DNA from: Planctomycetota bacterium | GTDB lineage: Bacteria; Planctomycetota; Phycisphaerae; UBA1845 | Assembly: GCA_024276605.1 (NCBI GenBank) | Contig: JAJRWX010000009.1 | Coordinates: 62,001-126,000, forward strand | Direction: 5' to 3' | Length of the DNA: 64,000 bases | Shown here: positions 1 through 64,000 of the stretch, in pieces | How the letters are laid out: every line of letters starts with the position of its first letter | How positions within the stretch are numbered: the first letter of the stretch is position 1 | Notes under the pieces: model-generated | What the model was told of the DNA's origin: nothing | Seen by the model: the letters and a program-made list of their open reading frames with translations, nothing else | Database searches by the model: none | Translations under genes and position numbers: made by a program

Positions 1-3000
1 TATGCGCTCTCTCTTTACGACTGTCAGCACCAGTACCTGGAATCAACTTCGCAAACAGGAAATACTGACCATCTGACAGTCCGGAAACATTCCAATCGAC
101 ATCAAAATCATTGGCACCGGGCGTAATCGTCGTAAATTGTCCTATGAAATTACTCCCGATGGTTACATCTACTTTATCGTTCGTATAGTACAACTGAACT
201 GTAGTACCACCAAAAGAATCCGCAACCCTAACTTTAATTGTGTAAACGGATGCACTATCCGTATCGCCGCCGGGTGGTTGGATAAATCGTAAGCTAGGTA
301 TGCTTGTAGGTACCAAGTTAAAGATAGCCGACACGGAACCGTTCCCATCTTCTTTGATATCCGTTACCGACAATCCAATACAGGTGTTGAAAGTGTACCA
401 CTTACTGCCCGGATTCGTTTCACAAGTAAATGTTGTATTGTTGGTAGACCCGGGGAATGGATCACCAGCGTCACCAAACGGCACTATGCCATCTTCTAAC
501 TGTCGTAATCCGTCGGCTTGGACATTCAGATATTGGAACCGTGTTGCATTCTGTTGACCTGAAGGTAGCGCCTCCGGGTTTCCGCCTACATCCGTGTGTT
601 GGATGAGCATGCCCGTACCTGGCATGTTCATATTAATACCGTTGCCTGCTGACCAGAAATAATATCGCTCACCAAGAACATCTTCATTCTCCAGGAAAAA
701 GTGACTTTCATCACGAACAAATTCAGAAGGTGGAAGAGTTAATCGCGTATCCACGCCGGGCGTCAGAACCGTGGTTAAATCTATAGGTTCAATCCATTGA
801 CTACAACGACTCGCTTTAAGTATGGGTGATGGATGAACCAAACCACCACCAACGTTGACGGCACCAGAACCCGCCATGATATCCCATGCACCAACTGGCG
901 TATTGATCTTAGCGCCAAATGCAGATGGTAGGAACACTTCATAGTCATACAGGTCTGGGTATCTCTCCCAGGAATGCAGATATTCATGAGCTGTAAAAGT
1001 AACGTTCAAATCATTTGCTGCGCCACCAGGGGGTAGTTGTTGTACGAGATCGTGAAAAACCAAATTCCAATTCAATTTATTAGAGAGTTTGGTACCAGGA
1101 TTACTCGCATCATCATCATGTATGGGATAGAACCATGGGGCAAGCAAAAAATCAGGAGATGGTCCATGTGAGCCGTTTGGCAATAAGACAATGCCGGAAA
1201 CCGCCCCATCGGGCGACAGCGAAGAGACACTGAACTGTGCAGGTGGGATCACCGGGGGTACTGTACCCGCACATCTAGCCGCACCTAACGCATTACTATC
1301 ACGGTATTCATCAAAGTCGATGATGCTATCAAGCGCCTCTACGCAATCCTCAATCAGTCGTTGACGATTCCACGGATACGCTGTTTGGGTACCGGGAATT
1401 CGGGGCAATTGAGGATCAGCATCGTTTAGATAGTTCTCGGAGCCAACAGGTCGCACCTCTCCCTGGTCGATGAGTCCATCCAGGTTGTAATCGCGGAAAC
1501 CCAAAGCTTCGCCATTGAGGCCGGCATAAGGATGCGTTGTACCTGGTCTGAGATAGAGCTTCTGAGCTTGGCTATCCCAGGCTTCCCCATCGTTAAAGGG
1601 CGGTTCCCATCGCCATGTTAAAATTTCCATAGAAAGAACATTGCCCGCATCAGTATTCAAATTGCCATGAACCTTGACAGCATAAGGCCCTGATGCACCT
1701 ATTGCCCCATCTCCACCGTCTAGCACAGGCGCAATATCCTGCCCCCAAATCTCAGTACCGATTGGAGAGGTCACCTCACCCAAGCGTTGATCGCCACCCT
1801 GGTGATATTTGGAGGATGGAAGATCATCGTGCTCCACATAACCGTCGAAAAGTACTAGTGGAGCATTCGGCACAGCAACAGTAATATTTAATTCCTCTGG
1901 GAGAACCCTGGAAAGAACAGTTTCCCCACCGACAGTCCCCCTGCCATTACCGAATAACCCACCTCGGTTGGGCGTGAATCCGCGTCGTCTAGTATCATCA
2001 ATTGGCACCATGCCGGGAATACCATCACTCGTCCCCGGTGTACCACTATCCGAGGGAAAAACAGTATGTGACGGGTTCCACACCGGCACGCATTCATCAG
2101 GTGTGCAATTCGGTGTACATCCAGGTAAACAATCACCACGAATGGAACTGGGATAACGATCTTTCCAGGCTTGTTTGTACCAGCTCGGTCTCGGAGTTTT
2201 TTCGATAACAGGTATAGGTCCAACTCCCATCTTGGTTGTCGTACCTGAATCCGTCCAGCTGTCCGGAGAGGTATACGAAAGATGCTCACCCGCTGCACAC
2301 ATGCCTGTTTCTTGAATACTCATGTTACAACTTTGTCCACTGGGACAATCAGCAGATGTTTCACACAAGAAACTGCTGGCACTGCATGTCCCAAGCGAGA
2401 GACAAGGCATTCCATTGTTACACACGCAACTGCTTGCATTGCCTGACGGGTCGTGTTTACCCCAAATTGTTCGGCTGATCGATTGATTGATCACCTTAGC
2501 AGCATCGCCAGGGTAATTGTTCGTAATATATTCGCGACCGAATGTCGTATCGATATCCAGCTTCACGCCTGTGCCAAGACTAATAAAAGATTCAAACGGC
2601 TCGACAACATCCGGCGCACTATCGCCGTTACTATCATCAAATTCACATCGAGTCGCTGAAGTTAGCGTACGCCCTGCGCACTGAGATCGAGAGCTACAAG
2701 CTGTTATGGACCCATCCGTAGGAGGAGTCTCGTCCGTACACTCATTCCCGGAAGTTAGTGCAGTAATCCAACTATCTGTCACAAACTCACATTCATCGGG
2801 CACACCATTGGGATTTGGTGCACATGGGGTACCATTAAATGGCAGCACATCAGGGCTAAGCAGGCTTCTAGTGCCCAAGATTGGGTCAACAACACTACCA
2901 CAGGGATTACTAGGGTCATCCAACCATCCCGTAGCCACACACTCCGGTGATTCGATACAAACCCCCCCTGGATTCTCAATACTCGGCACATCGCAAGGGT

Positions 3001-3898
3001 CAGGGATTCCGTTACCGTTACAGTCATTTACCGTCACTTGCTGATTGCCTATTGTTACCGATTGCGTCGTCGGTGGGCATGCAACAATTGTTGTATTACC
3101 ACTAGGATTATCCCGCTCTATGATGCCGCCACAACTCAATAATCCTGGCCCATCGGGACAGCAATCGAGATTTCCGTCGTTATCCGAATCTGGGAGGAAA
3201 ACGCAACCAACTTCATTATTGGGTTGACCGTTGTCGTCTAAATCAACCCAAGGACCAAGATTGTCTGGAATACTATCATCGTCGTGATCCATCACATTGT
3301 TGATTTCGTCCAACCCATCCCAACGACTGTCGTCGTCAATGTCGAGAAAACGCTGACCGGGCATCCACACGGGGCTACCTGCGTTTCGCCCTTTGTCGCG
3401 TCCACCAGGACCGGGAATAAAAGGACCGTTATCACCTCCACGTGGATCGCCATCTGTATCAATGATAATCATGGCTGTACTACTATTGAACCGTTCCGAT
3501 TTACCATAAGTGAACAGAGTTGAACCAAACGAAACAAAATCGGCGGGTAAACTCGCCTGCGGTTGAATGGCCCAGGGAAGACTGATCCAGTCGGTCGTAA
3601 GACCCGCAATCGTAACATCACCATAGCTAATCTCTTCCCAATATTCAGCGAAGGAATCGAGCGAGTCGCCAGCTACTTTTTCAAAATATGCATTGTCGAT
3701 AGTTGCGCGATCAACAAGACCACCTGGCGGTAGACCACCAGTGGCAGAGAACTGCTTGGGCGAATTGGCGAGCATGACGATGAACTTGCGTTCACCGGCT
3801 TGGGCGTCACGTACACACGCTGACCAAACGATCACTGTCGCGATCATCGCGGTTAATATCCGCCTCCACGATTGCCTTGACTTTGAATCGGTAAACAT
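1..3898 (-). CDS. Secreted M6-like (immune inhibitor A-type) metalloprotease, C-terminus beyond left edge
   Basis: Reading the complement from the ATG at 3898 gives one open frame of about 1299 codons to base 1 with no stop, so the C-terminus lies outside the window. The N-terminus has an arginine-containing n-region, a hydrophobic stretch and a likely cleavage near ACVRDAQA, so the product is exported. After it comes a region of the M6 type (phrases like DSLDSFAEYWEEISYGDV). The middle is Asp/Asn-rich and Cys-rich, with thrombospondin-3-like calcium-binding phrases (DDDSRWDGLDE, DSDNDGNLDC). The zinc motif HEYLH (residues 971-975, bases 974-988) is followed by PDLYDY and then AWDIMAGSG, as in M6 peptidases. 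The spacing after HExxH has one extra residue compared with the usual HExxHxxGxPDxYD. It is probably a surface or extracellular protease. Family assignment is good; substrate unknown. Confidence 0.85.
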   Translation of the reverse strand, partial: MFTDSKSRQSWRRILTAMIATVIVWSACVRDAQAGERKFIVMLANSPKQFSATGGLPPGGLVDRATIDNAYFEKVAGDSLDSFAEYWEEISYGDVTIAGLTTDWISLPWAIQPQASLPADFVSFGSTLFTYGKSERFNSSTAMIIIDTDGDPRGGDNGPFIPGPGGRDKGRNAGSPVWMPGQRFLDIDDDSRWDGLDEINNVMDHDDDSIPDNLGPWVDLDDNGQPNNEVGCVFLPDSDNDGNLDCCPDGPGLLSCGGIIERDNPSGNTTIVACPPTTQSVTIGNQQVTVNDCNGNGIPDPCDVPSIENPGGVCIESPECVATGWLDDPSNPCGSVVDPILGTRSLLSPDVLPFNGTPCAPNPNGVPDECEFVTDSWITALTSGNECTDETPPTDGSITACSSRSQCAGRTLTSATRCEFDDSNGDSAPDVVEPFESFISLGTGVKLDIDTTFGREYITNNYPGDAAKVINQSISRTIWGKHDPSGNASSCVCNNGMPCLSLGTCSASSFLCETSADCPSGQSCNMSIQETGMCAAGEHLSYTSPDSWTDSGTTTKMGVGPIPVIEKTPRPSWYKQAWKDRYPSSIRGDCLPGCTPNCTPDECVPVWNPSHTVFPSDSGTPGTSDGIPGMVPIDDTRRRGFTPNRGGLFGNGRGTVGGETVLSRVLPEELNITVAVPNAPLVLFDGYVEHDDLPSSKYHQGGDQRLGEVTSPIGTEIWGQDIAPVLDGGDGAIGASGPYAVKVHGNLNTDAGNVLSMEILTWRWEPPFNDGEAWDSQAQKLYLRPGTTHPYAGLNGEALGFRDYNLDGLIDQGEVRPVGSENYLNDADPQLPRIPGTQTAYPWNRQRLIEDCVEALDSIIDFDEYRDSNALGAARCAGTVPPVIPPAQFSVSSLSPDGAVSGIVLLPNGSHGPSPDFLLAPWFYPIHDDDASNPGTKLSNKLNWNLVFHDLVQQLPPGGAANDLNVTFTAHEYLHSWERYPDLYDYEVFLPSAFGAKINTPVGAWDIMAGSGAVNVGGGLVHPSPILKASRCSQWIEPIDLTTVLTPGVDTRLTLPPSEFVRDESHFFLENEDVLGERYYFWSAGNGINMNMPGTGMLIQHTDVGGNPEALPSGQQNATRFQYLNVQADGLRQLEDGIVPFGDAGDPFPGSTNNTTFTCETNPGSKWYTFNTCIGLSVTDIKEDGNGSVSAIFNLVPTSIPSLRFIQPPGGDTDSASVYTIKVRVADSFGGTTVQLYYTNDKVDVTIGSNFIGQFTTITPGANDFDVDWNVSGLSDGQYFLFAKLIPGTGADSRKERAH

Positions 3899-4441
3899 AA
3901 TTACTGCCACTCCCTTTTCGCCCAAGTGCCACATATAGCACCTTGAAACCAACGACCGGCATATGGCCTAATCGCTAAACCACTCTGCTGTCGCGGCTGA
4001 AAACATATCCCCCTTCTCACCCGCGATGAAAACCAAACATTCCTTTGGCGATGCCCTCACCTATCACGACATGCCGATTGTCCCATATTGGGCCAAATAT
4101 CCATACCGCAATAGACGAGTGTTTGTGCGCATGACCATCGGGGCTTGCCCCTAGATCGACACCCCGCGCATCACTCCTGCAAAGCACCGCATGCAATCGT
4201 ATCGCTGGCATTAAGTGTCTGTCAACTAAAACCAGGGATACAGCGGCGCCAGCGGTTATGAGTCGCTAGATTATCGGGGTAGATGTCAATTTTCCAGGAA
4301 AAATCTTCACCCCGTTCGCACTCCGGTAGCCAATCGCACCGACTTGTAAACCACGCCCCCTACTACACGGGATAAGATGCTGATATTTGCTGATGTAGTT
4401 GCAGTGCCATTTCCTTGACCCGATCACGCTGACGGAATGAT
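3899..4441. other. Intergenic, 543 bp, no gene recognised
   Basis: This gap lies between the lipoprotein stop and the start of the M6-like protease, both on the minus strand. Only short open frames (about 60 codons) occur, without ribosome sites or recognisable protein character. The promoter of the protease gene should be here, but I could not pick a convincing one. No tRNA-like or strong terminator structure was seen. Confidence 0.5.
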
Positions 4442-5704
4442 CTAAGGTGAACATGTTTTAGCAATGGTCACGGCACCAACGGCGTAATCGTATTGTATGG
4501 GATTCACGCCATCATCGATCGCCGCCCCAATATTGGTGATGCCCTCAGGCAAATTCGTGGGTAGCGCAACGCCGGCGGTAGGTATATTCGTATGACTGAT
4601 CTGGTCCAAAATCGTCGTAAAGCCATTGGAACCTACCCGATCGTCATCGTGAAATATCGTAATGAGCGCAGTCACACCGGGTTGCGGAACGGTAGCATCA
4701 AATCTAATCGTAAAGGGAGTGACCACTCCGTTGACTACCTCAAGGCAGACCGCCGATGCCCCCGGCGCAGTGAATGAAACACTCGGTGGTGCGGCACTAC
4801 CCGCATCGATAACAAGAACGATGGGCCCGGCTATGTTCGTTACAATAAGATCAGCGTTTCCACGATCTACCGTTGTGGCAATAGAACTTCCACTGTCCGT
4901 AGCTGAGATGCCGAGTTGATAACAACCGGCATTTAGATCAGCCGTTGCGAGTGTAACCGAACCGACATTTCCCGAACCGGGTGAGCCAACCTGTGTACCC
5001 AACTCATCCACAGCAACACTGGGAAGGTCTACGATACGCTCGCAATCCGTCAGATTGTCAAGATAGAACACACGCCATTGAACATCGTTTTCCGGATCAC
5101 CGGCATCGAACGTAACAAGAACATCATCCCCGCGGTTGACGGTGGCAAAATCTTGATCTACATCTGCTATCGGCAGAACAAACTTCGGTTCAGGCAACCC
5201 CTCCACCAAAATACGTCCCTCGCTGAGTGCATCCAAACTCGTGCTACCATCGGCAGTGACAATGGTAATCCCAACCTGGTATTTACCTGAGCCGGCCTCT
5301 GTCGGTTTGAACTGAAACGCACCTTGACCTGAAACAAGCGTCGCTGCCTCATCTATCGCAACACGATCGCCATCTTCGGATAGATTTGGTGGAACGCCAA
5401 TAACCGGCACATAAAATGTCGCTAACGTCGCATCTGCCGGCATATTCTCAACTTCATAGAGAACTGAGACGAAAGGATCCGTTAAACTGACTTGTGAATC
5501 AGCCGTAAAGTTGATTATTTTGGCGCTAAGCGGACCATCGGTGCCCATGCCGACCCCGTCGCCGGTGCCATCCCCATCGCCGTCACCACTGGTCAAATTG
5601 CCGTCCATCCCAGGACAACCGGCTATGACTATGGCAAAAACAACCAGAACAAACGGTCGCCATATCGACATTGTACGAAGCCAAGCTTGTCGTATCCCAG
5701 CCAT
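4442..5704 (-). CDS. Exported lipoprotein of unknown function
   Basis: This 420-residue protein starts at an ATG preceded by GAGGAG with 5 bases between, which fixes the start. The N-terminus is a type II signal: basic residues, a hydrophobic run (VLVVFAIVIAGC) and a lipobox AGC with Cys about residue 30. A Gly/Asp-rich linker (GDGDGDGTGDG) follows. The rest is rich in beta-prone, Ig-like or cadherin-like phrases such as FTADSQVSLTDPFVSVLYEVENMPAD and repeated GxYQVGI / GCYQLGI segments, suggesting two or more similar beta-sandwich modules. No catalytic motif is visible. It is probably a cell-surface or periplasmic lipoprotein. I do not recognise a family. The neighbouring minus-strand gene is a secreted protease, but the 543 bp gap argues against a tight operon. 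Confidence 0.8.
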   Translation of the reverse strand: MAGIRQAWLRTMSIWRPFVLVVFAIVIAGCPGMDGNLTSGDGDGDGTGDGVGMGTDGPLSAKIINFTADSQVSLTDPFVSVLYEVENMPADATLATFYVPVIGVPPNLSEDGDRVAIDEAATLVSGQGAFQFKPTEAGSGKYQVGITIVTADGSTSLDALSEGRILVEGLPEPKFVLPIADVDQDFATVNRGDDVLVTFDAGDPENDVQWRVFYLDNLTDCERIVDLPSVAVDELGTQVGSPGSGNVGSVTLATADLNAGCYQLGISATDSGSSIATTVDRGNADLIVTNIAGPIVLVIDAGSAAPPSVSFTAPGASAVCLEVVNGVVTPFTIRFDATVPQPGVTALITIFHDDDRVGSNGFTTILDQISHTNIPTAGVALPTNLPEGITNIGAAIDDGVNPIQYDYAVGAVTIAKTCSP

Positions 5705-5909
5705 TCGAACTCCTCACTAGCTCGTCACTCTCCCGTCGCCACCCCAGCGACCTCAAGTACAGGTGAGTTATACGGGTACGCCAAGAGGCCTGTCAACAAA
5801 ACACCCCCCATAAGAGCATGCTTATGCCTATAGTCACATCACAATGGGCTTTAGTTGTAGCCTGAATCCTCGGCCCTAGAATGTGGTCACACAAAAACTG
5901 GATTCCACG

Positions 5910-7295
5910 ATGCCGCAAGACACCAACTCGATGAAGGGACAGACTGACCATATGCGGACTACGGCTTCCTTTGTGGGTTGTGAGGTGTTGGTGGTGGGGC
6001 TGGGCCGATTTCAAGGAGGTGTATCGGTATCACGATGGCTGGCTGACCAGGGTGCGCGAGTCACTGTCACAGATCAAGCCGGTGCCGACACCCTGCAAGC
6101 ATCTCTAGCCAGCCTTGCTGACCTGGACATCAAAATGCAATTGGGCGGACACGACACCAACCTTCTGGCGAATACAGACTTAGCTATCATTAACCCGGCG
6201 GTGAATAAACGCCAATCGCCATTTTTTCAGGAAATCGTCCGTCGGGGCATTCCATGGACCACGGAAATTAATCTCTTTTGTGAGCGATGCCCGGCCACGG
6301 TTATCGGCGTTACCGGGACATTCGGCAAAAGTACAACTTGCGCGATGCTAGCTCACGTGCTTAGCCATGCTCATGCAGCTACTCAGACTCCGTTTACGAA
6401 CGTACATCTCGGCGGCAATATTGGGCGGTCGCTCCTCCCCCAACTTGATAAGATGCAGCCTAGCGATGTGGTGGTGCTTGAGTTATCCAGTGCCCAGCTT
6501 GAAGATATTCCGGCTATCGATTGGAAGCCGGGGTTGGTTATAGTAACCAATATATCTGCGCAGCATATCGATCAACATGGCACGTTCGAGCAATACATCC
6601 TGGCTAAACGCCATATATTGGGTAGTGGGAATATAGCAAAAGGCGTTGTATTAGGGGCGATGCAAGGTGAAGCTGAAAAACTCTTTATGCAACGGCTTTG
6701 TACACCTTATGACCGCGTGATGCACATAACCAATACGGGTGACGCCATCGAGCTGCGTATTCCTGGCGCCCATAATCAGGCCAATGCCAGGCAGGTGTTA
6801 GCCGCTTGTCATCTACTTGGTATAGGAGAATCACCTGTTCGTGGCGGTCTAGCCACGTTTGGGGGACTTCCCCATCGACTTGAATACGTAGGCACCCTCG
6901 ACGGCGTTGACTACTATAATGACTCCAAGTCAACAGCACCGGTTGCAACGATTAGTGCCATCAAATCGTTAAGTCGCCCAATCGTAGCCATTGTCGGTGG
7001 CAAGCGAAATACCCAGCCGTCGGGTGAGTGGGCTGCTGAAATAGCGAACCGGTGTCGCGTCGTGATTTGTATGGGAGAATCCGGTGGTGATTTTGCACAA
7101 GCCATCAAGCAGCCGTCGACGTCGTGTACTGTACATATATGCGACACCATAGCCTCAGCTTTATCGTATGCACGTAAGGTAACCAGGGCTGGCGATGTGG
7201 TTCTTTTTTCTCCTGGCGCAGCTAGCTTCGATCAGTTCAACAATTACGAACATCGAGGCGAGGTTTTCGTGGAAAGCTATCGAGCCATACGATGA
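5910..7295 (+). CDS. murD: UDP-N-acetylmuramoylalanine--D-glutamate ligase (MurD)
   Basis: MurD adds D-glutamate to UDP-MurNAc-L-Ala in the cytoplasm during peptidoglycan synthesis. The N-terminal nucleotide-binding motif VLVVGLGRFQGG, the Mur ligase P-loop GVTGTFGKST, the segment YYNDSKSTAP, the following IVAIVGGKRN and the C-terminal LFSPGAASFDQFNNYEHRGE all match MurD. Length (about 460 residues) is normal. The start is uncertain: GTG 5883 and ATGs at 5910, 5931 and 5952 are in frame, and none has a strong ribosome site. The gene stands alone rather than in a division/cell-wall cluster. It shows that this organism keeps peptidoglycan synthesis. The next gene on the same strand is the exosortase, about 190 bp on. 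Confidence 0.93.
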   Translation: MPQDTNSMKGQTDHMRTTASFVGCEVLVVGLGRFQGGVSVSRWLADQGARVTVTDQAGADTLQASLASLADLDIKMQLGGHDTNLLANTDLAIINPAVNKRQSPFFQEIVRRGIPWTTEINLFCERCPATVIGVTGTFGKSTTCAMLAHVLSHAHAATQTPFTNVHLGGNIGRSLLPQLDKMQPSDVVVLELSSAQLEDIPAIDWKPGLVIVTNISAQHIDQHGTFEQYILAKRHILGSGNIAKGVVLGAMQGEAEKLFMQRLCTPYDRVMHITNTGDAIELRIPGAHNQANARQVLAACHLLGIGESPVRGGLATFGGLPHRLEYVGTLDGVDYYNDSKSTAPVATISAIKSLSRPIVAIVGGKRNTQPSGEWAAEIANRCRVVICMGESGGDFAQAIKQPSTSCTVHICDTIASALSYARKVTRAGDVVLFSPGAASFDQFNNYEHRGEVFVESYRAIR

Positions 7296-7488
7296 TTGTT
7301 GAAGGGATGATGATCACGCTCAGATAGTTTTACTCAATGTCCCCAATCCGAGCGGCGAGCGCCGGCGACCCGTATCTTCAACACGCTATACACCCCACAA
7401 TCTCATAAAACATGCACAACGGGTATACCCAACCGGACAGACATGACGCTCTGACGGCGTGTAATACACTCTACCGGAAATTTTTTCC

Positions 7489-8229
7489 GTGCAACCATGC
7501 GGTTTGTGCGATACAATCCCAAACAAAGGTGTTTATTCGCATTACAACGAATACCCAAAGCCTGGAGTAGAGTCATTGGGAAGCGGAGGAAAACGACATC
7601 GCAAGCGACGACCGCAAGAAAAACGTGGTCACGAGCAAACAAGTGATTCCACAAACGAGGGCTGGAAAGGTGCAACCAGCCAACGTGTTGATCGACACCA
7701 GTTGAGTCGCTGGCAGCGCTGGCGCAGGCGCCGGCACCCGGTGTTTCGTTTTGTGGTAGGGCTTGTCATTTTGCTGGGACTATTTCAAGCACTGATCCAG
7801 TGGTCACCGGTCAAGGATAAGGCTATCCCCACTTATTTGAGATTTTGCGCACGCACGTCCGGCGCGGTGATGAATCTATTCGGCGAACAAGCCGCGATCC
7901 ATGACTCGACTATTTCATCTCGCAGGTTCAGTATCAATATCAAACGCGGGTGTGATGCGATGCAACCGACGACGTTGTTTATTTCCGGGGTATTGGCTTC
8001 GCCCGTGCTATTTTGGTCTAAAATTCCTGGCATTATCATCGGCATCCTGTTTCTAGGTATTATGAACCTAGTTCGGGTGATCAGTCTCTTTTACATCGGA
8101 GTCTTCTGTTCACCTGAGATGTTCGAGTTCATGCATCACGATGTCTGGCAAGCGGCTTTTATTTTCCTGGCGATTATCTCTTGGGGTTTGTGGGCGGTCT
8201 GGGCAGCCCGGCGGACGAGGAACCCATGA
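7489..8229 (+). CDS. xrtH: Exosortase, XrtH-like transpeptidase
   Basis: This is a multi-pass membrane protein of the exosortase/archaeosortase family, which cleaves and processes C-terminal sorting signals of exported proteins. The catalytic Cys lies in IKRGCDAMQP (Cys155 from this start), the conserved Arg in IMNLVRVISLF (Arg196), and a His pair in FMHHDVW (216-217). The pattern SLFYIG...FEFMHHDVWQ and the compact size resemble XrtH. The first 80 residues are Arg/Lys-rich and look non-conserved, so the true start may be later: a TTG at 7579 has GGAG eight bases upstream, whereas the GTG at 7489 has no good site. The stop overlaps the next start as ATGA, so the two are translationally coupled. 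No protein in this window ends in a recognisable CTERM sorting signal. Confidence 0.82.
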   Translation: MQPCGLCDTIPNKGVYSHYNEYPKPGVESLGSGGKRHRKRRPQEKRGHEQTSDSTNEGWKGATSQRVDRHQLSRWQRWRRRRHPVFRFVVGLVILLGLFQALIQWSPVKDKAIPTYLRFCARTSGAVMNLFGEQAAIHDSTISSRRFSINIKRGCDAMQPTTLFISGVLASPVLFWSKIPGIIIGILFLGIMNLVRVISLFYIGVFCSPEMFEFMHHDVWQAAFIFLAIISWGLWAVWAARRTRNP

Positions 8230-8849
8230 GCCGATCAGCTATCGTGGTTGTCGCACGTTTTTGCCTGATCTCCCTGCTTATCTACATCGTGTTATCATTA
8301 CCTTGGCTCGGTGTTCGCTCGGCTTATCGGAGCATGTTCGTAAGCGGTACAACGGCACTTTTTCACAAGTTCGGCTCGAACGGTTATGTGGTGTTCAAGG
8401 CCGTTGAAGATACTGCGGAAGATGTTGAAGTCACTATGCGAAAAGTGCCAGGAACTGAAGGTGGGATAGCCACAATACACTCCGGGCGAGTTGGCTTCAC
8501 CACGACCGCCCTGGCGCTTTCATTGATCGGTGCCACGCCTATCGGGTGGCGTCGTCGGGTCTGGTACCTGCTGGTTGGAATCGTTGCGACACAATTGTTC
8601 GTCGTGGGACGTGTGGGACTTTACCTTGGATATGTATATAGTCAGGATGTGCCGTTTCGCCTGTTTACACCCGGTCCAACCACGGGAAGCATTCTCAAGA
8701 CGGCCTATGAGTTCCTTTTCAACGCGCCTGGTGGCACGGTCATCGCAGCGGTGATCATTTGGGTGACGGTAGCTGTCAGAACACCCGACGTAAAGGATAT
8801 TCTCGGACTATCAAATAAGGGCCATCATTCAGCGACACAGACCCAGTAG
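8226..8849 (+). CDS. Exosortase-companion membrane protein
   Basis: The start is the ATG overlapping the exosortase stop (ATGA), giving 207 residues. It has an N-terminal membrane segment (IVVVARFCLISLLIYIVL), a soluble stretch of about 70 residues (around FKAVEDTAEDVEVTMRKVPG), then two adjoining membrane segments (TTALALSLIGATPIG, and LLVGIVATQLFVVGRVGLYL) and a C-terminal one (VIAAVIIWVTVAV). The arrangement GR-V-GLYL after two membrane helices echoes the exosortase core but without its Cys. It could be a degenerate paralogue or a dedicated partner of the exosortase. The coupling to the exosortase supports a role in the same sorting step. Function is inferred only from context. Confidence 0.7.
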   Translation: MSRSAIVVVARFCLISLLIYIVLSLPWLGVRSAYRSMFVSGTTALFHKFGSNGYVVFKAVEDTAEDVEVTMRKVPGTEGGIATIHSGRVGFTTTALALSLIGATPIGWRRRVWYLLVGIVATQLFVVGRVGLYLGYVYSQDVPFRLFTPGPTTGSILKTAYEFLFNAPGGTVIAAVIIWVTVAVRTPDVKDILGLSNKGHHSATQTQ

Positions 8850-8975
8850 ACTAATGCGACATTTTTTCGAACTGAAAATGCCGATTCCTGATTACTCATC
8901 GCTAGAGGATAGGCGATTTGAAGTTCAAATGTAACAGCCTAAGTCTGGTAACTGCGCAAAAACAGCCGACAATCC

Positions 8976-9004
8976 TAGACAACCGATACAATTTGCCCTA
9001 CAAT
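8976..9004 (+). promoter_or_regulatory. Candidate sigma70-type promoter with long leader
   Basis: TAGACA (8976-8981), a 17-base spacer and TACAAT (8999-9004) form a plausible promoter reading toward the Cys-rich secreted protein. The transcript would have a leader of over 300 bases to the ATG at 9342, including a perfect 8-bp hairpin (9063-9070 with 9079-9086). The -35 match is imperfect, so this is tentative. Confidence 0.35.
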
Positions 9005-9341
9005 GGGCAGTCACGTGTGCTTGTAATAAGTGGGGTGTTTTTGCGGACGCGTGGTGTTTTGACGCAGCTCGGCGTGTAGAGCTGCGACTGATTGTTGGGG
9101 TAGTTTGACCATATGGGGGGAGTAACGCCCGTACTGTGAGTATGACTATACCCTTGATAAGGGATGGGTTGATTGTCGTACTTGGGTGAGGTTCCCATCT
9201 GGGTCGTTGCATAACCGTTTATTGAAGGTCATTGAGGAGCCTTTTCGTATGAGAGGTTCTAAAGCAGTGATGTTTATCAATTTGAGTCATTACGATGAAG
9301 GGGCACGCATAATGGAGTGCCGAACAGAAGGGGAACAGACC

Positions 9342-11081
9342 ATGAAAATGTGGCTACGTTGTGGGTTGCTGGCGTTGTGTACTGCCGCTTTAATGGCGAC
9401 AACTACGTTGGCTGATGGGATTTATTCCCTGAAGGTAAGCGAAATAAATGGCGTACCCATATCGCTGGGTAAAGCGTGCTGCGAACCTGGTACGGTTTGC
9501 ACACCGGATGTGGTTGGTGCTCCGTGTGTGAACAATTCTGAGTGCACAGTGGGGCGGCAAATAGAATGCGCGGACGTGGTGTGTGCTTTTGGGAATCCTG
9601 CTCACTGTCCGGTCGGCAATAGCACATGCCAGATTTTTGCCGGCGGAAATTTTTGTACATTACCAACAGTACTTAATGCCGGCGAGGTGGCCCCCGGTGA
9701 CATCCTTCGTGTTGAAGCTTACTTCAAGGGGTGGGATGCACTACCCAATACAGGCCTGTGTCCTGCAGCAGACGCGGTAGGGACTTGCACGATCGTACCA
9801 GACACTTGCGACTTTAAGACGATCTGTGATGAGAACAGTGGCGTTAGCAGCGGCTCCGATTGCAATGCTACGCGAATTTGTACCACTGGTGGCTTTTGTC
9901 AAGGGTTGCCCGACATTCTCTGCACGGATGATACTGTTTGTGCAAATATCAGTTGTAGAGGCGGGTTGTGTATTCTGAACGAATGCCAAGTAACTCCGCT
10001 GGCAACGACGTTCCAGTGGAGTTTCGACGTACCCAGCTTTAGCAGTGGTAGTAACGGGTCGTTTGCGATCGATTCAGCACCGAATTCCGTATTCATTGAT
10101 AAGAATCGACCGGATTACATCTTCTTTGGACAAGAAAGTTGGAACTTTACCAGCATATTAAATACCGTTGGATTTCTGGAATTTGCGTCAGTGTTAGATA
10201 CGGGCAACCCCAACGCAACGCCGGTATTAGACGTCGGCGAAGAAAAGTATATTGGCACCATGATGCTGACTCCGTCGGCGAACGCCGCAGGTATATTTAC
10301 GCTAGATTTTTCTCCCTCGGCGAGCGTGAATACCTTCAACAACGAAATCGGCAACACTATAGTGGTAACAGACCTGCGACCGCTTGTGATCACTATGGGG
10401 GGGTGTACCCCCACACCAACGCCGCAGTCTTGGACGTCGATTGGTCAGCATGGATCAGGATGTACATTCAATCCCGGATGCGGTGGGAACGAGTATGGCC
10501 AGAATATGCCTGCCAATAATGATTATTCAGAACCACGTTCAACCGGTATCAACAAAATTGTTGTAACCTACGATATTGACGTGGATGTGAGCAATGCGGT
10601 CGTTACGGTCGATGGATGTGATGCCGATGGTTTTACGCAAGATACAAGTTCTATCTCCATGACAGTCGTCCCGGGTGCCAATCCCAATGAGGCAGTCATG
10701 ATGTTTAGTCCATCACTGCCTGGTAATAACCCACAAATAGGTGAGATTCCGGTCAAGTATGACATCACCATATCCGGCGTTGATTGCGTCGGTGGTGGGT
10801 CTCCTATCACGGATGAAACCCGTACGGCGTGGGCCATCTTCGGTGATGCAAACCCGACGCCCATTACGGTCAACAACGGCGACTTGGGCTTTGTGCGTAG
10901 TGCGCGAGATATAATTCTGGCTCGACCAGCGGGTCAGCAGGTGGTGGATCCAAACAGCCCTACGGGCATGTTTGAGATTCGGGCTGACATTAACAATGAC
11001 AACACGGTCAGTAACGGTGACCTTGGTTTGGTCCGCGTAGCCCGTGATTCGATTACTCAGCCAACTGGTCTGTGCCCGTAA
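9342..11081 (+). CDS. Secreted Cys-rich protein with C-terminal dockerin-like repeats
   Basis: The start chosen is the ATG at 9342, preceded by AAGGGG and followed by a classic signal peptide (MKMWLRCGLLALCTAAL, cleavage near TTLA-DG). An in-frame ATG at 9249 with GGAG upstream is an alternative that would lengthen the n-region. Residues about 25-230 are very Cys-rich (GKACCEPGTVCTP, NSECTVGRQIECADVVC), in the style of extracellular disulfide repeats. The middle is beta-rich and unrecognised. The C-terminus holds two related calcium-loop segments (NGDLGFVRSARD and DINNDNTVSNGDLGLVRVARD), like a dockerin type I pair. It is probably an extracellular structural or anchoring protein. Frequent Asn, Thr and Gly are typical of exported proteins here. 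A strong terminator follows. Confidence 0.8.
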   Translation: MKMWLRCGLLALCTAALMATTTLADGIYSLKVSEINGVPISLGKACCEPGTVCTPDVVGAPCVNNSECTVGRQIECADVVCAFGNPAHCPVGNSTCQIFAGGNFCTLPTVLNAGEVAPGDILRVEAYFKGWDALPNTGLCPAADAVGTCTIVPDTCDFKTICDENSGVSSGSDCNATRICTTGGFCQGLPDILCTDDTVCANISCRGGLCILNECQVTPLATTFQWSFDVPSFSSGSNGSFAIDSAPNSVFIDKNRPDYIFFGQESWNFTSILNTVGFLEFASVLDTGNPNATPVLDVGEEKYIGTMMLTPSANAAGIFTLDFSPSASVNTFNNEIGNTIVVTDLRPLVITMGGCTPTPTPQSWTSIGQHGSGCTFNPGCGGNEYGQNMPANNDYSEPRSTGINKIVVTYDIDVDVSNAVVTVDGCDADGFTQDTSSISMTVVPGANPNEAVMMFSPSLPGNNPQIGEIPVKYDITISGVDCVGGGSPITDETRTAWAIFGDANPTPITVNNGDLGFVRSARDIILARPAGQQVVDPNSPTGMFEIRADINNDNTVSNGDLGLVRVARDSITQPTGLCP

Positions 11082-11115
11082 ACCTACCGTAAGGCATAAG
11101 GAATTTATTCCATTG

Positions 11116-11145
11116 AAGCGACCGATTCATCGGTCGCTTTTTTTT
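11116..11145 (+). terminator. Rho-independent terminator
   Basis: A perfect 8-bp stem (GCGACCGA, 11118-11125; TCGGTCGC, 11130-11137) with loop TTCA is followed by eight T (11138-11145). It lies 35 bases after the stop of the Cys-rich secreted protein and ends that plus-strand transcript. Confidence 0.9.
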
Positions 11146-11214
11146 GCGCGGTGGACGAAACGTGTCCGGTCGATGTCGTGTGAATGAAATTAAAGCAAGC
11201 TCTGTAATTGACTG

Positions 11215-11568
11215 TTACGTATTTTGGCTCTGAAGTAAGGTAGGTAACTGCTGGACAAAGGCTGATCGGGCAAGCACGAAGTCGGCGCCGGCCTCTTTTG
11301 CGGCGGATAACAAATCCGTTTGAACGTGCGAGCCAAAAGCGATGATGCGGACTTGGGGCAGGGTTTGCCTGACGGTCTTGATGCTCGAGTCGGACTGCTC
11401 TCCCAAAGCCTCTAGATCAACAAAGACTAAGGTAGGGTTACGAACCAGCCCCGCATGCATGGAAGTTTCGTCTTTGGCGATAATACAATCCACATGCGCG
11501 TGATTGGCTGCCTGCTGAATGCGAGAAGAAAAAATGAGATCGCTGGTTAGCAATAAACATGTTGTCAT
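11215..11568 (-). CDS. Stand-alone degenerate response-regulator receiver protein
   Basis: The 117-residue product has the receiver (CheY-like) alternating pattern: a first strand TTCLLLTSD, a third strand ending in a possible phospho-acceptor (LVFVDLEALG), VRIIAFGSHV and EAGADFVLARSAF. The acidic pair that normally binds magnesium after the first strand is reduced to SD. The conserved Thr/Ser position reads FG and the conserved Lys reads Arg (LAR). It has no output domain. It may be a pseudo-receiver that works by protein contact instead of phosphorylation. No kinase gene is nearby. A short palindromic motif occurs just after its stop. Confidence 0.65.
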   Translation of the reverse strand: MTTCLLLTSDLIFSSRIQQAANHAHVDCIIAKDETSMHAGLVRNPTLVFVDLEALGEQSDSSIKTVRQTLPQVRIIAFGSHVQTDLLSAAKEAGADFVLARSAFVQQLPTLLQSQNT

Positions 11569-11840
11569 GATTTTTGTATCCGTGTCATGGAGATAACCAC
11601 ATCATTATTCAGCGAAGTTAAACATTTTGTATAGCACTTGTATTCATCCAAAGCCGCGCAAGCTATAACATGCGGCTCACTACGCTTAACGGTACTTTGT
11701 TCTATGGCTCTGTCACAAGTAGTTCAGTGAGTGGCCTAGGGAAACCTGTTTACCTGTGCGCCTGGCGTTTCGAAAGACACGGGTAAGCTTTCGCTTACCC
11801 CTGCCACCCAACAAATGATCAACCACTATGCACTTAGATA
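11569..11840. other. Intergenic with stable hairpin
   Basis: This 272-bp stretch separates glnS from the pseudo-receiver. It contains a perfect 8-bp hairpin with a TTTC loop (GGGTAAGC 11781-11788 with GCTTACCC 11793-11800), about 40 bases past the glnS stop on the minus strand. There is no T run after it, so it may be a weak terminator or an mRNA 3' end stabiliser. No gene was recognised. Confidence 0.45.
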
Positions 11841-13529
11841 TTACCCCTGTTTCTTTTGTTTCTTTGCCCAAGGGTCTTTCAACGTGAGCGTACGGTTAAA
11901 GACCAGTTGCGCCTCGGTAGAATCCGGATCAACACAGAAATATCCCATCCGTTCGAACTGTAGACGATCGCCGGGTTTGGCATTCTTCACTGACGGTTCT
12001 AACTTGCAACCCGAAAGCACTTGAAGTGAATCGGGATTAAGATTGTCCTTGAAGTCCCCTCCTTCGGGAACATCCAAGGGACTGACCACGTTAAATAAAT
12101 GATCGTAGAGACGGACCTGGGCATCGATCGCAGAGGTATGGCTAACCCAATGTAGCGTACCCTTGACTTTGCGACCGTCAGGCGAGTCACCGCCCCGTGT
12201 CGCTGGATCGTACGTGCATCGAAGTTCGAGCACATCGCCAGCGTCATTTTTGATGACTTCGGTGCATGTGATGAAATAGCCATATCTGAGTCGTACTTCT
12301 CTACCCGGCGCAAGGCGAAAGAATTTGCGCGGTGGGTCTTCCATAAAATCGCCACGTTCGATGTACAATACGCGCGAAAACGGCACTTTACGCGTCCCGG
12401 CTGAGGGGTCTTCGGGGTTGTTGACGGCATCCATTTCCTCGACAACATCCTGCGGAAAATTTTCGATCACTACCTTGAGAGGATCGATCACCCCCATAAC
12501 CCGTAACGAACTTTTGTTCAAATCGTCCCGCACGCAGTGTTGTAGTAGAGCAATATCTACGACACCTTTGACCTTGGCTACACCGATACGGGCGCAGAAT
12601 TCGCGTATGGCTGAGGCGGGATAACCCCGGCGTCTCATGGCGGAAATGGTAGGCATACGCGGATCATCCCATCCACTGACATAGCCCCCTTCGACGAGTT
12701 CCAGCAGTTTGCGTTTACTCATCACCGTATAGTTTAGTTCAAGCCTTGCAAATTCAATTTGCTTAGGATGATGTACACCGAGTTGGTCAAGAAACCAATC
12801 GTATAACGGTCGATGGTCTTCGAATTCCAACGTGCAAATGGAATGCGTGATACCTTCGATCGAGTCTTCCAGGCCGTGCGCCCAATCATACATGGGATAG
12901 ATGCACCAGTCGTCGCCCGTGCGGTGATGGGCGGCGTGCAACACGCGATACATGACCGGATCGCGCATGTTCATATTGGCGGCAGCCATATCAATTTTAG
13001 CACGCAGCGTACGTGAACCATCCGGGAATTCCCCTTTGCGCATGCGATCGAACAAATCCAGATTTTCGGCTACGTCGCGGTTACGGTATGGACTTTCCAG
13101 CCCGGGTGAAGTTAACGTACCACGATTGTGACGCATGTCTTCGAGATTCAGATCGCATACGAACGCCTTGCCATTTTTTATAAGCGTGAGGGCATGGTCA
13201 TATAAGCATTGAAAATAGTCGGAGGCAAAATAGAGGCGATCCTCCCAGTCGAAACCCAGCCACGTCACGTCTTCTTTGATGGATTCGACGTATTCGCTTT
13301 CTTCTTTGGTGGGATTCGTATCGTCGAAACGCAGGTTGCATTTGCCGTTGTAATGGGTTGCTAGTCCAAAGTTAAGGCAGATGGACTTGGCATGGCCTAT
13401 GTGCAGATAGCCATTGGGTTCGGGTGGAAAGCGCGTGTGTACCCGGCCATCGTTCAGGCAATTAGCTAGATCATCCTCGATGATTTGTTGGATAAAATTC
13501 AACTTCGTTTTCGTTTGTTCATCAGCCAT
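11841..13529 (-). CDS. glnS: Glutaminyl-tRNA synthetase
   Basis: This cytoplasmic class I aminoacyl-tRNA synthetase charges tRNA-Gln. The HIGH motif is at residues 43-46 ([14 protein letters not shown]), preceded by [11 protein letters not shown] as in GlnRS, and the KMSKS counterpart is VMSKRKL (about 269). [11 protein letters not shown] and the Gln-specific [17 protein letters not shown] are present. The length of 562 residues and the C-terminal anticodon-binding beta-barrels ([21 protein letters not shown]) are normal for a bacterial GlnRS. A separate glutamyl-tRNA synthetase begins at the right edge of the window. Together they suggest direct charging of tRNA-Gln, although a GatCAB system cannot be ruled out. 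It appears to be monocistronic. Confidence 0.96.
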
Positions 13530-13748
13530 AAGTTACGTAGTCCAAAAAACGTCTGGTTATCAATCCTGTCGCAAAGAAGAACATGATAAGCGATGGTGGC
13601 GCAACTTGAAACGGGCTGGGGAGTGGCATGACAAAATGTGTGCATGACAACATTTGCGATTGGGTGGCCAACGTCGCGGAATCAAGCACTCGAATGTCCA
13701 ATGGATGTTGCTCGCGGCGTTTGTCCATGCCACCCATCACCCATCGGT

Positions 13749-15020
13749 TCATAAGCTTTCGAGTGCTAATGCTCTGATGGTTTTGCGGTCTCGGATGTAT
13801 AGCTTTCGACCAACGAGCGTGGGAACCGTCCAGGCGATGCGTTGCAGGACGCCGGCTTTGGCGTGGATGATCACTTCATCGGGTGTGGCCGAAACCAAGA
13901 CGAGCTGTCCATCCTCGTCAAGGATTAGAAATTTGTCACCGACTTGCAGTAATTGGGCCTTACCAAATAGGCCTCGCTTGCGAAAAGCCATCTTGCCGGT
14001 TTTGGCATTGACGCAGGCGAAAAATGTGGGGCCATTGCCGCCGGTAGATGCGTAGATGTAATCTTTGACACGAATGGCGCTGCCGAAGTGAATCTGCATC
14101 TTGCTGTGATGCCAGAGTTCGTTGACGGTCGTTTTCCCCCCGGTTTGAGACAGTTTGAGTGCTCGACTTCCCGTGTTGTACGCGGAGGAGACAAAGAGAA
14201 TGTTATCCTTACCCCATAAAGGCATCGACGCATTGACGTTGTAGGAGGTTTTATGTGGGTGGCGCCAGAGGAGTTTTCCGTTTGTGGGGTCTACGGCGAC
14301 AATTTCATCCGTCATGGGAATGACAACTTGTTGTTGGCCATCGACATCGATGAGTAGCGGTGAAGCGTATGAACTTTTTATATCCAGATTTGACCAAACC
14401 ACTTCGCCGGTTTTTTGACGGAAGGCCATCACGCCGTACCCCTTACCGCCGACGGGGAGAATGATGGTATCCTTGAAGGCGATCGGACTGGCGGCATAAC
14501 CCCACATTAATTTGTTCGCGTTAAATTCTTTCATCATATCGTGCGACCAGACGACCTTTCCGGTGCGCAGGTTCAGGGCATGTAACTTGGCGGTGATACC
14601 GACGGTGAAGACAAGGTCGCCGATGATGAGTGGTGATGATCGCGGACCTACACCGAATCCTCGATCGAGTTTCTTAAAGAGTGGTGCCGCATAGGTATAC
14701 TGCCATTTGGTATCGCCTGTATCAGGGTCCAGCGCGAGTACGATTTCATGCTCGTCTTGGCGATGCATCGTAAATAGCATGTTTTGTGCAACGGAAATGG
14801 TGGCGTACCCATCACCGATGGGCTTGGACCAAAGTTCTTTGGGACCATCCGCAGGCCAGGTGGTATTGAGCGATGTATCAGGAACGATGAAATTACGGTT
14901 AGGGCCTCCCCATTGGGGCCATTGGGCGTTAGCAAAAGGCGAGATGATTAACACACAGATCATCGCCGATGGTAGTAAGCACACATATCGAGACGGTTGG
15001 TTCAATGGCTGTGTTGTCAT
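13749..15020 (-). CDS. Exported PQQ-like beta-propeller protein
   Basis: The 423-residue protein starts at an ATG with AGGAG eight bases upstream. A signal peptide (LLPSAMICVLIISPFANA) is followed by the opening WPQWGGPNRN, which is common in planctomycete beta-propellers. Blade repeats of the pyrrolo-quinoline quinone type recur: ALDPDTGDTKWQY, ALNLRTGKVVWS, AFRQKTGEVVWS, AVDPTNGKLLWRH and CVNAKTGKMAFRK. Such proteins adopt BamB-like propellers; these repeats do not by themselves show PQQ binding or dehydrogenase activity, and none of the dehydrogenase catalytic motifs was seen. It lies directly downstream of a second propeller gene (11 bp gap), so both are likely one transcript. Function unknown. 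Confidence 0.85.
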   Translation of the reverse strand: MTTQPLNQPSRYVCLLPSAMICVLIISPFANAQWPQWGGPNRNFIVPDTSLNTTWPADGPKELWSKPIGDGYATISVAQNMLFTMHRQDEHEIVLALDPDTGDTKWQYTYAAPLFKKLDRGFGVGPRSSPLIIGDLVFTVGITAKLHALNLRTGKVVWSHDMMKEFNANKLMWGYAASPIAFKDTIILPVGGKGYGVMAFRQKTGEVVWSNLDIKSSYASPLLIDVDGQQQVVIPMTDEIVAVDPTNGKLLWRHPHKTSYNVNASMPLWGKDNILFVSSAYNTGSRALKLSQTGGKTTVNELWHHSKMQIHFGSAIRVKDYIYASTGGNGPTFFACVNAKTGKMAFRKRGLFGKAQLLQVGDKFLILDEDGQLVLVSATPDEVIIHAKAGVLQRIAWTVPTLVGRKLYIRDRKTIRALALESL

Positions 15021-15031
15021 ACGATCATCTC

Positions 15032-16189
15032 CTAATTACTTTTTTCGCCGAAACAATATAGCACACCATCCTGCGTGCCAATGATAAGATAGCCTGCGGC
15101 TACGGCAGGGGAAGCAGAGATGGGTGCACCAGCTTCAAAACGCCAGGTTTCTTTTCCACTCTCTATATCAATCGCGTAGAGGTTACCGTCGTTAGAGCCG
15201 ACGAAGGCGCGTGACCCGACGATTACCACGGAGGAATCGATACGACCTCTGGTGGAAAAGGTCCATTTTACTTTTCCGGTTTTCATATCCATCGCGCGGA
15301 GTTGTTTGTCACGGCCTCCCACGATGGCGAGTTTATCCGTCACGGCAGCGGAGGACATAAATGGGAACTGTTTGTCAGGGTCTTCAAAAGTCCAGAGTCT
15401 TTTGCCGGTTTTCCAGTTTATACCGATGATTTGATTACCATAGTTACCCAGATAAACCCGTGATCCTACAATGGCCCCGGATGCCCCGGCTGGTGATCCG
15501 ATCGACACTTCCCGTATCAGTTTTCCGCTCGCGGCATCAAGAATGTGCAAGTTTTCATCACAGGCGACGGACAACACTTTGTTATCCACAATGCCGGGTG
15601 TAGCATGCACTTTACTTTCGGTTTCGGTTTTCCAGACTAATGAACCGTCTATGATGTTTATGTTATAGATGTAACCATCATAGGAGCCAATCACAACTGA
15701 ACCACCCATTGGATTGGCTGATGAAATCACTTGGCCATTAGTAGCGAAGGTCCACAACCCTCGACCGGTCTTGGTGTCCACACCGTGTACGATACCACCG
15801 TCGTCTCCGAAGATGACCTTGCCATCCACAACAGTTGGCGAGGATTGAATGAAGTCCGTGGCGTGGTATTTCCATTTCATTTTACCGGTGTGTAGGTCTA
15901 GCGCGTAGAGATATTCATCATCGCAACCGACATAGACAGTATCGTCCACAATGGCGGCCGAGGATGTGATGGCTTCTTCGCGCTCGAACCGCCATCGCAA
16001 CGATAACTTCTGTGGCAGCGGGCTTACTGCGATACCGGTCAGTAAAGAGTTTCCTCGAAACATGGGCCAGGATTTAGCGGTGGCATGTGTCGAGACGATT
16101 GACGTTTCATGTACCTGGGCAAAAACCCCCGACGACATCGCAGTCATGGAAATGCCAAGACCTATCATACAGCCCATCAGTCTGCGCAT
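15032..16189 (-). CDS. Exported PQQ-like beta-propeller protein
   Basis: The frame stays open from 16249, but the ATG at 16189 gives the natural signal peptide (MRRLMGCMIGLGISMTAMSS, cleavage near VFAQ); other in-frame starts at 16243 and 16234 are possible. The opening SWPMFRGNSLLTG is the usual first-blade phrase, and at least seven near-identical blades follow, with a period near 40 residues (YALDLHTGKMKWKY, HGVDTKTGRGLWTF, YNINIIDGSLVWKT, HILDAASGKLIREV, IGINWKTGKRLWTF, RAMDMKTGKVKWTF, YAIDIESGKETWRF). This is a very regular propeller, closer to BamB-like repeats than the next gene. It probably acts in the periplasm. It precedes another propeller gene by 11 bp. Confidence 0.86.
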   Translation of the reverse strand: MRRLMGCMIGLGISMTAMSSGVFAQVHETSIVSTHATAKSWPMFRGNSLLTGIAVSPLPQKLSLRWRFEREEAITSSAAIVDDTVYVGCDDEYLYALDLHTGKMKWKYHATDFIQSSPTVVDGKVIFGDDGGIVHGVDTKTGRGLWTFATNGQVISSANPMGGSVVIGSYDGYIYNINIIDGSLVWKTETESKVHATPGIVDNKVLSVACDENLHILDAASGKLIREVSIGSPAGASGAIVGSRVYLGNYGNQIIGINWKTGKRLWTFEDPDKQFPFMSSAAVTDKLAIVGGRDKQLRAMDMKTGKVKWTFSTRGRIDSSVVIVGSRAFVGSNDGNLYAIDIESGKETWRFEAGAPISASPAVAAGYLIIGTQDGVLYCFGEKSN

Positions 16190-16267
16190 ATCCTTGCCGA
16201 GGAGACCGTTAATTGTGCTGTTCGTATATGTCATATCGTACATGATCACGACTGCGTTTTTTTGGTA

Positions 16268-16723
16268 CTAAGATGGTTTGAATCTAAGTACCAAGGCCGC
16301 CCCCAAGCCCGCCAGTGCTATGCCCGCGTAAAACATCAAATGAGGAGGTTTGGCCGGCTTGTTCCAGATCATGGAAACAATGGTGTTTACAATCGGTGCG
16401 CCGGCGAAAACAAGGGGGGCCACATAGATCGGTTTACCCCCCTGCTTGAAGGCGAATACTATACCCAATGCCCCAATCGCGCCAAGCATACCTGCTAGTG
16501 TCGAAAGAGTGACACCCCTGGATGTAAACACCCACTGCTCTGATTTGGTGAACCAGATATAACCGATGCAGGCTATGGACACGATAAAGTAAGCTACGCC
16601 TACGAACAGAAATGCACGCAGCGCGCTGTTTTTACCCAGTGCGTTTTGACCGTGATGCAACGTCGGCACGTACGCACCCCAGCAGAGGATGGTTAGGATA
16701 ACAAACATGGGCCAAAGCTTCAT
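16268..16723 (-). CDS. Small DMT-like (EamA half-size) membrane protein
   Basis: The 151-residue protein begins at an ATG with GAGGAG six bases upstream. Four to five membrane segments are visible: MFVILTILCWGAYVP, AFLFVGVAYFIVSIACIGYIW, LSTLAGMLGAIGALGIVFAF, PLVFAGAPIVNTIVSMIW and MFYAGIALAGLGAALVL. The pattern resembles one half of a drug/metabolite transporter (EamA) protein, so it would need to dimerise. It lies 138 bp downstream of the thioesterase and just upstream of the beta-propeller pair, all on the minus strand. The substrate is not indicated. Confidence 0.65.
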   Translation of the reverse strand: MKLWPMFVILTILCWGAYVPTLHHGQNALGKNSALRAFLFVGVAYFIVSIACIGYIWFTKSEQWVFTSRGVTLSTLAGMLGAIGALGIVFAFKQGGKPIYVAPLVFAGAPIVNTIVSMIWNKPAKPPHLMFYAGIALAGLGAALVLRFKPS

Positions 16724-16856
16724 GGGATACTCCTCTTTCGGTTACTCGCTAATATCTAATTCGTTCGTACAAACTCATTCATCCGCAGGGCATGTAGCGG
16801 GTTCGGGTGTAAGAATTATTATTATTTTACAGATACGCTATGATCTCAACTCCACA

Positions 16857-16870
16857 CGGGCTAAAGCCCG
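16857..16870. repeat. REP-like hairpin overlapping a stop codon
   Basis: CGGGC-TAAA-GCCCG forms a 5-bp GC stem with a TAAA loop. The TAG stop of the thioesterase gene lies in it. A similar hairpin sits at 27999-28018. Both resemble the short GC-rich palindromes dispersed in many bacterial genomes. Confidence 0.45.
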
Positions 16871-17286
16871 CGGCTCATGACGGCCTGCAATTTTTCTCTA
16901 ATCTCATCCGGAATACTGATGGACTGAAATTTGCCGTCCTTTGTCATACAACAGACCGTCGATGATCGAGCTACGGCGATACAGATACCATCTATGCGAA
17001 ACTCGCACTTAAACGACACGGACTTGTCATTGACTTCCGTCAGCATAATGGCCAATTCCAGATCATCTTCAAAGCGGGCGGGTCTGGCGTATTCGCAACT
17101 GACCGATACTCGCGGCCAGCCGATGTGCCCGTCACCGGTGGGAATGTTTACACTGAAACCCAGCGAACGCCAGAAACTACATTCCACCTCCTCCATATAG
17201 CGAAAATAATTAGAAAAGTGAACCACACCTGCCAAATCGGTTTCGGCAAATTGGACTTTTCTCATCATGGTGTAGTGGTCGGTCAT
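16861..17286 (-). CDS. Hotdog-fold acyl-CoA thioesterase (4-hydroxybenzoyl-CoA thioesterase/YbgC type)
   Basis: The ATG at 17286 has GCAGGAAT upstream and gives 141 residues. The hotdog signature is clear: VQFAETDLAGVVHFSNYFRYMEEVE, where the Asp of ETD and the following VVHFSNY match the catalytic region of 4-hydroxybenzoyl-CoA thioesterases. The second half has VSVSCEYARPARFEDDLELA and VNDKSVSFKCEF. The enzyme hydrolyses acyl- or aroyl-CoA/ACP thioesters in the cytoplasm. It lies 64 bp after the symporter gene, behind an operon with a chorismate-lyase-like gene, so an aromatic or fatty acyl substrate is plausible (inference). The C-terminal codons run into a small hairpin. Confidence 0.85.
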   Translation of the reverse strand: MTDHYTMMRKVQFAETDLAGVVHFSNYFRYMEEVECSFWRSLGFSVNIPTGDGHIGWPRVSVSCEYARPARFEDDLELAIMLTEVNDKSVSFKCEFRIDGICIAVARSSTVCCMTKDGKFQSISIPDEIREKLQAVMSRGL

Positions 17287-17350
17287 GCTCGATATTCCTG
17301 CAACAAAGCTCTCATGCCAATACAATTCAACCGCTCCAATGGAGTACAGC

Positions 17351-19027
17351 TTAACCCTTCACGTTAGGGCCGAAGAATTTTTCTACCGTCGCCGTCGAGG
17401 GTGGTCGCGTGAGTAGTGAGACGACGACCAACGAGACAGTCGAGACGGTAATGATAGTCGCTACAGGCATCATACCCAAAAATAGATATCCACGATTGGC
17501 ACCATAGTCTGCTTGCGCGAACAAGTATATCCAGGCCACAGCGGTACTAATGACGCAAGCGTAAGCACCAAGTGTTGTCGTACGTTTCCAATATAAAGCC
17601 GCGATGACCAGCGGAAACAGACTGGCAAAACCACTAAAACACCACACGCCAAGCGTAAACACACCGCCGGGGCGTAACTGCGCCAGTAGGTACGTCACAA
17701 TCACGATGAATATCACGAAGCCCCGACCTAACAATACGCGTTGTTTGTCTGACAAAGCATCATCTTTGACGTAGTGGGCGACAATATCGTTAGTGAATAT
17801 GCTACCGAGGCACAGGAATTGCGAATCCAGCGATGACATAATCGCAGCTAAAATACCTGCGGTGAGCAATCCTCCCAAAACCGGGCCGGTGGCTGAAGCG
17901 ACGAGTTTGCCAAGCACTGCGTTGGGATTGGAAAATCCATAGGGAATGATCGGCTTACCATCGATCATGGCCGATGTTGCCCACACACCGATCAATACGC
18001 AAGGCACCCACACGAGCATAATGAGTAAGGGATGGGCAATGACGGAAAGCTTAAACGATTTCGCACTTCTTGCGGTTAACCAATGTTGAAAAAGATGCGG
18101 GAACATGCCCACGCTGAGTGGAATAAACATATAGGAGAGGAACTTGAGATGGCTAATACCGTGCGGCTTGACCGGCTTTTTCGGTGCCGGTCCACGTTGG
18201 GATTCCGGCTTAGCATGCCAAGCAACCAACTTTTTTTCGTAGACACGCACGTCACCGTGGTAGCGCGTTAGCTTGTCATGATCACGAACGGTGCGGCGCA
18301 ACTTCTCGGGATTATGTTGCTGCACCATGGCTGTGGCTTGTTGCGCGCCACCTAGTTTGTCAGAGATGGCGACGAAGGTGACGATACCCAATATGATAAA
18401 CACAATAGTCTGAAAAGCGTTGGCCTAGGCCGTGCCGCGTACACCGCCAAAGAATACATAGATCATCACGACAATACAAATCAGCGCTGAACCATAGGCA
18501 TAGGGAATTGCTCCGGCGGCTCGCGCAGCCGGCCCCACACCGGAGGCTGGAAACAGGCCGGGTAATGCGCCGCCGGTTAGTTTTTCGATGGTCGCGCCGG
18601 CACCCATCACACCAATCAGAAGATAGGGAATGACCAGGCCGACAAGGATCGGAAAAAGTACCAATCCTAAGTTGTTGGATTCAAATCTATCTCTGAAAAA
18701 CTGAATTTGCGTGGTGTAGCCATATCGTTTCCCAAAGGACCATAGTTTGACTCCCACAATAAAGAAACAAGCGGAATGAATAATCCCCGCCCAGGATGCC
18801 ATCTTGCCATAGACACCGATGCCATCCTTGAAGGTTGCCCCGGTAGACCCGACGAGAGCAAAGGCGGTCATGGTCGTACCAAACAATGACATGAGCAGTA
18901 GGAAAGGACCGATGCTGCGCGAGGCAAGAAAATAGTCTGCCGCCGTTCCCTTGAACAATCGACTACTGAAAAAGCCAAGGATCAAGAGTAAACTCAGGTA
19001 AGCAAGAATGATGAGAAGTTGCGTCAT
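17351..19027 (-). pseudogene. Sodium/solute symporter (SSF) with an internal in-frame TAG
   Basis: A single frame of 558 sense codons plus one internal stop encodes an SSF transporter. The first 200 codons (19027-18428) read through LLILAYLSLLLILGFFSSR, DYFLASRSIGPFLLLMSLFGTTMTAFALVGSTG and YVFFGGVRGTA, then TAG (18425-18427). The same frame continues immediately with ANAFQTIVFIILGIVTF and the remaining membrane helices (LSVIAHPLLIMLVWVPCVLIGVWAT, GLLTAGILAAIMSSLDSQFLCLGSIFTNDIV). SSF proteins usually have Trp at this place (GTAWANAFQT), so TGG to TAG explains it. Either the gene is inactivated, or there is a sequencing error or readthrough. The rest of the frame shows no decay. The start overlaps the DUF3311-like stop (ATGA). 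Confidence 0.85.
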
Positions 19028-19266
19028 ACGTTGCCTCCACCTTGAGGGGAGTCAACACTTATCTGTTGGACATCATCCAACTCACCGGGCCAGCAATATT
19101 TAACGACAAGTGCCCATAAGATGCCGGCTGTCAATGAAATGCCGGCATGGTAGGCTAACCCGATGGGTATGAAGTTGAAAACCAACGTTTCGGAATTATC
19201 CCACCACCACCAATCATGGTGCAAGATAGCCAGTAGAATGATTGAACCGTAAATGATTTTTTTCAT
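19024..19266 (-). CDS. DUF3311-like small membrane protein, SSF partner
   Basis: The ATG at 19266 overlaps the flavoprotein stop as ATGA, giving 80 residues. It has two membrane segments (IIYGSIILLAILHH and AYHAGISLTAGILWALVVKY) with the middle phrase DNSETLVFNFIPIGLAYH, as in DUF3311 proteins. These small proteins are usually encoded directly before sodium/solute symporters, like YhdT with PanF, which is the case here: its own stop overlaps the symporter start. It is probably a membrane accessory subunit of the transporter. Function beyond this pairing is unknown. The cluster WWWWD near the N-terminus is striking but seems normal for this variant. Confidence 0.78.
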   Translation of the reverse strand: MKKIIYGSIILLAILHHDWWWWDNSETLVFNFIPIGLAYHAGISLTAGILWALVVKYCWPGELDDVQQISVDSPQGGGNV

Positions 19267-20525
19267 GTGATTTCCGTGCCCGTTTGCATACTGCTCGGCT
19301 GGGGGAGGGTAATCCATTGGCGCATCGTGTCAAACATCTGGGCTACCTCATCGTTGAATACATCACCGATGAGGATTCGTATCATGTGCTCACGATGCTG
19401 CGGGAAAGCGCCAAGAAATTTACTGAAGCTAAAATCGCGTTCGTAAAAAGCATGAACGAGTTGTCGGATCATGTGCATACCGTGTAACAATTCCGGCGCA
19501 AAGCTGCTTAGCTGCTTACCCGATAGATCTTGCGCGCATAATCCCTGATGTATGGCGTCCGCGGCCATCTCACCACCCTTTAGTGCCAACATCACGCCGG
19601 ACGAATAAACCGGGTCGATAAAACCGAAGGCATCCCCAACAAGCACCCAACCATCACCGGCTATGCGTTCGGCGCAATAGGAAAAATCCGTCGTGACAAA
19701 ACCCTTAGTGACGCGCTGTGCTTTTCTAAGCCTGCGTAAAATGCCCGGACATTTTTCGATTTCCTCGTCGAGCGTAACTAACGGGTCATGACCGCGGTCG
19801 GTGAACAGATAGGCCGGTGGCGCGACCACGCCAATACTGGTGACGTCGTCGCCGAGTGGAATATACCAGAACCAGCCATCGCGCTGCGGCATATGGATAA
19901 TAATGGTTGCACCACTGTTGCGACCCTCATCACGATAGGCACCCTTGTAATATGCATAAATAGCCGCATTTTTGAATTGTGGATCCGAGCGGCGGAGATC
20001 CAATTGCTTGGCCAGGATGGAGGCCATGCCGGATGCGTCCACCACAATTTTCGCAGATATATCCTCGATGCCCACGTCCGTACCTACGCGAACACCCACA
20101 GCTTTACTACCGTCGAATAGAACTTCCTTGACACGCGCGCCCTCACGCACATGCGCACCATGCGTTGCGGCATTGTCTAACATCATGCGATCGAACACAT
20201 CGCGTTCAACCTGCCAGGTCATCGAGCAAGCACGAGGATCACGATCCGTGAAATAAAATGGTTGAGAGTCCTTTCCGGACGTCGAGACAAACTGCACGCT
20301 TTCTTTGCGGGGGAAATCTGAAGCTTCGAGTTTTTCAAGCATGCCGAGTCTTTTGAAAGTCCAGTACGTTTGCGGCATGAGTGACTCGCCAATGTGAGGA
20401 CGAGGGAAATATGATTGCTCTAAGATGAGCGCGCTTCGACCATGTTGCGCCAGAATCGTCGCTGCCGTCGCACCGGCTGGACCGCCGCCGATGATCACAC
20501 AATCGTAATCGGTTTTTTGATTCAT
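19263..20525 (-). CDS. FAD-dependent oxidoreductase, flavin-halogenase/geranylgeranyl-reductase-like
   Basis: The 420-residue product starts at the ATG at 20525, two bases after the preceding stop. It opens with the dinucleotide-binding fold DCVIIGGGPAGATAATILAQ and the FAD motif LILEQSYFPRPHIGESL, where HIGESL is typical of flavin-dependent halogenases and geranylgeranyl reductases. WQVERDVFDRMMLDNA and the second FAD motif WVLVGDAFGFIDPVYSSGV follow. The phrase DGWFWYIPLGDD contains GWxWxIP, a hallmark of flavin-dependent halogenases, though related non-halogenating enzymes can carry it. It may halogenate, hydroxylate or reduce a small molecule. The neighbouring chorismate-lyase-like gene suggests an aromatic substrate (inference). 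A flavin reductase partner is not seen nearby. Confidence 0.82.
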   Translation of the reverse strand: MNQKTDYDCVIIGGGPAGATAATILAQHGRSALILEQSYFPRPHIGESLMPQTYWTFKRLGMLEKLEASDFPRKESVQFVSTSGKDSQPFYFTDRDPRACSMTWQVERDVFDRMMLDNAATHGAHVREGARVKEVLFDGSKAVGVRVGTDVGIEDISAKIVVDASGMASILAKQLDLRRSDPQFKNAAIYAYYKGAYRDEGRNSGATIIIHMPQRDGWFWYIPLGDDVTSIGVVAPPAYLFTDRGHDPLVTLDEEIEKCPGILRRLRKAQRVTKGFVTTDFSYCAERIAGDGWVLVGDAFGFIDPVYSSGVMLALKGGEMAADAIHQGLCAQDLSGKQLSSFAPELLHGMHMIRQLVHAFYERDFSFSKFLGAFPQHREHMIRILIGDVFNDEVAQMFDTMRQWITLPQPSSMQTGTEIT

Positions 20526-20527
20526 CG

Positions 20528-21136
20528 TTAAGCAGTACCGTGGCATGATGGGCTATCATCATGGGTTTGATCGACATTGATGACCACTTCAAGAAGTTCG
20601 ATGGCGGGTTGATGATGACAATAGATCATACCAATGCGGCCAAAGGTTTCTTGCGTTACCGGAGGTTCCATGTTTTTCCATATAACGGCACGAGGCGCAA
20701 ATCTGAGGAACCATCGAGGCTCGACGCGCCGGAGTACGTCGTGTTTTCTAAGAATATCACCAAGGGGGCGATGCTTGGCGAGTATCTCGTCGCGCACCGA
20801 TTTTGAAAGTACTTCAAGGTTAATACGGACAATACCATATTCAACGATGGTGTTGGTACTCGGCAATGTTAAGACAATTTCTCTGAAATAGTAGTGGTCA
20901 CACTGATGGTGTCGAAGTACGCATAGCGCGACAGGTTCTTTATGATAAGTTTGGAGCGTTGAGGTCATGTGATTTTCGTGAACCAGTAGTCCACGTTCTA
21001 CCGATGGCAAGGCTGTATCCTCAATAGACTCCATGCCGTCAAGACACAAGGGTAGATCGAAGAATGGTTGGGCAAGTAAAGACAGTGCAGACATGGCATT
21101 GTCACTATCCGTCATGTGGTCAGGTTGAGTATTCAC
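20528..21136 (-). CDS. Chorismate-lyase-like (DUF98) protein
   Basis: The 202-residue product begins at GTG 21136, overlapping the TAG of the radical SAM gene by one base, with AAGG upstream; ATG 21115 is an alternative. The central part is like the chorismate pyruvate-lyase/DUF98 fold: ALCVLRHHQCDHYYFREIVLTL, TIVEYGIVRINLEVLSKSVRDEI and then HRPLGDILRKHDV. The PLGDIL phrase after a helix is a feature of that family. A true chorismate lyase makes 4-hydroxybenzoate plus pyruvate. If so, this operon would start from chorismate. I cannot confirm active-site residues by eye; the remote similarity leaves other ligand-binding roles open. Confidence 0.62.
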   Translation of the reverse strand: MNTQPDHMTDSDNAMSALSLLAQPFFDLPLCLDGMESIEDTALPSVERGLLVHENHMTSTLQTYHKEPVALCVLRHHQCDHYYFREIVLTLPSTNTIVEYGIVRINLEVLSKSVRDEILAKHRPLGDILRKHDVLRRVEPRWFLRFAPRAVIWKNMEPPVTQETFGRIGMIYCHHQPAIELLEVVINVDQTHDDSPSCHGTA

Positions 21137-22446
21137 TAGCAGCCTTCGCTTTGGAATGCAGGTTCAAAAAATGCAGGCAATAGACCATCAACGCGAAGTA
21201 GACCTTGTCGAGAAAGATGCAAGTAATCGTCGGACGCTGATGCAAATCCCTTATCAATCAACGCGCTCACAACGTCAGCATAGACTTCCAACACCTCAAC
21301 ATCGAACTTTGTACGGAAATAAGCCGCATCGATGCAACCAAGTTTAAGCTGTAAAACAAGTTCACGAATCATGGCCTGGTGTAATGTCATAGGCAGCGCA
21401 CGTGATAGTGGAAGTTCGCCGGCTTGGAGCTTGCCGATGTAGTCCTCCCATGTGTTGACGTTTTGAAAATGAACACCCTGAAAGTGAGAAAACGAAGCGA
21501 CACCCATGCCAATCATATCCGCCCCGTGCCAAATGGAATCGCGATAGACAAAGTCCGAGCCGATCTTTGGTTTGACCAACGTATATCCGCTGGACACGAC
21601 ATACCCGGCCTCTTCAAAAGCATGAAAAGCATAGTCCGTCCATGCACGCTTGGTGGGCCAATCTGCGACGGGCGAAGCGGCACCCTTATGCTTCATGTCA
21701 TGCGAGATTGTCGTATTGGGTGGTAATTCCATTTGATAAATAGTGACACTATCAGGATCAAGTGCTACGGCTTTGTGGACCGTGTCCTGCCAGGTATCAG
21801 TCGTGTCGCCAACCATACCGGCGATGAGGTCTATGTTGATTTGATCGAATCCCACTTCGCGTGCCCAATCGTAAGCCTGAAAATTCTCAGGTGATTTATG
21901 TGCCCGGCCATTAAGCTCAAGCACTTGATCGTCGAAATGTTCGATACCCAAACTAAGGCGTGTTACGCCGATGGCTTTGATCGTCTTTAGTTTGCCTTTT
22001 TTGAGCGTGCCAGGCTCACATTCAAAAGTGACTTCGCGTGCTCTTTCCCAGGACCAGTGTTTAGCCATGCCATCGACAAGACGCTGCAACTGTGCTTCAC
22101 TCAAAAACGACGGAGTTCCGCCACCGAAGTAGACAAATTCGAAATGACGATCTTTCAGTCCGGATCGATCAGCGTATAGCGCCACTTCCCGCCCCAGAGC
22201 TTCGAGATAAGCCTCGACCTCGCCGGCGTTTTTGTCGGTGTAAATACGAAAATAACAAAATTTGCACCGCTTTCGACAGAATGGAATATGAATATACAAC
22301 CCAACGGGAGACTTATCATGTAAGGGTTTATCCAGCACGTCCATAGCTAAGGGGACATGCTTGGGCGACCACGCAGAGAACGGTGGATAATTAGCTACAA
22401 AGTAAGTGCCGACTTCAGTCTTATCGTTGAGAACATCTAAATCCAC
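21136..22446 (-). CDS. HemN/HemW-like radical SAM protein
   Basis: The 436-residue product has the HemN-family opening GLYIHIPFCRKRCKFCYF with the iron-sulfur cysteines 57, 61 and 64 (CxxxCxxC). It is followed by FVYFGGGTPSFLSEAQLQRL, VTFECEPGTL, RLSLGIEHFDDQVLELNGRAH and INIDLIAGMVGDTTDTW, and a C-terminal HemW-like region (REVLQ-type phrase RELVLQLKLG). It could be a coproporphyrinogen oxidase-like enzyme, a heme chaperone or a class C radical SAM methylase; position in this operon favours a specialised biosynthetic role. The start is GTG 22446; ATG 22344 is a shorter alternative. It heads a tightly coupled operon with the chorismate-lyase-like and flavoprotein genes. Confidence 0.85.
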   Translation of the reverse strand: MDLDVLNDKTEVGTYFVANYPPFSAWSPKHVPLAMDVLDKPLHDKSPVGLYIHIPFCRKRCKFCYFRIYTDKNAGEVEAYLEALGREVALYADRSGLKDRHFEFVYFGGGTPSFLSEAQLQRLVDGMAKHWSWERAREVTFECEPGTLKKGKLKTIKAIGVTRLSLGIEHFDDQVLELNGRAHKSPENFQAYDWAREVGFDQINIDLIAGMVGDTTDTWQDTVHKAVALDPDSVTIYQMELPPNTTISHDMKHKGAASPVADWPTKRAWTDYAFHAFEEAGYVVSSGYTLVKPKIGSDFVYRDSIWHGADMIGMGVASFSHFQGVHFQNVNTWEDYIGKLQAGELPLSRALPMTLHQAMIRELVLQLKLGCIDAAYFRTKFDVEVLEVYADVVSALIDKGFASASDDYLHLSRQGLLRVDGLLPAFFEPAFQSEGC

Positions 22447-22736
22447 AGGGTCGGCTCACTTATACAGTTATCTTTTCATCACCGTTTTTACAAAATATCG
22501 AGCCGCTGACTCGCTGATGCTATCCGTAGGCAAGTTCTTTTTTTCTTGCAGAGTAGAGTATATCGTCTGGGGGATGCGACTCAATGTCATATGTTGTGCG
22601 CCAACATAATGAAACGTAGCTGTTACATGCACCATACGTGAATGTCTTTAGCGCAAGCTCTATTTAACCGTAGCATCATTTTGCATGTTTTTCACGGTGG
22701 TTATCGTTTCCACACCACGCTTGACTATTAAACGCA
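22447..22736. other. Intergenic between two minus-strand operons
   Basis: The 290-bp gap separates the iron alcohol dehydrogenase stop from the radical SAM start. It contains one copy of the GCAAGCTCTATTT motif (22653-22665). It should hold the promoter of the radical SAM operon. I saw no clear -35/-10 pair and no gene. Confidence 0.4.
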
Positions 22737-23888
22737 TTAGAAGGCAGATTCGTAGATTTCCAGAAGTTCCGCCTCGCCCACTGGTCGCGGATTAAAACGC
22801 GCAGTCCACTGTTTGTTAGCCAGAACGGACAATGCCGGTAACGCGGCATGGTCTATGCCGCAATCGTGTAAACATGTCGGCCATCCGCTGGATGTCAAAA
22901 AGCTTGATAATTGTTGCGCGAGCGCTATCGGATCTGACACGAGGTCCGCATAGACATTATCTCCATTAGCACAATTAAACCGCACCACATGCGGAAGAAG
23001 CATGCCTACGGCTTGACCATGTACCATATCGCAATGGGATGTTAACGGATTAGCACACGCATGGGCTGCCCCTAACATAGATTGCTCGATGGCTGCACCG
23101 GCTAGATGGGCACCGAGCAACATCTTCGCCCGTGCATGGTCATCATCCGGTGAAGAAATCATGGTTTCATAAGCAGTGGATAGCAGCGACCAACTGCACT
23201 GGGACAATTCGCGTGATACATCATTGCGTTTGGTAGTACCTGCGGTTTCGACGGCATGGGCCATGGCATCGATACCGGCAGCAGCGGCTACTGCAGCCGG
23301 TTGACTGCGCGTGAGTTGAGGATCGAGGATGGTCAGTCTCGGTCTTAGTCCGCCATGTTGAGGTAAACGACGATCACCGCATACCATCTTTTGTCTCGTT
23401 ATCACATCACTAATCAACGCAAATGACTGCGCTTCGCTTCCGGTTCCAGCGGTGGTAGGTACGAGAATCATTGGGAGCAATGCTTTTGTGGCTTTTCCTT
23501 CTCCCCAATAATCTGCGATTTCACCACCACACGAAAGAATAAGATTGATTCCCTTGGCGCAGTCCATGGCGCTGCCGCCGCCAAGACCGACGATAAAATC
23601 AATCGGATGTTGACGTGCTAGCATGACGCCGGCAGCTACATTGTCGGTAGTAGGATTCTCCTGCGTGCCATCAAATAAAAAGACATCCACCCCGGCATCC
23701 AGTAAAGATTGTCTTGCACGATCAGCGTAACCGGCGCTTACAATGCCAGGGTCGGTCACTAATAGGACACAACCCGCCTCCTCATCGCGTGCGCTACAAC
23801 CCAAATCGTCCAACAGACCAGGCCCGAAAAGGATGCGCACAGGTGAGTGTGCAAGGATCGCAGGGAGCGTGAATACATCCTCCATCAT
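22737..23888 (-). CDS. Iron-containing alcohol dehydrogenase
   Basis: The start is the ATG at 23888, which overlaps the preceding TGA (ATGATGG); an upstream extension is an artefact of the open frame. The 383-residue product has the Fe-ADH pattern: ILFGPGLLDDLG, VTDPGIVSAG, FLFDGTQENPTTDNV, the NAD motif IVGLGGGSAMDCAKGI and VPTTAGTGSEAQSFA. Metal-ligand regions GIDAMAHAVET, GAAHACANPLTSHCDMVHGQAVGMLLPHV follow. It should interconvert an aldehyde and an alcohol with NAD(P)H in the cytoplasm. It is the last gene of an operon with an acyl-adenylating protein and an ALDH-like reductase, so the likely direction is reduction of the aldehyde they make (inference). Confidence 0.9.
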   Translation of the reverse strand: MMEDVFTLPAILAHSPVRILFGPGLLDDLGCSARDEEAGCVLLVTDPGIVSAGYADRARQSLLDAGVDVFLFDGTQENPTTDNVAAGVMLARQHPIDFIVGLGGGSAMDCAKGINLILSCGGEIADYWGEGKATKALLPMILVPTTAGTGSEAQSFALISDVITRQKMVCGDRRLPQHGGLRPRLTILDPQLTRSQPAAVAAAAGIDAMAHAVETAGTTKRNDVSRELSQCSWSLLSTAYETMISSPDDDHARAKMLLGAHLAGAAIEQSMLGAAHACANPLTSHCDMVHGQAVGMLLPHVVRFNCANGDNVYADLVSDPIALAQQLSSFLTSSGWPTCLHDCGIDHAALPALSVLANKQWTARFNPRPVGEAELLEIYESAF

Positions 23889-25306
23889 GCCGCAGACTCG
23901 GTTTGAAATGCGCGTTGACGATACAGATGCTCGAACAGATTGCCTTCGTGAGGCTGGTCCCAGCTTAGCTGATACGTAGGAATCGCGCCGATGTTCAAGC
24001 GATCGATATAAGCGCAGGCCATCAGAGATTTCTTTAATGCAGCATCGTTTGTGATGGCGGTGGCGATAAGTGTTGAGCCTATAGCTGAAGGTATTTGATC
24101 GACCGGACATTCGACAACAGCCGCATAAGGGAAGAGGAATTCCCGGTTGGATAGTGGATGATCACGTTCGTCGCAGGAAATAATCGTCGGTAGCAGATAC
24201 GCGCATTGACCGATGTACGTGAGTCTCTCTGACCCGCGATGCATTAGGGTAAGGTCGGTGGCCCCATCGATTTTCAAATCGTTATCGATCGCTGCACAGA
24301 TTTGTTCAGCTACGGCGGCATTCGCAAATGCGGCGAGTTGAGCCTCCGGATCATCCGCAGCTAGTGCTCGGATCGGGGCTAGCTTTTTCGCCAGGGCATC
24401 AGCGATGTCTTGGCCATGCCTTGGCGTCCAAACGCCGGATGCATTGATACACGATCGACCGCCATTGGCTGTGATGGATGCCGCGATCATGTCAATGTAC
24501 TTCTCCCATTCATCCACCGTATCTTCACCAAAAATAATTTTGCTAAAACCAGGCCCGTGAACTTCCACACGCGGATCATCTTTGTATGGATCAGTCGTGG
24601 CTGAGCCGCCGAAGAGCATGGATCGATCCACATGGCGGAGTAATTCACCGGCACCGGCGTGATCGGTTGGATAGAAGCCGAATGCCTCCTTCGGAACTCC
24701 CGCTTCGATAAAGGCCTGAATGATACGATAAGGGGTCCAAGGCTCTTCTCGTCCGGGTTTGAGCATAATGGGAGCTTTGAGCGCGATAGCGGGCACCCAC
24801 AAGGAATGTACGCCGGGTGAGTTACTCGGCAACACGGCCCCGAATACGCGACCATCTCTAAAGAAGCTCAACGTACCACCGGCGCAGTGGCCATGACCCA
24901 TGTCAAGAATGGATAAATCAAAACCACGTGTCAAACCTCGGATGACCGTTTCGATTTGACTTAGAATGTTGTAAATTTTGGATGCATTGTGGCGACAGTA
25001 AGTGATCGGCATACCCGTCGTTGCAGAGAGTTGATTCACATAATCGTCGAACGATTGTTTCGTATCACCAAGCGGCAGTGACGCGGTCATAAATAATTCA
25101 GCGGCATGGCGAGACATTTCCATAAGCTCAGCCACGCTGAATCCTTCTAGCACATCATCAGCCAAGCGGTTAATATCGCGCCCGATGATCCCGCTGTTGA
25201 CCTGGCTAACCAAAGCGACAGGCTGACCGGTGGCGTGGTGAAGTATCTCTGTTTTTGCGATACTTTCGTAAGGCTGACCAAGGCGCAGCGCGGGGATATG
25301 CAACAT
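23885..25306 (-). CDS. Aldehyde dehydrogenase superfamily, acyl-CoA reductase (LuxC)-like
   Basis: The start is ATG 25306 with GAGGGGGT five bases upstream; it shares one base with the preceding stop (TGATG). The 473-residue product has an ALDH core: VFGAVLPSNSPGVHSLWVPAIALKAPIMLKPG, the strand LFGGSATTDPY (residues 231-241) and the active-site Cys in NGGRSCINASGVW (Cys296). The usual general-base Glu segment is replaced by VHGPGFSKIIFG. This, with the length and the adenylating neighbour, fits an acyl-CoA or acyl-protein reductase such as LuxC better than an oxidising ALDH. It would turn an activated acid into an aldehyde. Substrate (fatty or aromatic) is not determined. Confidence 0.82.
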   Translation of the reverse strand: MLHIPALRLGQPYESIAKTEILHHATGQPVALVSQVNSGIIGRDINRLADDVLEGFSVAELMEMSRHAAELFMTASLPLGDTKQSFDDYVNQLSATTGMPITYCRHNASKIYNILSQIETVIRGLTRGFDLSILDMGHGHCAGGTLSFFRDGRVFGAVLPSNSPGVHSLWVPAIALKAPIMLKPGREEPWTPYRIIQAFIEAGVPKEAFGFYPTDHAGAGELLRHVDRSMLFGGSATTDPYKDDPRVEVHGPGFSKIIFGEDTVDEWEKYIDMIAASITANGGRSCINASGVWTPRHGQDIADALAKKLAPIRALAADDPEAQLAAFANAAVAEQICAAIDNDLKIDGATDLTLMHRGSERLTYIGQCAYLLPTIISCDERDHPLSNREFLFPYAAVVECPVDQIPSAIGSTLIATAITNDAALKKSLMACAYIDRLNIGAIPTYQLSWDQPHEGNLFEHLYRQRAFQTESAA

Positions 25307-26412
25307 CAATAGACCCCCTCGACGATGGGCGTGGCAAAACCAGAAAACGGGCGCACGTCTCCGATGCCATCCCAAGGGTAGGCGTCGCATGGCGCATGGC
25401 GAATGCCTTCGTCGCGTTCTAAAAATCGTGGCATGAAAAATTCTTTGGTTAGTGTAGTGAGGCGGGCACGCCCCGTATCACCATAATCGACTACGCGATC
25501 GGTTTGATCTGGATCGACAACTTCGATCATCGCGCGCGGCGACGGCGGATAATAGATGACGCTATAATGGTCGGCTGGATCAAAGGGCTTATGACAGGCT
25601 AAACCCATCAGCGTGTTGCCGTAGGTCGGCACGAAATCGATCGATCCCTCCAGCAATTCCTCGCGTGCGAAGCGATGGAACTGGGCTGTTAATTGCGTGC
25701 CGCCGCAAAAGACACCCTTGATGCCCAACTTCTTGAGCGACACCCGTTCGCACAAGGCTTCGAGCAATTTCGGTGTCGTGAAAATGCATTGAATGTTGTC
25801 ATGGGCACGAAGCAAGGTCAATCCTTGGTTGATGACGTGATCCTTGTATTCGTGCATCAAGGTCATGCGATTTGACTTGACGAGCTTGGTTACCCAGCGC
25901 GGATCAAGATCGATACTAAAGCAAATGCCACCGCGAAATTGACAAAGATGTTCTACCGCAAGACGCAATCGTCGCGGACCACTGGGACCGAGCATGAGCC
26001 AGTCTGCGCCTTGGGGAAAGGCATCATCTGAAAGTGTGCCGCTAAAAAGTTCGTAATCGATTTTGAAATCTTCGATGTTGATGCGCGCTTTGGGACGCCC
26101 CGTACTGCCGCCGGTCTCAAATACATAAACCGGCTTACCGGCGCAACCCTTGGGAATCCATCGTCGAATGTCGCCTTCGCGCAGCCACTGGTCTTGAAAA
26201 TTATCGAACTTATCGAGATCATCGTAGCTCTTAATCCGCTCTCGTGGATCCCAGTCCAATGTGGCTGCATAGTCCGACCAGAATGGGCATCCGGTTTGGG
26301 GATCAAAATGCCACGCGATGATCTCGCGCGTGTGCTCATCCAGGCGCTGTTTTGCTTCGGTGATACGCTGCTGTTGGGAAGACCCTGTTGAGGCTATCGA
26401 AGATGGAGTCAC
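25306..26412 (-). CDS. Acyl-adenylating protein, LuxE/phenylacetate-CoA-ligase-like
   Basis: The 368-residue product begins at GTG 26412 with AAGGAA eight bases upstream. It has the adenylation P-loop-like motif VFETGGSTGRPKARI (about 97-111), then DWLMLGPSGPRRLRLAVEHL, a second region IKGVFCGGTQLTAQFHRFAREEL, TYGNTLMGLA, and the C-terminal VVDYGDTGRARL, which corresponds to the YxTGD motif of the family. The protein lacks the long C-terminal lid of standard CoA ligases, as does LuxE. It probably activates a carboxylic acid as acyl-AMP and passes it on to a thiol or to the ALDH-like reductase encoded next. It is the first gene of the three-gene acid-to-alcohol operon. Confidence 0.8.
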   Translation of the reverse strand: MTPSSIASTGSSQQQRITEAKQRLDEHTREIIAWHFDPQTGCPFWSDYAATLDWDPRERIKSYDDLDKFDNFQDQWLREGDIRRWIPKGCAGKPVYVFETGGSTGRPKARINIEDFKIDYELFSGTLSDDAFPQGADWLMLGPSGPRRLRLAVEHLCQFRGGICFSIDLDPRWVTKLVKSNRMTLMHEYKDHVINQGLTLLRAHDNIQCIFTTPKLLEALCERVSLKKLGIKGVFCGGTQLTAQFHRFAREELLEGSIDFVPTYGNTLMGLACHKPFDPADHYSVIYYPPSPRAMIEVVDPDQTDRVVDYGDTGRARLTTLTKEFFMPRFLERDEGIRHAPCDAYPWDGIGDVRPFSGFATPIVEGVY

Positions 26413-26489
26413 GACAACGTTCCTTATCTAATCAAAAAGCGCAATATCATGGCATGGCCGTATCACGGACTTTACCATCTACCACGCAA

Positions 26490-27968
26490 CTATGGTTTTT
26501 TCTCAAACGCAAACAACGTATTGCGATTGCTGACGTAGAGTACGCCGTTGGCTGCAACGGGCGTCGTGTACACGGAATTGCCCGTATCGTTGACAGCAAT
26601 TTTTTTCATTTCCTTACCGTGTTTGAGTACGACGATTTCGCCATCTTCCGTTCCCAACATCACCTTACCGTCCACCACAAAGGGTGAGCCCCAGATAGCT
26701 GACATCGTGTCATATTTCCAATACTGCTTGCCGGTTTTTTCATCCAGGCAATAGAGGAACCCGCTCAGGTCGGCTGCATATACCAAACCATCAGCCACCG
26801 CGACGGAGGACATGGTGCGGTGGAAATCATCACCACCTATGTGCCAGACACGACCGGTCTGTGTTATGTCTCCGCGCTTGGTGGCATCTATACTAAATAA
26901 GTGTCCGGGGCCTTCGCCGTGTTCGGGGTCTTGTCCCACAGCTAAGAAAACTTTGTTATCCTGAATGACAGGCGTAGCGATGATATTGTTCTTCGTACCG
27001 CGCCCACCGAGAATCCATTTTGCATCCGGGGGATTCAGATTGAACTTCCATAGGAGCTTGCCGGTCTTCGCCTCGTAGGAATAACACCATCCATCTCCGC
27101 CTGAAAAAATCGCCTGGGCTGTCCCGTCGATGACACCATAAGCTGGAGATGACCACTGCCCATGCAGCACCTTATCCGCCGGATGTCCTGCCTCCCAGAC
27201 AATCTTGCCGGTGCGTTTATCAACAGCTAAAAAATCCGGGGCGTCCGGCACGGGCATATTGAGGTGTCCCTCATCTACGCCGTTGGAAGTCGATACAAAG
27301 ATGAGATTGCCTGCACCAACCGGAGAACTGGTAGCCAAGTTGTGCGGAAACACCTCCAACTCATCGAACATATCTAGAATCCATACGATGTCACCGTCCT
27401 GCTTATCTTTGTATTTTTCATCTTTGTAAGGGCCATCGTTTTCACCATCGAGGAAACCGTTCAGATCGGCGCAAACCAGTTCGCAACGGTTGCTGACGTA
27501 ATATAGTCGATCCCCTTCCACCCAAGGCGCAGAACAAATCCCCTGCTCCGGCCAATCGTTGACGCGCCCGGTAGGTAACTTGTCGTGTGTTAGTTGCCAT
27601 AGAAATTTGCCGGTCTTTTCTTCGACGCAAACAATCACGCCCTTATCACCCTTAATACCGGGTCGGAGGTACCCTCGATTGTTGGAACCCACTAAAATTT
27701 TTCCCTGGGCGACAACAGGATTGCCATAAGTTTGTGAACCTAACTTGGATTTCCACTTGAGGTTCATGCCGGTCTTGATATTCCACTTGCCGACAATACC
27801 GGTTTCTCCCGAAACCATGTTGCGATCCGGCGTGCCACCCCACATTTTCCAGTCGCCTCGATGGGCTTTGGACAGGGGTTCAGCCTGGGTGAATGTTGTC
27901 ATGCATAATGCAAAGATCAATGCAGACAACGTAACACATACGTTTCGGGTGGAAGAAGTTTTATTCAT
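26490..27968 (-). CDS. Exported PQQ-like beta-propeller protein
   Basis: The frame opens at 28070 inside the end of the preceding gene, but the ATG at 27968 gives the signal peptide (TLSALIFALCMTTFTQA). The mature protein of about 470 residues starts with WKMWGGTPDRNMVSGETG and has propeller blades: CVEEKTGKFLWQL, AVDKRTGKIVWEA, SYEAKTGKLLWKF and CLDEKTGKQYWKY. The phrases GDGWCYSYEAKTGKLLWKFNLNP and FSIDATKRGDITQTGRVW are characteristic of a planctomycete propeller type. No dehydrogenase catalytic residues or haem motif were seen. It follows another propeller gene by about 95 bp and precedes the acid-to-alcohol operon by about 78 bp. Role unknown. Confidence 0.84.
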   Translation of the reverse strand: MNKTSSTRNVCVTLSALIFALCMTTFTQAEPLSKAHRGDWKMWGGTPDRNMVSGETGIVGKWNIKTGMNLKWKSKLGSQTYGNPVVAQGKILVGSNNRGYLRPGIKGDKGVIVCVEEKTGKFLWQLTHDKLPTGRVNDWPEQGICSAPWVEGDRLYYVSNRCELVCADLNGFLDGENDGPYKDEKYKDKQDGDIVWILDMFDELEVFPHNLATSSPVGAGNLIFVSTSNGVDEGHLNMPVPDAPDFLAVDKRTGKIVWEAGHPADKVLHGQWSSPAYGVIDGTAQAIFSGGDGWCYSYEAKTGKLLWKFNLNPPDAKWILGGRGTKNNIIATPVIQDNKVFLAVGQDPEHGEGPGHLFSIDATKRGDITQTGRVWHIGGDDFHRTMSSVAVADGLVYAADLSGFLYCLDEKTGKQYWKYDTMSAIWGSPFVVDGKVMLGTEDGEIVVLKHGKEMKKIAVNDTGNSVYTTPVAANGVLYVSNRNTLFAFEKKP

Positions 27969-27997
27969 ATTTTCGCTTTCATTCATTACCATAACAC

Positions 27998-28021
27998 CGC
28001 GCGAGCTGAAGTTCGCGGGTT
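27998..28021. repeat. REP-like hairpin between two beta-propeller genes
   Basis: CGCGAGC-TGAA-GTTCGCG forms a 7-bp stem (one G-T pair) with a TGAA loop, in the gap between the two propeller genes. It resembles the smaller hairpin at 16857-16870 and may modulate the relative expression of the two genes. Confidence 0.4.
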
Positions 28022-28062
28022 GGGGTTGTAATCGTTTCTCAGATTGCCATTCGGAAAATATT

Positions 28063-30303
28063 TTAGTCATTGTTGGTTACTCGAAAATTGTCAAAGAACA
28101 CCGGCGCACCCGGACGACGAACCGTCGCACCTTTGGAATAAGCATACAGGCCGGGACTTCCTTCCATGTTGGGAAGAGGGTCGGTCATCTCAATCGTCCA
28201 TTGATTCGGTTCCGCACTGCCTTTGGGCCAAACCTTGCCACGTACGATGGCCTTACTACCACTGCGGATATCAACACGCAACTTACCTCGATACCAAACA
28301 TCCGGTTCCATCACAAAATCAATATCTTTTTGTACGCGCGGAATAGGTGAGTACGTTACGAGCCTGAGCTTTTTATCACGTCCAAGCATAATCATCTTAT
28401 AACGGACATTGATGATACCCATATCCGGAAGCGTCGGTCGCCTCCCCGGTTTTAACTCCCCGCGCATGTCCACTTCCACGGTATACCCCACAGGGATCGG
28501 CGGCGTGGCAAAGGCTCGCATACGCATATACTTAGCGGAGGGACGTAGAGCCATTTTTTGAAACACGATAGAGCCATCTTTTTCGACCAACTTTGTTTTG
28601 GCATCCACACCAATCCAACCCGGCGGCTGCTTGCCAACCTTCATGCCGTCGAAGTTCTCCTCTATCGGAAGACGCGGACTGACGCGAAGCCTAGCCTTGG
28701 CTTTCAATTCACCATAAGTCGCCGTAGCTACCCCAGCCGAGAATGTATTGGCAGCATCCGCATTAAATGTGCCGTCGCCTTTGATGGTTCCGCGAGGACC
28801 AGCCACTTCCCAAGCCACGTCCGGTGATGCGATCATGATGCCGTGATCGTCAAACAGTTGAGCGGTTAATTTAAGTGTATCCCCCGGATAGAGCGTCGCT
28901 TCTGCAGGAACGATTTGTAAGTGGTTTGGTTTACCCGCATTAGCCGGGGCCTCTGCGGCCATCGTGGGAATCGGTAGGAAAGATGGTTTTACGTGTTTAG
29001 CACCCAGGCAATAGGTTGCATCGTTGTTCATAAAGTACACCCGACCATTCGCCATAGCGGGCGTACCGTTGATCTCGATAACGATTTTATCATCACGCGT
29101 AAACCGCTTGGTGGATAGAACTTCGCAATGGTCGCCGGCATCTTTAAGGATATGAAAACGTGCATTGACCTCGCCATAATAAATATACCCATCAGCCGTC
29201 ACCAATGGAGAACCCTTCGCTACGCGCCCCATGCTTTCCGACCAATAGGACTTCCCGGTCATAGCATCTAAACAGTGCATTTGGGCGAAGTTTGTCATTA
29301 CATACAGGCGGCCATTTGCCAGTGCTGGGGATGCATAACCAACTTTAAGCCCATCCGCCCGCCATACTTCACCCGTCTCCGTGATGTCACCTTTACCGGA
29401 AGCATCGATACACACGACCCGCCCCATGACATTGCCGGTCAGGTTTTCTTCGCTATGGGAGATGTATACATATTTACCGTCCGCAACGGCTGAACTATTT
29501 AACCCCCCCCCGCTGAGTTTGAACGTCCACACTTTCTCACCGGTCCGGGCTAACATGCCGTAGACATTACCGTCGGCATTACCGGCAATCAGCATGCGCT
29601 TACCATCTACCACTGTGATAACGGGCGTGGAATAGGTTGTATTGAGTGGTCTCCCCCCCGGTTGTGCCCACCAAATCACATCACCGGTACGCTTATCGAA
29701 TGCGTAGTAACGATGTCCGGCCTTCTTTTTACCGGTGCCCCACTGCGTGAGGATATAGGTAAAGCTGATGATGACACGATCTTCATCTATGATTGGCGTC
29801 TGTAATCTACCACCGTAACCGCTGGATCGTCCAAAGGTTTCGGTTAATGAATGCTGCCACAAAACTTTGCCATCGCGCGATAGACAAAATAATTGCCCCC
29901 CCGTACCGTGGGCGTAAATGTTACCGGTTTCGGGATCACCAACGACGGATGTCCAACCCAGACGATTCTCCACAATGTCCGTATGAAAAACATTGAAGTG
30001 ATGTTCCCAAAGCGTTTTTCCGGTGTCAGCATCGAGGCATACAATGCGTTCGTGCAATGTTTCGTCGCTACCGGCTGGTGCAATCATAAACACGCGACCA
30101 TCCATCACGATCGGCGTCGATCGTCCACCGATGGGCACTTGCCATAGCACCTGCGACCCATCTTCAGGCCAACTCGTCACCGTCGCGTTTTCCTGTGTCA
30201 TGCCCGATTGCTGAGGCCCACGCCAGGATGGCCAATCGTTACCACGCGTGAATGAGCTACAAAGACAAACGGCGATCGCGATGAAATAAGTTTTTCTTTT
30301 CAT
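28063..30303 (-). CDS. Large exported PQQ-like beta-propeller protein with Ig-like and C-terminal sandwich regions
   Basis: The 746-residue product has a short signal peptide (TYFIAIAVCLCSSFTRG) and the opening WPSWRGPQQSGMTQE. Residues about 40-440 carry propeller blades (CLDADTGKTLWEHHF, AFDKRTGDVIWWA, MLARTGEKVWTF, CLDAMTGKSYWSE). Around 465-560 is a Big-2/Ig-like segment (LQIVPAEATLYPGDTLKLTAQLFDDHG). The last 190 residues (IEENFDGMKVGKQPPGWIG to FFDNFRVTND) look like a concanavalin/LamG-type beta-sandwich (GLYAYSKGATV, DNFRV ending). This combination suggests binding to a polymer or surface glycan, but no catalysis is evident. It is the first of the two propeller genes upstream of the acid-to-alcohol operon. 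Confidence 0.84.
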   Translation of the reverse strand: MKRKTYFIAIAVCLCSSFTRGNDWPSWRGPQQSGMTQENATVTSWPEDGSQVLWQVPIGGRSTPIVMDGRVFMIAPAGSDETLHERIVCLDADTGKTLWEHHFNVFHTDIVENRLGWTSVVGDPETGNIYAHGTGGQLFCLSRDGKVLWQHSLTETFGRSSGYGGRLQTPIIDEDRVIISFTYILTQWGTGKKKAGHRYYAFDKRTGDVIWWAQPGGRPLNTTYSTPVITVVDGKRMLIAGNADGNVYGMLARTGEKVWTFKLSGGGLNSSAVADGKYVYISHSEENLTGNVMGRVVCIDASGKGDITETGEVWRADGLKVGYASPALANGRLYVMTNFAQMHCLDAMTGKSYWSESMGRVAKGSPLVTADGYIYYGEVNARFHILKDAGDHCEVLSTKRFTRDDKIVIEINGTPAMANGRVYFMNNDATYCLGAKHVKPSFLPIPTMAAEAPANAGKPNHLQIVPAEATLYPGDTLKLTAQLFDDHGIMIASPDVAWEVAGPRGTIKGDGTFNADAANTFSAGVATATYGELKAKARLRVSPRLPIEENFDGMKVGKQPPGWIGVDAKTKLVEKDGSIVFQKMALRPSAKYMRMRAFATPPIPVGYTVEVDMRGELKPGRRPTLPDMGIINVRYKMIMLGRDKKLRLVTYSPIPRVQKDIDFVMEPDVWYRGKLRVDIRSGSKAIVRGKVWPKGSAEPNQWTIEMTDPLPNMEGSPGLYAYSKGATVRRPGAPVFFDNFRVTNND

Positions 30304-30427
30304 GATGATCGTTTTACTCCCATCGGCTTGCGAGCCAAATTTGAATTCTCCAAGCCACCCACTGACATCTAGTCAAGGTTAATCATGGCCAAGCAACCAT
30401 GATGCACATCTATCTACTACAATAGTC

Positions 30428-31723
30428 CTAACCGGAACGGTTTATATTAACCAGTCGCCTGGCCTTCATATCAAAACGCGGCAACGAATCAGCCTTCACT
30501 ATGGCGACATCGGGACGAAACAGCAGTCGGTCCCGCACACTTTTCGCAACGCGATCCTCCAGACCATTCACATCAACGGACGCGCGTGGCTCGATCTCAA
30601 TGCGTAAATCGCATGTCCCACCGCTATGATCAGCCACCAAACGAAATTCCTCAACCTCCGTGAACTGGTGAATAATAGCCTCAATCGCCGAAGGGAACAC
30701 GTTATTGCCTCGAATAAACAGCATATCATCGATACGCCCTTGGATACCGCCCTCCAATCGAGCAAACCAACGGCCACAATCGCAACGATTGCTGGTAAGA
30801 ACCACCAGGTCACCCGTGCGATATCGAATAACCGGACATGCAGCCCTGCCCAGAGTGGTCAATACCAATTCACCCGGCTGCCCCTCAACAACGGTACGTT
30901 GCGTATCCGGGTCTATCACTTCAACGATGAATTCCGATTCAATCACGTGAACGCCGCCCGGCGATTCGATACACTCAAAGCCCCAGGCCCCAGCCTCGGT
31001 CATACCGGCATGATCCAACAAGCGAGCGCCCCAACCCGACTCAATACGTTGTCGAACTGTCGGTATGCTACCTCCCGGTTCTCCACCGACAATAATCATA
31101 CGCACGTTAGACGATGATAAATCGATCGCCTCCTGCGACGCGACATCCACCATGCGCATCGCATACGTCGGGGTACAACAGATAACCGTCACATGATTAT
31201 CCAGGATGTACTGTAATCGCGCCTTGGTCGTCATACCTCCTGCGGCTAACACCCGATTACCCAACATCTGTGCTGCGTCGAAAGCCATCCAAAAACCGAT
31301 GAACGGTCCGAATGAAAAAGGAAACGCGACAACATCATCGTCACGAAGTCCCGCAGCGCGAAATACGATACGCCAACAAGTCTTACACCACACCCAGGAT
31401 GCCTCCGTATCCATCCAGCGCAGCGGTTGACCACTTTGGGTACCGGAAGTCTGGTGCAAACGAATGTATTCATTCAGTGGGCACGAACGATTCGTACCAT
31501 ACGGGGGATGCGTATCGATGTCCGCCTGAATCTCGGCACGGGTAGTAAAAGGCAGTTGACTAAGCGGATCGGATAGCGGATCAAAGGAAAGTCCGCTGAA
31601 CTTTTCTTGATAGAATGGATTGCTCGCACGCACAATACCCATCAGCGCAGCAAACTTACGTCGTTGAAGCTGTTCGATCGAAGCCCGATCCAACGTCTCC
31701 TCCTGAGCGCAATAGTAAGGCAT
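30428..31723 (-). CDS. Phenylacetate-CoA ligase family adenylate-forming enzyme
   Basis: The ATG at 31723 (six bases after an in-frame TTG) gives 431 residues. It matches PaaK-type ligases: FYQEKFSGL, LPFTTRAEIQADI, the P-loop HQTSGTQSGQPLRW, CCTPTYAMRM, IIVGGEPGGSIPTVRQRIE, DHAGMTEAGAWGFEC, LVLTTLGRAACPVIRYRTGDLV and the C-terminal hinge GIQGRIDDMLFIRGNNVFPSAIE. These enzymes activate aryl or acyl acids to CoA thioesters in the cytoplasm. Phenylacetate catabolic genes are absent nearby, so a biosynthetic or other aromatic acid role is as likely. The gene is divergent from the glycosyltransferase (237 bp between). It is separated by about 125 bp from the propeller genes. Confidence 0.88.
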   Translation of the reverse strand: MPYYCAQEETLDRASIEQLQRRKFAALMGIVRASNPFYQEKFSGLSFDPLSDPLSQLPFTTRAEIQADIDTHPPYGTNRSCPLNEYIRLHQTSGTQSGQPLRWMDTEASWVWCKTCWRIVFRAAGLRDDDVVAFPFSFGPFIGFWMAFDAAQMLGNRVLAAGGMTTKARLQYILDNHVTVICCTPTYAMRMVDVASQEAIDLSSSNVRMIIVGGEPGGSIPTVRQRIESGWGARLLDHAGMTEAGAWGFECIESPGGVHVIESEFIVEVIDPDTQRTVVEGQPGELVLTTLGRAACPVIRYRTGDLVVLTSNRCDCGRWFARLEGGIQGRIDDMLFIRGNNVFPSAIEAIIHQFTEVEEFRLVADHSGGTCDLRIEIEPRASVDVNGLEDRVAKSVRDRLLFRPDVAIVKADSLPRFDMKARRLVNINRSG

Positions 31724-31959
31724 ACGCAAGAACTCTCTTAAAACACCGACAAACTAAGCTACACCCGCCAAGCCCAAACGACTACTTCGGCACGTGCGAT
31801 CGATTGTCCATCTTCCCATCACCGGCTTATTATGGCAACGACCACCGTTTGTCGCATTGTGTAATTTTTTCCAACTACGCCGTTTGTAACTGACACTCGA
31901 AAGACGTTGTGACCTTCGTGATACTTGCGGCTGGCGGTTTTCGTCAATAACGAGTTAAG

Positions 31960-33297
31960 ATGTCGCGCATGACTATCGGGCAGGATGTGGAGGAAGCCAA
32001 TAAACGCATGAAGGTCGCTTACTTAATCGCCGGCGCAGGCGGAATGTATTGCGGGAGTTGTATGCGTGACAACCGTGTGGTGGCCAAGCTCAAATCGTTC
32101 GGGCACGATATCGTGCTGCTTCCTTTGTACACCCCGATTCGCACGGACGAATCCGACGTGAGCGAAGGTCACGTTCACTATGGTGGTATCAACGTTTTTT
32201 TACAGCAGAAATCCGCCTTTTTCCGTCACACGCCCTGGTTCATCGATCGGCTATTCGACACACGCAGATTGCTACGCGGCGTGGGCCGACTGGCGGCTAA
32301 AACACGGGCGGAAGATGTAGGGGCGTTGACCGTTTCCATCTTAGAGGGCAATCATGGTGCACAACGTAAGGAGTTGGACAAACTCATCGCGCACCTCAAG
32401 GAGATGTCTCCCACGCTGGTTCATTTGCCCAACCTGATGTTCATCGGCATAGCCGGTGAAATTAAAAAAGCCTTAGGCGTACCCGTCGTATGCTCACTAG
32501 CCGGCGAGGATGTTTTCATGGACGCACTTCCGGAAGAACATCGCCATCGATGTTTTTCATTGGTTAGAGAGAATGCGGGCATGGTCGATGGTTATATTTC
32601 ACCTACAAACTACTACGCACAGCACGCAGCCACACACTTCAATCTCCCCACCGAGCGTATCCACACAGCCGTCATGGGTATCGCAGTGGATGATTTCCCA
32701 CAAACCCAACCGGATGACACGCCCTTTATCATCGGGTACTTAGCCCGTATTTGCCCCGAAAAAGGGCTGGCTAACCTGACTGAGGCTTTCTCCATCGTAT
32801 GCCAGACTAGGCCGAACTGCCGTCTGCGTATCGCTGGTTACCTCGGCGGCGCCGACCAGCCCTATTGGAAAAAAATAGACACGTGCCTACGCAACAAAGG
32901 GCTGAGCGACCGTGTTGACTTACTGGGAGAAGTGGATCGGGCGGGAAAACTATCCATGCTGCGGTCGCTTCATGTTCTATCCACACCAACGACCTATGCT
33001 GAAGCAAAAGGCCTGTATATTCTCGAAGCACTAGCTTGCGGTGTGCCCGTCGTCCAACCTCGACACGGCGCATTCCCGGAAATCATCGAAGCTACGGGTG
33101 GAGGCATACTCTATGAGCCTGGCGATACCGAAGCATTGGCTGCGGAACTGATTGAATTACATGACGAGCCTGTCAAGCGTAAAGCGATAGGCGATGCGGG
33201 TAGAATAGCTGTGGCTAAGTTATTCAATGACGACTTAATGGCTACACAGACATGGTCAATCTATGAGGAAATTGTCAAACGGGCTTATGGTGCATAA
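31960..33297 (+). CDS. Glycosyltransferase family 4
   Basis: The product has the two-Rossmann GT4 plan. The N-terminal part reads KVAYLIAGAGGMYCGSCMRDNRVVAKL, a donor/acceptor glycine-rich loop with unusual cysteines. The C-terminal domain has IIGYLARICPEKGLANLTEAF, CRLRIAGYLGGAD, VDLLGEVDRAGKLSMLRSLHVLSTPTTYAEAKGLYILEALACGVPVVQPRHGAFPEIIEATGGGILYEPGD, including the EX7E-type nucleotide-sugar site (EAKGLYILE). It transfers a sugar from a nucleotide sugar, probably to a cell-envelope glycan. The start is ATG 31960, with ATG 32008 (MKVAYL) equally possible. It precedes the ABC transporter genes by 39 bp on the same strand. Confidence 0.88.
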   Translation: MSRMTIGQDVEEANKRMKVAYLIAGAGGMYCGSCMRDNRVVAKLKSFGHDIVLLPLYTPIRTDESDVSEGHVHYGGINVFLQQKSAFFRHTPWFIDRLFDTRRLLRGVGRLAAKTRAEDVGALTVSILEGNHGAQRKELDKLIAHLKEMSPTLVHLPNLMFIGIAGEIKKALGVPVVCSLAGEDVFMDALPEEHRHRCFSLVRENAGMVDGYISPTNYYAQHAATHFNLPTERIHTAVMGIAVDDFPQTQPDDTPFIIGYLARICPEKGLANLTEAFSIVCQTRPNCRLRIAGYLGGADQPYWKKIDTCLRNKGLSDRVDLLGEVDRAGKLSMLRSLHVLSTPTTYAEAKGLYILEALACGVPVVQPRHGAFPEIIEATGGGILYEPGDTEALAAELIELHDEPVKRKAIGDAGRIAVAKLFNDDLMATQTWSIYEEIVKRAYGA

Positions 33298-33336
33298 CCT
33301 TATACCAGCAAACGAAACACAGCAGGACTAATCCTT

Positions 33337-34008
33337 ATGAGCCAGGTGATCCTTGACGCGATACGAAAAACTTATCCGATGGGTACGGATAACGTAACGG
33401 TACTTCGTGACGTATCTTTAACGCTTAAAGCCGGCGAATCCGTCGCCATCATGGGGCCTTCGGGGGCGGGGAAAAGCACGCTGCTAAACATCCTGGGCAC
33501 ACTTGAAACGCCGTCCGACGGCCAAGTCACCATTGATCACCAAGACCCGTTTTCCCTTTCAGAAAAAGCCTTGGCCCATTTTAGAAATGAAACCATCGGG
33601 TTCGTCTTTCAAGATCATCATCTACTGCCGCAGTGCAGTGCCTTGGAAAATGTACTGCTGCCGACCTTGGTTTCCGTCGATCGATCATTCGCGGAGACCC
33701 GTGCCCGATCACTTCTTGAAAAAGTCGGCCTTTCGGATCGACTCCAACATAAACCGGCGGAGCTTTCAGGTGGCGAACGACAGCGCGTAGCCATTGCGCG
33801 GGCACTGATCAATCGCCCCACCCTGCTATTGGCTGATGAACCCACCGGAAACCTCGATCGAACGACAGCTGATCGCGTCGTGGATGTCATGTTTGATTTA
33901 CACAAAGCAGAAGGCGTCACACTTGTCTGCGTCACACACGCAGACTCGCTAGCCCAACGCTTCGACCGATGTTTGTTGCTTATCGATGGATCGTTGCAAT
34001 CTAAGTAG
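33337..34008 (+). CDS. ABC transporter ATP-binding protein (LolD/MacB type)
   Basis: The 223-residue ATPase has Walker A GPSGAGKST (40-48), the Q-loop phrase IGFVFQDHHLLPQCSALENVLLP, the signature LSGGERQRVAIARAL, Walker B LLLADEPTGNLD and the H-loop CVTHADSL. The Q-loop phrase and length are those of LolD/MacB/FtsE-type ATPases that work with FtsX-type permeases. It energises the permease encoded next, with which its end overlaps or nearly adjoins. Likely roles are export of lipoproteins, peptides or other envelope substrates, or mechanical force transmission rather than transport through the membrane. Confidence 0.93.
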   Translation: MSQVILDAIRKTYPMGTDNVTVLRDVSLTLKAGESVAIMGPSGAGKSTLLNILGTLETPSDGQVTIDHQDPFSLSEKALAHFRNETIGFVFQDHHLLPQCSALENVLLPTLVSVDRSFAETRARSLLEKVGLSDRLQHKPAELSGGERQRVAIARALINRPTLLLADEPTGNLDRTTADRVVDVMFDLHKAEGVTLVCVTHADSLAQRFDRCLLLIDGSLQSK

Positions 34009-34018
34009 AGACTTACGC

Positions 34019-37000
34019 GTGAGCTTTGTCCGTTTCATTATATGTAGTCTGCGTCATTACTATCGCGCCCATCTAGCTGTAGCTATGGGTGTGGTGACGG
34101 CAACGGCAACACTGACGGGAGCACTGATTGTAGGAGACTCCATGCGCGATAGCCTACGCAATGTTGCGCTAAGTAGGCTAGGAAGAATTACCCAGGCCAT
34201 GACATCGTCTCGATTTTTCAGTGCCTCACTTTTTGACCAAATACGCAATCAACCCAATTTCGACGAATATTTTTCCGGCGGAAGTACAGCCATTGTGATG
34301 CCCGGTGGTGTTTCGCACGCCGACAGTGGAGCACTCGTCAACCGTATTCAAATCATCGGCGTAGATGATAGATTTTGGTCGCTGAGTCAAACAGGCCATG
34401 CCTCACCCATGGACATATCCGGTCGTAGCGTACTGCTAAACGACGCGCTCGCACAGGAACTTGGCATCAAAGTTGGCGACGATGTTCTGGTTCGGCTTGG
34501 AAAGCCAAACCCCATTTCTACGGAAACATTACTTGGTCGTCGTGACGACACAACCACCACGATGCGGCTGAGCGTATCCGGTGTCGTCACAGACACCGAC
34601 TTGGCTAACTTTGGCCTGAACCCTCGCCAGCATTCACCGCGAAACGTTTTCGTTAGCTTAACTCACCTTCAACGAATGTTGAATCAACGTGACCGGGCTA
34701 ACACGATACTATTGGTGTCGCGTGATGAAAACGGACAATCGTCCCTTCAAGATTGGCTTGCCGCTGCAATGCATAAAAGCGTTTCGCTCGAAGATTACGG
34801 GCTTACCGTGCGCAGGGATGAATCACGGCGTTATCTTTCGTTAGAAAGCGACGCTATGCTGCTCGACCCTATGATAGAGTCGACAGCCACGGCGATTGGT
34901 AACGAATTACATCTTCCTACGTCCCCCATACTGACATACTTGGCTAATTCCATTGCGCTGATGGAATCGAAAAGGGACGATTCTTCGTCGCTCAAGCCTA
35001 TCGCAGATATCCCCTATTCCACAGTCGTCGCTGTTCAATCAAAAGCTGACAGTGCAATCCATTTGACACTCACTGATTTGAGCCTTGTCGGCGACATCCC
35101 AAGCGGGAGTATACTACTTAACGAATGGGCAGCGACGGATTTAGGCGCCAACATCGGCCAAACGATTAGCTTACAGTACTATGTCACCGGCGACTTTGGC
35201 CAACTCAATACCGTCACCTCAAAATTCCGCTTGCAAGGCATCGTGCGTAACTCTCCGCAATCGCTTGACCGGGGATTCATCCCCGTATATCCCGGTATTA
35301 CAGATGCCAAAAGCCTGACCGATTGGGATCCACCCTTTCCGGTTGACCTCAAACGTGTGCGAGATAAAGACGACGATTATTGGGAACAATACGGCCCTTC
35401 ACCCAAAGCCTTCATCTCATTAGAAGATGGAAGACGACTATGGGCGGAAAAAGGTGAGCGTTATGGACGCGCAACATCCGTGCGGTTTCACGTACCGCAA
35501 GACCAATCGGTTCAATCGGTTAGTGAACAAGTTACGCATCGCCTACTCACCCAACTCAAGCCGGCCCAACTCGATTTACGTTTTGAGGCCGTGCGCGACA
35601 AGGCCATAGCTGCCAGCGCCGGCAGTACGGATTTTGGAGGACTATTTATTGGCTTTAGCTTCTTTCTCATCACATCATCAGCTATGCTCGTGGCACTACT
35701 TTTCCGATTGGGGATCGAACAGCGCGTCAAAGACGTCGGCATTCTTTCTGCGGTCGGTTATTCTACAAACACCGTACTTAGACTGCTATTGGCTGAGGGG
35801 TCAGTCGTCGTCATGGTTGGGGCGGGAGCCGGACTGGTTGGAGCCTGGGGTTATGCCTGGCTCATGCTAGCAGGATTACGCACGTCTTGGTCAGCCGCAG
35901 CGAACGCGCCCTTTCTTACATTATCACTAACACCCACAACGATGTGTATTGGGTTTGTCGCCAGCAGTATCGTAGCGATGGCATCCATGATCAAAGCGGT
36001 TTGGGATATTAAGCGAAGCTCTGCTCGGGCGATGCTGTCTGGCATGGTTCGTCCGGTCAACACGCAACATAGTCCACCGCGCAGACGATGGGTTATCATC
36101 GCCTCCGCATCCGCACTTATCGCAATATCACTGATAGTCATACCAACTTATACTGATGCACTTTCCCCATCCATCGCTTTTTTTCTGTGTGGTGCGTCTT
36201 TGCTAATTATGATGTTGGCACTGCTCAACGGCTGGCTCAGCAAAAGGCAACGCAAATCGATAAGAGGCGGAGGGATAGCTGCGATGTGTTTGCTGGGTAT
36301 GCGTAATGCACCACGTCATGCCGGACGGAGCCTGTTGATCGTTTCACTTATAGCCTCAGCCACTTTTTTGGTTACAGCGTTGGAGGCATTTCATATAGAT
36401 GCCGCTACAGACGTTACGAAAAAAGACTCTGGCAGCGGCGGTTTTTCGCTCATCGCGGAATCCACCGTAGCCTTACCCTACGATCTCAACACGCCCGATG
36501 GGCGCGAGGCCTTGGGCATCAGCCGGCAGACTCGCCAAACGCTATCTTCGACAACCGTACACGCCTTACGACTGCGCCCCGGTGATGCATCGAGCTGTTT
36601 GAATTTGTACATGCCATCCGACCCGCGACTGGCTGGAGCATCTAACGAGTTCATCCATCGCGGTGGATTCGTTTTTTCCAAATCAAGCGCAGAAACTGAC
36701 GAAGAGCGAAACAACCCCTGGCTACTACTCCAAAGGGTGTATGACGACGGTGCCATCCCCGTCATTGGTGACGAAAATGCCGTGCTATGGCAATGGCATC
36801 TGGGTTTGGGTAAAGATTTAGCGATGAAGGATGAACGAGGACAAAAAGTCACACTACGCTTCGTCGCCTTACTCAGTGGTAGCATCCTGCAGGATGAACT
36901 TATCATCGCAGAATCACATTTCACCGAACTCTTTCCCTCCATACAAGGGCACAATCTATTCTTATTAGAAGCCCCGCCGAATATGGCTCAAACAATCAGC

Positions 37001-37468
37001 CGGCAGTTGGAGACCGATTTGCAGACGTTCGCGTTTGATGTATCGTCGAGCCAACAGCGTTTGAATGAATACCTGGCAGTTCAAAATACTTATCTAGGCA
37101 CTTTCCAAACGCTCGGGGGACTGGGTTTAATACTCGGCACGATCGGCCTGGCTGTGGTACTGCTCCGTAATGTATGGGAACGCCGCGCAGAACTGGCGCT
37201 GATGCGTGCCTTGGGGTTTACCCATCAAAGTTTAGGTTGGATGGTGTTAGCGGAAAATGCTGTGCTGGTAGTCATGGGCCTGACCGCCGGAGTGATTCCA
37301 GCATTCGTAGCCATCGCACCACACCTCATCAACCGCCCACAAGCCATTGCCTGGCCATCCGTCATCGCGACCATACTTGGCACCCTTATCGTAGGAATCG
37401 GCGGCGGAGCCGCGGCACTAATACCGACCTTGAAAACACCTTTACTTCCCGCACTGCGGTCGGAATGA
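34019..37468 (+). CDS. Large FtsX-type ABC permease
   Basis: This protein of about 1149 residues starts at GTG 34019, eleven bases after the ATPase stop, or at ATG 33986 inside the ATPase gene. It has an N-terminal membrane helix and a long extracytoplasmic region of about 500 residues. Then comes an FtsX core (GLFIGFSFFLITSSAMLVALLFRLGIEQRVKDVGILSAVGYSTNTV), with more helices (ISLIVIPTYTDAL, IAFFLCGASLLIMMLALLNG), a second periplasmic domain and a second FtsX core at the C-terminus (LGGLGLILGTIGLAVVLLRNVWERRAELALMRALGFTHQSLGWMVLAENAV). Duplicate FtsX cores in one chain are like the YknZ/LolC-E-type fused permeases. Together with the ATPase it forms a complete transporter. Confidence 0.88.
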   Translation: MSFVRFIICSLRHYYRAHLAVAMGVVTATATLTGALIVGDSMRDSLRNVALSRLGRITQAMTSSRFFSASLFDQIRNQPNFDEYFSGGSTAIVMPGGVSHADSGALVNRIQIIGVDDRFWSLSQTGHASPMDISGRSVLLNDALAQELGIKVGDDVLVRLGKPNPISTETLLGRRDDTTTTMRLSVSGVVTDTDLANFGLNPRQHSPRNVFVSLTHLQRMLNQRDRANTILLVSRDENGQSSLQDWLAAAMHKSVSLEDYGLTVRRDESRRYLSLESDAMLLDPMIESTATAIGNELHLPTSPILTYLANSIALMESKRDDSSSLKPIADIPYSTVVAVQSKADSAIHLTLTDLSLVGDIPSGSILLNEWAATDLGANIGQTISLQYYVTGDFGQLNTVTSKFRLQGIVRNSPQSLDRGFIPVYPGITDAKSLTDWDPPFPVDLKRVRDKDDDYWEQYGPSPKAFISLEDGRRLWAEKGERYGRATSVRFHVPQDQSVQSVSEQVTHRLLTQLKPAQLDLRFEAVRDKAIAASAGSTDFGGLFIGFSFFLITSSAMLVALLFRLGIEQRVKDVGILSAVGYSTNTVLRLLLAEGSVVVMVGAGAGLVGAWGYAWLMLAGLRTSWSAAANAPFLTLSLTPTTMCIGFVASSIVAMASMIKAVWDIKRSSARAMLSGMVRPVNTQHSPPRRRWVIIASASALIAISLIVIPTYTDALSPSIAFFLCGASLLIMMLALLNGWLSKRQRKSIRGGGIAAMCLLGMRNAPRHAGRSLLIVSLIASATFLVTALEAFHIDAATDVTKKDSGSGGFSLIAESTVALPYDLNTPDGREALGISRQTRQTLSSTTVHALRLRPGDASSCLNLYMPSDPRLAGASNEFIHRGGFVFSKSSAETDEERNNPWLLLQRVYDDGAIPVIGDENAVLWQWHLGLGKDLAMKDERGQKVTLRFVALLSGSILQDELIIAESHFTELFPSIQGHNLFLLEAPPNMAQTISRQLETDLQTFAFDVSSSQQRLNEYLAVQNTYLGTFQTLGGLGLILGTIGLAVVLLRNVWERRAELALMRALGFTHQSLGWMVLAENAVLVVMGLTAGVIPAFVAIAPHLINRPQAIAWPSVIATILGTLIVGIGGGAAALIPTLKTPLLPALRSE

Positions 37469-37529
37469 TTCATGATGACGATGAGAACACAACCGCAACG
37501 TATTTCCGAAAAATATCAAAAAGGTAACC

Positions 37530-37919
37530 ATGCAGATCATGAAACCAACTAAACCAAAAATCCTTGATGTCGGGCAGTGCGATCTCGATCACGGTAACAT
37601 TTCGCACATGCTGCAAACCTCGCAAAGCGCTGAGGTAGATCGAGCACACAATCTCTCGGACGCCATCAAAGCAATACGCGAGCATGATTACAATTTGGTA
37701 CTTGTGAACCGCATCTTCGATGAGGATGGGCAGGAAGGACTGGCACTGATTCGTCAAGTTAAAGACCCAGCCTTTGGTAAAGAAGTTACCATCATGCTGG
37801 TCAGCAACTATATCGACGCACAAGACGCAGCCGTGGAAATCGGTGCTGTACGTGGTTTCGGAAAAAGCGCCTTAGACGATAAGGACACAATAGCATGGCT
37901 TCGGCAAAGTATAGCTTAG
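37530..37919 (+). CDS. Stand-alone pseudo-receiver domain protein
   Basis: The 129-residue product begins at an ATG with AAGGT five bases upstream. It follows the receiver pattern: KPKILDVGQCDLDHGN, then DYNLVLVNRIFDEDGQEGLALIRQVKD, VTIMLVSNYIDAQDAAVEIGAVRGFGKSAL. The phospho-acceptor position reads Asn (LVN) with Asp five residues on, so it may not be phosphorylated at the usual site; the Lys (GFGKS) is retained. No output domain is present. It lies 61 bp after the ABC permease and may be part of that transcript. A second degenerate stand-alone receiver occurs at 11215-11568. Confidence 0.7.
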   Translation: MQIMKPTKPKILDVGQCDLDHGNISHMLQTSQSAEVDRAHNLSDAIKAIREHDYNLVLVNRIFDEDGQEGLALIRQVKDPAFGKEVTIMLVSNYIDAQDAAVEIGAVRGFGKSALDDKDTIAWLRQSIA

Positions 37920-37956
37920 CGTACTTAGCAGTCAGGCATAACGAGCCGCATGCGTT

Positions 37957-38041
37957 GTCATACACGCGTAAGCGCGTGTCCAGCATTGACCCAGCGCAGG
38001 TACAATATGAAACCGGGTTCCGACCTGCGCGGGAACGACGG
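37957..38041 (+). repeat. Dispersed intergenic repeat, copy 1
   Basis: This 85-bp element has GC-rich inverted arms at both ends (CACGCGTAAGCGCGTG and GTTCCGACCTGCGCGGGAAC) around the core CCAGCATTGACCCAGCG. The reverse complement of 44477-44559 aligns with it almost without gaps over its whole length (core CCAGCATTGGCCCAGCG, TACA.TATGAAAC, GGGAACGAC). It lies between the pseudo-receiver stop and the next gene. Its form resembles the widespread ...CCCGC...GCGGG...CCAGC family of palindromic intergenic repeats. Confidence 0.8.
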
Positions 38042-38098
38042 CCTGTTAGGCATATACAATTAACCAAAAGAGGATACGGATCATACGGGAGGAATCGA

Positions 38099-38686
38099 AT
38101 GGACGCACAAAGAAAATATGTGTTACGGTGGATACTATCATTCATCTGCGGCTTCGCAGTGCAGACTACGATGGCAGCACAGGCTAATGAAACAACACAA
38201 AGTCAAGCCAAGAAAGCCATCGCAGCGACCGAACGCGCACAACGCGAAAAAAAATTCGAGGCCTTGCTTTCCCATGCCGTCCTGGAAGGCATGTGGCAGA
38301 TGACCGGCGAAGGTGGCTTAACCAGTAAGCGACCACTCACCACGCCCAAACCCGAACGCTATACTATCGTGAGTGCCGAAAAAATCGGCAAAGAGGATTG
38401 GCTTATTAGAGCACGCATTGAGATTGCTGACGACAAGGACGTAACAATCCCGGTTCCCGTGCGCGTCCTGTGGGCGGGGGATACACCCATCATCACGCTG
38501 GACGAAATACCTATCCCCATCCTCGGCACCTACTCGGCTAGAGTGATGATGCATGGTTCTTTTTATAGCGGTATTTGGTGGTCTAACGCAAAAAACTACG
38601 GAGGCACCATGGCCGGGCGGATCATCAAGACTACACAAGACGGCGTAACGTCAGATAAAAATCAGAAATCAAACACGATCGACTAG
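38099..38686 (+). CDS. Small exported protein of unknown function
   Basis: The ATG at 38099 has GGGAGG six bases upstream, so the longer open frame is ignored. The 195-residue product has a signal peptide (YVLRWILSFICGFAV, cleavage near TTMA-AQ), a charged helical stretch (TTQSQAKKAIAATERAQREKKFEALL) and a compact beta-rich domain: LEGMWQMTGEGGL, YTIVSAEKIGKEDWLIRARIEI, VTIPVPVRVLWAGDTPIITLDE, and MMHGSFYSGIWWSNAKNYGGTMAGRIIK. The end phrase (Y-GxxxWS...GGxMxG.I) resembles a lipocalin-like or avidin-like strand pattern common in small planctomycete exported proteins, but I cannot assign the family. It is periplasmic or extracellular. Confidence 0.75.
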   Translation: MDAQRKYVLRWILSFICGFAVQTTMAAQANETTQSQAKKAIAATERAQREKKFEALLSHAVLEGMWQMTGEGGLTSKRPLTTPKPERYTIVSAEKIGKEDWLIRARIEIADDKDVTIPVPVRVLWAGDTPIITLDEIPIPILGTYSARVMMHGSFYSGIWWSNAKNYGGTMAGRIIKTTQDGVTSDKNQKSNTID

Positions 38687-38708
38687 AACAAGGCATATAC
38701 AGCGCCCT

Positions 38709-40013
38709 CTAAAATCGCTGACGTGAAGCCTCGGCTACTTTCATCATCGCCTCGGTATAAGCTGCTAACCGCAGTGAAATGTTCTCGTTGGTATGTCGAA
38801 AATGAACAGCATTCCACGCGCTGATCATCCGTTGTTCTAATTCATGGTTTACCTTGTCCAAGTCCCAACGGAACTGTTGCAGGTTTTGTACCCATTCAAA
38901 GTAAGAAACCGTAACACCGCCGGCGTTGGCTAAAATATCCGGCACTACCCGAACGCCCCTGCTAAGGAATCGTGCATCTGCGGAAGGTGTGACGGGGGAA
39001 TTAGCCGCTTCGATAATTAGTTTCGCTTTCACATCGTCCACATTCTTGTCCGTGATCGAGCCACCCAAAGCTGCCGGAATTAGCACGTCTACATCCAACA
39101 TAAGAAGTTCCTCGTTGGATACAGGTTGCGTGCCCGGCGCATCCACAACGGAGCCGGTGCTCGCTACATGGGTCAAGACTTTGTCTATGTCCAGCCCCTT
39201 CTCGGCGAAAATACCACCTTTCACATCGGAGACGGCGACAATTTTCGCGCCCAGGTTTGAAATCAAACGCGCCGCCCATGACCCGACGTTGCCGAATCCT
39301 TGTATCGCTATGCGGGCGTTTTTGATGTCCACACCAAAAGCCTTGCACGCTTCACGGGTAACAATCATCACCCCACGCCCTGTGGCTTGGTCTCGACCAA
39401 GAGACCCGCCAAGGTTGACCGGCTTACCTGTCACAATCGCGGGAGTATAACCGTGCTTTTTGCCATACTCGTCCATGATCCAAGCCATAACCTGCGCGTT
39501 CGTACCAACATCCGGCGCGGGGATATCCCGATAGATGCCTAACCCCATATCAATCTTTTGCGTGAAACCGCGAGTGAGACTTTGCAACTCGTTACGACTC
39601 ATATTCGTAGGATCACAAGTGATCCCACCTTTCGCCCCGCCAAAGGGAACATCCACTAGAGCCGTTTTCCAGGTCATGAGCGCCGCCAATGACCGTACTT
39701 CGTTAAGGTCTACCTCATGGTGATAACGAATACCGCCTTTATAAGGACCGCGCACTGCGTTGTGCTGCACACGATAACCGTAAAACAGTTCCAATCTGCC
39801 GTTATCCATTCGTACCGGTATCTGCACAATCAACTCACGATAAGGTGTACGAAGTAAAAGCTGAATCTCGCGTTCCAGCTTCATATGGTCTGCGGCTTGC
39901 TGGAACTGCTCATGGGTAATTTGGTTGAAATTCGTATACGGCGCCGACGGTCGATCGCTGCAAGAGTTATCAACGGTCACGGAGGGTGATGGCGCTATGG
40001 TAGCGGTGGACAT
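38709..40013 (-). CDS. gdhA: Glutamate dehydrogenase (Glu/Leu/Phe/Val family)
   Basis: The 434-residue product has the GDH signature YKGGIRYHHEVDLNEVRSLAALMTWKTALVDVPFGGAKGGI with the catalytic Lys in MTWKTAL, then RDIPAPDVGTNAQVMAWIMDEY, TGKPVNLGGSLGRDQATGRGV and the nucleotide motif IQGFGNVGSWAARL. The sequence after it (IVAVSDVKGGIF) helps to suggest NAD preference, as no Arg follows the second strand. It interconverts glutamate and 2-oxoglutarate in the cytoplasm and links with the amino acid catabolic genes farther right. It starts at ATG 40013 with AAGGAT nine bases upstream. A hairpin-free gap of 22 bp separates its 3' end from the convergent exported-protein gene. Confidence 0.94.
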   Translation of the reverse strand: MSTATIAPSPSVTVDNSCSDRPSAPYTNFNQITHEQFQQAADHMKLEREIQLLLRTPYRELIVQIPVRMDNGRLELFYGYRVQHNAVRGPYKGGIRYHHEVDLNEVRSLAALMTWKTALVDVPFGGAKGGITCDPTNMSRNELQSLTRGFTQKIDMGLGIYRDIPAPDVGTNAQVMAWIMDEYGKKHGYTPAIVTGKPVNLGGSLGRDQATGRGVMIVTREACKAFGVDIKNARIAIQGFGNVGSWAARLISNLGAKIVAVSDVKGGIFAEKGLDIDKVLTHVASTGSVVDAPGTQPVSNEELLMLDVDVLIPAALGGSITDKNVDDVKAKLIIEAANSPVTPSADARFLSRGVRVVPDILANAGGVTVSYFEWVQNLQQFRWDLDKVNHELEQRMISAWNAVHFRHTNENISLRLAAYTEAMMKVAEASRQRF

Positions 40014-40231
40014 GGCGAGATATCCTTATATGGATCAACGAAGCAAACCAAGAAACTACGCACGTTACCCAACAAGATCGACGTAAACATGCACGTCATT
40101 GACTTGATACAATGAAAAGATGTGAGGGCAATGAACCGTGTTATGGAACTCGCGTATAAAACCCCGCCGGCAGGAATTATCGGAAGACTGTGCAGTGGTA
40201 CAATGACAACCTCAATAGGAAGTCCTGGTGC

Positions 40232-40900
40232 TTATCTTGGCGACGGCTGAACTTTATCGTCCGCGTAGTGAATTTCTCGTAAGAGGTTTCCCCGGTCGTC
40301 CCATAAACGCAACGGCCCTTCACGTTGGCCGCCTACGTATTGCACACTCATTTTTTTTTGGTTATTGAGATGCCAACTTGTGAATGGTCCATTCCAAATG
40401 CCGTTATCAATGGAAAATTGTTGTTGCTTCTCACCATTGGCGTACCAGACAATCCATTCACCATGGTCCTTACCATACCGATGCTCACCTACGGACCAAG
40501 GATTCCCGTCCCGATGCCACGCAGCCCGAAAACCATGCTTAAACCCGCAATGATATTCCATTTCAAGCTTCTTATTCCCATTCTGCCAATAGTACGTCAT
40601 CAATCCATGTGGGATTTGCTCACCGTCCTCCCCAATGACGACTTGCTGTCTTAACGACAATTGACCATCATCGTACCGCTCTTCAACCGTCACAATGGGA
40701 AGATCATCACAGGCGTTAAACGCAACAAGTGTATTTTGCGTAGGCGTTGACACAACCGGCTTGTCAGTAGCCATTTTTATATCGCTAGACGGCGATCGGT
40801 CTGCGCACCCTCCAAACAGAAAACACATCGCCACGCAACAAACGCATGACGTTTTCTTTTCGAGCAGTGTGGTGCCGTTCGTATGAAATACATGAACCAT
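40232..40900 (-). CDS. MORN-repeat lipoprotein (YwqK-like)
   Basis: The frame is open from 40990, but ATG 40900 puts a lipobox-like FGGC about 31 residues in, with a short hydrophobic stretch (CVCCVAMCFLF). The remaining chain of about 160 residues consists of MORN-like repeats about 23 residues long: YDDGQLSLRQQ, YYWQNGNKKLEMEY, AAWHRDGNPWSVGEH, VWYANGEKQQQFS, SWHLNNQKKMSVQY and LWDDRGNLLREIHY. This repeat type is seen in YwqK-family proteins, where it can act as an antitoxin-like or protein-binding scaffold. No toxin gene adjoins. The start is not fixed, as none of the candidates has a strong ribosome site. Confidence 0.72.
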   Translation of the reverse strand: MVHVFHTNGTTLLEKKTSCVCCVAMCFLFGGCADRSPSSDIKMATDKPVVSTPTQNTLVAFNACDDLPIVTVEERYDDGQLSLRQQVVIGEDGEQIPHGLMTYYWQNGNKKLEMEYHCGFKHGFRAAWHRDGNPWSVGEHRYGKDHGEWIVWYANGEKQQQFSIDNGIWNGPFTSWHLNNQKKMSVQYVGGQREGPLRLWDDRGNLLREIHYADDKVQPSPR

Positions 40901-41238
40901 CAATCGCGGACCATGATACACAGTCCGCGCGATAGTTTTTACTAAGTTGATGTCTACTTGCATGCGTCTATCCCAAAACAGTACAGCCAACCTTCAGGCG
41001 CCACCGCCGTAAAAAAACACTCACTATCGCTCAGAGCCATCTCTATTGCAATGTAGCGATCTTTTTCTTGAATTCAACACTACATCATAGCGAGCACCCC
41101 TTGAACATACCAAATTTTTCACTGGTTGCGTAGTAGCCATTTCTAAGGCAGCCGTTATGTGGCACAGGCCGCCCAACCTTTAGAGGCCGATGATGACAAA
41201 TTCCGGTGGGATAGGTAATAACAACCGTGGAGCTTGCT
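40901..41238. other. Intergenic, 338 bp, with one repeat motif
   Basis: This gap lies between the MORN lipoprotein start and the M4 peptidase stop. It holds a variant of the short motif CTCTATT-N(4-6)-GTAGCGATC (41041-41061), also seen at 22659 and 51070. No gene or tRNA was recognised. Confidence 0.4.
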
Positions 41239-44200
41239 CTAATTGAGGCAAGGAGACGCACCAAGAGTCTTCCCTTTCGTCGATGCTTGGCCCCCTGCTC
41301 CCTGATAAGCGTCGATGGCAGCCGTCAAATCCAGTGAAGTTACGCTGCCGGTACCATTAATGTCATAACGATAAGGCTCCAAGTCGACATTTGGTGAAAC
41401 ACTGATATGTTGGATAAGGGCACGAATATCCTGCTGATCCACAATACCGTTTTGATCGGTATCGCCGGACAATACACCCAAGCAAAATTTTTCACCACTG
41501 GCTACGTGCGTAAAGACCGACCATCTCCCGGAACCAAGAGGCCCGGATAGTCCAATCCTATAAGACTGATCCCCCACTACGACTACCTGATCGATCGCAG
41601 GCGTAACCCCTACGGCTTGCCCATCGGCCAACGTAAAAACCGTCGGAGCAGGTCGGTAGCGTAAATCGAAATTCACATCAACAGAAGACCAGCTTGCCGG
41701 ATCACCTCCCACTACATCACGACGTGCATCCACACTTCCACTAGCTGGCATCGTAAAATCAATAGCTACGCAAGGATTACGCGGCAACGCATCGCATAGT
41801 CCCGCATCACAAAAATCACCCGAGCAGGGATCAGCATCATCACAATCGCTATTCGAGCTACACAAACAATCGAATACGACAAAGTCATCGATATACCAGC
41901 CATCGGCTCCGGCACAACCATCCTTGCCGAACTCGAATTTTATGCGAATCGCATCACCCGGCTCAGCTAAACTGCTCAGGTCTATGACGGAAGTACCCCA
42001 ACCACCACCCGCGCCAAAGAAGGCCGCCTGCCCTGCCAATGGGTTGGTATTACCCTGGTCAACAGTTACTAGCGTCCCGTTGTAGGCATTGAATGTAAAA
42101 GCAGACTCAGGTATCGGTATCCATCCCGTCCTTGGAAAAGCGCGGAAAGATACATTTCCACCATCAAATCCGGGTTCCGTGGCGACAAAATGTGCAAAGG
42201 CTACTTGTGGTTGAACGATCTGGTTAGGTAAAGTAACAACGGGACTGATGAGCGTATGCTGTGAGGATTCATCTTGGTTATTGCAATCTCCGATTTCAGG
42301 ATCGTCAGCCATCCAGGCAGTCCCAACTCGACCCAATGGCAACGAGTCATCTAACACCCAATCATAAGGTGTCGGCGGCAAAGGTAACGGGTTTTGCGTA
42401 ACCCACCCCGTCGCCCCACTCTCAAAATCGTCCTCAAAAAATATACGTTGCGAATAACAAATGGTCGGCGCCGTCGCATCGAGTACATCCACACTTGCGC
42501 CACATCGTCCATCCGTATTCATCTCCACAGCCATTAACGCAGCCTCAACTTGATCGACGTCAAACTGTGTGAAAACGCTATCAATAGGCAAACCCGTACG
42601 CGGATCGAGCACGAATGTACCGACAAGATCTCGCGCCGACTGTGTCATCGCTAAAAACGCATCCTTAAAATCAGAACCGGGCGTTAAATAGTACACCAAC
42701 GCATGAAACCAGACCGCGCCAGTCTTGATCAGCCCGATGGATTCGATCGTAAATCCGTTGAACGATTTCCCATCCACCAACATGGCAAAAGCGTGATTGG
42801 GAATGCTACTACCACTATGCACACCCCCGCTATCAGAGCCGTCGAAACCACCGCAGGTCTGCGCCGTACTGAAAGCGCGGTTGGGTTTACCAAAACAACC
42901 AGGACGCCACATATCACGAATCGCCCCTTGACTAAACGAGGTCGAGTCTTCACCGACTAACCAGCGTACGCCGTCGGCGTAGAGATTACCCAGGAAACTA
43001 CAAGGCCCCTCGGCAGATGTATCAAAACGGCGATTGTTAGGTTCATCCATTCCCGCATTAACATACGAGGTATCCTTAGGCCAAAACGGGGCAGTAGGCG
43101 GACCAATATCTATCACGTCACCGTTCAGCAAATCGATGATTTCACCAAAGACATCGGAAAAAGACTCATTGAGTTGTCCCGATTGGTTCTGATAAATCAA
43201 ATTAGCTGAAAACGTTGTCAAACCATGTGCCCATTCGTGCCCAACGATATCATCGGTCACCGTGCCCTCACAAAAAACAGTTTGACGAGGGATACTCATC
43301 CATTGCGCGTTAGGACATGGCACGGACAAACCCGTGGATCGAACAGTCATCACTAAATTCAAACCTAGTCCATCCAAGCTATCGCGACCAAACGAACGGA
43401 ATAAATAATCGTAGAAATCGCCGGTATAGTCATACCCGGCATCCACATCGGACACAAAATTGCGCGGATCGCCTTCCACGCGCACGAGCGCCCCAGGTAG
43501 CGCAGGCCCTAAAAAGCTATCGTGAATCAAACGATTGCGTATCGAACACGCACGGCTCCACCGATCCAACACGTCCAGCGAATGCGCATCAATAAAAAAC
43601 GCCTCATCCACATCGCCTGCGCCATTAGCTACGATCACTTGCCAGGCAAGGTGTGGACCAATCGACGGGTCGCCATACCAACCCGGATCAACAATCACCA
43701 AAGTGGATGATGCCACATGTGTGTCATCTATTGCAACCAAGCGCAACGCTAAACGCCCAGCCTGCTGTTCCGTTACGCTCGGCACGATGCGCAGCTTATG
43801 AGGGACTTGATGAAACTCACCATTGGCTGCCGTTACTTGAGCATCCAATCGATGATGTACTTTCAACATACCGCTAAATACAGGCACGCCGTGATGAACC
43901 TGACGAAAAGTAGAATGATAACCGCCAACCACATCAGCCACGCAGCGAGAATCATCTCGCACAAGCTGCTGATCTGAATCTACAACACCAAAATAGCTAC
44001 CGTATTGTTTCAAAAAACTCCGGGCTATGTCATCGCGACGGTTCGAGGTTGCTTTCACAGATAGCACTTGGCCCCGAGCGGGGACAATGAATGTCGCCAG
44101 TCCTGAATCAGGCGAGCGTTGTAACACACGCACAGACCCAGGCGATGCACCATGCACATACCCCGCGAGACTCACAACGACCAGCCAACAGCGCAAATAT

Positions 44201-44283
44201 TGGGGCACCGCTCTCTTCACGAACACATACCTATTGTAACGTACCAAAACCAAATGAACCCCTTCCCCAAATCCTCGTTTCAT
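41239..44283 (-). CDS. Secreted M4 (thermolysin-like) metallopeptidase with dockerin
   Basis: The 1014-residue product has an N-terminal signal (YLRCWLVVVSLAGYVHGA) that starts about residue 16; GTG 44220 behind AGGT is an alternative start to ATG 44283. An FTP-like propeptide (GYHSTFRQVHHGVPVFSGMLKVH) precedes the catalytic domain: zinc motif HEWAH (349-353), third ligand in NESFSDVFGE (Glu373) and DSGGVHSGSSIPNHAFAMLVDG. Next come a beta-sandwich (WVTQNPLPLPPTPYDWV, LSSLAEPGDAIRIKFEFGKDGCAGADGWYIDDFVV), a Cys-rich segment (CSSNSDCDDADPCSGDFCDAG) and a C-terminal dockerin pair (GDTDQNGIVDQQDIRALIQH, DINGTGSVTSLDLTAAID). It is an extracellular protease. The stop overlaps the motif TAGAGCAAGCTC. 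Confidence 0.93.
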   Translation of the reverse strand: MKRGFGEGVHLVLVRYNRYVFVKRAVPQYLRCWLVVVSLAGYVHGASPGSVRVLQRSPDSGLATFIVPARGQVLSVKATSNRRDDIARSFLKQYGSYFGVVDSDQQLVRDDSRCVADVVGGYHSTFRQVHHGVPVFSGMLKVHHRLDAQVTAANGEFHQVPHKLRIVPSVTEQQAGRLALRLVAIDDTHVASSTLVIVDPGWYGDPSIGPHLAWQVIVANGAGDVDEAFFIDAHSLDVLDRWSRACSIRNRLIHDSFLGPALPGALVRVEGDPRNFVSDVDAGYDYTGDFYDYLFRSFGRDSLDGLGLNLVMTVRSTGLSVPCPNAQWMSIPRQTVFCEGTVTDDIVGHEWAHGLTTFSANLIYQNQSGQLNESFSDVFGEIIDLLNGDVIDIGPPTAPFWPKDTSYVNAGMDEPNNRRFDTSAEGPCSFLGNLYADGVRWLVGEDSTSFSQGAIRDMWRPGCFGKPNRAFSTAQTCGGFDGSDSGGVHSGSSIPNHAFAMLVDGKSFNGFTIESIGLIKTGAVWFHALVYYLTPGSDFKDAFLAMTQSARDLVGTFVLDPRTGLPIDSVFTQFDVDQVEAALMAVEMNTDGRCGASVDVLDATAPTICYSQRIFFEDDFESGATGWVTQNPLPLPPTPYDWVLDDSLPLGRVGTAWMADDPEIGDCNNQDESSQHTLISPVVTLPNQIVQPQVAFAHFVATEPGFDGGNVSFRAFPRTGWIPIPESAFTFNAYNGTLVTVDQGNTNPLAGQAAFFGAGGGWGTSVIDLSSLAEPGDAIRIKFEFGKDGCAGADGWYIDDFVVFDCLCSSNSDCDDADPCSGDFCDAGLCDALPRNPCVAIDFTMPASGSVDARRDVVGGDPASWSSVDVNFDLRYRPAPTVFTLADGQAVGVTPAIDQVVVVGDQSYRIGLSGPLGSGRWSVFTHVASGEKFCLGVLSGDTDQNGIVDQQDIRALIQHISVSPNVDLEPYRYDINGTGSVTSLDLTAAIDAYQGAGGQASTKGKTLGASPCLN

Positions 44284-44393
44284 GGGCGTCGACCATAATG
44301 AACGCCCTCCCCTCTATCAAAATCGAGGCTGCCACTCATTATATTCCAAAACTTGCCAATATACGACAGAATTTGTAAAATGCCTGTCGTTTT

Positions 44394-44483
44394 TTGCGTA
44401 GACTATCGTTCTTACGCAGATCACCATCTTCGCACAGACCATCACTCTTACGCAGACTAGCGATCTTGCGTAAATGGTCGTTC
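44394..44483. repeat. 18-bp tandem repeat array
   Basis: Five units of exactly 18 bases (44394, 44412, 44430, 44448, 44466) have the consensus TTACGCAGACCATCGTTC, with pairwise divergence of a few bases. In the minus frame the units read as a 6-residue repeat (LRKxDx). The last unit runs into the inverted copy of the dispersed repeat. Confidence 0.8.
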
Positions 44484-44559
44484 CCGAGAAGTCGGGAACG
44501 CAGTTTCATGCTGTACGCACGCTGGGCCAATGCTGGATACCCGCCTGCACGGGCGTGAC
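44477..44559 (-). repeat. Dispersed intergenic repeat, copy 2
   Basis: This is the inverted copy of the element at 37957-38041. Arms are TTCCCGAGAAGTCGGGAA at one end and CCCGCCTGCACGGG at the other. The core, read on the minus strand, is CCAGCATTGGCCCAGCG. Sequence just beyond (44563-44600) continues with degenerate CTGCGTAGGAATGAC-like bases. The overlapping minus-strand open frame (44339-44641) is an artefact of the repeat. Confidence 0.8.
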
Positions 44560-44668
44560 GAACGCCTGCGTAGGAATGACAGAGTCGCCCCATAATAACA
44601 GTGGCCACCAACTCCGCACGCAGCATCCCATCAATCTTCAAGTAAAGCCTTTAATTTTTATTTTTCTC

Positions 44669-44697
44669 TTGACATGGGGTGGGGGTAGGGCGATAAA
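44669..44697 (+). promoter_or_regulatory. Sigma70-type promoter for the exported protein gene
   Basis: TTGACA (44669-44674), a 17-base G-rich spacer and GATAAA (44692-44697) form a good promoter match. Transcription from about 44704 would give a leader of roughly 100 bases to the ATG at 44803. Confidence 0.55.
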
Positions 44698-44802
44698 AAT
44701 AATGTGCGGTGTAAGGTAGTAGTTGATCCTTGCTGCTATCGAACACATATCTGCTTTTCTGTTGAAGGAACTGAGACAATCTTTTTGATGGGGAGCACTA
44801 TC

Positions 44803-45585
44803 ATGACTGGTTCAAAAGTGGTTCGGTTGTGCCTAGTTGGTCTTGTTGGGCTATGCACTAGTTTCACACATGCCGAGGAAGGTGAGTCGAGGCGAAGCGA
44901 CGTTCTACGGATACTTAAAACGAATGCCCCAAAGTTAGTCACGCAAAACGAGGAAATGGTCTCCGATTGGCAATTACAGCGCGCCGCTACGATGCCAGTT
45001 GTGCAGATTGAACGGATGCCATCCGATCGCGCCGCCATGGGAGTGGAAGTCCTCGACGCCATAACCTTCTGGGACGATAACAGTCGATATGATTTAATAC
45101 TCGACAAGGATGGCGCCATTGTCCTTGATATTCAGAATCAATCGGTTAGCGATTCGTTTGTATTCACCGTCGGCCCGGTTCCCACAGTTAAAAACCCGGA
45201 AAAGGTTATTGTTTCCGCTTTGGGCGTGATGGCTAGTAAAAAGGGTGACAGCGGCACATTCGATATGGAAGTCGATGATCTGTCCGCTGCAACGGTAATC
45301 GATGCCTTCGAATCGTCTGACGCTGCAACTGTCTTCATCGATTCCGGTAATGTAGTGGCATTTTTCTTTATAGATGGTGAGGTGAATGCGGCGTTACTCT
45401 TTTCCCTACAAGATATGAATGAAGACAAGGACAATAGGATGGATCAGCAGGACGTCCTCATGGCGGCACCAAGATATTGGCTGAAGCTCAAGAAAGTGTG
45501 CGACGTTCTATACGATAAGTGTGTAAATGATGAAGACGTAGCTGCTTGCGGCCACTGGTTGGACCACTGTCAACAAGCTCCATGA
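44803..45585 (+). CDS. Exported protein of unknown function
   Basis: ATG 44803 has GGGGAG nine bases upstream and starts a signal peptide (VVRLCLVGLVGLCTSFTHA), giving 260 residues. The mature part begins acidic (EEGESRRSDVLRIL) and has a beta-rich centre: VLDAITFWDDNSRYDLILDKDGAIVLDIQNQSVSDSFVFTVGPVP. A possible calcium-loop region (DMNEDKDNRMDQQDVLMAAP) follows, like a single dockerin/EF-hand. The C-terminus has paired cysteines (KKVCDVLYDKCVNDEDVAACGHWLDHC). I do not recognise a family. A sigma70-like promoter lies upstream. The gap to the kynurenine operon is 384 bp. Confidence 0.75.
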   Translation: MTGSKVVRLCLVGLVGLCTSFTHAEEGESRRSDVLRILKTNAPKLVTQNEEMVSDWQLQRAATMPVVQIERMPSDRAAMGVEVLDAITFWDDNSRYDLILDKDGAIVLDIQNQSVSDSFVFTVGPVPTVKNPEKVIVSALGVMASKKGDSGTFDMEVDDLSAATVIDAFESSDAATVFIDSGNVVAFFFIDGEVNAALLFSLQDMNEDKDNRMDQQDVLMAAPRYWLKLKKVCDVLYDKCVNDEDVAACGHWLDHCQQAP

Positions 45586-45969
45586 TTAACCCCTTACTCC
45601 ACGACTGAACATTAGCTATAGTCCGTCCATTGGCCGAATGGATGAGTGAGATATTGCCCACCGCCCCGCAATGTCCATCAAGAGCGGGTCTTACATCTAT
45701 TATGACATTAGCCAACAGCCTTTGACGGCAAGCACATGCTAAATAAATAAACGAGGCTTGCCATAGCAGGTATCTAGGCTACGCATTCGCACAAAACACT
45801 ACGTAGTTTCCATGTTTTCTGGACAAATCTCTCGCAGATCGCCTGCCCGTAGTAATAAAATCACGCCACGTACCCTTCATATTCCATAATCACCCGACGG
45901 ACGATACACTTTACCGCATCGCATCATGTAGCGAAAAACAATCGGGCACGTAAGCTGGAGGATCACATT
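45586..45969. other. Intergenic upstream of the kynurenine operon
   Basis: The 384-bp gap holds no gene. TTGACG (45722-45727) followed after 16 bases by TAAATA is a weak candidate promoter for the kynurenine operon, with a leader over 200 bases. The ribosome site GGAGGATC sits just before the ATG at 45970. No operator could be identified. Confidence 0.4.
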
Positions 45970-46488
45970 ATGCCGTTATCTGCACTCAACTTGAAAAATT
46001 GGATCGACGAACATCGTCATTTGCTCAAGCCACCGGTGGGCAATCAGTGCGTATATCAGGATACCGATTTTATCATCATGATCGTGGGCGGGCCGAACCA
46101 GCGCAAAGATTATCACGTGAATCCCACCGAAGAATTTTTCTACCAGCTTGAGGGTGACATCACCTTAAAAATCTTTGAAGATGGACAGCGACGTGACATC
46201 GCCATCAACGAAGGTGACATTTTTCTTCTGCCACCCAACATCCCTCATTCACCGCAACGACCGGCGAATACCGTCGGCATGGTCGTCGAGCGCCGCAGGC
46301 CCCAAGGGCAACATGACCACATGCGATTTTTCTGCGAAAAGTGCGATCATGTTCTCTACGACCCGGACTTCTATCTCGTGGACATCGTCAACCAGCTTAG
46401 ACCATTGATGGAAAAGTTCTGGAGCGACGAGTCGCTTCGTACATGCAATAAATGTAACACCATCATGCAACCACCGGCTAAGGTATAA
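45970..46488 (+). CDS. nbaC: 3-hydroxyanthranilate 3,4-dioxygenase
   Basis: This cytoplasmic non-haem iron dioxygenase opens the ring of 3-hydroxyanthranilate to give 2-amino-3-carboxymuconate semialdehyde. The 172-residue cupin has metal ligands in DYHVNPTEEFFYQLEGDI (His and Glu) and LLPPNIPHSPQRP (His). The C-terminus has two CxxC pairs (FCEKCDHVLYDPDF and RTCNKCNTIM), the rubredoxin-like second iron site of bacterial enzymes. ATG 45970 has GGAGG upstream. It is the first gene of a five-gene operon covering tryptophan breakdown by the kynurenine route, although it acts on the product of later genes in the order. Confidence 0.95.
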   Translation: MPLSALNLKNWIDEHRHLLKPPVGNQCVYQDTDFIIMIVGGPNQRKDYHVNPTEEFFYQLEGDITLKIFEDGQRRDIAINEGDIFLLPPNIPHSPQRPANTVGMVVERRRPQGQHDHMRFFCEKCDHVLYDPDFYLVDIVNQLRPLMEKFWSDESLRTCNKCNTIMQPPAKV

Positions 46489-46498
46489 ACAGATTTTT

Positions 46499-47551
46499 TT
46501 GACGTCTCATTACGTGGCAGAATTTCACTTGCTAAAAATAGATCTCCACACGCACATTCTTCCCAAACATTGGCCCAACCTTCACGAACGGTTTGGCTAC
46601 GACGGATTTGTACGGCTGGAACATCATAAGCCCTGCTGCGCTCGCATGATGATCGACGATCAATTTTTCCGTGAAGTACAAGATAACTGCTGGTCGCCAA
46701 CAAGAAGAATCCAAGACGGCGACAAGACCGGTGTACAAGTTCAAGTGCTCTCGACGGTACCCGTGATGTTTAGCTACTGGGCTAAACCGCAAGACACTCT
46801 TGATTTATCGAAAATCTTAAACGATCACCTCGCAGGGATAGTACGCGAATATCCACAACGGTTTGTCGGACTGGGCACGCTTCCTATGCAAGCACCCAAA
46901 CTAGCCGTCACCGAACTTGAGCGATGCGTGCAAGAACTTGGTCTAGCCGGTGTGCAGATCGGCTCGCACGTCAACGACTGGAACCTCGACGAACCAGCTA
47001 TGTTTGACATTTTTGAAGCGGCAGCCTCGCTGGGAGCCGCTATTTTCGTCCATCCCTGGGATATGATGGGCAAGGATCGAATGCCTAAATACTGGCTACC
47101 CTGGCTGGTGGGCATGCCGGCTGAAACTTCGCTAGCCATTTGCTCAGTTATCTTCGGCGGCGTGTTGGAACGACTGCCTAATCTGCGCATTGGTTTCGCC
47201 CACGGAGGTGGGTCGTTTCCATTTACTATTGGCCGGGTACAGCATGGATTCGATGTACGGCCCGATCTTTGCGCCGCAGATAACCAAACCTCACCGCGTG
47301 ATTACCAGGGTAAATTCTACGTCGACTCACTTGTACACGACGCCGACGCGTTACGATTTTTGGTAAACCAGATGGGGGACAACCGCGTCGCACTAGGCTC
47401 GGACTACCCCTTCCCCCTGGGAGAAGCAAAACCCGGCGCTTTGATTGATTCGATTGACGAGTTTTCACCTACCACCAAAAATAGACTCTTAGCTGGGACC
47501 GCCCTGGAGTTTCTCGGTCTTAGTCGCAATCAGTTCGATCTAAAAGGGTAA
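46499..47551 (+). CDS. nbaD: 2-amino-3-carboxymuconate-6-semialdehyde decarboxylase (ACMSD)
   Basis: ACMSD decarboxylates the unstable product of the dioxygenase, directing flow to aminomuconate and away from quinolinate and NAD. It is an amidohydrolase with zinc ligands in KIDLHTHILPKHW (HxH), FVHPWDMMG, FAHGGGSFPFTIGR and the catalytic Asp in LGSDYPFPLGE. Further match: KTGVQVQVLSTVPVMFSYWAKPQDTLDLSKILNDHLA. The length of about 350 is slightly above the usual 335, because the start is uncertain: TTG 46499, GTG 46514 and TTG 46529 are all possible and no ATG precedes the HxH motif. The gap to the upstream gene is about 10 bp, and the gap to kynU is 7 bp. Confidence 0.93.
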   Translation: MTSHYVAEFHLLKIDLHTHILPKHWPNLHERFGYDGFVRLEHHKPCCARMMIDDQFFREVQDNCWSPTRRIQDGDKTGVQVQVLSTVPVMFSYWAKPQDTLDLSKILNDHLAGIVREYPQRFVGLGTLPMQAPKLAVTELERCVQELGLAGVQIGSHVNDWNLDEPAMFDIFEAAASLGAAIFVHPWDMMGKDRMPKYWLPWLVGMPAETSLAICSVIFGGVLERLPNLRIGFAHGGGSFPFTIGRVQHGFDVRPDLCAADNQTSPRDYQGKFYVDSLVHDADALRFLVNQMGDNRVALGSDYPFPLGEAKPGALIDSIDEFSPTTKNRLLAGTALEFLGLSRNQFDLKG

Positions 47552-47558
47552 GTCACTT

Positions 47559-48872
47559 ATGTACGCAGATTCAACCCAAGCACCAGAGACAAGCCCCGAG
47601 TTCACCAATGACGAATCGTATGCAATGGCATTGGATAAACTCGATCCACTGGCTTCATTTCGCGATCAGTTTCACCTGCCGCCCAGCAGTGATGGTACAC
47701 CGGCGATCTATCTAGCTGGCAATTCGTTAGGGCTTCAGCCAATAGGGGTTCGCGATGAAATCACGCAAGAGTTGGACGACTGGGCCAGGCTCGGAGTCGA
47801 TGCACACTTTGACGGCCACAATCCCTGGTACGGCTATCATGAAATTTTTCGCGGTAGCGGCGCCCGGCTCGTTGGTGCCCAGCCGGGTGAAGTGGTGATG
47901 ATGAATAGTCTAACCGTCAATCTTCATCTGATGATGGTTACATTCTATCAGCCTACGAAGTCTCGCTATAAAATTTTGATGGACTACCCGGCGTTTCCGT
48001 CTGATGTGTATGCGATTAAATCTCAACTACGCCATCATGGCTATGACCCAGCCGAGGCGTTGATCGAAATTCGCCCGCGTGAAGGTGAACATACTTTGAG
48101 AACCGAAGACATAGTGGAACACATAGATCGCCACGGCCACAGTATCGCTTTGGTCCTACTAGCTGGAGTCAATTATTTTACGGGGCAAGTCTATGACATG
48201 GGCTTGATTACCCAAACCGGTAAAAAACAGGGTTGTATTGTCGGTTGGGATCTCGCGCACGCCGCGGGTAACGTCGAGATGAAACTTCACGATTGGGACG
48301 TGGACTTCGCTTGCTGGTGCAATTACAAATATGTCAACAGCGGCCCAGGTGCGTTAGCCGGGTGCTTCGTGCATCAGCGACATGGGAATAATCTCAGGCA
48401 GCCGCGACTGGCAGGTTGGTGGGGTAACGATCCTAATCAGCGTTTTCAAATGCATCTACTCCCAGAATTCACGCCGCAGCCCGGTGCCGCCGGCTGGCAA
48501 ATTAGCAATCCACCCATTTTAGCCGCCGCCCCGTTAAAGGCATCGCTAGCCTTGTTTGATCAGGCAACTATACCAGCACTGCGGAAAAAGTCCTTAATGC
48601 TCACAGCGTATCTACAGTTTTTGATCGACGATATTTCGCCCGAGCGTTTTGAAGTCATCACACCACGCGTGCCAAAGGCCAGAGGTTGTCAGCTTTCCAT
48701 CTTGGTCCATCGTCGTCCGGAGGCGTTGCTAAAATCCTTACAAGATGGCTGCGTAGTTTGTGATTTTCGTCGGCCTGATGTCATTCGCGTCGCACCGGTC
48801 CCGCTGTACAATTCGTTCCATGATGTGTGGCGATTTGCACAAGTATTGCAAAAACATGATGAAAAATCATGA
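47559..48872 (+). CDS. kynU: Kynureninase
   Basis: This PLP enzyme cleaves kynurenine or 3-hydroxykynurenine to anthranilate or 3-hydroxyanthranilate plus alanine. The 437-residue product has LDPLASFRDQFHLP, IYLAGNSLGLQP, WYGYHEIFRGSGARLVGAQPGEVVMMNSLTVNLH, the PLP-Asp region GWDLAHAAGN and the PLP-Lys site in CNYKYVNSGPGALAGCFVH. LRQPRLAGWWGNDPNQRFQM and the C-terminal CDFRRPDVIRVAPVPLYNSFHD also match. ATG 47559 has AAAGGG ten bases upstream. It is the third gene of the operon. With KMO following, the preferred substrate is 3-hydroxykynurenine (inference). Confidence 0.96.
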   Translation: MYADSTQAPETSPEFTNDESYAMALDKLDPLASFRDQFHLPPSSDGTPAIYLAGNSLGLQPIGVRDEITQELDDWARLGVDAHFDGHNPWYGYHEIFRGSGARLVGAQPGEVVMMNSLTVNLHLMMVTFYQPTKSRYKILMDYPAFPSDVYAIKSQLRHHGYDPAEALIEIRPREGEHTLRTEDIVEHIDRHGHSIALVLLAGVNYFTGQVYDMGLITQTGKKQGCIVGWDLAHAAGNVEMKLHDWDVDFACWCNYKYVNSGPGALAGCFVHQRHGNNLRQPRLAGWWGNDPNQRFQMHLLPEFTPQPGAAGWQISNPPILAAAPLKASLALFDQATIPALRKKSLMLTAYLQFLIDDISPERFEVITPRVPKARGCQLSILVHRRPEALLKSLQDGCVVCDFRRPDVIRVAPVPLYNSFHDVWRFAQVLQKHDEKS

Positions 48873-48914
48873 TGAAATAAAACTCGAAAATACTCCCAAC
48901 ATGGTTCACGCCTT

Positions 48915-50252
48915 ATGAGTGATTCACAACCCCAAAAATTTACCATCGTCGGCGGAGGTCTAGGCGGAGCGCTCATGGCTGTCTATCTCGGCCAAGCAGG
49001 ATACGACGTTGAAGTATATGAAATGCGACCCGACATGCGCGGCGGCAACGTACCCGGTGGACGATCCATTAACCTGGCGCTATCACACCGAGGGATCGTC
49101 GCCCTCCAGCGCGTCGGCCTGGCTGAAGATATTCTCAAAACCGCGGTTCCCATGCGCGGGCGAATGATTCATGAGACTAACGCCACGCTAACTTTTCAGC
49201 GGTACGGCAAAGACGATACTCACGTTATATATTCCGTTTCACGAGGTGGATTAAACGTACTACTCCTCGAAGCGGCTGGCCGCTTGCCTAACGTCAAACT
49301 TTTTTTCAATAAAAAATGTACCAACGTTCGGCTCGATACGGGCGTTGTCGAGTTGCTGGACATGAAAACCAACGAGAAGTCGACCGTCGACGGTGGGATT
49401 GTCGTCAGCGCTGATGGCGCATTCTCAGCCGTACGCCGCCCCATGCTCAAACTCGATCGATTTGACTATAGACAAGACTATCTGAAGCACGGTTTCAAAG
49501 AACTAGTCATTCCGCCGGACAGCCAGGGTTCATTTCAAATGGCCCCCAACGCACTGCACATTTGGCCGCGGAAATCATTTATGATGATCGCACTACCCAA
49601 CGAAGACGGCTCGTATACCTGTACATTGTTTTGGCCTTTTGACGGACCGCACAGTTTTGATGCCTTACAAACCAAAGAGGATGTAGCACGCTACTTCCAA
49701 GAACATTTTCCCGATGCTGTGCCTTTAATGCCCACACTCACGGAAGATTATTTCACCAATCCCAGCAGTTCGCTATGCACTGTGCGATGCGGGCCATGGT
49801 ATTATCGCGACAAAGTGGTCCTGCTTGGTGACGCGGCACACGCCGTCGTCCCCTTCTACGGCCAGGGTATGAACGCTTCGTTTGAAGACGTGCTCGTGTT
49901 GTGTGAATGTATTGAACAATATAAGCCGGACTGGGAAAAGGCGTTTCGGACGTATTATCATACGCGCAAAGAACATGTGGATATATTAGCTGACCTTGCA
50001 ATTAGCAATTTCATTGAAATGCGCGATCATACGGGATCGAAAATGTTTCGCCTTAAAAAGAAAACGGAGAAGCTCTTGAGTCAACTGTTGCCGTTCTGGT
50101 ATATGCCGCTATATACAATGACTACACACACACGCATGCCTTATGGCGATGCGATCAAACGAGCCAAACATCAAAAACGTGTCGTAACCATGACAGCTAT
50201 CACAACCCTGGTGATCGTGGTGGGTACGATTCTACGATCGCTCTTAACTTAA
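48915..50252 (+). CDS. kmo: Kynurenine 3-monooxygenase
   Basis: This flavoprotein hydroxylates kynurenine with NADPH and oxygen. The FAD motifs are FTIVGGGLGGALMAVYLGQAGYDVEVYEMRPD and VVLLGDAAHAVVPFYGQGMNASFEDV; KMO-typical phrases are GGRSINLALSHRGIVALQRVGL and FNKKCTNVRLD. The 445-residue chain ends in a single membrane helix (ITTLVIVVGTILRSLLT), as in eukaryotic KMO, so it is likely membrane-attached. Many bacterial KMOs also carry such an extension. The start is ATG 48915, 42 bases after kynU, with a weak ribosome site. It is the fourth gene of the operon. Confidence 0.95.
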   Translation: MSDSQPQKFTIVGGGLGGALMAVYLGQAGYDVEVYEMRPDMRGGNVPGGRSINLALSHRGIVALQRVGLAEDILKTAVPMRGRMIHETNATLTFQRYGKDDTHVIYSVSRGGLNVLLLEAAGRLPNVKLFFNKKCTNVRLDTGVVELLDMKTNEKSTVDGGIVVSADGAFSAVRRPMLKLDRFDYRQDYLKHGFKELVIPPDSQGSFQMAPNALHIWPRKSFMMIALPNEDGSYTCTLFWPFDGPHSFDALQTKEDVARYFQEHFPDAVPLMPTLTEDYFTNPSSSLCTVRCGPWYYRDKVVLLGDAAHAVVPFYGQGMNASFEDVLVLCECIEQYKPDWEKAFRTYYHTRKEHVDILADLAISNFIEMRDHTGSKMFRLKKKTEKLLSQLLPFWYMPLYTMTTHTRMPYGDAIKRAKHQKRVVTMTAITTLVIVVGTILRSLLT

Positions 50253-50279
50253 TCTTGGAAAAATACACGGGAACTAACG

Positions 50280-51062
50280 ATGTCATTAACTTATCGCGAC
50301 TATTTAATGGTGGACGAGTTGCTCTCTTTACAACAGTCACGTTCCAACCCACCCGAACATGACGAACAACTATTCATCATTATCCACCAGACCTACGAAC
50401 TTTGGTTCAAATTATTGTTGCATGAATTCGATAAGATCAATCGAGATTTTTCAGACAACGATTTATTCGGCGCCATACACACCTTCAAACGGGCCCGCAC
50501 CATCATGAAAACGCTGGTCGGCCAGATTGACATCTTGGAAACCATGACACCAATGTCGTTCACCAGTTTCCGCGACCGTCTGGATACCGCCTCCGGGTTT
50601 CAATCCGTCCAATTTCGTGAATTCGAGTATCTTTTGGGTTATAAACGACCGGATATGCTCGCTCATCATGACAAAAACAGTGTCGCTTATGCTATACTTA
50701 CTAAGCGACTAAACACACGTAGTGTCATGGACCATTTCTACGACTTCCTACAACATCAGGGCGTGTCAATTCCTAAAGTCATTCTCGAAAAGCCCATCAC
50801 CAAGCCAACTACGGCCAATGAGGATATTCAGCAAGCACTGCACACCCTCTACACTACTAAACCTGACCTGGCTATGCTCTTTGAATCAATGATGGACTTT
50901 GACGAAGGTTCGCAGGAGTGGCGCTATCGACACGTAAAACTTGTCGAGCGTACGATAGGTAACAAGCACGGTACGGGCGGTTCACTGGGTGTTGCGTTTC
51001 TCAAGCAGTCTCTATTCCAACCCCTCTTCCCCGACCTCTGGGCGATCAGACATCGACTCTAG
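50280..51062 (+). CDS. kynA: Tryptophan 2,3-dioxygenase
   Basis: This haem enzyme makes N-formylkynurenine from tryptophan, the first step of the route. The 260-residue product has the TDO pattern LTYRDYLMVDELLSLQQ, DEQLFIIIHQTYELWFKLLLHEFD (His in the substrate site), SFTSFRDRLDTASGFQSVQFREFEYLLG and the C-terminal WRYRHVKLVERTIGNKHGTGGSLGVAFLKQSL, where the proximal His lies. It starts at ATG 50280, 27 bases after kmo. The stop TAG begins a small palindrome with a T run. A kynurenine formamidase, needed next, is not in the operon. Confidence 0.96.
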   Translation: MSLTYRDYLMVDELLSLQQSRSNPPEHDEQLFIIIHQTYELWFKLLLHEFDKINRDFSDNDLFGAIHTFKRARTIMKTLVGQIDILETMTPMSFTSFRDRLDTASGFQSVQFREFEYLLGYKRPDMLAHHDKNSVAYAILTKRLNTRSVMDHFYDFLQHQGVSIPKVILEKPITKPTTANEDIQQALHTLYTTKPDLAMLFESMMDFDEGSQEWRYRHVKLVERTIGNKHGTGGSLGVAFLKQSLFQPLFPDLWAIRHRL

Positions 51063-51078
51063 AGCAAGCTCTATTTTT
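51058..51078 (+). terminator. Candidate weak terminator of the kynurenine operon
   Basis: Overlapping the kynA stop codon, TAGAG-CAAG-CTCTA forms a 5-bp stem followed by TTTTTAT. The stem is AT/GC mixed and short, so termination may be partial. The same core recurs at other gene ends in the window. Confidence 0.45.
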
Positions 51079-51343
51079 ATGTAGCGGTCAATCTCCCATT
51101 TTTCCCGTGAGATTTTCTCATCAAGGCGATACACAAAACGTAGGATGCTATATGGCTCGAAAAGCTTAAAAACACCCACTTTCTCGGACGTTGCACCTCA
51201 GTTTTCAGCTCGATCATTGAAAAAAACCTCACTTGCTCCTACGCTTAGATGGCGTGACATCTATTAGCCTGATGACCTCTGATACCGGATTGAGGTCAGT
51301 TGTATAGATTTATTTTTTTAGGGGGGAAGGGGACCACTCGTCT
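51079..51343. other. Intergenic, no gene recognised
   Basis: The gap between the kynurenine operon and the FG-GAP protein has an AT-rich part and a purine run (GGGGGGAAGGGGA) directly before ATG 51344, which serves as the ribosome site. No clear promoter or RNA gene was seen. Confidence 0.4.
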
Positions 51344-53125
51344 ATGCCCATGAACAAAACCATCATCACGATCGTTGCCTACACGCTTTGCGCAGTGAGT
51401 GTATCAGCGCAAACATTTGTTGACCAAACCACCAACGCAGGTGTGAGCTATGTCCAGTGGGACGGCATCATGCCGGCAGGCGTGTCCAGCGAATTATTTA
51501 TGATGTCCGGCGGTGCCGCAGTTGGAGATTTTGACAATGACGGTTGGCCGGACCTCTATGTGACGCGCATCAATGCACCTAATCGGCTCTTTCGCAATCT
51601 TAAAAACGGCACCTTCGAGGAAGTTGGCGCAGCCCGCCAGGTAGCCCTGAACAGCTATTCGACCGGGTGCGCCTGGGCGGATATTGACAACGACGGCGAC
51701 CTCGATCTCTACGTTCTCACCACTGAGCCTGCGACGCGCCATCATCTTTTTATCAACGACGGTACCGGTATGTTTACTGAACAGGCGATAGCACGCGGCG
51801 CAGCTTTGGAAACCAACGCCGCCAAACGTCCTTCGACCAGTATCTCCTTCGGCGACTATAATCGTGATGGATGGCTGGATGTGATCGTGGCTTCATGGTC
51901 ACGCAACACCTTTGCTACCGGCGGCGAGCGAACACTTCTTTTGAAAAATACCGGCAACGGCTATTTCGTAGATGAAACAATACCAGCTAATGTCTTTTAT
52001 CAAGATATCGTTTGGGGATTTACGCCACGTTTTGCAGACGTTGATGACGACGGCTGGCCTGACATTCTCATCGCAGCGGATTTCAGCACCAGTAAGCTCT
52101 ATCACAACAACCAAGACGGCACATTCACCGACATCACCGCGGCCTCCAACGTGGGCACGGACGAAAACGGTATGGGTGCTACGATTGGTGATCTAGAAAA
52201 TGATGGCGACCTTGATTGGTTCGTCACCGCCATTTTCGATCCTGCGGCCACTTGCGATAACGTTTCAAGTTGTAATTGGGGCAATAGCGGCAATCGCATG
52301 TACGCCAACAATGGAACCGGCGTCTTCTCTGATTCGACGGATTTCTGCGGTGTACGTGATGGCTATTGGGGCTGGGGGGCCACGTTTCTTGACTACGACA
52401 ATGATGGTGACGCTGACCTTACTATGACCAACGGTGTGATGTTCCCTTTTGCATACGACGATCCGTTCAACTTTAATCCGCTACGATTCTGGGATAACGA
52501 CGGCACGGGCCAGATGACCGAAATCAGCGCATCACTCGGGTTAACCGACGCACGAAGCGGTAAGGGTATATTAACTTTCGATTACGATCGCGATGGTGAT
52601 CTGGACATCTTCGTCACCAACAACAGCGATACACCCGTGCTATATCGGAACGATATGGGCAACGCCATGCATTGGTTGCAAATTCAACTACAAGGCTATG
52701 AAACCAATCGCTCGGGCGTGGGAGCACGCATATACATTTATTCCGTCGGCACCACAAACCCACAGATGCACGAGGTATCAGCCAGTAGCAACTACATGTC
52801 GCACAACGACATCGTAGAGCATTTCGGACTCTCAACAGCTACATCCGCAGATGTCGTGCGTGTAGATTGGCCGAGGAGCGGTTTGACCTCTATCCTCCGA
52901 AACGTCCCAGCCGACCAACGGTTAACGATCTACGAGCCACATGCCGGTGACTTCGATGGCGACAACCTCATCAACTTCAACGATGCACAAGCATTCATCG
53001 CCTGCCTAGCCGGACCAAACAACAACCAATCCGCATCGCCATGCCGAGTCGGCGATATGAACACCGACAACGATATAGACCTACAAGACGTACAACTGTG
53101 GCAGATGCAGTTTCAAATACCATAG
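51344..53125 (+). CDS. Secreted FG-GAP/ASPIC-UnbV (CRTAC-like) repeat protein with dockerin
   Basis: The 593-residue product has a signal peptide (TIITIVAYTLCAVSVSAQ) and many FG-GAP/VCBS calcium loops: VGDFDNDGWPDLYVTR, WADIDNDGDLDLYVL, FGDYNRDGWLDVIVA, FADVDDDGWPDILIA, IGDLENDGDLDWFV, FLDYDNDGDADLTM, TFDYDRDGDLDIFV. These form a seven-bladed integrin-like propeller. The ASPIC/UnbV domain follows (WLQIQLQGYETNRSGVGARIYIY, VEHFGLSTATSADVVRVDWPRSG). The C-terminus carries a dockerin pair (GDFDGDNLINFNDAQAFIACLAG and GDMNTDNDIDLQDVQLWQM). It is an extracellular or surface protein of unknown binding role. It has the same dockerin style as the proteins at 9342 and 41239. Confidence 0.9.
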   Translation: MPMNKTIITIVAYTLCAVSVSAQTFVDQTTNAGVSYVQWDGIMPAGVSSELFMMSGGAAVGDFDNDGWPDLYVTRINAPNRLFRNLKNGTFEEVGAARQVALNSYSTGCAWADIDNDGDLDLYVLTTEPATRHHLFINDGTGMFTEQAIARGAALETNAAKRPSTSISFGDYNRDGWLDVIVASWSRNTFATGGERTLLLKNTGNGYFVDETIPANVFYQDIVWGFTPRFADVDDDGWPDILIAADFSTSKLYHNNQDGTFTDITAASNVGTDENGMGATIGDLENDGDLDWFVTAIFDPAATCDNVSSCNWGNSGNRMYANNGTGVFSDSTDFCGVRDGYWGWGATFLDYDNDGDADLTMTNGVMFPFAYDDPFNFNPLRFWDNDGTGQMTEISASLGLTDARSGKGILTFDYDRDGDLDIFVTNNSDTPVLYRNDMGNAMHWLQIQLQGYETNRSGVGARIYIYSVGTTNPQMHEVSASSNYMSHNDIVEHFGLSTATSADVVRVDWPRSGLTSILRNVPADQRLTIYEPHAGDFDGDNLINFNDAQAFIACLAGPNNNQSASPCRVGDMNTDNDIDLQDVQLWQMQFQIP

Positions 53126-53202
53126 GAGCTACACTGAATCGGTAGTCTAATTTGTAAAATACGCGTAAAGGCTGATCTTAATTGCACAAAGCCAATCCTT
53201 GT

Positions 53203-53979
53203 TTATGAATTGCCATCGAACACGTCAGCATCGATAGGAATTGGCTTATAAACGTCATCCGCGCATGGTTGAAAACTAGGCGGCCAACTAGCTGTCAGGC
53301 TGCAAAGTAAACGAACTTGAAGTGGTGCGGGAGGAAGATTCACACGAACGACTTTTACTTCGACAGAGTTTGGATGTTCTAAAAAAACTTGCCAAGCGTC
53401 TAACAATAAATACCTTGGCATATACCCAACCATACATCGTCGAGCATCATTATCCGCAGTTCGTAGCGTGATGGCATGACGATCAAATGGATTTTGCATA
53501 TCAGCCATGAGAAGCAATTGTTCTCCAGGTTCGAGAATTCTAACTCGCTCAGTAGCCATATTGGAAAAATATCGCAATCCGTGAACAAAGAAATGAATGC
53601 AATAGCGTCCCTCAGAATCAGGCTCAGGATAGGGAAACATTTCGATCGCATCAGTAACACGTCGTCCACCACTCACAGCCAACATAGAAATAGGATCATG
53701 TTGGTTTTTTGGCAAACCTAAATAGTCCACAAGTTCATCATAATCCGGTCGAGATTCATTCGGTAGACGATTAGCAAAGAGAGGAAAGAGATCATGCGAT
53801 TCATAAATCTGATTTAGATCATTGAAACCAGGCAGACGATCGAAGGACGTATCACGCTTAGCCCTGTTCGCGCCATGCGTGTAAACGAATTGATAGAAGT
53901 TGTCCGGTTTTGATAAGCGTCCTACGGGATACCATGACCGATTACTGGGATCCTGCCATGCAACAAAAAGAGCATTCAT
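53203..53979 (-). CDS. HipS-like N-subdomain plus HIRAN domain protein (putative antitoxin or partner)
   Basis: The 258-residue product has two parts. Residues 1-115 follow the N-terminal subdomain of HipA kinases (called HipS when separate): an initial strand LFVAWQDPS, VGRLSK, YQFVYTHGAN, then DLFPLFANRLPNESRPDY and ISMLAVSGGRRVTDAIEMFP. Residues about 126-200 look like a HIRAN domain (IHFFVHGLRYF, LEPGEQLLLMADMQNPFDRHAITLRT, CMVGYMPRYL); HIRAN folds can bind DNA ends. The start overlaps the stop of the kinase gene (ATGA), so the two are translated together. In HipBST systems HipS is the antitoxin; that this protein acts so is an inference. No helix-turn-helix is visible. Confidence 0.75.
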   Translation of the reverse strand: MNALFVAWQDPSNRSWYPVGRLSKPDNFYQFVYTHGANRAKRDTSFDRLPGFNDLNQIYESHDLFPLFANRLPNESRPDYDELVDYLGLPKNQHDPISMLAVSGGRRVTDAIEMFPYPEPDSEGRYCIHFFVHGLRYFSNMATERVRILEPGEQLLLMADMQNPFDRHAITLRTADNDARRCMVGYMPRYLLLDAWQVFLEHPNSVEVKVVRVNLPPAPLQVRLLCSLTASWPPSFQPCADDVYKPIPIDADVFDGNS

Positions 53980-54926
53980 GATGTTAACCTTTGCATGGAA
54001 ACTAGTCGTTCTCTATTTACCTGAAGAAGCTTATACGCAAACTTTTTTGCTATCGACGACATACGACTCTCCGGTACCCTGCACATAATCCCCATGACCT
54101 CTTCATCGTCAATTCCAGCAATTTTTTCAATCCAGACACTCACCGAATCATGAAAATCACGCTGACACTCTCGAACTACGTCAATAGCGGTCATTGGTTT
54201 TGAATCATCTTTTCTGAGGTATAGTGCGGAGCGTGCTTTCGCAGCATAAGCGCTAACCGATTGTCTTTCATCCGATGTTAATAATCGTCTATTGCGATCA
54301 TTATCTGTCAAATGGCTGCCTAAACTAGATGCATGGTCATACGTAGGAGCTAGAGGAGTCGAGAAACCTTTTCCTGTTTGCCAAGTCAATTTTGAAGCCC
54401 AATTCTCGTGATGCCTATCGGTATTACCAATCCAAGCATCAAAAACCAAATATCCTACAAATAAATCTATCGCGGCTCTAATGCTTGTTGGAGGTGTCCA
54501 ATCGATAGGAAGCTGAGTAACATACTTATTTATTATATCAGACACAGCTTCAAATGTATGCGCTGAAACGCGGTATACCTGTTGCTTGGGATAATCGGGA
54601 ACAAAATCTAGTAACCACTCGTTACCATGCACCAAGAGTTCTTTGATCTCATCCGTTTGTCTTAACAGGTTTTTCGAAACTATACCAAGTTGTCCGTCAT
54701 ATTCAGCGAGGTCATATTCCGCATGAGCTAGGCCCATCAACCTCGCCAATTCGCAAGCTACTTTTTCTGCCCAATCTTCACCCGTATTGGGCCTACCCAA
54801 TTTCCAAAGTAAATAATTGAGTTGTTCGTCACGGTACCAAAATTTTCGTTTGCTACCCATTAACTCATCAGCATCGGCAGCATCCTTTGGGACATGAATG
54901 ATCTTGTACTCGTCGTGCGTCGTCAT
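53976..54926 (-). CDS. HipA-like (HipT/CtkA-type) serine/threonine kinase
   Basis: The 316-residue chain matches the HipA C-terminal kinase core without its N-terminal subdomain. Visible elements are EDWAEKVACELARLMGLAHAEYDLAEYDGQLGIVSKNLL, the catalytic motif FDAWIGNTDRHHENWASKL (Asp170, Asn175) and the DFG-like metal site LAPTYDHASSLG (Asp197). HipA kinases phosphorylate aminoacyl-tRNA synthetases and stop growth; HipT targets TrpRS. The target here is unknown. It begins eight bases after the hutU stop, with TGAGG as ribosome site, and overlaps the HIRAN gene. The two genes appear AT-richer than their neighbours by eye, suggesting acquisition by transfer. No HipB-like regulator gene was seen. 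Confidence 0.82.
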   Translation of the reverse strand: MTTHDEYKIIHVPKDAADADELMGSKRKFWYRDEQLNYLLWKLGRPNTGEDWAEKVACELARLMGLAHAEYDLAEYDGQLGIVSKNLLRQTDEIKELLVHGNEWLLDFVPDYPKQQVYRVSAHTFEAVSDIINKYVTQLPIDWTPPTSIRAAIDLFVGYLVFDAWIGNTDRHHENWASKLTWQTGKGFSTPLAPTYDHASSLGSHLTDNDRNRRLLTSDERQSVSAYAAKARSALYLRKDDSKPMTAIDVVRECQRDFHDSVSVWIEKIAGIDDEEVMGIMCRVPESRMSSIAKKFAYKLLQVNRERLVSMQRLTS

Positions 54927-54934
54927 GGAACGCC

Positions 54935-56611
54935 TCAGGAGTGTCCGGGGATATGAACCCCGCGCTGCTTGGCAATGTCTTCAGCCTTTTCATAACCCGC
55001 ATCAACATGCCGAATGACGCCCATAGCTGGGTCTGCGGTGAGAACTCGTTGTAATCGGGCTGCCGCTTCTGGGGTACCGTCAGCGACGATGACTTGTCCG
55101 GCATGAATCGCGTAGCCAATACCCACACCGCCACCGTGATGGACGGAAACCCAACTCGCCCCGCAAGCCGTGTTGACCAGCGCGTTAAGAATCGGCCAGT
55201 CTGCAATGGCATCCGAGCCATCTTTCATACCCTCAGTCTCACGATTCGGCGAAGCGACGCTACCACAATCCAAATGATCACGACCAATAACGATCGGTGC
55301 GGTAATCTCACCACGAGCCACTAAATCATTAAACACCAAGCCCATTTTCGCCCGCTCACCATAGCCAAGCCAACAGATGCGTGCCGGCAATCCTTGAAAA
55401 GCTACCCGCTCACCAGCCAAGCGAATCCAACGACAGAGGTGCTGGTTTTCGGGAAAAGTCTCCAGAATCGCCCTGTCCGTGCGTTTAATATCATCCGGGT
55501 TGCCGGATAGTGCTACCCAGCGGAACGGACCCTGCCCTTCGCAAAACAAGGGGCGAATGAACAACGGCACGAAACCAACGATATCGAACGCATCCTCTAC
55601 ACCAACAAGCTTGGCCTGACCACGGATATTATTGCCGTAATCAAACGTCATGGCACCGCGCTGTTGCATCTCGAGCATCGCACGAACATGCTCACCCATC
55701 GTGCGCATGGATTCGGTGATGTATCGATCGGGATCGGTGCGACGCAACTTTTTCGCCTCGCTAAAACTCATCCCATTAGGCACATAACCATCGAGCGCAT
55801 CATGAGCAGAAGTCTGATCCGTCAGTATATCCGGTGTCATATCTCGCTGGTTAAGATCGGATAACACATCCGCACAATTGCCTAGCAGCCCAACTGACAA
55901 CGGCTGATTCGCAGCTACCGCATCCATCACCCACTTGATGGCCTCATCCAAATTGTCCGTCCACTTATCAAGATAGCGCGTGCGGATGCGCCGCTCGATG
56001 CGGGCCTTATCAACTTCAACGCACAAACATACGCCTTCATTCATCGTCACGGCTAAAGGCTGGGCACCGCCCATACCGCCAAGCCCGCCGGTCAGCACCC
56101 ATTTCCCCTTCAACGAACCGCTGAAATGCTGACGGGCCGCTGAACCGAAAGTCTCATAAGTACCCTGCAAAATGCCTTGCGTACCAATATAAATCCAACT
56201 ACCCGCCGTCATCTGCCCATACATCGTAAGCCCCAAAGCTTCGAGTTTACGGAACTCGTCCCAGTTCCCCCAATGAGGTACGAGCATAGAATTTGAGATG
56301 AGCACACGCGGCGCGTCCGGGTGCGTGTTCACCACACCAACCGCCCGACCGGATTGCACAAGTAACGTTTCGTCGTTTTCAAGCTGCTTCAAAGCAGCAA
56401 CGATGCGATCAAAATCCGGCCAGGATCGCGCAGCTTTGCCACTTCCACCATACACAATCAGCTCCGCCGGGTTCTCCGCAACGTCAGGATCGAGGTTGTT
56501 CATCAGCATGCGCATAGCGGCTTCTTGCTGCCAACCTTTACAACTCAGCGTCGAGCCGTGCGGCGCTCGAATGGTTCGAGATGAAGTTTGTGACGATGTA
56601 GCAACTGTCAT
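54935..56611 (-). CDS. hutU: Urocanate hydratase
   Basis: Urocanase converts urocanate to imidazolonepropionate in histidine breakdown, using bound NAD. The ATG at 56611 gives 558 residues, the normal length. Diagnostic phrases are [90 protein letters not shown], the active-site region with [20 protein letters not shown] and [35 protein letters not shown] toxin-like kinase gene follows it by eight bases. Other hut genes (hutH, hutI) are not in the window, so its pathway partners must lie elsewhere. Confidence 0.97.
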
Positions 56612-56770
56612 GGCGATGATTCCGTTTTGATAGATCACATGGCGATTCTAAAGACAACAAGAGATATTATAGGTGAGCATACACCCTTCAGGCAACTCAT
56701 GCCCAACCCCATGTAACGAAGGGCATTGATTAGTTAATGAAAATGGTTTAGCAAGAAGAAATGCGCGCTG

Positions 56771-57562
56771 CTAACCCGCTGTTGATTCAAGATCGCTCTT
56801 ATCGACGCGTCCAGCATCATGCTGAGGAGGAGGCGACAGGCTCGCTACGTCACTTTGATCATTCAGATCTAAATGGGAACCGATAAGCCTGACGCGAAAC
56901 CGCGCATCGCCAACTTGCAGCTTATCCTTATCCTCGAGAATTCTAAATATCACCCGCTCACTATTAACTAGCGTGCCATTGTGCGAACACAAATCCACGA
57001 CGGCTGGTCGTCCGAAGTATTGTATCAACAAAGCATGTACACGCGACACGCGTCGATCGTCGATGTGAATATCACTACCATTACGCCTACCGATGATACA
57101 CACCACCCGATTGGGCTGAAGAATTCTTCTCGAGTCAAGATGCTCAAGCGCCACGACCAATGGTTCCGGTTCCAACCCGAACTGATGAACCCCGGAATCA
57201 ATGTCATGATCTTCCGATTGCGTAATATCAACACGAAACACCCATTGTCCTACCCTCAACATATCGCCGTCGGTAAGCTCCTCGTGCTCCATCTTCAGGT
57301 CGTTTAGCAACGTACCATGTTTAGAAAGCAAATCTATGGCATACACATGTTCACCATTGTTTATAATCGCTACGTGGAGAGATGATACCTTGCGATGTGG
57401 CAATACGATTTTACAACTCGACTGTGATCCAATCGTCGTGACCAACCGACGGCATGGAATGTCGATTTTCTCAGCCGAGCCTTCGACGACCTTCAAAGTC
57501 ACCTGTGGGGCTGACGTCGCAGCGATGGGTATCGGTTCAGATGTCATAACAGCACCGAGCAA
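56771..57562 (-). CDS. Protein with two FHA domains
   Basis: The ribosome site GGAGGGAGG lies six bases before TTG 57562, which I take as the start; ATG 57547 is the nearest alternative. The product of about 263 residues has two forkhead-associated domains: first TTIGSQSSCKIVLPHRKVSSLHVAII...IDLLSKHGTLLND, second CIIGRRNGSDIHIDDRRVSRVHALLI...VDLCSHNGTLVNS. Each keeps the GR/GS, SxxH and N-G motifs that bind phosphothreonine, although in the first the SxxHGT part replaces NGT with HGT. It has no catalytic domain or membrane segment. It probably acts in phospho-dependent assembly. Serine/threonine kinases other than the HipA-like one are not nearby. Confidence 0.88.
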   Translation of the reverse strand: MLGAVMTSEPIPIAATSAPQVTLKVVEGSAEKIDIPCRRLVTTIGSQSSCKIVLPHRKVSSLHVAIINNGEHVYAIDLLSKHGTLLNDLKMEHEELTDGDMLRVGQWVFRVDITQSEDHDIDSGVHQFGLEPEPLVVALEHLDSRRILQPNRVVCIIGRRNGSDIHIDDRRVSRVHALLIQYFGRPAVVDLCSHNGTLVNSERVIFRILEDKDKLQVGDARFRVRLIGSHLDLNDQSDVASLSPPPQHDAGRVDKSDLESTAG

Positions 57563-57892
57563 GCGTAGCCTCCCTCCTGCAATCACGGAACCCCAACAAA
57601 AGACTTGGCGATAACCAAACTCTCGTCGGCTAAAGCGCTCTCACTTCCCAGCCAGCGTCGCATTTAAGAAATAAAAAAATACATCTAAATCTCAAGCGCC
57701 ACTGAAAAAAAGAGCCAAACCCCCAGCACATACATTATATGGCGTAGGTATCCGCGATTCCAGCTATTTCAAGAGAAACTAACCGTACTTTCGTTGTTGT
57801 CGGTATACAATCGGGGCGGAATGAGTTGATTAGGCGAAAGAACTCCGTCATGCGGGTGTCACTACTGGTAAGCCGCTATCGTGGCTTAGCCA
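57563..57892. other. Intergenic with 3' hairpin
   Basis: The 330-bp gap lies upstream of the FHA gene and downstream of the TPR gene, both on the minus strand. A hairpin (TAAGCCGC 57869-57876, GTGGCTTA 57881-57888, loop TATC) starts four bases after the TPR gene stop, with no T run. No gene was recognised. Confidence 0.4.
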
Positions 57893-58510
57893 TCACTTGG
57901 CATCCAGTTGAAGAAATTCGACCATATACTGATCATAGGCATCCTGCCCAGCCGGCGAACTCAAAGATAGACCTAACTCATTGATGACCTTAGTCCCCAT
58001 GCCAATCCATTCCTGCCAACACACCTGACAGACATGCTCGGAAAGTTTGATCCCCAGTTCACCCTTGAAGGGCGCTTTTTCGAGTTTCTGGTCAGGTCGG
58101 CCACACCGCGAACAGGAAAAGCCATCGATGGCAGGTCCACTGCCGGTAGATGGTGCCTTGGACGTAACTTCTTTCATAACCGCCGGAATAGGTGCTCCCC
58201 AGTCGCGTAGCATATTTATCATTGAATCGCGCGGCATGACATCACCCTGCACATCCGCCACTGCGATACCCTTGTTGATAACTTCAATCGCCCTGTCGCG
58301 CTGGCCCGCGCCATCTGCCGCTTCACCAAGTAGTTGGTAAGCTTTGCTCATGATGGGCTTGAGTTGTATCACCCGCTCCAATGAAATCATCGCCTCGGCG
58401 AATTGCCCGGCTTCAATCAGTGCCTTACCCAAGCTAAAGTGCCCCAGCTCATTGTCCGGGTCTGCCTCTGCCATTTGCTTAAACTGTTGAATACGCTGAT
58501 CCACGCTCAT
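57893..58510 (-). CDS. TPR - zinc ribbon - YggX-like fusion protein
   Basis: The 205-residue product has TPR repeats (residues 8-90: PDNELGHFSLGKALIEAGQFAEAMISLERVIQLKP and SKAYQLLGEAADGAGQRDRAIEVINKG). Next is a CxxC pair (FSCSRCGRPD) and a domain resembling the Fe(2+)-trafficking protein YggX: FKGELGIKLSEHVCQVCWQEWIGMGTKVINELGLSLSSPAGQDAYDQYMVEFL. YggX proper is about 90 residues with PGELG, INE and M-x-x-FL at the same spacing. The second CxxC (CQVC) within the YggX part would complete a zinc or iron site with the first. It may link iron or zinc handling to a protein complex; cytoplasmic. The role of YggX is itself not fully settled. Confidence 0.78.
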   Translation of the reverse strand: MSVDQRIQQFKQMAEADPDNELGHFSLGKALIEAGQFAEAMISLERVIQLKPIMSKAYQLLGEAADGAGQRDRAIEVINKGIAVADVQGDVMPRDSMINMLRDWGAPIPAVMKEVTSKAPSTGSGPAIDGFSCSRCGRPDQKLEKAPFKGELGIKLSEHVCQVCWQEWIGMGTKVINELGLSLSSPAGQDAYDQYMVEFLQLDAK

Positions 58511-58599
58511 TTATTGCTCTCTTTCCGAACAACCTATAGTTCCATAAACTCAAGCTAAGGATTGTATCTCATCAACGATCAAGGTCTAGCGGGAAGGCC

Positions 58600-59787
58600 C
58601 TAATGACGAAGAAAAAACTCCAGCAACTCATAACCGGGGTCTATCTGTAGATCGCTGACTCGTGCATTAACTTCAGAAAACGGTCGGTGAAGCACCGGAT
58701 GGATCAGATGACCTGCTAGGCAAAAAGGCGGCGGCGTCATCGAATGTACTCGGCTATCGACCAGCGTGGGATGATCCGGAGCGACCATGATGCGCCATTG
58801 ATCAAAGCTACGCAGCTTATCCAACAGTGGACCGACGATATGCGCGTCTATCTGCTCAATAGCAGCCACCTTAGCCGCAGCATCTCCCTGGTGCCCTGCT
58901 TCATCCGGTGCTTCAATATGCACAATGACGAGGTCGTGCGTATCAACGGCTTCAACCGCAGCAGCACCTTTGGCCACGTAGTCCGTATCTAAATAACCCG
59001 TCGCACCAGCCACATCGAGCACCGTAAGCCCTGCACACGTAGCCATACCACGAATCAAATCAACCGCCGCGATGCACGCACCGCTTATGCCAAAGCGCTT
59101 GGTCAATGGTTCCAGACTAACAGACCGACCGCATCCCCATAGCCAAATGTCGGTGACGGGGTTTTCGCCCAAGTCGCGCCGCACCTTGTTGACTTCATGC
59201 TCTGCCAAAATCTCATGGACCCGGGCCATGAGATCGACCAAGACGTTCGCCCCTTTTCCCCTGGGAACATGCTTGGATACTGCTTGGTCGGGTATATCGT
59301 GCGGCGGTGTGCAATGAGCTTTCATCCCGTCCATATCGCCGACCACCATTAAATGGCGATAAGAAACGCCTGCATGAAAACTGCACCGCGTATCGCCAAG
59401 CTGCTTGTTTAGATCACAGATGAGTTGACGTGCCTCACAATCGCCAATGTGCCCAGCCGTATAATCCTCCATCAAGCCATCTACGATAGTGACAAAATTA
59501 CAACGAAAAATGAGTTGATCCGACGCAACAGCCACGCCACGATAAACCGCTTCCAAAGGCGCTCGACCGGTATAACAGGTATGCGGGTCATACCCCAACA
59601 GCGACAAGGTAGCTACGTCACTACCGGGCGTGAACCCCTCCGGCACGGTCACCACACACCCTTGTCGACCATGACTGGATATCCAATCGATATGCGGCGT
59701 CGCAGCTGCTGCCAACGGCGTTAGATCATGCAGAGCGGACACCGGTTCATCCGCCGCGCCATCAGGTATAACAATGACAAACTTCAT
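58600..59787 (-). CDS. apgM: Cofactor-independent phosphoglycerate mutase, archaeal type (ApgM)
   Basis: The enzyme interconverts 3- and 2-phosphoglycerate in glycolysis. The 395-residue product has the ApgM pattern MKFVIVIPDGAADEP, LTPLAAAATPHIDWISSHG, the nucleophile Ser in GFTPGSDVATLSLLGYDP, YTGRAPLEAVYRGV, LIFRCNFVTI, SYRHLMVVGD, HCTPPHDIPDQ, CAGLTVLDVAGATGYLDTDY, the metal site DLVIVHIEAPDEAGHQGDAAAKVAAIEQIDAHIVGPLL and MVAPDHPTL. This family is common in archaea and found in several deep bacterial lineages. The start is ATG 59787 with a weak ribosome site. It is about 90 bp after the stop of priA on the same strand. Confidence 0.94.
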   Translation of the reverse strand: MKFVIVIPDGAADEPVSALHDLTPLAAAATPHIDWISSHGRQGCVVTVPEGFTPGSDVATLSLLGYDPHTCYTGRAPLEAVYRGVAVASDQLIFRCNFVTIVDGLMEDYTAGHIGDCEARQLICDLNKQLGDTRCSFHAGVSYRHLMVVGDMDGMKAHCTPPHDIPDQAVSKHVPRGKGANVLVDLMARVHEILAEHEVNKVRRDLGENPVTDIWLWGCGRSVSLEPLTKRFGISGACIAAVDLIRGMATCAGLTVLDVAGATGYLDTDYVAKGAAAVEAVDTHDLVIVHIEAPDEAGHQGDAAAKVAAIEQIDAHIVGPLLDKLRSFDQWRIMVAPDHPTLVDSRVHSMTPPPFCLAGHLIHPVLHRPFSEVNARVSDLQIDPGYELLEFFLRH

Positions 59788-59874
59788 GGATCAATTCTTC
59801 GCACAAGGCAGACAACCCTACACTAATGATCTTAATGGCCCGAGCATCGCCCGACCAGACGATCTATTGACGTT

Positions 59875-62175
59875 CTAAGAAAATGAAACCGGATCAACAT
59901 CCACAACCAATGATTTCGCCTTGGAAAATAAACACTTCTGCTCACGAAGCACGCCCATCAATTTGCGTAAATCCGTCGCATGAGTTGTACGAACAATCAC
60001 TTCATAGCGATACATGTTGCGTAAGCGAGCCATCGCACAAACGTTTGGCCCTAACACACCGGCACCGGCTAATGCCAAAGTAGATAGCACTTCCTGAATA
60101 CGCCGCACAACCACATCAGCCTCATCCCTGGCTATCTCCTCACGCGGATGCGATAACACCAAACGCACAATTCGGGCAAACGGCGGCAGACCCGCTCGAC
60201 GTCGCACGGCTAATTCGTTTTCGGCGAACGATTCGAAGTCATGATGTAGCGCGAAACGCATAGCCGGCAATTCGGGCATGGTTGTCTGGACCACCACTTG
60301 CGCACCACTCTCGGCGCGTCCCGCACGACCGGCGACTTGGGTCACAAGCTGGAAAAGTCGCTCATTCACGCGAAAATCCGAGGCATAACTCGTCGGGTCC
60401 GCATCCACCACGCCGACAAAACGAACATGGGGAAAGTCCAGCCCCTTGGCTATCATTTGCGTACCGATCAACACGTCTATCTCCCGATCCTGAAACTGCT
60501 TTATAATGCGCTCATATTCACGGCGATGCGTCATGGTATCGCTATCGACACGGGCAATTTTTGCATCGGAGAAAAAGCCGCGCACATCATCCTCTAATCG
60601 TTGTGTGCCAAAACCAACCTGCTGAAGCAACTGACCGCAAGTTGGATTCATGCAATGCGTAGGAATGGGCGTGCGTAAGTTACAATAATGACAACGACAC
60701 TGCTTCGACGGGGCATGTACGACCATACCCACCTGACAATTAGGACACATCACGCGCGATTTACACGTCGGACAAAATACGCGATACGCAAACCCTCTAC
60801 GATTAAGCAGCATCATAGCCTGTTGTTTGCGATCTAGTGTCTCACCAAGTAACCGATGCATCGAACGCGATAGCAATACCGGCTGTTTACATTCCGCCCA
60901 TTCATCGCGCATGTCGATCACATGGATTTTGGGAAGCGACAGCGACATGACACGACTTGGCAATACTTGCAAATGATAATCTTGGCGCGTGCGGGCGTGG
61001 TGATAAGTTTCCAGCGATGGGGTCGCGGACCCCAGCACAATGGGAATGCGGTGCAAATTGGCCCGCATGATCGCTACGTCACGCACATGGAAACGCGGCG
61101 TTTGCAGGTTCTTATAGCTGGGTTCCTGCTCCTCATCCACACAGATCAAACCAAGATTCGGACATGGCACAAACACGGCGCTGCGCGTACCGATCACCAC
61201 CTTCTTATCCCCCGTCGCCACCCGTCGCCACATAATCGACCGCTGCGAGCCGGTTAACCCGCTATGAAAAAGCGCCACATCGGGTAACCGTTGCGTGAGA
61301 CGCGAAACCAACTGCGTCGTCAGCACAATCTCCGGTACGAGAAGGATTGCCTGTTGACCGGCAGCTAGTGCTCGACGTATGGCGTGGATATAGACTTCCG
61401 TCTTACCGCTACCACTGACGCCATACAACAGCATCACACCAAAACTGCCGCGCTGCGCCATCTTCTCGATTTGATCACAGGCTGCCCGCTGGTCCGCATT
61501 GAGCGAAAAATCCGGATCAATTGGTTCGATCACTACATCGTCCGGCTTGGGCATTTCCTTGCGTATTTCAAGCGACACCCAGCCACACTTCACCAGTGCA
61601 GACAATACGCTTGCCCCAGCACCCACCTCCCGCAGCAACACATCCACCGACATCGGTTCTTGAGCTTGTTGTAATGTATCGAGTATCGCCCGACGTTTAG
61701 GACTCAAACGCCCCGGCTGCTGTACAATTTTCTCTAACGGCGTCACCAACTTGGCATAACGAACAGTAAGCAGACCGGACTCTTTCCGAACCGCCTCCGG
61801 GAGCATCGCTTTAAGTGCAAGCCCCCACGAGCACGCATAATGAAGCCCGATCTGTCGCCCTAAAGCTACGAGTTTTTCACTGAGGAAACTTCGGTCGTCT
61901 ACGCACTGCCCGATGGGGCGTAAGGTTGAGTCCCAAATCTTATGGTCCAGCCCGACAATAAATCCCTCGACTTCTCGTGCACGCTTGCCGATCTGTACGA
62001 GTACACGCTGACCAATCTCTATCGCCTCTGCTAATTCCTCATACACACAGAAGTTGTGCGTTTTTTCCGTCGAAAGAATCGGCGCAACTTCAGCCACCAG
62101 CCCCTCACGCTGCTGACCCTGCTCAACCCAGAGGAATTCACTCGATTGGGATATAATTGAAGAATCACCAGCCAT
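59875..62175 (-). CDS. priA: Primosomal replication-restart helicase PriA
   Basis: PriA binds stalled forks and loads the replicative helicase. The ATG at 62175, with AAGGCG six bases upstream, is preferred over GTG 62193 and gives 766 residues. The N-terminal DNA-binding domain (HNFCVYEELAEAIEIGQRVLVQIGKRAREVEGFIVG) is followed by Walker A LLYGVSGSGKTEVY, the Walker B-like DEEQEPSYK, the PriA phrase QTPRFHVRDVAIMRA, the zinc-binding repeats FCPTCKSRVMCPNCQVGM and CRCHYCNLRTP...CMNPTCGQ, and GTQMIAKGLDFPHVRFVGVVDAD. Helicase motif VTQVAGRAGRA is also present. The length is normal. It lies downstream of the sigma factor operon. Confidence 0.96.
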   Translation of the reverse strand: MAGDSSIISQSSEFLWVEQGQQREGLVAEVAPILSTEKTHNFCVYEELAEAIEIGQRVLVQIGKRAREVEGFIVGLDHKIWDSTLRPIGQCVDDRSFLSEKLVALGRQIGLHYACSWGLALKAMLPEAVRKESGLLTVRYAKLVTPLEKIVQQPGRLSPKRRAILDTLQQAQEPMSVDVLLREVGAGASVLSALVKCGWVSLEIRKEMPKPDDVVIEPIDPDFSLNADQRAACDQIEKMAQRGSFGVMLLYGVSGSGKTEVYIHAIRRALAAGQQAILLVPEIVLTTQLVSRLTQRLPDVALFHSGLTGSQRSIMWRRVATGDKKVVIGTRSAVFVPCPNLGLICVDEEQEPSYKNLQTPRFHVRDVAIMRANLHRIPIVLGSATPSLETYHHARTRQDYHLQVLPSRVMSLSLPKIHVIDMRDEWAECKQPVLLSRSMHRLLGETLDRKQQAMMLLNRRGFAYRVFCPTCKSRVMCPNCQVGMVVHAPSKQCRCHYCNLRTPIPTHCMNPTCGQLLQQVGFGTQRLEDDVRGFFSDAKIARVDSDTMTHRREYERIIKQFQDREIDVLIGTQMIAKGLDFPHVRFVGVVDADPTSYASDFRVNERLFQLVTQVAGRAGRAESGAQVVVQTTMPELPAMRFALHHDFESFAENELAVRRRAGLPPFARIVRLVLSHPREEIARDEADVVVRRIQEVLSTLALAGAGVLGPNVCAMARLRNMYRYEVIVRTTHATDLRKLMGVLREQKCLFSKAKSLVVDVDPVSFS

Positions 62176-62196
62176 CGCTAACGCCTTGAACACACG

Positions 62197-62219
62197 AAAA
62201 CACTAGCGTAAGCGCTAGT
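62197..62219 (-). terminator. Candidate terminator of the sigma factor operon
   Basis: On the minus strand ACTAGCG (62219-62213), loop CTTA and CGCTAGT form a perfect 7-bp stem followed by a short T run (TTTT after a G). The stop of the DUF6768-like gene lies within the stem. Confidence 0.55.
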
Positions 62220-62592
62220 CTTTGATACGACCAGCGAGCCGGGCGATTTGCAATTCAAGACGTTTAATTTCGCGCATTAACGCGTTTTTATTGAGTTCCA
62301 TCCAGAACCACACCTTCATCATCGTCACAGCCGAAAAACATACTAGGCACGCTCCCGCCCACATCAGCAGGTCGCGGGGGTCTTCAACTCGGAAGAATCG
62401 TATGGCCGACAGAATACCCAGCACCATGAAAACGATCGTCCAAAAAATGGTCAAATAAACCAGCCAACGATGCTTGCCTCGAAAAGTCTCCATGACCATC
62501 TCAAACATGGATAGCTCACCACCAAAATCTTCGAAAATCTCGGCATCCTCTTTTCGCAAAGCTTCACGTATTTTGTCATCGAGTTCGTTCAT
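62215..62592 (-). CDS. DUF6768-like membrane protein coupled to a sigma factor
   Basis: The 125-residue product starts at an ATG that overlaps the sigma factor stop (ATGA), with AAGGATGG upstream. The N-terminus is a charged helical part (MNELDDKIREALRKEDAEIFEDFG), then two membrane helices (WLVYLTIFWTIVFMVLGIL and DLLMWAGACLVCFSAVTMM), then a C-terminal amphipathic part (MELNKNALMREIKRLELQIARLAG). The chain resembles DUF6768 proteins, which are commonly coupled with ECF sigma factors. It may hold the sigma factor at the membrane or modulate it, but it lacks the zinc-binding motif of classical anti-sigma factors. Role inferred. Confidence 0.75.
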   Translation of the reverse strand: MNELDDKIREALRKEDAEIFEDFGGELSMFEMVMETFRGKHRWLVYLTIFWTIVFMVLGILSAIRFFRVEDPRDLLMWAGACLVCFSAVTMMKVWFWMELNKNALMREIKRLELQIARLAGRIKD

Positions 62593-63149
62593 GATTCCAT
62601 CCTTTCCAACGTCTGCTTGAGTTGATGTCTTGCGTGAAACAAGCGCGACTTCACGGTTCCTACCGGCACATCCAACACACGAGCGATCTCAGCTAATCCC
62701 ATCTCATCAAGATAATGAAGTGAAAGGATCACCCGTTGATCACTCGGCAACTTAGCCATCGCATCGCGTAACAATGTCACTTCGTTCGCCGAGTTATTTT
62801 CACTCGACGTTTCATCAGCCTCTAACCTAGCCGCTTCACGTAACTCTTTCGCCACCTTCCGCTGCAAAACGCGTCGCCTGGTCCAGTCGGCGCATTTATA
62901 TCGCACAATACGGTAAGCCCACGATCGAAAGCGCGCCGGGTCATCGAGTCGTCTAAGACCTCGAACAATAGCTAGCCACGCTTCCTGCGTAACATCTCGC
63001 ATAGCCTCTCGATCCGCCGTCCATCGCCACGCCAGTCGACCAAATCGCGGCTGCCATCGCGCAATCAACATCTTCAGCGACTCACCATCACCCTCCTGGC
63101 ACTGCAACACCAGCAACTCATCCTGGATGTCTTCCGGTGTCCTACTCAT
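62589..63149 (-). CDS. ECF-type RNA polymerase sigma factor
   Basis: The 186-residue product has region 2 (EGDGESLKMLIARWQPRFGRLAWRWTADREAMRDVTQEAWLAIVRGLRRLDDPARFRSWAYRIVRYKCADWTRRR) and region 4 (DAMAKLPSDQRVILSLHYLDEMGLAEIARVLDVPVGTVKSRLFHARHQLKQTLE), with the helix-turn-helix in LAEIARVLDVPVGTVKSRLFHAR. It directs RNA polymerase to a specific regulon. The gene opens a coupled operon with the DUF6768-like membrane protein. No promoter matching an autoregulated consensus could be picked out upstream. The gap to the divergent gltX is about 287 bp. Confidence 0.94.
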   Translation of the reverse strand: MSRTPEDIQDELLVLQCQEGDGESLKMLIARWQPRFGRLAWRWTADREAMRDVTQEAWLAIVRGLRRLDDPARFRSWAYRIVRYKCADWTRRRVLQRKVAKELREAARLEADETSSENNSANEVTLLRDAMAKLPSDQRVILSLHYLDEMGLAEIARVLDVPVGTVKSRLFHARHQLKQTLERMES

Positions 63150-63436
63150 TCACACTCACCACTAAAGTCGCGCTGTCCGCTGTTCAGGTTCAATATTTAA
63201 CAAAAATAACGCAGTAAGATATGCAGCATCCATATCGCATAATCACCGCTCAAACCAGTTTGGTTATAGGTACTGAGGCCGAGGACTCGAAGTTCATTAA
63301 CCTCGACAAGAACCGGTCTAAAATACGCTCTATGGAAATTAACCTCTCACACGCTTGAACAAACGGCAACACGCAAATACCTTACGCCCTTAAAGAGACT
63401 TTGTGGAGCAGTAGCCGACTTTCGAGGGAACCATCA
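63150..63436. other. Intergenic between divergent genes
   Basis: The 287-bp gap between the sigma factor gene (minus) and gltX (plus) should hold both promoters. AT-rich parts occur at 63190-63240, but no clear -35/-10 pair or RNA gene was identified. GAGGGAA eight bases before ATG 63437 is the gltX ribosome site. Confidence 0.4.
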
Positions 63437-64000
63437 ATGCCGTCATCACCAGAACCCATCCGCGTACGCTTCGCACCATCGCCCACAGGTTATCTGCACA
63501 TTGGCGGGGCTAGAACCATACTCTTCAACTGGCTCGTCGCTCGGAAAGCGGGTGGCCAAATGGTATTACGCATCGAGGACACCGATCAAACCCGTCACGT
63601 GGAAGATTCCGTACAAAAAATTCTCGACGATTTACGTTGGCTCGGACTCGATTGGGACGAAGGCCCCCAGGCCGGCGGCGATCTAGGCCCTTATTTTCAG
63701 AGTCAGCGACTGGACATCTACAACCAATACTTGCAGCAACTACTCGAAAACGGTCACGCCTACTACGCCCTGGAAACACCGCAAGAACTCGAACGTATGC
63801 GCGAAAAAGCCAAAAAAGAAAGCGGCGGCTTTCGTTATCCGCGTCCCAACCCACTACCCACCGTAGCACAGGGGCTACTTGCCAAACGCGAGGGTAAGCC
63901 CGTCGTTGTGCGATGCAAAATGCCCAACGACGACATCACGGTTCACGATAGCATTCTAGGCGACATCACACTATCCGCCGATCAGTTCGAAGACTTCATC
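63437..64000 (+). CDS. gltX: Glutamyl-tRNA synthetase, C-terminus beyond right edge
   Basis: The ATG at 63437 with GAGGGAA upstream starts a frame open for 188 codons to the right edge. The class I HIGH motif reads [26 protein letters not shown], followed by [39 protein letters not shown] and [27 protein letters not shown], all typical of bacterial GluRS. The KMSKS loop lies outside the window. With glnS at 11841-13529, the organism has both Glu- and Gln-specific synthetases. The cell would use this enzyme for tRNA-Glu and possibly for tetrapyrrole precursor supply. Confidence 0.95.

Follow-up and report, generated by a model that had tools for sequence, protein, structure and literature searches.

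A hipIN-type kinase and HIRAN gene pair inserted in a planctomycete genome: a toxin-antitoxin-like module possibly triggered by DNA ends

Two overlapping genes on the minus strand of a planctomycete contig encode a kinase with the core motifs of HipA and a small protein that combines a HipS-like domain with a HIRAN domain. What kind of module do these genes form, how might the second protein act on the first, and what could the HIRAN domain contribute? We analyzed the 64,000-nt stretch of DNA that carries them (the window; source assembly 4.5 Mb, 110 contigs) together with related loci in other genomes. The best overall explanation, to which we assign a probability of about 0.62, is a two-gene toxin-antitoxin-like module of the hipIN type, acquired by horizontal transfer, that would act as a DNA-end-triggered growth arrest. 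The features of the locus are collected in Table 1.

Table 1. Features of the module, with window coordinates
Feature	Coordinates	Strand	Remarks
Kinase gene (HipI-type Ser/Thr; putative toxin)	53976..54926	-	316 aa; core kinase only, without N-subdomain-1
Gly-rich (ATP) loop region E21-W30 (ELMGSKRKFW)	54837..54866	-	E21, G24, K26, K28 and W30 invariant in 40 kinases
Catalytic loop N168-W176 (NTDRHHENW)	54399..54425	-	catalytic Asp170, metal ligand Asn175
Mg2+-binding motif P194-H198 (PTYDH), Asp197	54333..54347	-	D197 and H198 invariant in kinase alignment (40 relatives)
HipN-type gene (putative antitoxin and sensor)	53203..53979	-	258 aa; HipS-like domain and HIRAN domain
HipS-like domain, residues 1-117	53629..53979	-	fold match 7ab3_B; Couple_hipA E 0.0081
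HIRAN domain, residues 122-244	53248..53616	-	Pfam HIRAN and fold match to HLTF HIRAN
ATGA start/stop overlap of both genes (translational coupling)	53976..53979	-	read from sequence
Module stretch missing in two congeneric genomes	53126..54934	.	flank homology comparison with G001 and G002

The kinase and its partner protein

The kinase matched Pfam HipA_C (E 2.2e-08) and PADLOC PDC-M03A (E 1.7e-108), and the HipN-type protein matched PDC-M03B (E 1e-87); NCBIfam returned no match for either protein. Within the catalytic loop, N168, D170, R171, H172, H173, N175 and W176 were invariant in the alignment of 40 relatives. In the ATP loop, S25 follows G24, and the family consensus at this place is G-T or G-S; by analogy with HipA and HipT, Ser25 would be a candidate autophosphorylation site.

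The AlphaFold model of the kinase (pLDDT 93.9) found its closest solved fold in Helicobacter pylori CtkA (3akk; Z 25.8 over 275 residues, rmsd 2.7, 18% identity), a match well above those to HipT (Z ~18) and HipA (Z ~17), suggesting that CtkA may belong to the short Hip-kinase group. HipA was aligned only from residue ~122-125 on (125-437), so that N-subdomain-1 is absent and the protein consists of the kinase core and lacks the lid.

The partner was modelled with a pLDDT of 88.7. At the sequence level, its residues 18-106 gave a match to Couple_hipA, the HipA N-terminal domain, that stayed below the cut-off (E 0.0081). This weak match was settled by the model, because residues 1-117 adopt the fold of E. 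coli HipS (7ab3_B; Z 10.9, rmsd 2.4 Å, 99/100 residues, 22% identity) and also match the N-terminal domain of HipA (7czo; Z 8.9). Since a profile of the HipS-like domain found no match among PDB sequences, the comparison with Trp65 of E. coli HipS, the residue that inserts to inhibit HipT, was made by eye; no conserved Trp counterpart was evident in the HipN alignment, and the inhibitory contact may therefore differ from that of HipS on HipT.

Residues 127-191 matched Pfam HIRAN (E 2.6e-06). The model of residues 122-244 has the HIRAN fold, matching the bacterial HIRAN-like protein 3k2y (Z 11.9), 6l8n, and the HIRAN domain of human HLTF in DNA-bound structures (Z 8.8-9.1; 4s0n, Z 9.1; 4xzf, Z 8.9). 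Among 46 HipN relatives, N163, G185 and N214 of this domain were invariant and D166 was kept in 43/46; the N-x-x-D stretch aligns with NPYDKNA of HLTF. As judged from alignment and model, the domain is probably DNA-end-binding. Its ligand and its trigger are uncertain, because most bacterial HIRANs reportedly lack the Phe with which HLTF engages duplex DNA (PMC8262856). The same genome also encodes a stand-alone HIRAN-like protein (162 aa; L012 1417-1905, G000:C57) that adjoins a tyrosine-type integrase.

The preliminary description had proposed this architecture: two minus-strand open reading frames joined by an ATGA overlap, a kinase that keeps the HipA catalytic motifs and lacks the N-terminal subdomain, that subdomain displaced to the coupled next gene and joined there to a HIRAN-like domain, and no visible HipB. 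The reading frames and their overlap were borne out by the sequence, the kinase assignment by residue conservation and fold alignment, and the HIRAN fusion by the Pfam and HLTF matches. Structure prediction, set beforehand as the test that could refute the proposal, found the HipS fold at the HipN N-terminus. The absence of HipB held both at the flanks of the module and among the relatives described below.

Insertion, pairing and loss

On the minus strand, hutU (urocanase, ends 54935) is followed by the kinase and the HipN gene, and an FG-GAP/ASPIC-like gene forms the other flank. In both congeners compared (G001 and G002) the flanking genes lie 73-82 bp apart, vs. ~1.8 kb in the window. The module is a clean, recent insertion of ~1.8 kb. 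It is AT-rich relative to its neighbours, with a GC of 0.43 and a GC3 of 0.34-0.37 vs. 0.49-0.58, the latter compared with neighbouring genes only. No integrase or edge repeat accompanies the window module. A 17-nt flanking repeat, considered as a target-site duplication, sits inside the two flanking genes and off the insertion edges, and was taken as chance.

A gap of only 8 bp (window 54927-54934) lies between the hutU stop and the start of the kinase, and in another planctomycete, G031, the kinase likewise starts within a few bases of the lepA stop. This near-zero spacing hints that the module is transcribed along with host genes; no promoter or terminator of its own scored above shuffle expectation.

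A kinase profile search of GTDB genomes yielded 418 relatives, and pairing was analyzed in the best 80 of them, a sample thus selected by the kinase. At these loci a HipN gene adjoined the kinase in 80/80 cases, the kinase was always first, and the spacing was exactly -4 in 51/80; conservation of the pair beyond one genome, the other point on which the preliminary description had staked its proposal, was therefore found. The loci came mostly from cyanobacteria, with others from Proteobacteria, Planctomycetota, Acidobacteria, Spirochaetales, Nitrospira and Myxococcales. Across the 80 loci no third gene recurred in distant taxa, and there is no conserved HipB in the module or its relatives. The window kinase is 41-48% identical to cyanobacterial kinases, all accompanied by HipN, and in sequence terms the window copy is closest to the cyanobacterial type. 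Among 114 genomes of the window's order we found 12 full-length HipN genes; every intact kinase there had an intact HipN, and three HipN genes were without an intact kinase.

Loss of the two genes was asymmetric. An intact HipN lay beside a lost or broken kinase at about 8 loci, and the reverse was seen once, at L036, in a MAG whose contig is covered 1.7x. The kinase had been lost at a Y1-type transposase in one genome (G021/L007), and on plasmid pOSC7112.02 (L116) only its last 39 residues remain at an IS630-like transposase, both transposase types being read from sequence rather than from a family search. Five further kinases carry frameshifts (L016, L019, L041, L061 and L141), some of which may be assembly errors, and in G391 the kinase was replaced. 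Short kinases common to all three Okeania loci (L084, L088 and L097) were not counted as broken. Sampling by the kinase works against finding an excess of kinase loss among the 80 loci. The bias is the pattern expected of a toxin-antitoxin pair and supports that reading indirectly; it is not proof.

The replacement is seen at syntenic lepA-X-hipN loci of one planctomycete genus, where X is the kinase in G031 (L168) and an unrelated 321-aa gene, exactly in its place, in G391 (L158 5539-6504). The lepA gene, hipN and the downstream DNA align at 80-84% identity between the two. The replacement gene is similar in length to the kinase and has an Rx4H motif that recalls those of HEPN nucleases; it gave no match in Pfam, PADLOC, plasmid, phage, viral-contig or phylum-sample searches. 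The pairwise dN/dS of the G391 HipN (0.06-0.13) is within the range of kinase-paired controls and indicates that this HipN remains under purifying selection.

Copies of hipIN adjoin integrases in PM2-like temperate Vibrio phages and in a C. difficile phage. In one 13.9-kb Vibrio phage the pair lies beside the integrase (L114 10953-12646) and is likely phage cargo. The P2-like Escherichia phage 899 encodes a fused protein, HipL, between replication and portal genes (L113 5456-7660). The HipL gene adjoins a 3'-5' exoribonuclease-like gene (Rv2179c-like), which recalls the diDNase genes reported in 2025 beside HipA/HIRAN pairs in Gram-positive islands, where a predicted defence role was noted (PMC11706625).

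The nearest neighbours of the relatives matched 168 PADLOC models, including Argonaute-type, Septu, PARIS AriA and AbiLi, vs. 54 for genes farther away on these contigs, a crude comparison that counts models and not proteins. Enrichment of defence genes near hipIN relatives is only suggestive.

A growth-arrest mechanism and its rivals

In the mechanism that we favour, the HipS-like domain of HipN would cap the kinase, the best-supported of the proposed steps, and HipN probably neutralises the kinase in this way. The HIRAN domain would bind 3' or single-stranded DNA ends that accumulate when a phage replicates, host DNA is broken down or forks are damaged. Binding would loosen the grip of HipN and free the kinase; this is the weakest step, and a role of HIRAN as the trigger through DNA-end sensing, read from alignment and model, is put forward tentatively. 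The freed kinase would phosphorylate a host target and stop growth, resulting in abortive infection or damage-linked dormancy. In known relatives the kinase target is an aminoacyl-tRNA synthetase. If the mechanism is true, restraint of a growth-stopping kinase and the reading of DNA ends would be united in a single small protein, making the module a compact immune switch.

The preliminary description had suggested a possible toxin-antitoxin variant here, anti-phage or linked to DNA damage, and had asked about clustering with defence genes. The antitoxin role gained indirect support from the kinase-loss bias, whereas the variant is not new, being hipIN (PMC8262856) and PDC-M03. An anti-phage role is indirectly supported by the phage and plasmid copies and by the defence-rich neighbourhoods of relatives, and the clustering itself is suggested, crudely, by the latter; the window copy, however, lies between metabolic genes, with no recognisable defence island there. 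On balance we lean slightly towards a function in phage defence.

Several of these observations would also suit a genomic maintenance (addiction) module with no specific role against phage, in which HipN only neutralises, the HIRAN domain is a DNA tether or autoregulator that replaces HipB, and the module persists because loss of HipN is lethal. The toxin-like decay asymmetry, carriage by plasmids and prophages, the isolated location of the window copy and the lack of an HTH partner all speak for it. We nevertheless consider it unlikely, given that the structures matched by the HIRAN fold read DNA ends and are not operator binders, that defence genes are enriched near relatives and that the module is patchy, easily lost or absent (13/114 genomes of the order). 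Plain addiction also leaves unexplained why the fused sensor was kept where the kinase was replaced. That locus admits a different idea, namely that HipN is an interchangeable sensor-regulator, with HIRAN DNA sensing wired to swappable effectors, and not a dedicated HipI antitoxin, which appears improbable.

The HIRAN domains of HLTF and Rad5 act at damaged forks (PMC8262856), and together with the fold matches to 4s0n and 6l8n this could point to a DNA-damage or replication-stress checkpoint, where HIRAN would sense the damaged forks of the host, the kinase would slow growth reversibly and phage defence would be incidental. A patchy, mobile distribution and an insertion in a single species misfit such a housekeeping role, and we regard a checkpoint as quite unlikely. 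It is less likely still that HipN is an activator or substrate adaptor rather than an antitoxin. Active HipA contains N-subdomain-1 as an integral part, and HipN might complete the kinase as that subdomain does in intact HipA; the fusion of kinase, HipS-like and HIRAN domains in the single chain of HipL is in line with this. Against it, HipS inhibits HipT experimentally, blocking the ATP loop of HipT (PMC10627512, PMC9325769), and intact HipN genes stand alone more often than intact kinase genes do.

Comparison with known systems

The window pair almost certainly belongs to the hipIN family. Gerdes, Baerentsen and Brodersen (2021, mBio, PMC8262856) named this bicistron, with HipI as the kinase and HipN as a HipS-like plus HIRAN protein. 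In their proposal, phage DNA ends or replication intermediates are recognised by HIRAN, whereupon the kinase becomes active and the infection is aborted. As in hipIN, the window kinase is short, with the Hip core motifs and no N-subdomain-1, the gene directly downstream encodes the HipS-like and HIRAN domains, and HipB is lacking. The difference is in the host: the HipI clades of that paper come from Actinobacteria, Firmicutes, Proteobacteria and Cyanobacteria, no planctomycete turned up when its text was searched, and the window host is a planctomycete. The 41-48% identity to cyanobacterial kinases with HipN is consistent with a place of the window kinase among the HipI subclades of main clade XI in that paper. 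Among open-licence papers we found no experiment on any hipIN module. Both window proteins, adjacent as in the computational defence candidate PADLOC PDC-M03, match its PDC-M03A and PDC-M03B components with no difference detected; no paper naming PDC-M03 was found among open-licence papers.

HipBA consists of a full-length HipA, including N-subdomain-1, and HipB, a composition that the window module does not have. With HipBST (E. coli O127:H6, Legionella) it shares a lidless kinase whose lid is a separate HipS-fold protein. There, however, the HipS gene lies upstream of HipT, HipB (HTH) is part of the operon and HIRAN is absent; here the partner gene is downstream of the kinase, neither the genes flanking the module nor a recurring third gene in related loci supplies HipB, and HIRAN is fused to the HipS-like domain. 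The window kinase is also closer in sequence to CtkA than to HipT; CtkA, its closest solved fold, was solved as a lone kinase. HipL (e.g., XSF65213.1 of Escherichia phage 899) has the kinase, HipS-like and HIRAN domains in identical order, but on a single polypeptide chain.

HipAD (DS-6, PDC-M66) is likewise a two-gene Hip-kinase module without HipB, but its regulator is a DUF3037 protein, not HipS-HIRAN. For a HipA-like kinase with a DUF3037 partner, phage defence needs kinase activity and loss of the partner is toxic (PMC13092281, PMC12548924). Given phage defence by the related HipAD, hipIN/PDC-M03 is a ready candidate for defence, and its phage-borne copies can be assayed. hipIN was already predicted with the same mechanism, and what is new here is a planctomycete member; the survey adds to the family (i) planctomycete members, (ii) empty-site evidence of mobility, (iii) the loss asymmetry and (iv) phage-borne copies.
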